This document shows, one piece after another, positions 1-42,186 of a DNA stretch of 42,186 nucleotides (position 1 is its first letter; each line of letters begins with the position of its first letter). The stretch is from Gammaproteobacteria bacterium (lineage in GTDB: Bacteria; Pseudomonadota; Gammaproteobacteria; DSM-19610). The position numbers and the translations under genes were made by a program. The notes beneath the pieces are model-generated. The model ran no database searches. It saw only the letters and a program-made list of their open reading frames with translations, and had not been told where the DNA came from. The stretch spans positions 1 through 42,186 of the forward strand of contig DRNU01000171.1 in NCBI GenBank assembly GCA_011374975.1. The letters are read 5' to 3'.

Positions 1-209
1 AGAAATATTATAATTAGGGTTATATATAATTATATAGCAAACAGTAAATATCAATTTCAGCGTCATCTAACCGGACATTCTGACTAATTCTCTACCCGCC
101 ACACTGAATTAAGTGAGCCTCTCCTAAACCAGAGAGCCAGACCCCAACAGCTCCAGTCAACCAATACCCAGACACGTGCCCCCAGCCCAGCCTGGGTTAT
201 AATTCCCTG
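1..209. other. AT-rich intergenic leader upstream of mnmG
   Basis: No gene is visible here. The first 60 bases are extremely AT-rich compared with the GC-rich remainder, and hold an inverted repeat TATAATTA (9-16) / TAATTATA (27-34). A second small inverted repeat CTCTC/GAGAG lies near 118-136. In many gammaproteobacteria the replication origin lies beside mnmG, so this could be the edge of an origin unwinding region. No consensus DnaA box (TTATCCACA) was seen in it, so this is only an inference from gene order and base composition. Confidence 0.4.
198..203 (+). promoter_or_regulatory. Perfect -10 hexamer directly before mnmG
   Basis: TATAAT lies six bases before the mnmG ATG, so a transcript would begin at or next to the start codon. 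No Shine-Dalgarno sequence fits in the gap. No convincing -35 box is seen 17 bases upstream (CGTGCC). A CCCAG/CTGGG palindrome abuts the hexamer on its 5' side. Confidence 0.45.
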
Positions 210-2096
210 ATGGATTTCGAACACAGTTTTGCAGTCATCGTAGTGGGCGGCGGCCACGCCGGGACCGAGGCCGCCCTGGCCTCCGCCCGTAGCGGCGCCC
301 GCACCCTGCTGCTGACCCACAACATCGACACACTCGGCCAGATGAGCTGCAACCCCGCCATCGGCGGCATCGGCAAAGGCCACCTCGTCAAAGAAATCGA
401 CGCCCTGGGCGGCGCCATGGCACAGGCCGCCGACCTGGCCGGTATCCAGTTCCGGCGCCTCAACGCCAGCAAAGGCCCGGCCGTGCGCGCCACCCGCTGC
501 CAGGCCGACCGCCAGCTGTACCGGCAGGCGATTCGCGAGAAACTGGAAAACCAGCCCAACCTGTGGCTGTTTCAGCAGGCCGTCGATGACCTCATTGTCG
601 AGGCCGATACCATCCGCGGCGTCGTTACCCGTATGGGACTGCGTTTTTACGCCGACAATGTAGTGCTGACCGTGGGCACCTTCCTTGGCGGCCGTATACA
701 CATCGGCCAGTCCAGCCACGAGGGCGGCCGTGCCGGTGATCCGCCGGCCAACGCACTGGCGCAGCGCCTGCGCGAACTGCCGTTTCGCGTCGAACGCCTG
801 AAGACCGGCACCCCGCCGCGTATCGACGGCCGCACCATCGACTACAGCAAACTCAGCGAACAGCCCGGCGACACGCCCATACCGAGCTTTTCCTTCATGG
901 CCGACGGGAACGAGCACCCGCGGCAGGTCAGCTGTCACCTGGCGGCCACCACCGGGCGCACCCACGACATTATCCGCGCCGGACTGGACCGTTCGCCCAT
1001 GTATTCCGGCATTATCGAAGGTGTTGGCCCACGCTACTGCCCGTCCATCGAAGACAAGGTGGTGCGCTTTGCTGACAAGAATTCGCACCAGATCTTTATC
1101 GAACCGGAAGGCCTGAATACCCACGAAATATATCCCAACGGTATTTCCACCAGCCTGCCCTTCGATGTGCAGGTTGAACTGGTGCATTCCATGCCCGGTT
1201 TTGAAAAGGCGCATATCACCCGCCCCGGCTACGCCATCGAATACGATTATTTCGACCCGCGTGACCTGCAGGCCTCATTGCAAACAAAGTTTATCGATGG
1301 ACTGTTTTTCGCCGGCCAGATCAACGGTACCACCGGCTATGAAGAAGCCGCCGCGCAGGGCCTGATCGCCGGTTTGAACGCCGCGCGGCGTTCGGCCGGT
1401 GAAGACAGCTGGTGTCCGCGCCGCGACCAGGCCTACCTGGGTGTCATGATCGATGACCTGATAACTCGCGGTACCCGCGAGCCGTACCGTATGTTCACCA
1501 GCCGTGCCGAGTATCGCCTGCTGCTGCGCGAAGACAATGCCGACCTGCGCCTCACCGCCATTGGCCGTGACCTGGGCCTGGTGGACGATGTGCGCTGGCA
1601 GCGTTTCACGGCCCGGCGTGAGGCTATCGAACAGGAGCAGCAGCGGTTGCAGCAGCTGTGGGTGCGGCCGGGCACGGCGGCGGCGCGTCAGCTGGCCGAG
1701 CGACACGGTGAGTCGCTGGCCAATGAACAGCGTGCAGCCGACCTGCTGCGCCGTCCGGGGCTGGACTACAACAGCCTGATGCAGCTGGACGGTATGGGCC
1801 CGGGCACAGCGCAGGCAGAGGTTGCGGAGCAGGTGGAGATCCAGGCCTGTTACCAGGGCTACATCACCCGTCAGCAGGAAGAGATCGAACGCCAGCGCCG
1901 TAACGAGCACAAGGCCTTGCCGGCGGATTTCGATTTCAGCCAGGTGCGCGGCCTGTCAGCTGAAGTGCGGGAAAAACTCATCGCGGTAAACCCCGAGACC
2001 ATCGGCCAGGCGGCACGCATTCCGGGCGTGACGCCGGCAGCGGTGTCATTGCTGCTGGTGCACCTGAAAAAAGCCGGCCTGGCCAAAAGCGCCTGA
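210..2096 (+). CDS. mnmG: tRNA uridine-5-carboxymethylaminomethyl modification enzyme MnmG (GidA)
   Basis: FAD-dependent partner of MnmE that installs the carboxymethylaminomethyl group on wobble U34 of several tRNAs in the cytoplasm. The 628-residue length matches the family. The dinucleotide-binding GGGHAG motif is at residues 13-18. Other family signatures are GTFLGG, the conserved cysteine in [10 protein letters not shown], and the C-terminal helical domain containing DYNSLMQL. The start is the ATG at 210, just behind a TATAAT, with no Shine-Dalgarno. It is followed after 6 bases by rsmG. The mnmG-rsmG-parA-parB order is the standard origin-proximal arrangement, so co-transcription is likely. 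Confidence 0.97.
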
Positions 2097-2102
2097 ACGG
2101 CC

Positions 2103-2750
2103 TTGGATACCCTGGAAAACGACATTCTCGAGGGCTGGGATGCGCTCGGACTGGCGCCGGATGCCACCGCTGTGGCGCGGCTTGCCGCCCTGGTGCGCCT
2201 GCTGGACAAATGGAATCGCGTGACCAACCTCACCGCGGTGCGGGATCCGCAGGCCATGGTGACCCGCCACATTCTCGACAGTCTGGTGGTGCTGCCCTAT
2301 ATAAAAGGTGACAGCCTGCTGGATGTGGGGACCGGTGCCGGCCTGCCGGGGCTGCCGCTGGCCATTGCGCACCCGCAGCTTGCGGTCACGCTGCTGGATT
2401 CGAATGCCAAGAAAGTGCGCTTTGCACGCCAGGCCGTGGCGGAGCTCGGGCTGGACAATGTCGAGGTGGTGCACGCGCGCATGCAGGAGTATCAGCCGAC
2501 CCGGTCATTTGCTATGGTAATCAGCCGGGCGGTGGCGAGCCTGGACGAGCTGTACCGGCAAACCGCCCACCTGTTGCGCCCCGGCGGTCGCATGCTGTTC
2601 ATGAAGGGCAGTGTGCCCGAACAGGAAATAAACGCGCTGCAGGACGGCCGGGCCGGGCTGCATATCGAACGTCTGAATGTCCCGGGGCTGGCGGCGGAAC
2701 GCCACCTGCTCTGGCTGGAAACACGCGGGGAGTCTTCCACAACAGCATGA
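2103..2750 (+). CDS. rsmG: 16S rRNA (guanine527-N7)-methyltransferase RsmG (GidB)
   Basis: SAM-dependent methyltransferase that makes m7G527 in 16S rRNA; loss of the family enzyme gives low-level streptomycin resistance in other bacteria. The 215-residue length is normal. The SAM-binding loop LLDVGTGAGLPG covers about residues 72-83, and the family N-terminal region with KWNRVTNLTAV is present. The start is a TTG at 2103, because no ATG or GTG lies between the mnmG stop and the conserved N-terminus. The stop overlaps the parA start in an ATGA, indicating translational coupling. Confidence 0.95.
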   Translation: MDTLENDILEGWDALGLAPDATAVARLAALVRLLDKWNRVTNLTAVRDPQAMVTRHILDSLVVLPYIKGDSLLDVGTGAGLPGLPLAIAHPQLAVTLLDSNAKKVRFARQAVAELGLDNVEVVHARMQEYQPTRSFAMVISRAVASLDELYRQTAHLLRPGGRMLFMKGSVPEQEINALQDGRAGLHIERLNVPGLAAERHLLWLETRGESSTTA

Positions 2751-3565
2751 GTCGCATCATTGCCATCAGTAACCAGAAAGGCGGTGTGGGCAAGACCACC
2801 ACCTGCGTGAATCTGGCCGCCTCGCTGGCCGCCACCCGGCGCCGGGTGCTGCTGGTCGACCTCGATCCGCAGGGCAATGCCACCATGGGCAGTGGCATCA
2901 ACAAGCACGAGATCGAGCTGAGCGGCTATCACCTGCTGCTGGAAGATATCCCGCTGCGCGAGCTGATTGTCGACGCTGAGGCTGCCGGTTACCACCTGTT
3001 GCCCGGCAACAGCGACCTGACGGCGGCGGAAGTCGGCCTGATGCAGAGCGATGAACGCGAGACGCGCCTCGGTACGCGCTTGCAACCGGTGGCCGATGAC
3101 TACGACTATATTCTGATCGATTGCCCGCCTGCCCTGAATATGCTGACGCTGAATGCCCTGACCGCCGCCAATGCGGTGTTCATCCCCATTCAGTGCGAGT
3201 ATTACGCGCTGGAAGGGCTCAGCGCGCTGCTGGAAACCGTCGAACAGATCCGCACGGCGGTAAATCCCGGGTTGGAGGTCGAAGGCCTGTTGCGCACCAT
3301 GTTCGATGCGCGTAACAACCTGGCCAACGAAGTTTCCCAGCAACTGCTCGACCACTTTGGCGACAAGGTGTACCGCACCATTATCCCGCGTAATATACGC
3401 CTCGCCGAGGCACCCAGTTACGGTGCGCCGATCATCAAGTATGACCGCGCCTCGCGGGGTGCCGCCGCCTACCTGGCGCTGGCCGCGGAAATGGTGCGCC
3501 GCCAGCAGGAACGGCAGGCCGAAGCGCCCGCTACAGCACCGGCCGAAGCGTTGGGCTCAGGCTGA
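2747..3565 (+). CDS. parA: Chromosome partitioning ATPase ParA (Soj)
   Basis: ParA-type ATPase that works with ParB and parS to segregate the newly replicated origin region. The deviant Walker A KGGVGKTT is at residues 11-18, and the LIDCPPAL Walker B region follows. At 272 residues with no N-terminal helix-turn-helix, it is the small chromosomal Soj type, not a plasmid-type repressor ParA. The C-terminal tail is rich in Ala, Glu and Pro. The ATG overlaps the rsmG stop, and parB follows after 30 bases. Confidence 0.96.
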   Translation: MSRIIAISNQKGGVGKTTTCVNLAASLAATRRRVLLVDLDPQGNATMGSGINKHEIELSGYHLLLEDIPLRELIVDAEAAGYHLLPGNSDLTAAEVGLMQSDERETRLGTRLQPVADDYDYILIDCPPALNMLTLNALTAANAVFIPIQCEYYALEGLSALLETVEQIRTAVNPGLEVEGLLRTMFDARNNLANEVSQQLLDHFGDKVYRTIIPRNIRLAEAPSYGAPIIKYDRASRGAAAYLALAAEMVRRQQERQAEAPATAPAEALGSG

Positions 3566-3595
3566 TATCTCCGACAGGATGAGATAATTATTGTT

Positions 3596-4501
3596 ATGGC
3601 AGCAAAAAAACGAGGACTGGGACGTGGACTGGATGCCCTGCTGGGGCCGGCGCGTACCGCGACCAAACCGGTTGCCGCAACAGCATCGGTCAGCACGCTA
3701 AGCGAAGATGCCGCAGACGGTGAGCTGCGCACGCTGGGCGTGGAGCGGCTGCAACGTGGCAAGTACCAGCCGCGCGTCGACATGCACAATGACAGCCTGG
3801 AAGACCTGGCCGACTCGATCCGCGCCCAGGGTGTGGTGCAGCCTATCGTGGTGCGCCCGATTGACGGTGGCAAGTACGAGATCGTCGCCGGCGAACGCCG
3901 CTGGCGTGCCGCGCAGCTGGCGGAATTGCAGGAAGTGCCGGTGGTGGTGCGGGATATGGACGATCGTACAGCCATTGCGGTTGCCCTGATCGAGAATATC
4001 CAGCGCGAGAACCTGAACCCGCTGGAAGAGGCGCATGCCCTGGAACGGTTGATCGGTGAATTCGACATGACCCACCAGCAGGCCGCCGAGGCGGTAGGGC
4101 GCTCGCGCACCGCCGTCTCCAACCTGCTGCGTCTGCTGGAACTGGGCGAGGTCGCCACCGGCATGGTACAGCGCGGCGAACTGGAAATGGGCCATGCCCG
4201 CGCGTTGCTGGCGCTGGGTGACGCCCGTCAGGCCGAGGCGGCGCGGCAGGTGGTCGATGGCGGCCTGTCGGTGCGTGCCACCGAGCGCCTGGTGAAAAAA
4301 CTGCTGGCAGCCGGTAACCGGCCCGGTGCCAGGAAAACCCCGCCACGGCGCGATCCGAACCTGGTCAGCCTGGAGCAGGACCTGTCCGATCGTATCGGTG
4401 CCCCGGTACAGGTGCAGCCGGGCCAGAAAGGCAAGGGCCGGCTGGTGATCAGCTACAACAGCCTGGATGAGCTGGACGGCATTCTCGAACATATCCAATA
4501 G
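3596..4501 (+). CDS. parB: Chromosome partitioning protein ParB (Spo0J)
   Basis: CTP-dependent DNA clamp that loads at parS sites and recruits ParA and SMC. Its 301 residues show, in order, a basic N-terminal tail (KKRGLGRGLDALLG), the GERRWRAA motif near residues 99-106, the LIENIQRENLNP segment, a helix-turn-helix (HQQAAEAVGRSRTAVSNLLR), and a C-terminal dimerisation region. A GATAAT lies seven bases before the ATG and the Shine-Dalgarno is weak, so some transcription may start here as well as from upstream. No perfect parS palindrome was found by eye in the window. Confidence 0.96.
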   Translation: MAAKKRGLGRGLDALLGPARTATKPVAATASVSTLSEDAADGELRTLGVERLQRGKYQPRVDMHNDSLEDLADSIRAQGVVQPIVVRPIDGGKYEIVAGERRWRAAQLAELQEVPVVVRDMDDRTAIAVALIENIQRENLNPLEEAHALERLIGEFDMTHQQAAEAVGRSRTAVSNLLRLLELGEVATGMVQRGELEMGHARALLALGDARQAEAARQVVDGGLSVRATERLVKKLLAAGNRPGARKTPPRRDPNLVSLEQDLSDRIGAPVQVQPGQKGKGRLVISYNSLDELDGILEHIQ

Positions 4502-4538
4502 GGATAAACCGGAATATCCACAAAGGCTATATAAGTCG

Positions 4539-4568
4539 TTGACCCCACCTATCGACAATCCTTATAAT
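4539..4568 (+). promoter_or_regulatory. Sigma70-type promoter of the ATP synthase operon
   Basis: TTGACC (4539-4544), an 18-base spacer and TATAAT (4563-4568) make a near-consensus promoter in the parB-atpI gap. The expected transcript start near 4575 gives a leader of about 75 bases. That leader contains the hairpin CCCTGA-TTT-TCAGGG just before atpI. Confidence 0.75.
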
Positions 4569-4649
4569 CGCCGCCGCTCCTTGCCGGTTAACGTAGGCGA
4601 GCGCGGGAGTGCTCCCTGATTTTCAGGGCGGTACCAGGCCGAAACAGCG

Positions 4650-5889
<1,240 letters not shown>

Positions 5890-5924
5890 TACAGCTTTAT
5901 ACTTATTGAACTTAAAGAGACTAG

Positions 5925-6167
<243 letters not shown>

Positions 6168-6189
6168 TACCTGAAGGCGAGGTTCAATC

Positions 6190-6660
6190 ATGAATTTCAA
6201 CGCGACACTGATCGGCCAAAGCATCACCTTCCTGGTGTTCGTGTGGTTCTGCATGAAGTTTGTGTGGCCACCGATCATGGCCGCGCTCGAAGAGCGCAAG
6301 GGCAAGATCGCAGAAGGGCTGGCAGCCGCAGACCGTGGCCGTCACGAGCACGAACTGGCACAGAAAAAAGCCACTGAGACCCTGCACGAGGTCAAGCTGC
6401 AGGCCGCCGAGATTATCAGCCGTGCCGAAAAACGTGGCACCGAGATTATCGAGGAAGCCAAGGCTGACGCACGTGAAGAGGCCGACCGCATCAAGGCCGG
6501 CGCCATGGCGGAGATGGAGCAGGAAGTCAATCGTGCCAGAGAAGCCCTGCGCGGACAGGTGGTGAGTATCGCTACCGCCGGCGCCGGTCGTATCCTGAAA
6601 CGCGAACTCGACGCTTCCGCCAACGACGAGCTGCTGAAAGACCTGGTCGCCCGGATCTAG
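6190..6660 (+). CDS. atpF: F1Fo ATP synthase subunit b (AtpF)
   Basis: Peripheral stalk subunit that works as a dimer. The 156 residues contain one N-terminal membrane helix ([20 protein letters not shown]) followed by a long charged helix rich in Glu, Ala, Lys and Arg, typical of the stalk coiled coil. Only one b gene is present, so this is the b2 type and not the b/b' type. The spacing to atpH is nine bases. Confidence 0.96.
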
Positions 6661-6669
6661 GTAACCGCT

Positions 6670-7245
6670 ATGGCAGAAACAGACACGAACGCCCAACACG
6701 CAGAGACGCCGGAAGGTGACGCGGCACTGGCGCGGCCCTATGCCCGGGCCGTGTTCGAGCTGGCGAGCAGCAAAGACCAGTTACAGGAATGGTCGGACCG
6801 GCTGGCGCTGATGGCCGCGGTGGTCAGTAATGACACCATGCAGCAACTGCTCTCCAACCCGCGCCTGAGCAAAAACGAAGCCGGTGCGCTGGTGATTCGT
6901 GCCTGTGGCGAGGATATCGGTGACAACGCCGCCAACCTGCTCAACATGCTGGCGGAAAACGGCCGGCTCGGGCAGCTGCCGATGATTGCCGCACTGTACA
7001 ACCGCTTCCGCGACGAAGCGCAGGGTACCGTGGAAGCCGAAGTCATTTCCGCCATGCCGTTGAGCGAGGCGCAGAAGAGCGCCATTACCGAAGCCCTGAA
7101 GCGACGCCTTGGCCGCGACGTGCAACTGAATTGTTCCGTGAACGAAGACCTGGTGGGTGGTGCAGTCATCCGTGCAGGCGACCTGGTGATCGACGGGTCG
7201 GCTGTGGAATACCTGCGCCAGCTGTCCAGCGCCCTGGTTCACTAA
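6670..7245 (+). CDS. atpH: F1Fo ATP synthase subunit delta (AtpH)
   Basis: Joins the peripheral stalk to the top of F1. The family N-terminal signature ARPYARAVFELA is present, and the C-terminal GGAVIRAGDLVIDGS motif is intact. The 191-residue protein carries about 20 extra polar residues before ARPYAR compared with the usual start. The ATG at 6670 is used because no later start codon precedes the conserved segment closely. The extension could be real or a start-site artefact. Confidence 0.94.
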   Translation: MAETDTNAQHAETPEGDAALARPYARAVFELASSKDQLQEWSDRLALMAAVVSNDTMQQLLSNPRLSKNEAGALVIRACGEDIGDNAANLLNMLAENGRLGQLPMIAALYNRFRDEAQGTVEAEVISAMPLSEAQKSAITEALKRRLGRDVQLNCSVNEDLVGGAVIRAGDLVIDGSAVEYLRQLSSALVH

Positions 7246-7261
7246 AAATAGGACGTAAGCA

Positions 7262-8803
<1,542 letters not shown>

Positions 8804-8822
8804 CTGACCCGGGACGAGACCA

Positions 8823-9686
8823 ATGGCTGGCGCAAAAGAAATACGCACCCAGATCAAGAGTATCCAGAATACTCAGAAGATCACCAAGGCCATGGAAATG
8901 GTGGCGGCGAGCAAGATGCGCAAGGCGCAGGACCGTATGCGCGCCTCGCGGCCGTACGCGGAAAAAATGCGTAACGTGGTTGCGCACATGGGCAAGGCGC
9001 ATCCCGAGTACAAGCACCCTTACCTGATCGAGCGCGAAGCCAAGCGGGTGGGCCTGATCGTGATATCCACTGACCGCGGGTTATGCGGTGGCCTGAATAT
9101 CAACCTGTTCAAGTCCGCTATCAGCTCGATGCAGGAATGGCGTGGGCAGAACCTCGACATCGATCTCGCCGTTATCGGTACCAAGGCAATGAGTTTCTTC
9201 AAGCGCCTGGGTGGCAACGTGGTGTCGGAAAATTCCCACCTCGGCGATACACCCCGGGTGGAAGAGCTGATCGGTTCTGTGAAGGTGATGCTGGATGCCT
9301 ACAATGAAGGTCGCATCGACCGCCTGTACATTGCCAACAACGTTTTTGTTAACACCATGACACAGAATCCCGCGGTCGAGCAGTTGCTGCCGGTAGTGGG
9401 CGACGAGTGCGACGAAAATCTCAAGCATCACTGGGATTACATCTATGAGCCGGATGCCAAGAGCGTTATGGACGGCTTGCTGATGCGCTACATCGAGTCG
9501 CTGGTCTACCAGGGGCTGGTGGAGAACATCGCCTGTGAAATGGCGGCACGCATGGTGGCCATGAAGGCGGCGTCCGATAATGCCGGCACGCTCATCGACG
9601 AATTACAGCTGGTCTACAACAAGGCCCGCCAGGCGGCGATCACCCAGGAGCTGTCGGAAATCGTCAGCGGTGCCGCAGCGGTATGA
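8823..9686 (+). CDS. atpG: F1Fo ATP synthase subunit gamma (AtpG)
   Basis: Central rotor shaft. The 287 residues begin with the conserved N-terminal helix ([27 protein letters not shown]) and end with the C-terminal helix ([24 protein letters not shown]). Both helices form the coiled coil that enters the alpha/beta hexamer. The internal [11 protein letters not shown] segment is also diagnostic. The following 68-base gap before atpD holds a stable hairpin. Confidence 0.97.
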
Positions 9687-9691
9687 TTTTT

Positions 9692-9717
9692 CGGGGGCAG
9701 GCCAAAGCCTGTTCCCG
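9692..9717 (+). other. Stable hairpin in the atpG-atpD intercistronic gap
   Basis: CGGGGGCAGGC (9692-9702) pairs with GCCTGTTCCCG (9707-9717) around a CAAA loop, giving 11 pairs of which two are G-U. No T-run follows, so it is unlikely to be a terminator. It may mark an RNA processing or stability site that adjusts gamma versus beta synthesis. The atpD Shine-Dalgarno (AGAGGA) lies downstream and is free. Confidence 0.55.
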
Positions 9718-9736
9718 GTAGCGAAACAGAATTTAA

Positions 9737-11131
<1,395 letters not shown>

Positions 11132-11154
11132 GCTGTCAGTAGAGGCTAACAACT

Positions 11155-11580
11155 ATGGCTATAACTTTTCATGTCGATATTGTCAGCGCCGAGGCGGAAA
11201 TCTTTTCCGGCAAAGCCAGCATGGTGTTCGCACCGGCCGAGATGGGCGAGGTCGGTATTGCGCCACGCCATACGCCGCTGCTCACACGCCTGAAGGCGGG
11301 TGAAGTGCGCGTGCAGCTGGAAGGCAAGGAAGAACAGTTCTTCTATGTCTCTGGCGGCATGCTCGAAATCCAGCCGCACGTGGTGACAGTGCTGGCCGAT
11401 ACCGCCATGCGCGCCGCCGACATCGACGAAGCGGCTGCACAGAGGGTCAAGGCGCGTGCCGAAAAGGCGATGTCCGACAAGAAAAGCGATTTCGATTACG
11501 CCAAGGCACAGGCCGAACTGGCCGAAGCCGTCGCTCAGTTGCGCGCCATCCAGCACATTCGCGACAAGGGCGGACGCTAG
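11155..11580 (+). CDS. atpC: F1Fo ATP synthase subunit epsilon (AtpC)
   Basis: Rotor subunit that regulates ATP hydrolysis. The 141 residues comprise the N-terminal beta sandwich (FHVDIVSAEAEIFSG, PRHTPLLTRLKAGEVR, YVSGGMLEIQPHVVTVLADTA) and a C-terminal helical hairpin. It is the last gene of the ATP synthase set. The FKBP gene follows after only 15 bases with no terminator, so that gene may share the transcript. Confidence 0.96.
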   Translation: MAITFHVDIVSAEAEIFSGKASMVFAPAEMGEVGIAPRHTPLLTRLKAGEVRVQLEGKEEQFFYVSGGMLEIQPHVVTVLADTAMRAADIDEAAAQRVKARAEKAMSDKKSDFDYAKAQAELAEAVAQLRAIQHIRDKGGR

Positions 11581-11595
11581 CCCGGAGTTTCAGTT

Positions 11596-12075
11596 ATGAG
11601 CGCACCCGTAGTTTGCAAACACAAGGTGGTCGCGATCACCTATTCCATCATCGATGAAACCGGTGTCATCCTCGAGCAATCGGACATCCCCGTGTACTAC
11701 GTACAGGGCGGGCCTAACGAGATGTTCCCGGAGGTGGAGGCAGCACTGGAAGGCGAGGAACTTGGTGCCTCGGTCGAAGTGGTACTGGAGCCGGAACAGG
11801 CTTTCGGCTACCACGACCCCAACCTGACTTTCACAGACGATATCAACAACGTGCCACCGCAGTTCCGCCAGGTGGGCGCGGAAGTGCAGATGCAGAACGA
11901 GCAGGGCGATACGCGCAGCTTTGTGGTGTCCAAAATCGAGGGCGATAAGCTGACGGTGGATGGTAACCACCCGTTCGCCGGCAAGACACTGACCTATGCG
12001 GTTACCGTTGCCGATATACGCGACGCTACCGACGAAGAAAAGAAAAACGGCATTGCCCAACCTGTAATGCACTGA
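11596..12075 (+). CDS. FKBP-type peptidyl-prolyl cis-trans isomerase, SlyD-like
   Basis: Cytoplasmic prolyl isomerase/chaperone. The 159 residues show the SlyD/FkpB layout: an FKBP core split by an insert-in-flap chaperone domain (EPEQAFGYHDPNLT, VPPQFRQVGAEVQMQ), closing with VDGNHPFAGKTLTYAVTVADIR, a strong family signature. The metal-binding His/Cys-rich tail of E. coli SlyD is absent. The start at 11596 has a GGAG Shine-Dalgarno. Its place between atpC and glmU may simply be read-through, and its client is unknown. Confidence 0.88.
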   Translation: MSAPVVCKHKVVAITYSIIDETGVILEQSDIPVYYVQGGPNEMFPEVEAALEGEELGASVEVVLEPEQAFGYHDPNLTFTDDINNVPPQFRQVGAEVQMQNEQGDTRSFVVSKIEGDKLTVDGNHPFAGKTLTYAVTVADIRDATDEEKKNGIAQPVMH

Positions 12076-12078
12076 TTT

Positions 12079-12099
12079 TCCGGGCATATATTGCCCGGA
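12079..12099. other. Perfect hairpin between the FKBP gene and glmU
   Basis: TCCGGGCA (12079-12086) and TGCCCGGA (12092-12099) form an 8-bp perfect stem with a TATAT loop just after the FKBP stop. No T-run follows, so at most it attenuates or protects the upstream message. Confidence 0.5.
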
Positions 12100-12159
12100 C
12101 AGACGTGCGATACCGGCCAGTTGCAGTATCATGCCGCCACGCCGATACAAAGAGCTGAT

Positions 12160-13527
12160 ATGAGTCTGAGCGTTATCATTCTTGCTGCCGGTCAGGGCAC
12201 CCGCATGCGTTCCGCGCTTCCCAAGGTGCTGCACCCGCTGGGCGGGTCACCCCTGTTGCAGCATGTCATCCACACCGCAAAGCAACTGCAACCGTCCGGT
12301 ATCCACGTGGTGTACGGCCACGGCGGTGAACAGGTGCGTGACGCGCTTGCGCACGAGAACGTGAACTGGGTGTTGCAGGACCAGCAGCTCGGTACCGGTC
12401 ACGCGGTCGACCAGGCCATGCCATCGGTTCCGGATGATGACACGTTATTGATCCTGTACGGCGATGTTCCCCTGATCCGGCCTGAAACACTGGCGCGCCT
12501 GGTGGCCCAGGCCCGGGGTGGCAGCCTGTCGGTACTCACCGCGACACTGGACAACCCGTTCGGCTACGGGCGCATGATCCGCGACAGTAACGGCAAGCTG
12601 ACCGGGATTGTGGAACAGAAGGACGCCAGTGAGGAACAGCTGGCCATCCGTGAAATCAACAGCGGTTTTCTCGCGGCCCCCGCCGCAAGCCTGCGCGGCT
12701 GGCTGAACCAGCTGGATAACAGTAACGCGCAGGGTGAATACTACCTGACCGATGTGATCGCCATGGCGGCTGCGCAAGGCATACCTGTCGACAGCGCCAG
12801 TGCCGATGATGAATACGAAATCCTGGGTGTGAACGACCGCGTGCAGCTGGCTACCCTGGAGCGTATCTACCAGCGCCGCCAGGCGGAACAGCTGATGCGT
12901 AATGGTGCGACGCTGGCTGATCCGGCGCGCCTGGATGTTCGCGGTGAAGTCACCACCGGGAACGATTGTTATATCGACATCAATGCGGTATTCGAAGGTA
13001 CGGTCACGCTTGGCGAACGCGTGCGTATCGGCCCCAATTGCTGCATCAAAAACGCGACTATCGGTGACGATGTGCAGGTGTTCGCCAATTGTGTCATCGA
13101 GGACGGTGTCATCGGCAAACTGTCGCGCATCGGACCCTTTGCCCGCATCCGGCCGGAAACCGAACTGGCCGAGCAGGTGCACGTCGGGAACTTTGTAGAA
13201 ATCAAGAAATCCCGGATTGCCACCGGCTCCAAGGTAAACCACCTCAGTTATATCGGCGATACACACATGGGTGCAGGAGTGAACGTGGGTGCCGGCACGA
13301 TCACCTGTAACTACGACGGCGCCTACAAACACCTGACCGAAATCGGCGACAATGTTTTTATCGGCTCCGACACGCAGCTGGTGGCGCCGGTCAGGGTCGG
13401 TGACGGTGCCACCATCGGTGCAGGCTCTACCATCACCCGTGATGTCCCGCCCGAAAAGCTGGTGCTGAGCCGCAGTCCACAACAGACCCGCTCGGGCTGG
13501 AAACGGCCGGTCAAGAAAACCGACTGA
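12160..13527 (+). CDS. glmU: Bifunctional GlmU: GlcN-1-P acetyltransferase / GlcNAc-1-P uridyltransferase
   Basis: Makes UDP-GlcNAc for peptidoglycan and lipopolysaccharide. The N-terminal uridyltransferase starts with LAAGQGTRMRS at about residues 8-18. Further signatures are the GYGRMIRD and EINSGF segments, and the C-terminal left-handed beta-helix with HLSYIGDTHMGAGVNVGAGTI. The start at 12160 is chosen because homologues begin right at MSLSVIILAAG; the reading frame is open upstream to 12091, but that stretch looks non-coding. The length is 455 residues, as expected. glmS follows 44 bases later. Confidence 0.96.
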   Translation: MSLSVIILAAGQGTRMRSALPKVLHPLGGSPLLQHVIHTAKQLQPSGIHVVYGHGGEQVRDALAHENVNWVLQDQQLGTGHAVDQAMPSVPDDDTLLILYGDVPLIRPETLARLVAQARGGSLSVLTATLDNPFGYGRMIRDSNGKLTGIVEQKDASEEQLAIREINSGFLAAPAASLRGWLNQLDNSNAQGEYYLTDVIAMAAAQGIPVDSASADDEYEILGVNDRVQLATLERIYQRRQAEQLMRNGATLADPARLDVRGEVTTGNDCYIDINAVFEGTVTLGERVRIGPNCCIKNATIGDDVQVFANCVIEDGVIGKLSRIGPFARIRPETELAEQVHVGNFVEIKKSRIATGSKVNHLSYIGDTHMGAGVNVGAGTITCNYDGAYKHLTEIGDNVFIGSDTQLVAPVRVGDGATIGAGSTITRDVPPEKLVLSRSPQQTRSGWKRPVKKTD

Positions 13528-13571
13528 TACCCGCTAAGCCCTTGTAAACCAAAAATACAGGAAAGAAAGTC

Positions 13572-15404
13572 ATGTGTGGAATCGTAGGCGCTGTTGCGCA
13601 GCGTGAAGTGGCCCCGATACTGCTGGAGGGTTTACGGCGGCTGGAATACCGGGGCTATGACTCGGCCGGGCTCGCGGTGCTGAATGCCGCCGGCGCACTG
13701 GAGCGCCTGCGCACCACTGGCAAGGTCGCTGAACTGGCCAATGCCTACCAGGAGGCGCCGGTAAAAGGTGTGATCGGTATCGCGCATACCCGCTGGGCCA
13801 CTCACGGCAAGCCCAGCGAGAAAAATGCCCACCCGCACATCTGCCGCAACAAGGTCGCGGTGGTGCACAACGGTATTATAGAAAACCACGACGCGCTGCG
13901 TGCCGAACAAAAGGCCGATGGTTATACCTTCACCTCCGATACAGACACCGAAGTTATCGTGCACCAGATCCACCAACACCTCGACAGCAGTGCGAACCTG
14001 CTGGAAGCTGTCAGGCGCACCTGCAATGACATGGAAGGCGCCTATGCACTTGGTGTGGTCAGTATCAGCGAGCCGACCCGCCTGATTGCGGCGCGGCGCG
14101 GCAGCCCGCTGGTTATCGGTGTCGGCATTGGCGAATACTTTATTGCTTCCGACGTTGCAGCCCTGTTACCGGTGACGCAACGTTTCATCTTCCTTGAAGA
14201 AGGTGACATCGCTGACCTGACCTGCGATGGCATTGTTATCTACAACGCGGATGACGAGCAGGTCGAACGGACTGAAACGGTATCCGAACTTTCCGCCGAT
14301 GCGGTAGAGCGTGGCGAATACCGCCACTACATGCTCAAGGAAATCTACGAACAGCCGCGCGCCATAGCCGACACCCTGGAAGGTCGTATCTACCAGGGCA
14401 AAGTTCTGGAAGCTGCGTTTGGCGCCGGCGCCGCGAAGATTTTCGAACAGGTGCAGGGCGTGCACATCATCGCCTGCGGCACCAGCTACCACGCCGGTCT
14501 GATCGGGCGCTACTGGATGGAGTCGCTGGCCGGCATTCCATGCAGCGTCGAAGTTGCCAGCGAATTCCGTTACCGCAAGCCGGTAGTGCGCAACAGTTCG
14601 TTGATCGTCACTATCTCGCAGTCCGGCGAAACCGCCGACACCTTGGCGGGTTTGCAGGAAGCGAAGCGGCTTGGTTTCGGGCATTCGCTGACGATTTGCA
14701 ACGTGCCGGAAAGTTCACTGACGCGCGAATCCGACCTGGTGCTGATGACCCGTGCCGGCCCGGAAATTGGCGTGGCGTCGACCAAGGCGTTCACCACCCA
14801 GCTGGCAGCACTGATGCTGCTGACCATTGTGCTGGGGCGTCGCTTCAGCATGAGCGAAGACACCGAACACCAGCTGGTGCAGCAACTGGAACACCTGCCG
14901 CGCCAGATCGAAGACGCGCTGGCACTGGATGACAAGATAAAACAACTGTCCGAATCGTTTGCGGACAAGTACCATGCCCTGTTTCTGGGCCGTGGTGCAC
15001 AGTACCCGGTAGCGATGGAAGGCGCACTCAAGCTCAAGGAAATTTCTTACATCCACGCCGAGGCTTACCCGGCTGGCGAACTCAAGCACGGTCCGCTGGC
15101 ACTGGTCGACGCGACCATGCCGGTCGTCGTGGTTGCACCCAACAACGAGCTGCTGGAAAAACTCAAATCCAACCTGCATGAAGTCAGCGCGCGCGGTGGG
15201 GAAATGCTGGTGTTCGCCGATCAGGATGCCGGCATGTCATCCGATGAGACCAGTACCGTATTGCCGGTTGCCCCTACCGATGACTGCATTGCACCCATCG
15301 TGTTTACCATCCCCCTGCAGCTGTTGTCCTACCATGTTGCGGTACTCAAAGGTACCGATGTGGACCAGCCACGCAACCTGGCGAAATCCGTGACCGTGGA
15401 GTAA
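13572..15404 (+). CDS. glmS: Glutamine-fructose-6-phosphate aminotransferase GlmS
   Basis: First enzyme of hexosamine synthesis: fructose-6-P plus glutamine gives glucosamine-6-P. The N-terminal nucleophile cysteine follows Met1 ([10 protein letters not shown]), and the glutaminase domain has the [13 protein letters not shown] segment. Two SIS domains follow ([20 protein letters not shown]), and the C-terminus is the invariant [11 protein letters not shown]. The 610-residue length is normal. A GGAAAGAAAG purine stretch precedes the ATG. No glmS ribozyme is seen in the 44-base gap after glmU. Confidence 0.98.
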
Positions 15405-15711
15405 GTCATCTTTTCTGTGTGGCTGTTTCCAGGTTCAGTTCACGGGCCGTACCTACGATATGTGGAACAAGGATGAATACACGGCATTTGGCCAGGAGCG
15501 GGGTGATAAATGCGCCCGCGCTTCGGCACAGGTGGCGAAATGGGTAGTAGAAATGCTGTAGCAGTACGGATACCGGCGGGTTTTGCGGTGCTCTAAAGGG
15601 GGCATGGCCGGCCAGAAGACCAATGTTTAGTTAAGTCTTTGGATGCACGGCCGAAAACCGGAATTGAAAGGAGCCGCCATTAGCGTTTTCTGACAAGGAA
15701 GGTATGGGAAA
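15405..15711. other. Intergenic stretch after glmS
   Basis: About 300 bases with no complete gene. It contains a short coding-like remnant ending at 15561 (listed separately). After that come GC-rich palindromic bits such as GGCCGGCC near 15608, and the AAGGAAGG likely to serve the next gene. No clear terminator with a T-run for glmS was found. Confidence 0.5.
15411..15561 (+). pseudogene. Short coding-like remnant downstream of glmS
   Basis: One frame reads, ending at a TAG (15559-15561), FLCGCFQVQFTGRTYDMWNKD followed after about 30 residues by QVAKWVVEML. It looks like the C-terminal part of a small protein, and the LCGC could be the tail of a lipoprotein signal. No in-frame ATG, GTG or TTG lies between the glmS stop and this segment; the first ATG, at 15460, would give only 33 residues without a Shine-Dalgarno. 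It is best read as a decayed gene. The family is not recognised, and it could also be chance. Confidence 0.35.
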
Positions 15712-16722
15712 TTGCTGTCCGTACTTAAAAACCTGTTTTTTCCATCACCGGACCCGCGTGAACGGCCTGCCTGCACGCCCCGGGACAAAGTGCGGCCGGA
15801 TAAAAAGCCGAAATCCACAGCCAGGCCGGCGGGCATCTCTGCCCGGGAAATAGACACTGCATTTTATGGACTTATTCTCGGCGTACAATCGCCGATAGAC
15901 AGCACGCTTAATACGTTCGAGAAAAAAGTTCTGCGTGAACTCGATCAACTGCTGGCCTCGGATATCTCACATAGCAGCCTGGTGCCGCGGCTCCCGTCGG
16001 TGATCCCGCGGGTAATGGGCGCCCTGCGTGATGAATCCTCGTCAGCGGTGGATCTTGCCGCCCAGCTCGGGCGGGATGCCGTGCTTGTCAGTGAAGTCAT
16101 ACGGCTTGCAAACAGTCCCTATTATCGTGTCGGGAAAGAGATCACCAGCCTGGAAAGGGCGGTGTTTATACTCGGCCAGGTCGGCGTTCGGCAGCTGGTT
16201 ACAAATGCAGCCTTCAAGCCATTACTCAATTTAAATTCCGGTCACTTTACAAAGCTGTCCGGGACCATCCTCTGGGATCAATCCGAAAAGGCGGCGGTAA
16301 TCTGCGACTGCCTTGCCAGGCAGGAAAAGACGGATCGATTCAATGCGTACCTGATGGCTATTGTCCAGAATGCCGGGTTTACCGTTGCGCTACAGATACT
16401 GGATCGTAATTTTGATGGCAGCCAGGCCCCGCGTTCCGGGATATTTCATGAACGGTTAATCAGCCGGTCAAGGAAATTATCCTGGATCATTGCCAAAGAA
16501 TGGGAGTTTGGACCGGCCGTACTCGATGCGCTTGAGGCGCAGATCAAAGACCGGAACATGCCGATTACCGGGAACATTCTTTACGTGGCAGACAAGCTTT
16601 CCAAGATGTCTATTCTTTCCGGCCGCGGGCGCTTTAAAGGCGATGTGGACCAGCTGGCAGAGCGATTGCAGGAACGTTTGACGCGGCCCTGTAAGGATTG
16701 TTTCGAAAAGTCTTCCGGCTAG
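15712..16722 (+). CDS. HDOD domain protein
   Basis: HDOD domains are non-catalytic relatives of HD hydrolases found in bacterial signalling proteins. Of 336 residues, the first 80 are polar and look disordered. The HDOD core covers about residues 85-270 with LPRLPSVIPRVMGALRD, VSEVIRLANSPYYRVGKEITSLERAVFILGQVGVRQL and WDQSEKAAVICDCLA. No output domain is attached. The start is TTG at 15712 with AAGGAAGG upstream; an ATG at 15704 is in another frame. Its stop shares the bases CTAG with the stop of the convergent GGDEF/EAL gene, suggesting a c-di-GMP-related locus. Confidence 0.82.
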   Translation: MLSVLKNLFFPSPDPRERPACTPRDKVRPDKKPKSTARPAGISAREIDTAFYGLILGVQSPIDSTLNTFEKKVLRELDQLLASDISHSSLVPRLPSVIPRVMGALRDESSSAVDLAAQLGRDAVLVSEVIRLANSPYYRVGKEITSLERAVFILGQVGVRQLVTNAAFKPLLNLNSGHFTKLSGTILWDQSEKAAVICDCLARQEKTDRFNAYLMAIVQNAGFTVALQILDRNFDGSQAPRSGIFHERLISRSRKLSWIIAKEWEFGPAVLDALEAQIKDRNMPITGNILYVADKLSKMSILSGRGRFKGDVDQLAERLQERLTRPCKDCFEKSSG

Positions 16723-18707
16723 GATACGCTTGTGCAGGCCCGTGTAGAGGGCAGCCTGACCAGGCCCAGTTCCTGGAGCGGTTTCGGGCGGGCAATACCG
16801 TACCCCTGTGCATAATCGATACCGAGTGTTTTTACCGCCTCAAGGATAGCCGGGTTTTCCACGAATTCCGCAATAGTCCTTTTGCCCATCACGTGCCCGA
16901 TATCGTTGATAGACTTGACCATGGCACAGCTAATAGGATCATTGGCAATCTCCCTTACGAAAGAACCGTCGATCTTCAGGTAGTCCACAGGCAGGCGTTT
17001 GAGATAAGTAAACGAAGACAGGCCCGAGCCGAAATCATCCAGTGCAAACTGACAGCCCAGCCCTTTCAGTGCCTGCATGAATTCAACCGCCGATGCCAGG
17101 TTGCTGACAGCGGCAGTTTCCGTAATTTCAAAACACAGTCGCCCGGGTGGTACGCTGCTGGCTGACAGTCTGTCCATAATATCAGACACTAACTGCTTGT
17201 CCGAGAGTGACTGCCCGGACAGGTTTATCATGAAGACCGGAAGATCCTTTCCGGGTTGCTGTGCTTCCAGCCAGCCGAGCGCGTGCATGACCACCCAGCG
17301 ATCGATGGCCGTCATCAGGTTATAGCGTTCCGCAGAAGGGATAAATGCATCCGGCTGCACCAGGCTGCCATCAGGGGCAACCATGCGAACCAGTATTTCA
17401 ACATGGTGAGACAGCGACTGTTCGCGGCTGACCGGAACCACCGGCTGGTAGTACAGGCAGAAGCGGTCCTGTTCGAGCGCTTCCTTGATGCGCGTGACAA
17501 ATTTAACCTCGCCACGGTGCCTGATGATCTCCTGGTCATCGGTGGCGGCAGTATGCACCCGGTTGCGGCCTGCCTCTTTCGCCATATAGCAGGCCGTGTC
17601 CGCCGTGCTGAGCGCCATGGCAGGATCTATTCCGTTGGGCCTGACCGAGACAATACCGATGCTTATGCCCGCGGTGAAGGTCCTGTTGTCCCAGAAAAAG
17701 TGAAAGTGCTCGACAGCCGCACGCAACAATTCTCCGATCTCTGTCGCCTTGTCCAGCGGGCAATCCATCAGCAGTATGCCGAACTCATCCCCGCCAAGTC
17801 GCGCCAGGATATCGGACTTGCGCAGCTTTGATTTCATGACGGCTGCCAGCTGGCGCAGGAACTCATCCCCGGCAAGGTGTCCGCAGGTGTCGTTTATAAT
17901 CTTGAACTGGTCCAGGTCCATGTAGAGCAATGCATGTTCCCGTTCATCTGAACTCGCCAGGTCGATAAGGTATTCGAGATGCCGTTCAAATTCGTGCCGG
18001 TTGATCAGACCTGTCAGGCCATCATGGCTGGCCTGATAAGAGATACGACGATTTTTTTCCGCGATCCGGTGTATAACCAGCCAGGCAATGACAACAGCGA
18101 AAACCAGGGCAACGGTGGCCAGCGCAAACATCTTGTGACGTGTTTCCTGGTAGTGGGCTGCTGATATATCGATGGCAGCCTCTGCATTTTCCTGTTCGAG
18201 ATCGACCAGTTCTCCGAGCAACTCCAGCAATTGTGCCTGACTGTCAGCCGCCGCCTGCATGGCAGCGTCGACTTCTTTTCCTGACGCGCCCTCCAGCAAC
18301 AGCTCTGCGGCAAACTCATTGTCCGGCTGGGCGCGCCGGGCAACCTCGCTCAGTTTCCTGTGGATTTCGACCTCCCGGGCATCCATCGTCCCGGATATGA
18401 GCACCTCGCGCGCACGGCTGTACGGCCCGGCATACCCGAGAAAGCGAAGGTATTCTTCATCCTGTTCGAAGGGGTCGTCACTGAAACGTATGGTATTAAG
18501 GCTGCTGGCGCGGAGTCGTATCGCGTCGCGCATGGTATTGGCGGCAGCGGTCTTGGCGTTGGTTTCCTCGACCAGGCTGGAAATGCTGTCATTGAGCATC
18601 TGCATCTGGTCCAGGGCGATAAAAACCAGCATACAGACGAGCACCAGAACTGCGCCGAAGCCCAGGCTAATGATAGTTTTTGTATTGTCCCGCGATACAC
18701 TCACCAA
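16719..18707 (-). CDS. Membrane-bound GGDEF/EAL c-di-GMP enzyme
   Basis: It has 662 residues: a membrane helix near 11-32, a roughly 160-residue helical periplasmic sensor, a second helix near 194-214, then GGDEF and EAL domains. GGDEF is intact at 305-309, with an RKSD product-inhibition site (RxxD) exactly five residues before it. In the EAL domain the signature is EIL (Glu437) and the catalytic set looks complete (NLSG, FEITET, LDDFGSG, LKIDGSFV, DYAQGYG). Either activity is possible. The start is TTG at 18707, followed directly by GTG; there is no strong Shine-Dalgarno. Codon and base use is less GC-biased than in the housekeeping genes. Confidence 0.93.
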   Translation of the reverse strand: MVSVSRDNTKTIISLGFGAVLVLVCMLVFIALDQMQMLNDSISSLVEETNAKTAAANTMRDAIRLRASSLNTIRFSDDPFEQDEEYLRFLGYAGPYSRAREVLISGTMDAREVEIHRKLSEVARRAQPDNEFAAELLLEGASGKEVDAAMQAAADSQAQLLELLGELVDLEQENAEAAIDISAAHYQETRHKMFALATVALVFAVVIAWLVIHRIAEKNRRISYQASHDGLTGLINRHEFERHLEYLIDLASSDEREHALLYMDLDQFKIINDTCGHLAGDEFLRQLAAVMKSKLRKSDILARLGGDEFGILLMDCPLDKATEIGELLRAAVEHFHFFWDNRTFTAGISIGIVSVRPNGIDPAMALSTADTACYMAKEAGRNRVHTAATDDQEIIRHRGEVKFVTRIKEALEQDRFCLYYQPVVPVSREQSLSHHVEILVRMVAPDGSLVQPDAFIPSAERYNLMTAIDRWVVMHALGWLEAQQPGKDLPVFMINLSGQSLSDKQLVSDIMDRLSASSVPPGRLCFEITETAAVSNLASAVEFMQALKGLGCQFALDDFGSGLSSFTYLKRLPVDYLKIDGSFVREIANDPISCAMVKSINDIGHVMGKRTIAEFVENPAILEAVKTLGIDYAQGYGIARPKPLQELGLVRLPSTRACTSVS

Positions 18708-18821
18708 TAACGCCCGGTTTCCGCATTCTGTCCCGGTATTTATCGGCTATCACACTGGAATTTTTAGGTTTTTTTGCCCTGCCATAGCCTGCAGGCGGTA
18801 AGGGGTGCGCCCTTGCACAGG

Positions 18822-19277
18822 CTATAGCGCGGTTGTTTGTGCCCGGTGTTTTTCCAGGAGAAAATCCGCAAAATCCCGGTCGCTGTGCGAGACGTGGGCG
18901 ATCAGCCATGACTTCAGCGAGTTCAGGATATCCTGGTTGAGGCTGGCGCAGTCCACTTTCAGTCCATTGCCAACAGTGGCCTTCAGTTCTGCGAGCAGCA
19001 TGAGATGTTCGCGCGCGTGGGTGGCGTAAGACGGGTAATTTTCCTTGCGCATCAAGGCTTCTTCGTGGTTGAAGTGGTTTTTTGTCGTGGCGTACAACTC
19101 ATCGATCAGCCGGGCAAGCACTTCCTCGTGTTTTAGCTTGTTTTCCGGTGAATCGTTCTCGGCCTGCCTGCACTCGTCCACCAGCCTGTTGATGCAGTCG
19201 GCCAGCAACCTGTGTTGATTATCCAGGGTGTCGATACCAAGCCGCCGCTCATCACTCCATGTTATAAATGCCGCCAC
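18822..19277 (-). CDS. Bacteriohemerythrin
   Basis: Single-domain oxygen-binding diiron protein of 151 residues. All seven iron ligands of the family can be placed: His22 (DNQH), His68 and Glu72 (HFNHE), His87 and His91 (HAREH), His128 and Asp133 (HVSHSD). Such proteins store, deliver or sense O2, and in some cases the domain controls c-di-GMP enzymes. The start is GTG at 19277 with GAGGAAA upstream. It lies directly upstream of, and in the same direction as, the GGDEF/EAL gene (115-base gap), which fits an oxygen-linked signalling role, but this is inference. Confidence 0.93.
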   Translation of the reverse strand: MAAFITWSDERRLGIDTLDNQHRLLADCINRLVDECRQAENDSPENKLKHEEVLARLIDELYATTKNHFNHEEALMRKENYPSYATHAREHLMLLAELKATVGNGLKVDCASLNQDILNSLKSWLIAHVSHSDRDFADFLLEKHRAQTTAL

Positions 19278-19298
19278 GCTGTGTATTTCCTCGATTGG

Positions 19299-19748
19299 CT
19301 ACGTTGAGCCGGTGTTCTTGCGCGTTCCGTTTTGTGACAGGGTGTGCGCACGGGCACAGCGCCGGTACTGGTTGCAGACCAGCGAGGTGAGCCTCAGCCA
19401 CTCGGAAAAATCAGCGGGGTTTTCCTGCGCCGCAAAAATCAACATTCCTTCAAAGACGTCTTCGCCATCCCATTTTGGCAGCAGCGTATCCTCGCTCATT
19501 TGCGATACACCTCCATCAAGCCGTAAGCGCAGGCCCGAAGCCATTGCCCCGGACAGGTCGGGCTGTGGCATTAATACGTTGCTCATTGTCCCGTTTGGGG
19601 AGAAGTGCAAACATCCATGATGCAGTTCAAGATAGTCCTGCACCTGTGAGTCGTCAATACGGGAGCCGGTTTCAGGTGGCCCTGCGCCGGATAAGTAGAC
19701 GTGCGTCCATTCTGGCGAGCTGAGTCCTGTGCCTGGCGCCAGGGGCAT
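19299..19748 (-). CDS. Hypothetical protein
   Basis: Unrecognised 149-residue protein. It has no signal peptide, membrane segment or known motif. It is mixed in composition, with an acidic middle (SEDTLLPKWDGEDVFEG) and a basic C-terminus (QYRRCARAH). It ends 21 bases before the hemerythrin start and runs in the same direction, so the two may be co-transcribed. No Shine-Dalgarno precedes the ATG; a TATCAG lies seven bases upstream. It is judged real because the frame is open, the product is soluble-protein-like and nothing else occupies this stretch. Confidence 0.55.
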   Translation of the reverse strand: MPLAPGTGLSSPEWTHVYLSGAGPPETGSRIDDSQVQDYLELHHGCLHFSPNGTMSNVLMPQPDLSGAMASGLRLRLDGGVSQMSEDTLLPKWDGEDVFEGMLIFAAQENPADFSEWLRLTSLVCNQYRRCARAHTLSQNGTRKNTGST

Positions 19749-19765
19749 GTACGCGCTGATAAGTG

Positions 19766-19794
19766 TTGTAAAATCACCACAAAGCTGCTAAAGT
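19766..19794 (+). promoter_or_regulatory. Putative promoter for the small protein at 19845
   Basis: TTGTAA (19766-19771), a 17-base spacer and TAAAGT (19789-19794) resemble a sigma70 promoter. The implied start near 19801 leaves a leader of about 44 bases with a GAGAGGA ribosome-binding site. Confidence 0.5.
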
Positions 19795-19844
19795 CCTCCG
19801 GCTTAATACCAATCCGGCATCTCCGCCGAGAGGATTCAACCCTG

Positions 19845-20117
19845 GTGAACATGGATATGATGTTTTTTTGCATTCCCCAACAAGCCTACATGCGTACCGA
19901 TAATTGCACCAACCTGCGCAAACGCCCCGCCGGCAAAGCCCCGGCCGGCGCACAGCCCATGCTGCGCGCGTGTGAAAAGTGCACCATGTACCCGCTGGTC
20001 GACAAGAACAAAGTCCCGACCGTTACGCTCGATGCCTACCTGGGCGGCAGCAAGCCGAAGGTTGCCAATTTGCAGGCCAGCGCCAACCGCAAGATCATAC
20101 AGACGCATATCGCCTGA
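19845..20117 (+). CDS. Small cysteine-containing hypothetical protein
   Basis: A 90-residue protein of unknown family. It begins VNMDMMFFCIPQQAYMRTDNC, continues with a Lys/Arg/Pro/Ala linker, then a CEKC pair in LRACEKCTMYPLVDKNKVP, and ends LQASANRKIIQTHIA. Four cysteines in a small basic protein suggest metal or thiol chemistry, but this is not proven. The start is taken as GTG at 19845 because GAGAGGA (19828-19834) lies about ten bases before it; ATG 19851 would be too far. It appears to be its own transcription unit, with a promoter upstream and a perfect terminator 44 bases downstream. Confidence 0.6.
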   Translation: MNMDMMFFCIPQQAYMRTDNCTNLRKRPAGKAPAGAQPMLRACEKCTMYPLVDKNKVPTVTLDAYLGGSKPKVANLQASANRKIIQTHIA

Positions 20118-20161
20118 TCGAGACTGCCGGGCACTGTTCCGGCACCGCTTGATAATACGCT

Positions 20162-20199
20162 GACGCCCCGTACAGAGATGTACGGGGCGTCTTGCTTTG
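20162..20199 (+). terminator. Strong intrinsic terminator
   Basis: GACGCCCCGTACA (20162-20174) and TGTACGGGGCGTC (20179-20191) form a perfect 13-bp stem with a GAGA tetraloop, followed by TTGCTTTG. It closes the small gene ending at 20117 and isolates it from the gene starting at 20216. Confidence 0.8.
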
Positions 20200-20203
20200 T
20201 GGC

Positions 20204-20209
20204 TATAAT
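20204..20209 (+). promoter_or_regulatory. Perfect -10 hexamer directly before the gene at 20216
   Basis: TATAAT is separated from the ATG by exactly six bases (CGAGCC), leaving no room for a ribosome-binding site. The terminator stem lies just upstream, so transcription of the next gene must start here or very near, probably giving a leaderless mRNA. No clear -35 is seen. Confidence 0.55.
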
Positions 20210-20215
20210 CGAGCC

Positions 20216-21073
20216 ATGAATCCCTACTACGGTGTGCGGCGGCTCGGCCCCTACCTGGGCATCATCCAGGTTATCGATGTCGGCGACGCCTGTGCCTATT
20301 CAACCAACGGGCATAGCTGGCGCATTCGCCAGCAAACGTCCTCCGGGCGTTTCCGCTGGGGCATTGCGCAGATCTCCGCAAACAACATGGACGACATCTG
20401 TATCGTTAACGCCGATAACCTGGTGCAGGCGTTGCGCGACCTCCCGCGCGTACCGTTCCCGGTACGCGATCGTTTTGAACTCTGGCTGTTGAACCATCAA
20501 AGCCGCAAGCCACTGGCCTTGCTGCGCACCTGCTATAAGCCGGCAGATATGGAATGTGTGACCGATCCGCACTGGCGCCCGTTCCTGAGAAGCGATACCC
20601 GGTTTGTATCAATGACGCTGGCGGAGTTGGGTAAAGACAAGGCGGCGCGCGATCTGCCGATCCTGCACCGCGACCGGCTGGAAAGCCAGGTCAACGAAGC
20701 CTCCCGGCCGTTTCCCGTGGCGCAGTGGTTTGAACGTCTTGCTGATGGCCGTGGTGTGGGCCATGCCGGCCTGCGGCTGGAGCCCGGTGATGCGGGGCGC
20801 ATCCTGGCGGCCGATGATTTTCCCGAACTGCTGGTCAGTGAAGACTGGCCGGATCCCGTGCAGGCCGGTGTCGTTACGGACTACCATGACTGGTATGCCG
20901 CCTCGCTGCTGGCGCACCAGAACCTGAGCCACACGACCCGTGTGCGCCTGGAGCGCGCGGCCTGCAGACGGCCTCAGGCGCTGTTGTCGTCTTACCCGCT
21001 GATCCCGAAAATCATCGACCAGGATGCCATCGACGTGGCACTGGTCAGTGCCCGTCTGATGAACGCGTCGTAG
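20216..21073 (+). CDS. Hypothetical protein, 285 residues
   Basis: Not recognised. It is a soluble, Arg- and Asp-rich protein with no signal peptide or membrane helix. The N-terminus (YYGVRRLGPYLGIIQVIDVGDACAYS) reads like a compact beta-rich fold. The C-terminal half contains VVTDYHDWYAASLLAHQ and a Leu/Arg-rich helix. The start at ATG 20216 is fixed by the TATAAT six bases upstream and the terminator beyond. Its 3' end overlaps the 3' end of the convergent lplT-like gene by 29 bases, so transcripts from the two strands will be complementary there. Confidence 0.65.
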   Translation: MNPYYGVRRLGPYLGIIQVIDVGDACAYSTNGHSWRIRQQTSSGRFRWGIAQISANNMDDICIVNADNLVQALRDLPRVPFPVRDRFELWLLNHQSRKPLALLRTCYKPADMECVTDPHWRPFLRSDTRFVSMTLAELGKDKAARDLPILHRDRLESQVNEASRPFPVAQWFERLADGRGVGHAGLRLEPGDAGRILAADDFPELLVSEDWPDPVQAGVVTDYHDWYAASLLAHQNLSHTTRVRLERAACRRPQALLSSYPLIPKIIDQDAIDVALVSARLMNAS

Positions 21074-22256
21074 TCGTAGTTTCGCCGTCCGGCAGGTGCA
21101 GCGAAACAAGCATTGTTGCCAGCAGGATCAGCACACCCAGTGCGATCACGGTAGTCACAGGATGCACGCCGAGGGCGGCGGCCAGTGTATACAGGCCTAC
21201 AGTCAACAGCATGGCGAAGTTCTGGAAGAAGTTCTGGATCGCCACGGCGCGACCGCTGCCGATAGTGTGGTGGCCGATATCCTGCAGGGCGGCGTTGATC
21301 GGGACCAGGAAAATACCACCGGCAATGCCAATCAGCAGCAACACCAGCCGTGCTGCCCGGACCGGCTCCAGCAGACTGAACAGGGCGGTGTCCACCAGGC
21401 TGAACAGCAACACCATCAGGCCCATGACATAGGCGGCCAGGCGTGCGCGGCGCAGGTGTTCCAGCGGCACGAAGCGTGGTGCCACCAGTGAGCCGATGAT
21501 GACACCGACGGCGAGAAACAGCGCCAGTTCCGATATCTCTCCTGCCGAGGTGATGGCCAGCACCACCGGGGCCCACGCCACCAGCAGTACGCGCAAGACT
21601 GCCGATGCGCCCCAGAACAGGCTGCCGCCGAGCATCGAGAAACGTGCGCGCGGTGTTACCAGGAAACTGCGGATCATGTGCGTGAAATCAGGCAGGGCAT
21701 GTCGCAGGGTGCCGCCCTTGGCGGCGATGCGCGGGATCAGCAGGGTTGCGACTATCGACACCAGGTACAGCCCCAGCACCATCAGGAAGGCACCGGTGAC
21801 CGTGTGATCAGCAAGATAGCCACCCGCCACGGCGCCGATAATAATGGCGGCAATGGTAGAACCCTCGATCCAGCCGTTGGTCTTTACCAGCTGTTCCTTG
21901 TTCACCAGCTCGGGCAGGATGCCGTACTTGGCAGGACTGTAGATGGCGGCACCGAGGCCCACCAGGGCGTAGGCAAGGATCGGTTCCACGCCGAGCAGGA
22001 TCAGCCCCGTGCCAACCGCCTTGACCAGGTTGCCGATCAACAGCACCAGGGGTTTGGACAGCCGGTCTGCGAGTGGGCCGACCCAGGGTGCCGAAACTAC
22101 GTAAGCGATCAGGAAGGAGCTCTGCAGTGCGGGTATGTACCAGTCCCCGATCTGCTCGGCCTGCAGCACCATGCCGATGGCGGCGAACAGGATGGCATTG
22201 TCACCAAACGCGGTCAGGAACTGGGCGATCAGTAAAGGCAATATGCCGCGCGGCAT
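21045..22256 (-). CDS. lplT: MFS transporter, lysophospholipid transporter LplT family
   Basis: Major facilitator protein of about 403 residues with around twelve membrane helices. The N-terminus MPRGILPLLIAQFLTAFGDN and the segment YSPAKYGILPELV (about residue 117) are close to the LplT signature; LplT flips lysophospholipids across the inner membrane for re-acylation. The start at 22256 is chosen over the longer open frame because GGGGAG lies eight bases upstream and the upstream residues do not look membrane-like. No acyltransferase partner (aas) is visible here, so the substrate is inferred. ycgN lies 22 bases upstream. Confidence 0.82.
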   Translation of the reverse strand: MPRGILPLLIAQFLTAFGDNAILFAAIGMVLQAEQIGDWYIPALQSSFLIAYVVSAPWVGPLADRLSKPLVLLIGNLVKAVGTGLILLGVEPILAYALVGLGAAIYSPAKYGILPELVNKEQLVKTNGWIEGSTIAAIIIGAVAGGYLADHTVTGAFLMVLGLYLVSIVATLLIPRIAAKGGTLRHALPDFTHMIRSFLVTPRARFSMLGGSLFWGASAVLRVLLVAWAPVVLAITSAGEISELALFLAVGVIIGSLVAPRFVPLEHLRRARLAAYVMGLMVLLFSLVDTALFSLLEPVRAARLVLLLIGIAGGIFLVPINAALQDIGHHTIGSGRAVAIQNFFQNFAMLLTVGLYTLAAALGVHPVTTVIALGVLILLATMLVSLHLPDGETTTTTRSSDGH

Positions 22257-22278
22257 GGATGTTCTCCCCGGGTCGGTA

Positions 22279-22722
22279 TTAATCGAACCAGTGCACCAGG
22301 TGTTCTGGCAATTCGTCGCCGTGTACGAATTCTTCTGAAACCACCCGGTCACGAATCGAGATACCGGCAGCATGCACACTGTCCGGGTCACCACTGATCA
22401 GCGGGTGCCAGTCAAACAGCGGTTTACCCTCGGCCAGTAACCGGTAGGCGCAACTGTCGGGTAGCCAGGTCTGGGTCCGCGCTACCTCGGGCGTGACCTT
22501 GATGCAGTCCGGGACCAGCACCGAGCGGTCGTTATACTGTGTACAGCAGCAGCGCTGGTTATCGTGATACTCACACACAACATTGGTATAGAACAGCTTG
22601 TCGGTGTCGATATCCTCGATCTTCAGCAGGCAGCAGCGTCCGCAGCCGTCGCACAGTGCCTCCCATTCTTCCTCGTTCATGTCATCGAGGGCTTTTTGTT
22701 CCCAGAAGCGTTGTGTGAGCAT
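22279..22722 (-). CDS. ycgN: YcgN family (UPF0260) cysteine-cluster protein
   Basis: A 147-residue cytoplasmic protein of unknown function with a conserved cysteine cluster. The family signature WEALCDGCGRCCLLK is followed by the cysteines of VVCEYHDNQRCCCTQY, and PDCIKVTPEV and LPDSCAYRLLAEGKPLFDWHPL also match the family. The cysteines probably bind a metal or an Fe-S cluster. The ATG at 22722 is preferred: the longer frame starting at 22761 begins inside a repeated palindrome. It lies just upstream of lplT and likely shares its message. Confidence 0.9.
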   Translation of the reverse strand: MLTQRFWEQKALDDMNEEEWEALCDGCGRCCLLKIEDIDTDKLFYTNVVCEYHDNQRCCCTQYNDRSVLVPDCIKVTPEVARTQTWLPDSCAYRLLAEGKPLFDWHPLISGDPDSVHAAGISIRDRVVSEEFVHGDELPEHLVHWFD

Positions 22723-22755
22723 GCTGCGGTGTTTCCCGGAAAATGTCAGAATCCC

Positions 22756-22785
22756 CGTCATTGCCGCGCTTCGCTCGCAATGACG
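22756..22785. repeat. Palindromic repeat of the CATTGCGAGCGAAGCG type
   Basis: CGTCATTGC (22756-22764) and GCAATGACG (22777-22785) form a 9-bp perfect stem around CGCGCTTCGCTC. On the minus strand it reads CGTCATTGCGAGCGAAGCG, a short palindrome I recall as recurrent in many proteobacterial genomes. It lies between rsmJ and ycgN. Only one full copy was seen in the window. Confidence 0.7.
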
Positions 22786-22803
22786 GATTGGATCAAAGAT
22801 ACC

Positions 22804-23580
22804 CTAAAGTGTGACATAAATATCGTAACGCGTTTTCTTGCTCTCGATCGATGTACTCGGCGTACGGTCGTGCAATGGCCCCGCCCGGCGCGGACGTTTT
22901 ACCACCACGCGCCGGCGCGCCACGGCCAGTGCCGCTTCGAACAGCGACTGTGAGTCATTGTCTTCACCCAGCAGGTGTTGCAGGGCGCGTATCTCTTTTT
23001 TCACCAGCACGCTGGATTTGCCCGGCGGGTACATCGGGTCAAGGTACACGGTATCGGGGTACATGGCTTCGTCGAGCGTGCGCAGTGCGGTTGCGGAATC
23101 GGCGAAGCGCAGGGTCATGCGTGCGTCTACCCAGTCGCCGATAGCGGCATTGAGCATGGCGCGTTGCAGCCCGTCGTCCAGCAACGCAGCCAGCACCGGT
23201 GAACGTTCGCACAGTGTCACCTTGCAGCCGACGCTCGCCAGTACGAAAGCATCGCGCCCCAGTCCGGCGGTGGCATCCCATATCACCGGGTCGAAGCCGG
23301 GTTTGACGCCCGCCGCGCGCGCCAGAGGCTGGCCGCGTCCGCCGCCGAAACGCAGCCGGTGGCCCAGTGCGCCACCGACAAAATCCACCCGCACGGTACC
23401 ACCCTCGGTGGCATCCGGGGCACGTAGCTGAAGCCCTTCGTTATCGAGATACAGAACGTAACTTGTCGCAGGTGCCTGTTTCAGGCGCGGGAGGCCAAAA
23501 CGTTTGCAGAGCGCAGTGGCGCGCGCGTCAAGTGCAGGATTTGGGCAGAACAGACCGATATCACTGGCGGAGGCTGGCAT
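22804..23580 (-). CDS. rsmJ: 16S rRNA (guanine1516-N2)-methyltransferase RsmJ
   Basis: SAM-dependent methyltransferase that modifies G1516 in 16S rRNA. It has 258 residues. The SAM-binding region DATAGLGRDAFVLA and the catalytic-type motif LDPMYPPGKSS are intact. The C-terminal VVVKRPRRAGPL segment is characteristic of RsmJ (YhiQ). The ATG at 23580 has no Shine-Dalgarno; instead a TACACT lies six bases upstream. The 5' side runs into a palindromic element shared with the uvrD promoter region. Confidence 0.92.
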   Translation of the reverse strand: MPASASDIGLFCPNPALDARATALCKRFGLPRLKQAPATSYVLYLDNEGLQLRAPDATEGGTVRVDFVGGALGHRLRFGGGRGQPLARAAGVKPGFDPVIWDATAGLGRDAFVLASVGCKVTLCERSPVLAALLDDGLQRAMLNAAIGDWVDARMTLRFADSATALRTLDEAMYPDTVYLDPMYPPGKSSVLVKKEIRALQHLLGEDNDSQSLFEAALAVARRRVVVKRPRRAGPLHDRTPSTSIESKKTRYDIYVTL

Positions 23581-23586
23581 CCACGC

Positions 23587-23615
23587 AGTGTACCGCAGGA
23601 CTTAAATGGGGTCAG
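23587..23615 (-). promoter_or_regulatory. Putative rsmJ promoter overlapping a palindromic element
   Basis: On the minus strand CTGACC (23610-23615), a 17-base spacer and TACACT (23587-23592) lie before the rsmJ ATG, with six bases between the -10 and the ATG. The -35-like box lies inside the palindromic element, so the element may supply it. Confidence 0.4.
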
Positions 23616-23680
23616 AGCACATTTTTACTATTGTATTCCGAATCAGGAATATTAGTAAAATATGTGCTCTGACCCATTTA
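23603..23680. repeat. MITE-like palindromic element between rsmJ and uvrD
   Basis: The left arm from 23603 (TAAATGGGGTCAGAGCACA...TTTTTACTA) pairs with the right arm ending at 23680 (TTAGTAAAATATGTGCTCTGACCCATTTA). There is a single bulged G and one further mismatch. A second nested stem ATTCC/GGAAT lies in the middle. The TGGGGTCAGAG terminus resembles repeats often found with REP-associated (Y1-type) transposases in Proteobacteria. No transposase is present here. Confidence 0.75.
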
Positions 23681-23707
23681 ATTCAATTAATCACCGGGCC
23701 GTGCCTT

Positions 23708-23716
23708 TGCTAGAAT
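23708..23716 (+). promoter_or_regulatory. Extended -10 promoter of uvrD
   Basis: TGC-TAGAAT has the extended -10 form (TGn before the hexamer). The uvrD ATG lies eight bases further on with no Shine-Dalgarno between, so the transcript is expected to be leaderless or nearly so. Confidence 0.5.
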
Positions 23717-23724
23717 GTCCCGCT

Positions 23725-25896
23725 ATGGATGTCTCATCGATTATCGACCCGCTTAACGCCGCCCAGCGCGAGGCGGTCACTGCATCACCCGACCCGCTGC
23801 TGGTGCTGGCCGGGGCGGGCAGTGGCAAGACGCGCGTGCTGGTGCACCGTATTGCCTGGCTGGTGCAGGTGGAGAACCTGTCACCGTACGGGATTCTTGC
23901 GGTGACCTTTACCAACAAGGCGGCCGGCGAGATGCGAACCCGCATCGAACAGCTGATCGGGGTGCCGGTGCGCGGTATGTGGGTCGGGACTTTTCACGGC
24001 CTGGCGCACCGCCTGCTGCGTGCGCACTGGCAGGATGCCGGCCTGCCACAGTCTTTCCAGGTGCTGGATTCCGACGACCAGTACCGGGTGATACGCCGCA
24101 TACTCAAGGCGCTGGAGCTGGACGAGAGCCGCTGGCCGCCGCGTCAGATGCAGTGGTACATCAATGCGCGCAAGGACGAGGGCCAGCGCCCGCAGCATAT
24201 CGAGCACAAGGGTGATCCCTGGCAGCGTCAGCAGATCGCTGTCTACCAGGCCTACGAAGAGCTCTGCCAGCGCTCCGGGCTGGTGGACTTTGCCGAACTG
24301 CTGCTGCGCGCACACGAGCTGTGGCTGCAACACCCGGAACTGCTGGCGCACTACCAGCAACGCTTCCAGCACATCCTGGTCGACGAGTTCCAGGATACCA
24401 ATACCATCCAGTACGCCTGGTTGCGCGTGCTGTCCGGCAAGCAGGGCAAAATCACCATCGTCGGTGACGACGATCAGTCTATCTATGGCTGGCGTGGTGC
24501 GAAGATCGAAAACCTGCAGCGCTTTGGCAAGGACTTCCCCGGCGCACGTACCCTGCGCCTGGAACAGAACTACCGTTCCACCGGCGTGATCCTGAAAGCC
24601 GCCAACGCACTCATCGCGCGCAATGATGACCGGCTGGGCAAGAACCTGTGGACCGATGGCAGTGACGGTGAGCTTATCCAGCTGTACACCGCCATGAACG
24701 AACACGACGAAGCGCAATTCGTCGTCGAGCGTATCAAGGCGTTGATCGAGCATGGTGCGTCGCACAGCGCCAATGCCATCCTGTACCGCTCCAACGCCCA
24801 GTCACGTGTATTCGAGGATCGCCTGTTGTCGGCCGGTATCGCCTACCGGGTGTACGGCGGCCTGCGTTTCTTCGAGCGCCAGGAAATCAAGGATGCACTG
24901 GCTTACCTGCGCCTGTGCCAAAACCACGAAGACGATGCTTCCTTTGATCGCGTCGTTAACCAGCCGCCGCGCGGGATCGGTGAACGGACCCTGGGCGTCG
25001 TGCGGGATCACGCGCGCGCACAACAGATGTCGCTGTGGTCAGCGGCGCATGCGCTGGTTAACAGTGACACGCTGAATGCGCGCGCCCGTAATGCGCTGGC
25101 CGCTTTCCTGGAAATCATTACGACCTTTGCGGATGATATCGAAACCCTGACGCTGGGTGAACAGGTCGAGCATGTTGTCGAATGCAGCGCGCTCAAGGAA
25201 CACTACAAAAAAGAAAAAGGTGAAAAGGGCCAGGCGCGTATCGAGAACCTGGAAGAACTGGTGAACGCAGCGCGTGAGTTCGAATACGACGCCGTGGAGG
25301 AAGAAGACCTGGAGCCGTTGCCCGCTTTCCTGTCACACGCGGCACTGGAGGCCGGCGAAGGACAGGGTGACAAGTGGGAAGACTGCGTGCAGCTGATGAC
25401 GCTGCATTCCGCCAAGGGCCTTGAGTTCGATTCGGTATTCCTGTGCGGCCTGGAAGAAGGGTTGTTTCCGCACCAGCGTTCGATCGAGGAAGCGGGTCGC
25501 CTGGAGGAGGAACGGCGCCTGTGTTACGTCGGTATCACGCGCGCCTGCAAACGCCTGTTCCTCAGCCATGCGCAGAGCCGGCGCCTGCATGGCAGCGAGT
25601 CTTACAGTATGCCGTCGCGTTTCCTCGGGGAAATCCCCACGGACCTGATTGAGGAAATACGTCCGCGCATCCAGGTCAACCGGCCGTATGCCGCGCAGCA
25701 ATCCTTTACACAACAACACATCGAACCGGCACCGCAGGGTCTGCAGCTCGGGCAGCGCGTACAGCATGCCAAGTTTGGTGACGGCGTGGTGTTGAATTAC
25801 GAGGGGCAGGGCGCGCATGCGCGCGTGCAGGTCAACTTTGAAAGTGCCGGCAGCAAGTGGCTGGTGGTGGCCTACGCCAACCTGCAACCGGCGTAG
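23725..25896 (+). CDS. uvrD: DNA helicase II UvrD
   Basis: Superfamily 1 helicase (3' to 5') used in nucleotide excision and mismatch repair. It has 723 residues, close to E. coli UvrD (720). The Walker A GAGSGKT is at 30-36. Further motifs are VDEFQDTN (II), GDDDQSIYGWRGA (III), LEQNYRS (IV), HSAKGLEFD (V) and VGITRACKRL (VI). The C-terminal tudor-like region GQRVQHAKFGDGVV is present. The start at 23725 matches the family N-terminus MDVS; the frame is open upstream into the palindromic element. The convergent nhaA stop lies two bases beyond its own stop. Confidence 0.97.
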   Translation: MDVSSIIDPLNAAQREAVTASPDPLLVLAGAGSGKTRVLVHRIAWLVQVENLSPYGILAVTFTNKAAGEMRTRIEQLIGVPVRGMWVGTFHGLAHRLLRAHWQDAGLPQSFQVLDSDDQYRVIRRILKALELDESRWPPRQMQWYINARKDEGQRPQHIEHKGDPWQRQQIAVYQAYEELCQRSGLVDFAELLLRAHELWLQHPELLAHYQQRFQHILVDEFQDTNTIQYAWLRVLSGKQGKITIVGDDDQSIYGWRGAKIENLQRFGKDFPGARTLRLEQNYRSTGVILKAANALIARNDDRLGKNLWTDGSDGELIQLYTAMNEHDEAQFVVERIKALIEHGASHSANAILYRSNAQSRVFEDRLLSAGIAYRVYGGLRFFERQEIKDALAYLRLCQNHEDDASFDRVVNQPPRGIGERTLGVVRDHARAQQMSLWSAAHALVNSDTLNARARNALAAFLEIITTFADDIETLTLGEQVEHVVECSALKEHYKKEKGEKGQARIENLEELVNAAREFEYDAVEEEDLEPLPAFLSHAALEAGEGQGDKWEDCVQLMTLHSAKGLEFDSVFLCGLEEGLFPHQRSIEEAGRLEEERRLCYVGITRACKRLFLSHAQSRRLHGSESYSMPSRFLGEIPTDLIEEIRPRIQVNRPYAAQQSFTQQHIEPAPQGLQLGQRVQHAKFGDGVVLNYEGQGAHARVQVNFESAGSKWLVVAYANLQPA

Positions 25897-25898
25897 GT

Positions 25899-27083
25899 TT
25901 ACTGGTTATTGGCTGAAGCTGGCGGCAGCACCTTGCGCAGCCAGAAATAGCCCAGCAGCGCGGAAACGAACGAGCCGCCGAGAATACCCAGCCGGTCCTG
26001 GTAGAGGTACGGCGAATCGGCGTCCTCGAAGGCCAGCGAACCGATAAACATACTCATGGTAAAGCCGACGCCGCACAGGATGGCGATACCGTACAGCTGG
26101 CTCCAGCCCACGTTCTCCGGCAGTTTCGCGATACCCGTTTTTATCCCCAGCCAGCACAGGCCGAACACACCGACCTGTTTGCCGACGATCAGCCCCAGCG
26201 CGATACCTACCGGCACCGGACCGAGGATCTGCTCCATGCTCATGCCCTGCAATGAGACGCCGGCATTCACAAAAGCGAACAGGGGCAGGATGACGAACGA
26301 CACACTGCCGTGCAGGTCGTGCTCCAGCTGGTGCAGGGGCGACATGCCTGTCTCGGGATCTTCCTTGATCGGGATGAACATGGCCAGCAGTACACCGGCG
26401 AGTGTTGCGTGTATGCCGGACTTGAGCAGTGCCGCCCACATAATGATGCCGATCAGGATATAGGCGCTCAGCGCCATACTGCCGCGCCAGTGGATAAACG
26501 CCAGCAGGCCGATACAGCCCACAGTCGTGTACAGCGCGCTCATCGACAGGTCGGCGGTATAGAACAGTGCAATGATCAATATGGCGCCGACGTCGTCGAA
26601 AATGGCCAGCGAGACCAGGAAGATTTTCAGCTGCGGTGGTACGCGTGAACCCAGCAGCGCCAGGATGCCGAGTGCGAAAGCGATGTCGGTCGCGGCGGGA
26701 ATGGCCCAGCCGCTGGTTGCCAGTTCGTCGCCGCGGTTGACGTACAGGTAGATCAGGGCCGGCACCACCATACCGCCCACTGCGCCGATGGCCGGCAGGG
26801 TGATTTTACGGGCCTCGGACAGTTCCCCTTCGATAAACTCCCGCTTCAGTTCCAGTCCGATGAGGAAGAAGAACACGGCCATCAGGCCATCGTTGATCCA
26901 TAGCAGCGAGGGTTTGGCGATCTCAAAGGCGCCGATGCGGATGTGTACCGGGATATCGAGGAACTTGTCGTAATAGACCGACAGTGGTGAATTCGCCAGT
27001 ATCAAGGCGATGATCGAGGCCGCTATCAGCAGTATGCCGCTGGCGGCTTCCATTTTGAGAAAGTCACGGATGCCGTAAATCAT
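25899..27083 (-). CDS. nhaA: Na+/H+ antiporter NhaA
   Basis: Inner-membrane antiporter that exchanges two H+ for one Na+ and supports salt and pH homeostasis. The 394 residues contain about twelve membrane helices. The ion-binding aspartates fall at the same numbers as in E. coli: Asp133 (TDIAFAL) and Asp163-Asp164 (IFDD). No Shine-Dalgarno precedes the ATG; TATGAT lies six bases before it (27090-27095). Together with a proton-type ATP synthase, it suggests growth in saline or alkaline conditions, though NhaA is too widespread to prove this. Confidence 0.97.
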   Translation of the reverse strand: MIYGIRDFLKMEAASGILLIAASIIALILANSPLSVYYDKFLDIPVHIRIGAFEIAKPSLLWINDGLMAVFFFLIGLELKREFIEGELSEARKITLPAIGAVGGMVVPALIYLYVNRGDELATSGWAIPAATDIAFALGILALLGSRVPPQLKIFLVSLAIFDDVGAILIIALFYTADLSMSALYTTVGCIGLLAFIHWRGSMALSAYILIGIIMWAALLKSGIHATLAGVLLAMFIPIKEDPETGMSPLHQLEHDLHGSVSFVILPLFAFVNAGVSLQGMSMEQILGPVPVGIALGLIVGKQVGVFGLCWLGIKTGIAKLPENVGWSQLYGIAILCGVGFTMSMFIGSLAFEDADSPYLYQDRLGILGGSFVSALLGYFWLRKVLPPASANNQ

Positions 27084-27089
27084 GGCGCG

Positions 27090-27095
27090 ATCATA
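27090..27095 (-). promoter_or_regulatory. -10-like hexamer directly before nhaA
   Basis: TATGAT on the minus strand is separated from the nhaA ATG by GGCGCG (plus-strand bases 27084-27089). No Shine-Dalgarno is present. The -35 region is poor (GCAACA at 17-base spacing). Confidence 0.4.
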
Positions 27096-27138
27096 CTACA
27101 CGTGGCGGGTCGTGTTGCAGTCCCGGTGAGATTTTCGT

Positions 27139-30021
27139 TCAGTCGACGCGGCCCACTCTTTGCAGGTGCGATGCCGGCAGGCGCGTGATATTCATCAGCG
27201 CCTCGCGGGGTTTGCCGATGTAGTTGCCCTGTGCATAGTCCACGCCGTAGTTGCGCAGCAGTTCCAGCGTGGTGGAATCCTCGACATATTCGGCAATGGT
27301 CTGTTTGCCCAGCGCGTGGGCGACCTGGTTCATGGATTGCACCATGGCCTGGTCGATATGGCTGTCGGCCATGCCCTGTACAAAGGTACCGTCGATCTTG
27401 AGCTTGTCGACCGGCAGGTGTTTCAGGTAGGCGAAGGACGAGAAGCCGGCCCCGAAATCATCCAGCGCGAACTGGCAGCCCATGGACTTGAGGGCGGAGA
27501 TGAATTTTTCCGCTTCCGACAGTTTGGCGATGGCCGCCGTCTCGGTAATCTCGAAGCAGACCCGTGACGGGTCGATGTTGCTGTCGTTCAGCAGTTCGTG
27601 AATCATCGGCAGCAGCGTCGCATCCTCGAAGGCCTTGCCGGACAGGTTGATGGAGAAGCGCACCGCCTCGCCCTGCTGGTGCAGGCGCGCCAGCTGGGTC
27701 AGCGCGCGCCTGACGATCCAGCGATCCACCGCGTGGATCAGGCCGAAGCGTTCCGCCGCCGGCATGAAGCCGCCCGGCAGGATAATCTCGCCGTCGTCGC
27801 ACACCATGCGCACCAGCACTTCGTAGTCCTGCACCTGGTCGTCATTGAGCGCCATGATCGGCTGGTAAACCAGCTGGAACTTGTCCTTCTCCAGCATTTC
27901 ACGCACGCGTGAGGCCCAGCCCATGTCTTCCGCCATGCCGGCCTTGTTGCTGTCGCTCGGGTCATAGAGGTTGATGCGATTACGGCCCTGCGCCTTGGCC
28001 AGGTTGCAGGCGATGTCGGCATGCGACAGTGCTTCCTCGGCGGATTCCACCAGTGCGTCGATAATGGCGGCGCCGATACTGCAGCTGATATTGAAACTCT
28101 TGGCATCCTGCAGGAAACGGTAGTCCTCGATCAGGACCCGGAAATGTTCCGCCGCCGACAGCACGTTGGCGGGGCGGATGTTGTACAGCAACAGGGTGAA
28201 TTCATCGCCGCCGAAACGCGCCAGCAGGTCGCCGTCGCGCACATGGCTGAGCAGCAGCCGTGTGACCTCGACCAGCAGCTTGTCGCCGGCCGCATGCCCC
28301 AGGGTGTCGTTGATGTACTTGAACTGGTCAAGGTCGATATAGAACAGCGCGCAGGTATTGTCCGGGTCGCGGGATACGCGCGCCACGGTACGCTCCAGTT
28401 CCTGCTGGAAGTAGTGGCGGTTGAACAGGCGTGTCAGCGAGTCGTGTTCCGCCTGGTAGGTCAGCTGTTCGTGGAAGGCTTTCTGGTCGGTGATGTCGCG
28501 TGCGGTGCCGCTGATCTGGGTGATGAGGCCCTGCGCATTGCGGTGCGCCTTGGCGTTGAAGCTCAGCTGGCGGCGGTTGCCGTCCCGGTCCAGGTGCACG
28601 GTTTCGTACTGGTACAGGTCCTTGCCGCCGAGCAGGCCGCTGAAGGCCAGCTGGTCGGCCTCGCAGTTGTCGGGTGCGCAGAATTCGGAAATCGAGCGGC
28701 CCAGCATGTCTTCGGGTTCCATGCCGTAGATGACTCGCGACGAGGTATTGAGGTAACTCCAGCAGCCCTGTGGGTCGACGCTCCATACCAGGTCGTGCGC
28801 GGTCTCTACCAGCGCCCGGTAGCGCGCTTCCGCATCCAGCAGTTCGTGTTCGGCGGACTTGCGCTGGGAGATGTCGGCGACCATGCAGGTGAACATGCTC
28901 TTGCCACTGATTTTCATGGCCGAGATGCGCAGTGAGATCTGGATTTTCGAGCCGTTGCGGTGCATGCCCTCGACTTCGCGTTCCTCGGCGTGTGCATTGA
29001 TAGACTGCCGGACCTGGAACACGTCGGGCAGCAACGAGGCCAGGTGGCGGGCGCGTATTTCCTGTGCGAGGTAGCCGAACAGGCGTTCCGCAGCCGGATT
29101 GAAGGTGTCGATCAGGCCGTCTTCATCGACCACGATGATGCCTTCTGCGGCCGTGTCGACAATGGCGCGCACGTGGGTCTCCTGGTCGCCGAGGCGCTGG
29201 AACACCTTGCCCAGGGCCTGCGTCAGGTGGCCGATCTCGTCGGTGGAGGCCGGCCGCAGCTTGGCGAGGTCCACGTTGGTGGAGGCGCCGCTGCGGTTAA
29301 ACAGTTCATGGAACGGCCGCAGTGCCTGCTGCATACTGCGGATCGACAGCAGGCTGATGGTGGCGGTGATGATGCCCAGCGCCATCCAGGTAACCAGGTA
29401 ACCCGTGTCCAGCTCGCCGGTGTGTAACCAGTGGTACTCGACCAGTAATGAATAGGAGAGCAGCGGCACCAGTCCCGCCAGCAGCAGGGTGCGTGACTTG
29501 AGGCTGACCAGTACCCGGTCCAGCCCCAGTACCCCGGCCAGCTTGCCGAGCTGGTGCAGGCCGAACAGGTAGGCGGGCATGCCGACCAGTACCACGGTAA
29601 TGGCCTGCAGTAACAGGAAGTGCGTGAAGGCGAAGCGGTTGTCGCTGGTTATGCCTCCATCCAGGCTCCAGAACACCAGCAGCGGGCTGATCAGCGCATG
29701 CAGCGCCATCAGGGTCCAGAATTCGCGACTGAAGCGCTGTAACAGGTTGTGCAGGTGCGAGGGCGCGTTGCCGCCATCGGGATGTTGCACGGCCCAGGTA
29801 GTCAGCGGTGTGATCAGGCGTTGCAGTTGCAGCAGTGACAGGAAGACCAGGGCGATGGAGAAAACCGGGACCACACCGGCGGCGAGCACCTGTTGTAACT
29901 GCCAGGTGCTGATAACACCGAACAGTATGGCAGCGCTGAAGCCTACCAGTGGCGCCAGCAAAAAACCCAGAAATAGCAGTATCGAAAAACGGGCGCCTAT
30001 GCGCTCCGGAGCATCCAGCAT
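27139..30021 (-). CDS. Membrane PAS-PAS-GGDEF-EAL c-di-GMP enzyme
   Basis: It has 960 residues. The first 230 hold about six membrane helices, followed by a short HAMP-like linker, PAS 1 (about 285-390), PAS 2 (about 397-515), GGDEF and EAL. GGDEF is intact at 604-608, with the inhibitory RDGD five residues before it. The EAL signature is EVL (Glu734), and the other EAL catalytic segments are all present (NLSG, FEITET, LDDFGAG, LKIDGTFV, DYAQGNY). The start at 30021 has a strong GGGGGA Shine-Dalgarno; the frame is open to 30171, but that upstream part is not protein-like. Net synthesis or breakdown cannot be told from sequence. Confidence 0.93.
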   Translation of the reverse strand: MLDAPERIGARFSILLFLGFLLAPLVGFSAAILFGVISTWQLQQVLAAGVVPVFSIALVFLSLLQLQRLITPLTTWAVQHPDGGNAPSHLHNLLQRFSREFWTLMALHALISPLLVFWSLDGGITSDNRFAFTHFLLLQAITVVLVGMPAYLFGLHQLGKLAGVLGLDRVLVSLKSRTLLLAGLVPLLSYSLLVEYHWLHTGELDTGYLVTWMALGIITATISLLSIRSMQQALRPFHELFNRSGASTNVDLAKLRPASTDEIGHLTQALGKVFQRLGDQETHVRAIVDTAAEGIIVVDEDGLIDTFNPAAERLFGYLAQEIRARHLASLLPDVFQVRQSINAHAEEREVEGMHRNGSKIQISLRISAMKISGKSMFTCMVADISQRKSAEHELLDAEARYRALVETAHDLVWSVDPQGCWSYLNTSSRVIYGMEPEDMLGRSISEFCAPDNCEADQLAFSGLLGGKDLYQYETVHLDRDGNRRQLSFNAKAHRNAQGLITQISGTARDITDQKAFHEQLTYQAEHDSLTRLFNRHYFQQELERTVARVSRDPDNTCALFYIDLDQFKYINDTLGHAAGDKLLVEVTRLLLSHVRDGDLLARFGGDEFTLLLYNIRPANVLSAAEHFRVLIEDYRFLQDAKSFNISCSIGAAIIDALVESAEEALSHADIACNLAKAQGRNRINLYDPSDSNKAGMAEDMGWASRVREMLEKDKFQLVYQPIMALNDDQVQDYEVLVRMVCDDGEIILPGGFMPAAERFGLIHAVDRWIVRRALTQLARLHQQGEAVRFSINLSGKAFEDATLLPMIHELLNDSNIDPSRVCFEITETAAIAKLSEAEKFISALKSMGCQFALDDFGAGFSSFAYLKHLPVDKLKIDGTFVQGMADSHIDQAMVQSMNQVAHALGKQTIAEYVEDSTTLELLRNYGVDYAQGNYIGKPREALMNITRLPASHLQRVGRVD

Positions 30022-30250
30022 GTTTCCCCCAAGAAACAGCGAATTTTGCTTCCGCGTGCCTGCAAGGTTGTTATAATTTGCCAGTCTGCATAATTTCCTT
30101 ATTAAGCAGCATACTACAGCATCAATCGTGGAAATTGGCGAGCATAATGGCATAACCCGCGAGATTTGCAAGAGTTAATTTTGACAGGCCCTGTCGCAGG
30201 CAAGGCCGTACAATAGCCGCCAGAATCAAATTCAGTCTGCAGGGGATAGC

Positions 30251-31375
30251 ATGAAAAGAAGACGTTTCTTACGCCAACTGGGTGGCGGGGCGCTGGTCGC
30301 GGGCGTGGCACTGGGTGCCGGTTGTGGCGGGCAGGACAAACCGGCTGATAAATCCGCAGCGTCTGCCGGTCGCGCCGCGTTCAAACCGCTGAACTGGAAA
30401 ATGGTCACCACCTGGCCGAAGAATTTCCCCGGCCTCGGCACCGGCGCCAACCGGCTTGCAGAACTGATCACACAGATGAGCGGCGGCCGCATCACGGTCA
30501 AGGTGTATGGCGCGCGTGAACTGGTGCCGCCGTTCGAGGTGTTCGACGCGGTCTCCAGCGGTATCGCCGAACTGGGCCACGGCTCCGCCTATTACTGGAA
30601 AGGCAAATCCGAAGCCGCGCAGTTTTTTTCCGCGGTGCCGTTCGGTCTGACCGCCGATGAAATGAACGCCTGGCTGTACCATGGCGGTGGCATGGAGCTG
30701 TGGCACGAGACTTATGCGCCGTTCGGCCTGGTGCCGATGGCAGCGGGCAACACCGGCGTACAGATGGCCGGCTGGTTCAACCGCGAGATCAATACCCTGG
30801 AAGACCTCAAGGGCCTGAAGATGCGCATCCCCGGGCTGGGCGGTGAAGTGCTGGCACGCGCGGGCGGCCTGCCGGTCAGCCTGCCCGGTGGTGAGCTGTT
30901 TACCTCGCTGCAATCCGGTGCTATCGACGCCACAGAGTGGGTGAACCCGTATAACGACCTGGCGTTCGGCCTGTACAAGGCGGCGAAGTATTACTACTAC
31001 CCGGGCTGGCACGAGCCGGGCACCACGCTGGAATGCATGGTGAACAAGCCGGCCTTCGATGCGCTGCCCGAAGAATTGCAGATCATCGTGCGCAATGCCG
31101 CGCGGGTTGCCAACCAGGACATGCTGACGGAGTACATTGCGCGCAACAACCAGGCCCTGCAGACGCTGGTCAATGACCACCAGGTGGATGTACGCAAACT
31201 GCCGGACACGGTGCTTGATCGCCTGCGCGACCTTTCGGACCAGGTGGTGGCGGAGGTTGCCGAAAAGGACGACCTGTCACGGCGTGTGTACGAGTCGTTC
31301 CGTGATTTCCGCACCCAGGTGATGCAGTGGAGCGATATCTCCGCGCGCGCCTACCTGAACGCCAGGGCGGGTTGA
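30251..31375 (+). CDS. TRAP transporter periplasmic solute-binding protein (DctP family, Tat lipoprotein)
   Basis: Captures a carboxylate for a TRAP transporter. The 374 residues start with a twin-arginine signal (MKRRRFLRQL) that ends in a lipobox, LGAGC with Cys25, so it is probably Tat-exported and anchored as a lipoprotein. DctP features are VKVYGARELVPPFEVFDAVSSG, LKGLKMRIPGLGG and GAIDATEWVNPYND. The Glu-Trp pair and following YYYPGWHEPG resemble the 2-oxoacid-binding TakP group, so a keto or hydroxy acid is a reasonable guess. AGGGGA precedes the ATG. Its permease genes lie downstream on the opposite strand. Confidence 0.88.
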   Translation: MKRRRFLRQLGGGALVAGVALGAGCGGQDKPADKSAASAGRAAFKPLNWKMVTTWPKNFPGLGTGANRLAELITQMSGGRITVKVYGARELVPPFEVFDAVSSGIAELGHGSAYYWKGKSEAAQFFSAVPFGLTADEMNAWLYHGGGMELWHETYAPFGLVPMAAGNTGVQMAGWFNREINTLEDLKGLKMRIPGLGGEVLARAGGLPVSLPGGELFTSLQSGAIDATEWVNPYNDLAFGLYKAAKYYYYPGWHEPGTTLECMVNKPAFDALPEELQIIVRNAARVANQDMLTEYIARNNQALQTLVNDHQVDVRKLPDTVLDRLRDLSDQVVAEVAEKDDLSRRVYESFRDFRTQVMQWSDISARAYLNARAG

Positions 31376-31379
31376 ACGC

Positions 31380-31595
31380 ATGTTGAAATGGCTGGATAGT
31401 ATTCCGCTGGGCATCCTGGCCATCATGGCCGTGTTCCTGGGGCTTGCGCCCTTCACGCCCGAACCGCACCTGTGGCAGAAGCTGAACATGCTGTTCGCGG
31501 GGGAGCTGGTGAAGCCCATCGATATCTTCGACCTGTTCATGCACGGCACGCCGGCCGTGCTGCTGGTGATCCGCCTGTTGCGCATGCGCCGCTAG
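31380..31595 (+). CDS. Small membrane protein
   Basis: A 71-residue protein with two hydrophobic stretches, IPLGILAIMAVFLGLAPFTP and the C-terminal GTPAVLLVIRLLRMRR, joined by a conserved-looking PEPHLWQKLNMLFAGE...PIDIFDLFMH section. It starts four bases after the TRAP binding-protein stop, so it is probably co-translated with it. I recall similar small proteins of unknown function in other proteobacteria but cannot name a family. Confidence 0.7.
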   Translation: MLKWLDSIPLGILAIMAVFLGLAPFTPEPHLWQKLNMLFAGELVKPIDIFDLFMHGTPAVLLVIRLLRMRR

Positions 31596-31635
31596 CGGGC
31601 GCAGGCGCTCTCGGGAGAGACATTCTCACGGGGCA

Positions 31636-32106
31636 TCAGCCATTCTTTATTATTTCGGAAATATCATCCCCGTTTATCAGCTTCCACCAGTCAGGCGGGG
31701 CTTTCCACGCCCTCAAATCCTCGCGTGCCTGGGTAAGCCACATCCCGATATGTAAATGGTCCGTGGTAAACGTACCTCTAAATACGGTCGAAGCCTCGGG
31801 ATTAAAGCGGTCGTCGTTGCTTAGCTCGTAACGGCAAAGCACCTTGCCGTCCGGTCTTAAGTTAAAATCAATAAAGAAATTACCATGTAAATTCCCGATT
31901 TGTTCCCGGCGCGTCGTACCAAAAGAATCAGCCAGAGCCTGTAGTGGTTTGATAACGAATTTTCGGTATTCGGCAACATCCATGAAGTAACTGATCTTGC
32001 CGGTAAAACGCGGCGTTTTGAAGTGGCAATCACCCCAAAGTGTGCTGTTGTCACACTCTGTATAAGGTGAGAAAGCGCACTCCAGTTGGCGGGTTTTAAA
32101 AATCAT
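31636..32106 (-). CDS. Hypothetical protein, lower-GC insert in the TRAP locus
   Basis: A 156-residue soluble protein of unknown family. It has aromatic and charged residues throughout (GDCHFKTPRFTGKISYFMD, GNLHGNFFIDFNLRPDGKV) and ends with APPDWWKLINGDDISEIIKN. The alternating strand-like pattern recalls small immunity-type proteins, but this is only a visual impression. The start at 32106 has GGAGG four bases upstream; the longer open frame is an antisense shadow of the permease gene. Base composition is visibly more AT-rich than its neighbours, suggesting recent acquisition. Confidence 0.65.
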   Translation of the reverse strand: MIFKTRQLECAFSPYTECDNSTLWGDCHFKTPRFTGKISYFMDVAEYRKFVIKPLQALADSFGTTRREQIGNLHGNFFIDFNLRPDGKVLCRYELSNDDRFNPEASTVFRGTFTTDHLHIGMWLTQAREDLRAWKAPPDWWKLINGDDISEIIKNG

Positions 32107-32146
32107 GCGGCCTCCGGTAAAACGGTTTTCCTCTCTCAGGTATGGG

Positions 32147-33517
32147 TTACCCGTATACCAGTCCGGGTAGCCAGGTCGCCAGCGCCGGCCATAAAGCCAG
32201 CAGGCCCAGCATGAGCAGCTGGATACCAATGAACGGCACGACACCGCGATAGATGTCGCGGGTGGTGATGCTGGCCGGCGCCACGCCTCGCAGGTAGAAC
32301 AGCGCAAAGCCGAACGGCGGGGTCAGGAAAGAGGTTTGCAGATTGATGGCGATCATGATGCCCAACCACACCGGGTCCAGCCCCATGGCCAGCAATACCG
32401 GCCCGACGATGGGTACCACCACGAACGTGATCTCGATAAAGTCGAGCACGAAACCCAGCAGGAACATCAGCAGCATCACCACCAGCATGGCGCCGAGCAC
32501 GCCACCGGGCAGTTGCATGAGCAGGTGCTCGACCAGTTCGTCACCGCCGAAACCGCGGAACACCAGCGAGAACACGGCGGCGCCGATGAGGATCAGGAAC
32601 ACCATGCTGGACACCCTCAGCGTGCTGCGCACCACTTCACGCAGGACCGCCACCGTGCAGCGTCGGCGCGAGACAGCCAGCAGCATGGCGCCGACCGCGC
32701 CGACTGATGCCGCCTCGGTTGGCGTGGCGAATCCGCCCAGGATCGAGCCCAGCACCGCCAGGATCAGCAGCAGCGGTGGCATCAGCGCCTGCAGGGCCCG
32801 CGCGGCGCTGACCTCCCGGTCATTTTCCGCGGCCACCGGCATGGCCTGTGGCCGGCGTATGGCGACCGCGACCAGGTAGGCGAGATACAACAGCACCAGC
32901 AACAGGCCGGGGATTAGTGCGCCGGCGAACAGGTCACCGACCGAGACTGTCTCGGGGGCGTAGATGCCCTGGTCGAGCTGGGCCTGCTGGTAGGCCGAGG
33001 ACAGCACATCGCCCAGCAGCACCAGCACGATGGAGGGCGGAATGATCTGGCCCAGTGTGCCGGAAGCGCAGATGGCACCGGCGGCGATTCTCGGGTCGTA
33101 GCCATGGCGCAGCATGGTGGGCAGTGACATCAGGCCCATGGTGACCACGGTGGCGCCGACAATGCCGGTGCTGGCCGCCAGCAGCATGCCGACCAGCATT
33201 ACCGAGATACCCAGCCCGCCGCGCAGGCGCCCGAACAGCGCCGACATGGTCTCCAGCAGGTTTTCCGCGATGCGCGAGCGTTCCAGCATCACGCCCATGA
33301 ATACAAACAGCGGCACGGCGACCAGCGTTTCGTTGGTCATGATGCCGTACAGCCGGTTGGGCAGTGCGTTCAGGAAGGCGACATCGAAATTGCCCATCAA
33401 CTGGCCGACGACAGCAAAGCCAAGCGCCGTGCCGGCGAGGCTGAAGGCCACCGGGTAGCCGGCCAGCAGCACCAGGAATACGCTGGCGAACATCAGCAGT
33501 GCCATACCGCCGTTCAT
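32147..33517 (-). CDS. dctM: TRAP transporter large permease (DctM)
   Basis: Twelve-helix subunit that moves the solute with Na+. The 456 residues begin MNGGMALLMFASVFLVLLAGYPV and contain the family segments TNETLVAVPLFVFMG, GAICASGTLGQIIPPSIVLV and DFIEITFVVVPI. It starts in an ATGA overlap with the small-permease stop, so the two are translationally coupled. The cytoplasmic loop AENDREVSAARALQ and an insertion around YQQAQLDQGIYAPETVSV make it slightly longer than the usual 425-430 residues. Confidence 0.93.
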   Translation of the reverse strand: MNGGMALLMFASVFLVLLAGYPVAFSLAGTALGFAVVGQLMGNFDVAFLNALPNRLYGIMTNETLVAVPLFVFMGVMLERSRIAENLLETMSALFGRLRGGLGISVMLVGMLLAASTGIVGATVVTMGLMSLPTMLRHGYDPRIAAGAICASGTLGQIIPPSIVLVLLGDVLSSAYQQAQLDQGIYAPETVSVGDLFAGALIPGLLLVLLYLAYLVAVAIRRPQAMPVAAENDREVSAARALQALMPPLLLILAVLGSILGGFATPTEAASVGAVGAMLLAVSRRRCTVAVLREVVRSTLRVSSMVFLILIGAAVFSLVFRGFGGDELVEHLLMQLPGGVLGAMLVVMLLMFLLGFVLDFIEITFVVVPIVGPVLLAMGLDPVWLGIMIAINLQTSFLTPPFGFALFYLRGVAPASITTRDIYRGVVPFIGIQLLMLGLLALWPALATWLPGLVYG

Positions 33518-33951
33518 GTGCTGTCTTCGGCCTGAGCAGTCATCAGGGTGGCAAGGCTGGCCAGCGCCTGGCTGATGCCCTGCAGGATCAGCAGCATGGC
33601 TGCCAGCGGGATCAGCGTTTTCAGCAGGTACACGTAGGGTAGGCCGCCGGTTTCGCGGGAGCCCTCGCGCAGCGCCCAGGCGGTGGCCATGTAGTCCCAG
33701 CTGATCCACAGCAGAAAGCTGCACACCGGCAGCAGCAGGAACAGGGTGCCCAGCAGGTCGACCATGGCCTTGCCGCGCGCTGAAAAGCCGCGGTAGAAAA
33801 TATCCACGCGCACGTGCGCGTCATGTTTCAGGGTATAGGCCGCGCCCAGCAGGAACAGGCTGGCGTGCAGGTAGAGGATGGATTCCTGCATCGCGATCCA
33901 GCCGAGCTGAAGGGCATAACGCAGCACCACCACGGCAAAGGTGACCAGCAC
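33514..33951 (-). CDS. dctQ: TRAP transporter small permease (DctQ), start uncertain
   Basis: Four-helix subunit that pairs with DctM. From the GTG at 33951 it has 145 residues, including LRYALQLGWIAMQESILYLHASLFLLG and LKHDAHVRVDIFYR, strong family segments. Homology-like coding continues upstream in the same frame (LDRIAERVGNTSAWLALALV) to about 34041, but no ATG, GTG or TTG exists there. Either a CTG or ATC is used, or the start is shifted by a change in the sequence, or GTG 33951 gives a short first helix. The upstream neighbour's TAA at 34035-34037 lies in this overlap. Confidence 0.85.
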   Translation of the reverse strand: MLVTFAVVVLRYALQLGWIAMQESILYLHASLFLLGAAYTLKHDAHVRVDIFYRGFSARGKAMVDLLGTLFLLLPVCSFLLWISWDYMATAWALREGSRETGGLPYVYLLKTLIPLAAMLLILQGISQALASLATLMTAQAEDST

Positions 33952-34034
33952 CAGGGCCAGCGCAAGCCAGGCGCTGGTGTTGCCGACGCGCTCGGCGATA
34001 CGGTCGAGCCGCGCCGAGATACTGGCAAGCGTGC

Positions 34035-34382
34035 TTACCAGCGGAACAGCACCCAGTGCGGAATCTGGATATCCGGCTCCGCCTCGGAGCGCCAGGACTC
34101 CATCGAGCCGTCACCGTCCTTGTCGACCAGGTAGTAGGGCGGTGCGTGTTTCGGAATGACCTTGATCATATACAGCCGTCCGTTGACCCGGTATTCCTCG
34201 ATGGTCTTGTCCTTGCGCTGGATGATGTTCACCTCCGGCTCGATTTCCTCCTGGCCTTCCTGGTCGCTCAGGCTGGGTGGCGGCGGGGCATCTTTATCCG
34301 GTGTTTTGGCGGCATTGGCGCCGGGGCTGATGGCAAGCAGCAGCAGGGCCGGTAGCAGAAAGCGTTGCATAAAATTATCCAT
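34035..34382 (-). CDS. DUF2782 family protein
   Basis: A 115-residue exported protein of unknown function commonly found next to polA in gammaproteobacteria. It has an N-terminal signal (MQRFLLPALLLLAISPGANA), an acidic linker, and the domain core (IIQRKDKTIEEYRVNGRLYMIKVIPKHAPPYYLVDKDGDGSMES, with IPHWVLFRW at the end). The start is ATG 34382, or the second ATG at 34370 which places the signal peptide at the very N-terminus; neither has a good Shine-Dalgarno. Its stop region overlaps the extended dctQ frame. Confidence 0.85.
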   Translation of the reverse strand: MDNFMQRFLLPALLLLAISPGANAAKTPDKDAPPPPSLSDQEGQEEIEPEVNIIQRKDKTIEEYRVNGRLYMIKVIPKHAPPYYLVDKDGDGSMESWRSEAEPDIQIPHWVLFRW

Positions 34383-34410
34383 GGCAGTGACTCGTGTGCG
34401 CAGTGCGCTG

Positions 34411-35136
34411 TTACAGCTCAAGCAGGATTTCCTGCTCGCTGGGCAGGGGTTCGAAGCCCCGCTTGTCATAATGATCAAAGATAGCATCGACCACTTCCTG
34501 TGGCGTGTCCAGTACCCGGAACAGATCCATATCCTCGGGATTGATGGTGCCTTCCCTGACCAGTGATTCCCGGAACCAGCCGATCAGCCCCTCCCAGAAC
34601 GGGCGGTGCACCAGGATGATGGGGATATGACGGGATTTTCCGGTCTGCACCAGGGTCAGGATTTCGGCCAGTTCATCGAGTGTGCCGAAGCCGCCGGGCA
34701 GTACCACGTAGGCCGAGGCATATTTCACGAACATCACCTTGCGGGAAAAGAAATGCCGGAAATTCAGTTCGATATCCTGGTACGGATTGCTGGTCTGCTC
34801 GTGCGGCAGCATGATATTGAGGCCGATGCTGGGTGAGCGGCCGGCGAAGGCGCCCTTGTTGGCCGCCTCCATGATACCCGGGCCGCCGCCGCTGACCACC
34901 GAGAACCCCGAATCCGACAGCGCCCGCGCGATATCCTCGGCCAGTTTATAGTTCGGGTGGTCAGGTGCGGTACGCGCGGAACCGAAAATGCTGACCGAGG
35001 GTTTGATCTTCGCCAGCCGCTCGAAGCCTTCCACGAACTCCGCCATGATCTGGAAAATCTTCCACGATTCCCGGGTCAACTGGCTGGTATCGGCCTGGTC
35101 GGGCGTGGGGCGGTGCTGCCGCGGCTGTTTGTCCAT
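34411..35136 (-). CDS. LOG family protein (TIGR00730-type Rossmann fold)
   Basis: Predicted nucleotide-5'-monophosphate phosphoribohydrolase related to cytokinin-activating LOG enzymes. Both catalytic motifs are present: SGGGPGIMEAANKGA and LPGGFGTLDELAE. The 241 residues include an N-terminal extension (KQPRQHRPTPDQADTSQLTRES), which suits the longer bacterial subgroup. The start at 35136 is preceded by AGGACAGAG, and a TATCAT about 40 bases upstream could be its -10. It is divergent from polA; its real substrate is not known from sequence. Confidence 0.9.
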   Translation of the reverse strand: MDKQPRQHRPTPDQADTSQLTRESWKIFQIMAEFVEGFERLAKIKPSVSIFGSARTAPDHPNYKLAEDIARALSDSGFSVVSGGGPGIMEAANKGAFAGRSPSIGLNIMLPHEQTSNPYQDIELNFRHFFSRKVMFVKYASAYVVLPGGFGTLDELAEILTLVQTGKSRHIPIILVHRPFWEGLIGWFRESLVREGTINPEDMDLFRVLDTPQEVVDAIFDHYDKRGFEPLPSEQEILLEL

Positions 35137-35202
35137 GCTCTGTCCTGTGCTGGTGTCGGCGGAATGATACCATCGCACCCTGATTAAACCGAGACATACA
35201 GC

Positions 35203-37914
35203 ATGGCATCCGATACCGCCCCCCCGTTCATCCTGGTCGATGGCTCTTCTTATTTATACCGTGCCTTTCATGCGCTGCCCGAGCTGAGTACCTCTGACGG
35301 TCAGCAGACCGGCGCGATTTACGGTGTGCTGAACATGCTGCGCAAGCTGGTGGAGACCTACCGGCCGCAGCACATGGCGGTTGTGTTTGATGCGAAAGGC
35401 AAAACTTTCCGCGACGAGTTGTTCGAGCAGTACAAGGCCAACCGCCCGTCGATGCCGCCGGAACTGTCTTCACAGGTCGGCCCGTTGCTGGAACTGGTAC
35501 AGGCCATGGGCCTGCCGATGCTGCAGGTGCCCGGCGTGGAGGCCGACGACGTGATCGGCACACTGGCAGTCCAGGCTTCCGCAAACGGTATGAACACGGT
35601 GATCTCCACCGGTGACAAGGATCTTGCGCAGTTGGTCAACAGCCGGGTGACGCTGATCAATACCATGAATGCCAGCACCCTGGATGAGCCGGGCGTGCTG
35701 GACAAGTTCGGTGTGCGGCCGGACCAGATTATCGATTACCTGGCGCTGGTGGGCGACACCTCGGACAACATCCCCGGTATCCCCAAAGTCGGTCCCAAGA
35801 CCGCCGCCAAATGGCTCAAACAGTACGGCTCACTGGACGAGCTGGTAGCGCATGCCGACGAGATCAAGGGCAAGGTCGGCGAAAGCCTGCGCGAACACCT
35901 CGACCAGCTGGCGCTGTCGAAGCAGCTGGCGACCATCCGCTGTGATGTCGAGCTGGAGGCGAAGCCGCAGGATCTCCGGGTTCAGGCGCCGGATATCGAA
36001 CTGTTGCGCGACGGGTACCGGCGGCTGGAATTCCACAACTGGCTGAAACGCCTGGACGGTGATGGCGCAACCGATGCTGCACAGGATGCCCCGCCCGAGG
36101 CGCCCGCAACCGATTACCAGACCATTCTCACTGAAGCGCAGTTCGATGCCTGGCTGGAGCGCCTGCAACGGGCCGAGTTGTTCGGCTTTGATACAGAGAC
36201 CACCAGCCTGGATTACATGCAGGCCGAAATCGTCGGCCTGTCGTTCGCCATCGAGCCCGGTGAGGCGGCCTATCTGCCGGTGGCGCACGACTACCCGGGG
36301 GCGCCCGAACAGCTGCCGCGTGACCAGGTACTGGCGCGCCTCAAGCCGCTGCTGGAGGACCCGCGCAAGACCAAGCTGGGGCACCATCTTAAATATGATC
36401 GTAATGTACTGGCCAACCACGGGATCCGCCTGGACGGTATCGCCTACGATTCGATGCTGGAATCCTACGTGCTGGACAGTACGGCGAGCCGTCACGATCT
36501 TGATTCGTTGTGCCGGAAATACCTGGGGCATACCAACATCAAGTTTGAGGAAGTTGCGGGCAAGGGGGTAAAGCAACTGACGTTCAACCAGGTGCCGCTG
36601 GAAAGTGCCGCACCCTATGCCGCAGAAGATGCCGACATGACGTTGCGCCTGCACCAGCTGTTCTGGCCGCGCCTCTGTCAGCACGAAAAACTGAAAGCCC
36701 TGTTCGAGGAGCTGGAGCGGCCGTTATTATATGTGCTGTCCGACATGGAGCGTACCGGCGTCAAGGTCGACGTGGCGAAGCTCAGACAACAGAGCGGGGA
36801 ACTGGCCGCGCGCATGCAGGAAGTGGAAAGTGCTGCCTACGAACTGGCCGGTGAGCCGTTCAACATGGCTTCACCCAAACAGATCCAGTCCATCCTGTTC
36901 GAGCGCCAGGCATTGCCGGTGCTGGCAAAGACACCCAAGGGCGCGCCGTCCACGGCCGAGCCGGTGTTACAGGAACTGGCACTGGATTACCCGTTGCCGA
37001 AACTGATCCTGGAACACCGTTCGCTGAGCAAACTCAAATCCACGTATACCGACAAGCTGCCCGGGCAGGTCAACCCGGTGACCGGGCGCGTGCATACCTC
37101 TTACCATCAGGCCGTGGCCGCTACCGGGCGTTTGTCGTCCAGCGATCCGAATCTGCAGAACATCCCGATTCGCAGTGCCGAGGGACGGCGTATTCGCCAG
37201 GCGTTTATTGCCGAGCCGGGTTTTGAAATCCTCGCTGCTGACTATTCGCAGATCGAGTTGCGCATCATGGCGCACCTGTCGGGCGACGCCGGGCTGGTGC
37301 AGGCCTTTGCGCGCGGAGAAGACATTCACCGCGCCACCGCTGCTGAAGTTTTCGGAACCACGCCGGAGCAGGTCAGTACCGGGCAGCGGCGTTCGGCCAA
37401 GGCGATTAATTTCGGGTTGATCTACGGGATGTCGGCCTTCGGCCTGGCAAAGCAGCTGGGCATCGAGCGTGGTCGTGCGCAGGATTATGTCGACCTGTAT
37501 TTCAGGCGCTATCCCGGCGTGAAGGACTATATGGACCGCACCCGCGAACTGGCGCGCGAGCAAGGTTACGTGGAGACGCTGTTCGGGCGCCGTCTGTACC
37601 TGCCGGATATCAATGCGCGTAATGCGGCACGGCGCCAGGCGGCGGAGCGCACGGCCATTAATGCGCCGATGCAGGGTACCGCGGCGGACATCATCAAGAA
37701 AGCCATGCTCTCTGTGCACGACTGGGTTAAAACCCGCAGCAATGACGTCAGCATGATTATGCAAGTACACGATGAACTTGTGTTCGAAGTGTCACTGACA
37801 GAACGTCAGGACGTTGCTGAAGAAATACGCCAGCGCATGGAGACAGCGGCACAACTTTCCGTACCCCTGGTCGTGGACATCGGCAGCGGGAGTAACTGGG
37901 ACGAGGCACACTGA
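35203..37914 (+). CDS. polA: DNA polymerase I
   Basis: Repair and Okazaki-fragment polymerase of 903 residues. It has a 5' nuclease domain (about 1-290, with GVEADDVIGTLA and GDTSDNIPGIPKVGPKTA), an active-looking 3'-5' exonuclease (FGFDTETTS, Asp330 and Glu332), and the polymerase domain. Motif A is DYSQIELR with Asp680, and motif C is VHDELVFEV with Asp857. All three activities therefore appear intact. The spacing to the divergent LOG-family gene is 66 bases. The downstream 391 bases hold hairpins and a candidate small RNA. Confidence 0.98.
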   Translation: MASDTAPPFILVDGSSYLYRAFHALPELSTSDGQQTGAIYGVLNMLRKLVETYRPQHMAVVFDAKGKTFRDELFEQYKANRPSMPPELSSQVGPLLELVQAMGLPMLQVPGVEADDVIGTLAVQASANGMNTVISTGDKDLAQLVNSRVTLINTMNASTLDEPGVLDKFGVRPDQIIDYLALVGDTSDNIPGIPKVGPKTAAKWLKQYGSLDELVAHADEIKGKVGESLREHLDQLALSKQLATIRCDVELEAKPQDLRVQAPDIELLRDGYRRLEFHNWLKRLDGDGATDAAQDAPPEAPATDYQTILTEAQFDAWLERLQRAELFGFDTETTSLDYMQAEIVGLSFAIEPGEAAYLPVAHDYPGAPEQLPRDQVLARLKPLLEDPRKTKLGHHLKYDRNVLANHGIRLDGIAYDSMLESYVLDSTASRHDLDSLCRKYLGHTNIKFEEVAGKGVKQLTFNQVPLESAAPYAAEDADMTLRLHQLFWPRLCQHEKLKALFEELERPLLYVLSDMERTGVKVDVAKLRQQSGELAARMQEVESAAYELAGEPFNMASPKQIQSILFERQALPVLAKTPKGAPSTAEPVLQELALDYPLPKLILEHRSLSKLKSTYTDKLPGQVNPVTGRVHTSYHQAVAATGRLSSSDPNLQNIPIRSAEGRRIRQAFIAEPGFEILAADYSQIELRIMAHLSGDAGLVQAFARGEDIHRATAAEVFGTTPEQVSTGQRRSAKAINFGLIYGMSAFGLAKQLGIERGRAQDYVDLYFRRYPGVKDYMDRTRELAREQGYVETLFGRRLYLPDINARNAARRQAAERTAINAPMQGTAADIIKKAMLSVHDWVKTRSNDVSMIMQVHDELVFEVSLTERQDVAEEIRQRMETAAQLSVPLVVDIGSGSNWDEAH

Positions 37915-37943
37915 ACAGGCGCCCGGTTTTTACAGGCCCTGCT

Positions 37944-37966
37944 TCGGGTGACAGCCTGTCACCCGA
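37944..37966 (+). other. Hairpin after polA with an alternative pairing
   Basis: TCGGGTGACA (37944-37953) pairs perfectly with TGTCACCCGA (37957-37966) around GCC. A competing stem ACAGGC (37932-37937) / GCCTGT (37954-37959) uses part of the same bases. No T-run follows on the plus strand, so this is not a standard terminator and may instead be a 3'-end protecting structure. Confidence 0.5.
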
Positions 37967-38082
37967 CAGTTAAAAACAAACGTTTTGGCGCCGTAATAAC
38001 CGGACTTATTATGCGTTGATTAATTGCAGTTTATTACCATTGGTCCACTACACAACTCCGGAAAATGAACTATAGTGATAAG

Positions 38083-38297
38083 CAGTGAGCGTGAGCGATC
38101 TGTTAAAGACGAAAGAGGTAAAAACCCCCGAACAGGAAACTTTGCACATATCGAGTAGTCCAACGCCATGGAGAGCGTTGCAGGCTGATGCTCCCCGTTG
38201 ACAGGATTCTAGACGGGAATTCCTCCAACCCGGTTTCCCCAAGCCGGGTGTTCTTGACCCCGGTGCTTCCCCCCCTTGCATTCCGGGGTTTTTTTTG
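38083..38297 (+). ncRNA. Candidate small regulatory RNA at the polA-engB locus
   Basis: TATAGT at 38071-38076 (with a weak ACTACA at 18-base spacing) could start a roughly 215-base transcript that ends at a terminator with eight T. Hairpins seen: CAACGC/GCGTTG (38161-38180; loop has GGA), CCCGTT/GACGGG (38194-38217; loop has ACAGGAT), ACCCGG/CCGGGT (38228-38249; loop TTTCCCCAAG) and the terminator stem with loop TTCCCCCCCTT. An unpaired TTCCTCC lies at 38220-38226. Spot 42 in enterics and ErsA in Pseudomonas occupy this same locus. The C-rich loops suggest pairing to ribosome-binding sites; the GGA motifs could also bind CsrA/RsmA. The 5' end is uncertain, and a processed polA 3'UTR is possible. 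Confidence 0.5.
38258..38296 (+). terminator. Intrinsic terminator with a poly-C loop
   Basis: CCCCGG (38258-38263) pairs with CCGGGG (38283-38288), with an inner TGC/GCA pairing, leaving the loop TTCCCCCCCTT. Eight T follow. On the minus strand no T-run follows the stem, so it does not serve engB. It ends a plus-strand transcript. Confidence 0.75.
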
Positions 38298-38305
38298 TCC
38301 GTTTT

Positions 38306-38923
38306 TTATTCCCCTACAGAGTCTATGCTTTCCGCCAGCCAGTTGTTCAACACCAGCCGTGCCTCGTCGATGCCGGTTTTCTTCAGCGAGGAAAACAGCT
38401 GCACACTGGCATCGGGATGAAAGCCGGGCAGACGTTTGCGTACCGACAGCAGACTGCTGCTGGCCGGCCCGCGTTTCAGCTTGTCGGCCTTGGTCAGCAG
38501 AATATGTACCGGCAGGTCGACGTCGGCACACCAGTACAACATCTGCTGGTCAAAATCAGTCAGTGGGTGGCGGCAGTCCATCAACAGAATCAGGCCGCGC
38601 AGTGACTCGCGGATATGCAGGTATTCCGTCAGGCTGCGCTGCCATTTTTCCTTCATCGCCACCGGGACTTTGGCGTAGCCGTAGCCTGGCAAATCCACCA
38701 GGCGGCGGTTGTCTCCCAGGTCAAAAAAATTGATTTGCTGGGTGCGGCCGGGTGTCTTGCTGGTGCGTGCCAGCGCGCGTTGTCCACTGAGGGTGTTGAG
38801 AGCGCTGGATTTACCGGCGTTGGAGCGGCCGGCGAAAGCCACCTCGGCGCCGCTGTCGAGGGGTGCGAGCCGGGTTTCGGGGACACTGGTGAGAAAACGG
38901 GCATGGCGGAAATCGATAGTCAT
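38306..38923 (-). CDS. engB: Ribosome biogenesis GTPase EngB (YihA/YsxC)
   Basis: Essential GTPase for 50S assembly and division-related control. It has 205 residues. The G1 loop GRSNAGKSS is at about 32-40; the G2 region is [15 protein letters not shown]3 is DLPGYG and G4 is TKADK. The start at 38923 is chosen from the family N-terminus and because upstream codons are not protein-like. No Shine-Dalgarno is present; GAAAAT lies six bases before the ATG. It is divergent from cytochrome c4 and convergent with the small-RNA region, as at the polA-engB locus of other gammaproteobacteria. Confidence 0.95.
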
Positions 38924-38957
38924 GACGCTATTTTCGCACAGATCTCTTACGTTTGTG

Positions 38958-38986
38958 TTGACCGGCCGGGACCTCGCTGGTATACA
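38958..38986 (+). promoter_or_regulatory. Sigma70-type promoter for cytochrome c4
   Basis: TTGACC (38958-38963), a 17-base spacer and TATACA (38981-38986) form a good promoter about 75 bases before the cytochrome ATG. It lies just upstream of the divergent engB start. Confidence 0.7.
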
Positions 38987-39061
38987 GGTGGGCTCTTTTT
39001 TGGGTGCCGGCCCGGTTACGGTCCGGTGCGGCCCGCACAGCAATCTGGAGATCCTATCAAG

Positions 39062-39670
39062 ATGAACAAGTGGCTTGTTTTTGCAGCAGTATTTTCTTTG
39101 GCCGGTGGTACATCCCAGGCCTGGGCCGGTGGCGACGCGGTTGCCGGCAAAACCAAGTCAGCGGCTTGTGCGGGTTGTCACGGCATGGATGGCAACAGCG
39201 TCAACCCGGACTGGCCGAAACTGGCCGGCCAGGGCGAGCGCTACCTCAGCAAGCAGCTGCAGGACTTCAAGAGCAGCGCACGCAGCAATGCCACCATGGC
39301 GCCCATGGTTGCGGCCCTGAACGAGCAGGATATGGCTGACCTGGCGGTATTTTTCTCGGGTCAGACCAGGGCCGCCGGTGCCGCAGACGAGGCGCTGGTC
39401 GAGCTGGGGCAGAAGATCTACCGAGGTGGCAACCCGGCCAGCGGTGTCGCGGCCTGTATCGGCTGCCACGGCCCGAACGGCGCCGGCAACCCCGCCGCCG
39501 GTTTTCCGTCGCTTAGCGGTCAGCATGCCAAATATGTCGCAACCCAGCTGAACGCCTTCAAGTCCGGCACGCGCAGCAACGATGCCGGCAAGATGATGCG
39601 CAACATCGCGGCCAAAATGAGCGAAAAGGAAATCAATGCTGTGGCCTCTTATGTGCAGGGCCTGCACTGA
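39062..39670 (+). CDS. Diheme cytochrome c4
   Basis: Periplasmic electron carrier, probably to a terminal oxidase. The 202 residues have a Sec signal peptide ([22 protein letters not shown]) and two tandem cytochrome domains with heme sites CAGCH (36-40) and CIGCH (132-136). Each is followed by a WPKLAGQ/FPSLSGQ-like and a methionine-ligand region (MAPMV, KMMRNIA), the c4 layout. The start at 39062 has GGAG upstream. It is monocistronic between its own promoter and a strong terminator. The engB-c4-dsbA order is common in gammaproteobacteria. Confidence 0.95.
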
Positions 39671-39689
39671 GTAAGCTGCATGACTGAAT

Positions 39690-39718
39690 AAAAAAGGCGG
39701 CCTCTGGCCGCCTTTTTT
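39690..39718. terminator. Bidirectional-looking intrinsic terminator after cytochrome c4
   Basis: GGCGGCC (39696-39702) and GGCCGCC (39706-39712) form a perfect stem with a TCT loop, flanked by A6 on the left and T6 on the right. It separates cytochrome c4 from dsbA. Confidence 0.9.
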
Positions 39719-39891
39719 ATTCCGGTTGCCCGACCGGGGCGTGGCTGGAACTCCCGGGCGTGGAAACAGTCAATTCACCGGGGGCCGGGTCAGGCCGTGT
39801 GCTTATCCCGGGCCGGTCTGGGTTACCATACGCACTACCGTTCACTGCCGGGTTCACGCGTAATATTTTTGGGGTATATGGAGTAAAGAGA

Positions 39892-40542
39892 ATGAAAAAA
39901 ATATTTACACTGTTTACGTTGTTGCTGTTGTCGCCTTTTGCATCTGCCGGTTTTGATGAAGGTATCGAATACCAGACCCTCGGCAGTGTGCAACCGACAG
40001 TTAATGAAGACAGGATCGAGGTGCTGGAGCTGTTCTGGTACGGTTGTCCGCACTGCTATTTCCTGGAACCCGAATTACACGCCTGGCTGAAAAACAAACC
40101 TGACGACGTGGTGTTTGTGCGCCTGCCGGCGGTGCTGGGCCCGAGCTGGGAGTTGCATGCGCGCGCGTTCTATACCGCACAGCTGCTGGGTGTCCTGGAC
40201 AAGGTTCACACCCCGCTCTTCGAGCGCATTCACAAGGACCGGAAACCGGTGCGCAACGTTGCAGATGTGAAAAAGATCTTCATGGCACAGGGTGTATCCG
40301 AACAGGATTTTGACAACACCTACAAATCTTTCGCCGTTATTACCAAAACCAACCGCGCCAAACAGGCGGCCCGTCTGTATGGCATCAAGGGTGTGCCGAC
40401 GCTGGTGGTTAACGGCAAGTACCGCACCACCGCACAGCTGGCCGGCGGTAACAAGGAAATGCTGGAAGTGGTCGACTTCCTGGTCGAGAAAGAGCGCAAG
40501 GCGAAGGCCGGCGCAGCGCAAGCCGCAAGCCAGCCGCAGTAA
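39892..40542 (+). CDS. dsbA: Thiol:disulfide interchange protein DsbA
   Basis: Periplasmic oxidase that introduces disulfides into exported proteins. It has 217 residues, with a signal peptide MKKIFTLFTLLLLSPFASA, the CPHC active site (52-55) within FWYGCPHCYFLEP, and the cis-proline Pro169 (GIKGVPTLVV). The C-terminus is an extra Lys/Ala/Gln tail (ERKAKAGAAQAASQPQ). The start at 39892 has GGAG upstream; the frame is open further but is not protein-like. A perfect palindrome follows the stop. DsbB is not in the window. Confidence 0.96.
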   Translation: MKKIFTLFTLLLLSPFASAGFDEGIEYQTLGSVQPTVNEDRIEVLELFWYGCPHCYFLEPELHAWLKNKPDDVVFVRLPAVLGPSWELHARAFYTAQLLGVLDKVHTPLFERIHKDRKPVRNVADVKKIFMAQGVSEQDFDNTYKSFAVITKTNRAKQAARLYGIKGVPTLVVNGKYRTTAQLAGGNKEMLEVVDFLVEKERKAKAGAAQAASQPQ

Positions 40543-40550
40543 AATCTCCT

Positions 40551-40584
40551 TCCGGTCATGTACATGAGTGTGTACATGACCGGA
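40551..40584. repeat. Perfect 14-bp inverted repeat after dsbA
   Basis: TCCGGTCATGTACA (40551-40564) and TGTACATGACCGGA (40571-40584) are exact inverted copies around TGAGTG. No T-run follows. It ends about 20 bases before the next ATG, so it could be an operator, an mRNA hairpin near the next ribosome-binding site, or a weak terminator of dsbA. Confidence 0.7.
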
Positions 40585-40604
40585 CCTCTTCAAAGGAATA
40601 CTGA

Positions 40605-42186
40605 ATGAATGCAGCGCAGCTTTTCGTGAAGTGCCTGGAGAACGAGGGTGTGGAATACATTTTCGGTATTCCCGGCGAAGAGAATCTCGACGTGATGGAT
40701 GCGCTGCTCGATTCCAGCATTTGTTTCGTGACCACGCGCCATGAACAGGGCGCCGCCTTCATGGCCGATGTGTACGGCCGTCTTACCGGGCGCGCCGGTG
40801 TCTGCCTGTCCACGCTGGGGCCGGGTGCCACCAACCTGATGACCGGGGTCGCCGATGCCAACATGGATCATGCCCCGGTGGTTGCCATTGCCGGGCAGGC
40901 CGGTACCAACCGCCTGCACAAGGAATCGCACCAGGTGCTGGACCTGGAAGAAATGTTCCGGCCCATCACCAAGTATGCTTCGCGTGTGTTGTCGCCGGAC
41001 GTGGTACCGGAGATGGTGCGCAAGGCATTCAAGGTGGCGGAGTCGGAAAAGACCGGCGCCACCTTTATTGAATTTCCCGAAGATGTCGCGCGTATGCCGG
41101 CGGTGGCGAAACCGCTGCCGGTCAACCAGCCGTTTCCGCCCGAGCCGCCGGTGCAGCAGGTGGAGCGTGCCGCGCGGCTGATTTCCGCGGCGCGCAATCC
41201 CATGATCCTGGCCGGCAACGGCGTGGTGCGCGCCGGCGCCTGGAAACACCTGGCCGAGTTTGCCGAGCAACTCAACATACCGGTCGCCAATACCTTCATG
41301 GCCAAGGGCGTGACACCGTTCCGTAACCGTACTTCACTGGCCAGTGCGGGCCTGCAGGCCAACGACTACATCAGCTGCGGTTTCAGCCGCGCCGATGTGA
41401 TCCTGTGCATCGGCTACGACCTGGTCGAGTATCACCCCTACCTCTGGCATCCCACGCGCGACCGCACCATCATTCATATCGACCGCACCCAGGCCGAGGT
41501 CGATGAACACTACAATGTCACCGTTGGCGTGCTGGGCGATATCAAGCACAGCCTGATGCGTATCGCCGAACTGGCAACCCCGCACCAGGGTCACCTGATG
41601 CGCCCGCTGCGCGAAGCGCTGATTGAAGAGATGAACCAGCACCGGGAGGACGAGGGTTTCCCGATCAAGCCGCAGAAAATCATCTGGGACCTGCGCACCG
41701 TGCTGGAACTCGATGACATCGTGGTATGTGACGTAGGTGCGCACAAGATGTGGATGGCGCGCATGTTCCGCTGTGAGTATCCCAACACTTGCATTATTTC
41801 CAACGGTTTTGCCAGCATGGGCATTGCGGTGCCGGGGGCGATTGCCGCCAAACTGGTGGCACCGGACCGGGCCGTGGTGGCGGTGACCGGTGATGCCGGT
41901 TTTCTGATGAATTCGCAGGAAATCGAGACCGCCATGCGGCTGGATATCCCGATCGTCATCCTGATCTGGAACGATGCCGGCTACGGGCTGATCGAGTGGA
42001 AGCAGATGAACGAGTTCAAGCGCGCCTCGCATGTGGATTTTACCAACCCGGATTTCGTGACCTATGCGGAATCCTTTGGTGCAAAGGGTTATCGGGTCAC
42101 CGGGCCGGGCCAATTACAGGGTATACTTAAGGAAGCGCTGGCGCAGCCGACGCTTAGTATTATCGACTGCCCGGTCGATTACAGTG
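40605..42186 (+). CDS. Acetolactate synthase-like large subunit (ThDP-dependent), 3' truncated by window
   Basis: About 527 codons are visible and the frame is still open at the window end, so only the last residues are missing. The catalytic glutamate is in TTRHEQGAAFMADVYGR, the LGPGATNLMTG loop follows, and the thiamine diphosphate/Mg2+ motif is GDAGFLMNSQEIETAMR...IWNDAGYG. It condenses two 2-oxoacids, probably pyruvate to acetolactate. GIPGEENLDVMDALL at the N-terminus separates it from the best-known IlvB/IlvI proteins. No small regulatory subunit is visible, though it may lie beyond the edge. AAAGGA precedes the ATG. Confidence 0.88.
   Translation, partial: MNAAQLFVKCLENEGVEYIFGIPGEENLDVMDALLDSSICFVTTRHEQGAAFMADVYGRLTGRAGVCLSTLGPGATNLMTGVADANMDHAPVVAIAGQAGTNRLHKESHQVLDLEEMFRPITKYASRVLSPDVVPEMVRKAFKVAESEKTGATFIEFPEDVARMPAVAKPLPVNQPFPPEPPVQQVERAARLISAARNPMILAGNGVVRAGAWKHLAEFAEQLNIPVANTFMAKGVTPFRNRTSLASAGLQANDYISCGFSRADVILCIGYDLVEYHPYLWHPTRDRTIIHIDRTQAEVDEHYNVTVGVLGDIKHSLMRIAELATPHQGHLMRPLREALIEEMNQHREDEGFPIKPQKIIWDLRTVLELDDIVVCDVGAHKMWMARMFRCEYPNTCIISNGFASMGIAVPGAIAAKLVAPDRAVVAVTGDAGFLMNSQEIETAMRLDIPIVILIWNDAGYGLIEWKQMNEFKRASHVDFTNPDFVTYAESFGAKGYRVTGPGQLQGILKEALAQPTLSIIDCPVDYS

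Follow-up and report, generated by a model that had tools for sequence, protein, structure and literature searches.

Among the RNAs described at the polA locus, sX13 (RF02232) of the Xanthomonadaceae lies directly downstream of polA, on the same strand, and is a 115-nt molecule made of three stems with C-rich loops, the last of which is a terminator. According to its description, sX13 acts on mRNAs and works without Hfq, repression requires that the RNA carry C-rich motifs and the mRNA G-rich ones, the RNA is seen on northern blots, and its occurrence is restricted to the Xanthomonadaceae (PMC3771888). In Pseudomonas, ErsA (Pseudomon-1, RF01719) occupies the polA-engB gap, carries a C-rich terminator loop and acts on several mRNAs; its activation of anr needs Hfq and is predicted to involve a single-stranded, U-rich domain that separates SL1 from SL2 (PMC8575079), and its expression is reported to be sigma-22-dependent (PMC5819304). 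Spot 42 (RF00021), the product of spf, lies in the same gap in E. coli, between polA and engB (yihA), and ncS35 of Burkholderia is reported, in its own paper, to bear no sequence likeness to Spot 42. The alpha-r7 sRNAs of the alphaproteobacteria are said to lie at polA and to form three stem-loops with C-rich apices, and can be likened to the RNA studied here by that description alone (PMC3771888). The sX13 study raised the question of whether similar RNAs are encoded at the polA locus in other bacteria as well (PMC3771888). Rfam assigns neither sX13 nor ErsA to a clan, and no paper naming the two together was found in the literature searched, most subscription papers being outside its reach.

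The locus analyzed here lies in a stretch of 42,186 nucleotides (hereafter, the window), a contig belonging to an 88.8%-complete metagenome-assembled genome of 3.33 Mb from the Thiogranum/Thiohalobacter group, which we take to be sulfur-oxidising. An earlier note on this DNA had placed a candidate small RNA at positions 38083-38297 in the polA-engB gap, and this location is borne out by the annotation: polA ends at 37914 and engB, on the minus strand, at 38306. The element thus lies directly downstream of polA, as does sX13, and between polA and engB, as do ErsA and Spot 42. The features of the locus are as follows.

35203-37914, plus strand: polA (DNA polymerase I), upstream neighbor, a 903-aa open reading frame; tblastn marks the same neighbor at many related loci
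38049-38076, plus strand: putative sigma-70-type promoter TACACA-16-TATAGT, from a consensus scan
38083-38189, plus strand: predicted 5' part of the transcript, fast-evolving, its start near 38083 estimated from the -10 box
38161-38180, plus strand: small predicted hairpin with GGAG in its loop, recognizable by eye in some rows of alignment A7, weakly conserved
38192-38296, plus strand: conserved core of three hairpins, the region modelled by R1-R3
38194-38217, plus strand: hairpin 1 (CCCGUU...GACGGG) of the predicted fold, with a loop that is not C-rich in this clade and is C-rich in most other families
38220-38226, plus strand: UUCCUCC linker, unpaired in the predicted fold, complementary to Shine-Dalgarno sequences
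38228-38249, plus strand: predicted hairpin 2, with a CCCC tetraloop at 38237-38240
38257-38296, plus strand: hairpin 3, an intrinsic terminator by fold and sequence, with loop UUCCCCCCCUU and U8 at 38289-38296
38306-39043, minus strand: engB/yihA GTP-binding protein, convergent downstream neighbor, open reading frame as listed and EngB search; the first residues of the true protein are uncertain

The core, but not the element as a whole, is predicted to fold better than expected from its composition: none of 200 shuffles of the 108-nt core folded as well (z -2.96), whereas 34 of 200 did so for the full 215 nt (z -0.96). Of the four tandem hairpins that the earlier note had described, three are solid, and the fourth, the upstream one at 38161-38180, is weaker and, by eye, loosely kept. 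The element does close, as had been proposed, with an intrinsic terminator ending in U8, situated 9 nt from the engB stop. The pyrimidine motifs read as unpaired stood in part: UUCCUCC, CCCC and the C7 run of the terminator loop (38267-38277) are unpaired in the predicted fold, while the UUU and AAG that flank CCCC pair with each other. Transcription from the element's own promoter would begin near 38083 and end at the U8 terminator, yielding an RNA of approximately 210 nt, the last 105 nt of which form the three hairpins.

DNA searches across 56 genomes located the core in 18 of the 20 genomes of the same family (Thiogranum/Thiohalobacter metagenome-assembled genomes), the window's own included, so that the absence of the hairpins from close relatives, which would have spoken against an RNA gene, did not occur. 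The two family genomes without it are 82% complete (G012, with a weak match elsewhere only) and 75% complete (G013). In 17 aligned relatives the last 84 nt are 92-96% identical to the window and the 105-nt core 79-88%. Alignment of the 18 family gaps (A1) revealed that the -10 region and the greater part of the final 80 nt do not vary, in contrast to the stretch between them, which argues that promoter and RNA have been kept separately and that the gap is not inert spacer. At the promoter, positions C38070, TAT 38071-38073 and T38076 are invariant in the 18 rows and the -35 element is, by eye, poorly conserved; the conserved CTATAGT looks sigma-70-like in the consensus scan and in the alignment, and in this respect may differ from the sigma-22-dependent ErsA. 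Just behind polA, at 37945-37965, lies a 21-bp palindrome, CGGGTGACAG-C-CTGTCACCCG, that could be an operator and that by eye is absent from locus L004. Covariation within the family was not significant (both-side changes in 2 of 26 pairs, with 112 of 500 shuffles as good) and gives no verdict, because stems 2 and 3 are almost invariant.

Beyond the family, we used a covariance model trained solely on the 18 family sequences (R1) and loci picked by EngB instead of by the RNA. EngB matches were obtained in 233 of 274 gammaproteobacterial genomes, and the DNA behind engB was taken for the best 100 matches outside the family and then for the next 20; these 120 regions represent the better EngB matches, not a random draw, and a few of them are shortened by contig ends. 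R1 yielded 57 matches at E ≤ 1 in the first 100 regions, of which 47, in 45 regions, were at E ≤ 0.01, against a chance expectation of approximately 0.01 matches (E-values of the home-made models R1-R3 are rough). By hand comparison, engB is on the other strand for 45 of these 47, the exceptions being L065 and L151. Ten of the next 20 regions also presented a match at E ≤ 0.01.

The sequences recovered in this manner document compensating changes in the stems. Among 55 sequences from the family and the blind loci, 95.6% of cells were paired and 25 of 26 pairs had changed on both sides; neither value was reached by any of 500 shuffles, and sliding the partner by one column lowered pairing to approximately 56%. 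With 66 sequences, pairing stood at 95.5% and all 26 pairs presented both-side changes. Alignments A5 and A8 were fitted to the R1 structure and so lean toward it; in the structure-blind alignment (A6) of 46 sequences, which includes two sX13 rows and one ErsA row, hairpin 2 and the terminator showed both-side changes in 15 of 15 pairs, and hairpin 1 was not recovered. The model built from polA-engB gaps of relatives, suggested earlier as a check, therefore uncovered conserved hairpins with compensating stem changes and conserved loops, and the window RNA shares the three-hairpin structure and compensating changes of the group defined by R1-R3, the polA-engB C-rich-loop RNAs.

Loop composition was tabulated on alignment A5, comprising 48 sequences from outside the family (four of them from one locus) and 18 family members. 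Outside the family, loop 1 contains CCUCC or CUCCC in 42 of 48 sequences, CCC is present in loop 2 in 46 and in loop 3 in 43, and the G fraction across the three loops is 0.00-0.07. All 18 family members carry C-runs in loops 2 and 3, with CCCC in loop 2 throughout, whereas their loop 1 never contains CCUCC or CUCCC, has CCC in only two cases and shows a G fraction of 0.25. The situation is reversed in the linker between hairpins 1 and 2, which reads AAUUCCUCCA in 13 of 18 family members, with similar sequences in the others: CCUCC is found there in 18 of 18, and elsewhere CCUCC or CUCCC in 2 of 48 linkers and CCC in 15. The lack of the C-run in loop 1 and the presence of CCUCC in the linker suggest that this clade has moved the Shine-Dalgarno-like complement, presumably from loop to linker, and clades with CCUCC in the linker and not in loop 1 provide natural tests of which segment pairs.

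These observations also bear on whether the hairpins merely terminate polA transcription, and perhaps that of engB, with no separate RNA being made. The location of the terminator, 9 nt from the engB stop and between convergent genes, is what such a role would predict. One hairpin would nonetheless suffice for it, yet three have been kept with covariation; 116 nt separate the end of the conserved -10 box from the core downstream; the U-run is exclusive to the plus strand; and it is on that strand that the loops of hairpins 2 and 3 and, outside the family, of hairpin 1 are C-rich and almost devoid of G. Given in addition that sX13, at the same genomic place, has been detected by northern blotting (PMC3771888), we regard a terminator region without an RNA of its own as improbable and a genuine RNA gene in the window as very likely.

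At gathering thresholds, no Rfam family was detected in the window. The Rfam searches proposed in the earlier note for Spot 42 and ErsA returned no match for the former, in agreement with its statement that the primary sequence does not obviously resemble Spot 42 (RF00021 has no match in the gap at E ≤ 10, with a cut-off of 80 bits), and a match below cut-off for the latter (21.0 bits, E 0.075, cut-off 50); this match spans the whole ErsA model. The models for sX13 (18.3 bits, cut-off 50) and for anti-hemB (RF02837, Burkholderia RNA 7; 21.8 bits, E 0.0074, cut-off 49.5) likewise stayed below their cut-offs. Over the 274 genomes, the ErsA model gave weak matches in 41, one of them over the cut-off, and 16 of 20 kept loci lay beside engB or polA; the sX13 model matched 18 genomes, two over the cut-off, with 8 of 20 loci beside polA or engB. 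The candidacy of Spot 42 as the direct family was rejected, since RF00021, besides being negative in the gap, produced three weak matches and none over its cut-off in 274 genomes of the class, a sample of unspecified orders.

Relatedness to the known RNAs was assessed with two further models. The training set of R2 includes ten rows from loci fetched through the sX13 or ErsA models (L027, four times, L028, L030, L050, L059, L061 and L062), and R3 was rebuilt without any such locus, so that no sX13, ErsA or Spot 42 sequence entered its training; its blind loci were chosen by EngB, and some of their genomes had earlier matched the ErsA or sX13 model. The window core scored 120, 99.6 and 101 bits with R1, R2 and R3, respectively, all of which had this sequence in training. 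It is the sole match in its own genome at E ≤ 0.01 with R2, and the best R3 score elsewhere in the window (60% GC) is 8.2 bits. We took as comparators loci over the Rfam cut-offs of sX13 (L025, L026 and L198) and ErsA (L045, L206 and L212). R3 recovered all six of these left-out loci, with scores of 40.4, 33.8 and 32.5 bits (E 8.6e-8, 3.2e-6 and 6.4e-6) for sX13 and of 35.2, 32.0 and 25.9 bits (E 1.5e-6, 8.4e-6 and 2.2e-4) for ErsA. This recovery indicates that the window RNA is kin to both, even if its scores with the two Rfam models fall well short of their cut-offs. In 49 kb of E. coli DNA, R3 ranked Spot 42 first, weakly (19.2 bits, E 0.0084 for 67.7 kb), with the next match at 12.2 bits and a best score of 11.6 bits in another 49 kb of E. 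coli; R2 also had spf as its best match in the E. coli DNA searched (19.4 bits), and in both cases the terminator was aligned. The aligned Spot 42 loops, in contrast to those of the window RNA, lack a C-run.

An alternative is that the RNA arose independently in the gap and that its likeness to sX13 and ErsA reflects convergence on C-rich loops and a terminator. R1 scored individual known loci weakly (E 0.0087 and 0.011 for sX13, 0.041 for ErsA), and the sX13 Rfam model is weakly positive even in one of 14 control genomes, that of Deinobacterium chartae. Anti-hemB, which like the window RNA combines a hairpin and a GC-rich terminator with C-rich segments, is over its cut-off at three R2 places (L186, L196 and L204) where, unlike in the window, neither polA nor engB was found within approximately 1.5 kb. 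The C-rich hairpin build is hence not confined to the polA-engB gap, and part of the likeness could be convergent. Against this, the same gap, strand and three-hairpin order recur in many families, linked by intermediate sequences, and R3 lifts sX13 and ErsA to E-values between 8.6e-8 and 2.2e-4. We consequently consider an independent origin unlikely, if somewhat less so than a terminator region only, and kinship with sX13 and ErsA, at a level broader than the Rfam families, as very likely from these sequence comparisons. Of the two readings put forward in the earlier note, an undescribed relative fits better than an independent RNA, with sX13 and ErsA as the nearest known RNAs by R3 and Spot 42 much weaker.

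According to its description, sX13 has C-runs in all three loops (PMC3771888), whereas in the window RNA loops 2 and 3 are C-rich and loop 1 is not, CCUCC lies in the linker, and the core, comparable to sX13 in its three hairpins and final terminator, is preceded by a 5' part of approximately 105 nt. The U-rich single-stranded domain between SL1 and SL2 through which ErsA is predicted to pair with anr (PMC8575079) was not seen in the window RNA or in the family linker.

The 5' part shows little conservation in alignment A7, except for a G-x-G-G at 38115, 38117 and 38118 that is present in all 16 rows. Both this element (38115-38118) and the loop-borne GGAG (38167-38174) are complementary to the CCUCC linker, and self-masking of the pairing segment is possible on the basis of this complementarity. 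The same features could be read as those of a sponge, in which the C-rich segments, or the 5' GGAG/GAGG able to pair with CCUCC, would titrate a protein or another RNA in place of repressing mRNAs; the rest of the 5' part is, however, poorly conserved, and the precedent of sX13 is one of action on mRNAs, so that we rate titration as having little probability. A GTG-led frame of 38 codons, open from 38085 to a stop at 38199-38201, could make the 5' part a translated small ORF, yet its start, frame and stop are by eye not conserved in aligned relatives, and translation is considered extremely unlikely.

The element is, in our judgment, probably the gene of a trans-acting small RNA with an sX13-like mode of action, belonging to a wide gammaproteobacterial group of C-rich-loop RNAs encoded mostly between polA and engB and including sX13 and ErsA. 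Three segments, namely the CCCC tetraloop, the C7 loop of the terminator and the unpaired UUCCUCC linker, would bind G-rich stretches in or close to ribosome-binding sites, and pairing would lower the translation of several mRNAs, as it does for sX13. Since these exposed segments resemble sX13 more than ErsA, we infer translational repression through G-rich ribosome-binding sites, and by this analogy the window RNA likely blocks translation via its C-rich loops and linker. Hfq was identified in 11 of 12 other genomes of the genus searched, and not in the window's own genome, an incomplete assembly. The hfq gene, an sX13 target, was rejected as a common target: GGGG occurs in 2 of 11 leader regions, and the AAGGAG site offers, by eye, short pairing only. 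In 17 genomes of the genus, exact 12-nt complements of the linker region occur 20 times, spread over 14 of the genomes, with 12 of the matches at the RNA gene and eight elsewhere; by eye, these eight places share no gene start across the 17 genomes that would designate a conserved target. Two of the eight (in G009 and G005) fall inside the coding region of seemingly one and the same gene, and by eye the remaining six have no gene in common.

Searches with R2 revealed matches in 153 of the 274 sampled gammaproteobacterial genomes (E ≤ 0.01, all loci counted). Among 150 places listed, 101 belong to genomes with a listed engB place; 71 of these are found no farther than 1.5 kb behind engB, 67 of them on the opposite strand, and 11 more lie beside polA, for a total of 82 of 101 that is descriptive, because R2 was trained partly on such loci. 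The other 19 may be paralogues, relocated genes, contig-end cases or chance matches. In a draw of 398 genomes across the phylum, R2 matched 73, of which 28 were outside the class and weak (the strongest at E 8.7e-7 and all others at 1e-4 or worse). The window RNA seems to represent one lineage within a widespread and mostly unannotated family to which sX13 and ErsA also belong.

The case for one old C-rich-loop RNA locus across the Gammaproteobacteria is stronger where sX13 and ErsA are concerned than where Spot 42 is. More tentatively, and with slightly less than even confidence, we propose that a single polA-engB RNA with three hairpins, C-rich loops and ribosome-binding-site targets has existed since early gammaproteobacterial history, with sX13, ErsA, the window RNA and dozens of unannotated RNAs as its descendants and Spot 42 as a derived form that lost its C-loops. 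Under a single origin, regulators studied as separate lineage-specific inventions would be orthologues. If sX13, ErsA and the window RNA form one family, the question raised about the polA locus would receive a first answer, and what is learned about target choice, dependence on Hfq and stress control could be transferred across genera.

Several loci depart from the usual arrangement. In one genome, four tandem copies of a C-rich three-hairpin RNA lie between engB and polA (L027, G189:C33:13149-13885), and two or three matches are also present in L166, L173, L074 and L152. Two adjacent copies occur at L023 (G040:C49:43688-44044) and at L249 (G187:C35), with neither engB nor polA found there; the two genomes belong to one genus and carry the engB copy as well. 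A Pfam scan of ten genes beside R2 places away from polA and engB returned a single repeated neighbor, an M48 peptidase gene (3 of 10); it lies upstream of the match at L250, L276 and L278, possibly a second conserved site for a C-rich-loop RNA. The match at L194 (G673:C1:549854-549951) scores 53.8 bits with the sX13 model, which exceeds the cut-off, and neither polA nor engB was found within approximately 1.5 kb of it. At L065, L151 and L128, R1 or R2 matches behind engB lie on engB's own strand, the reverse of the usual orientation.
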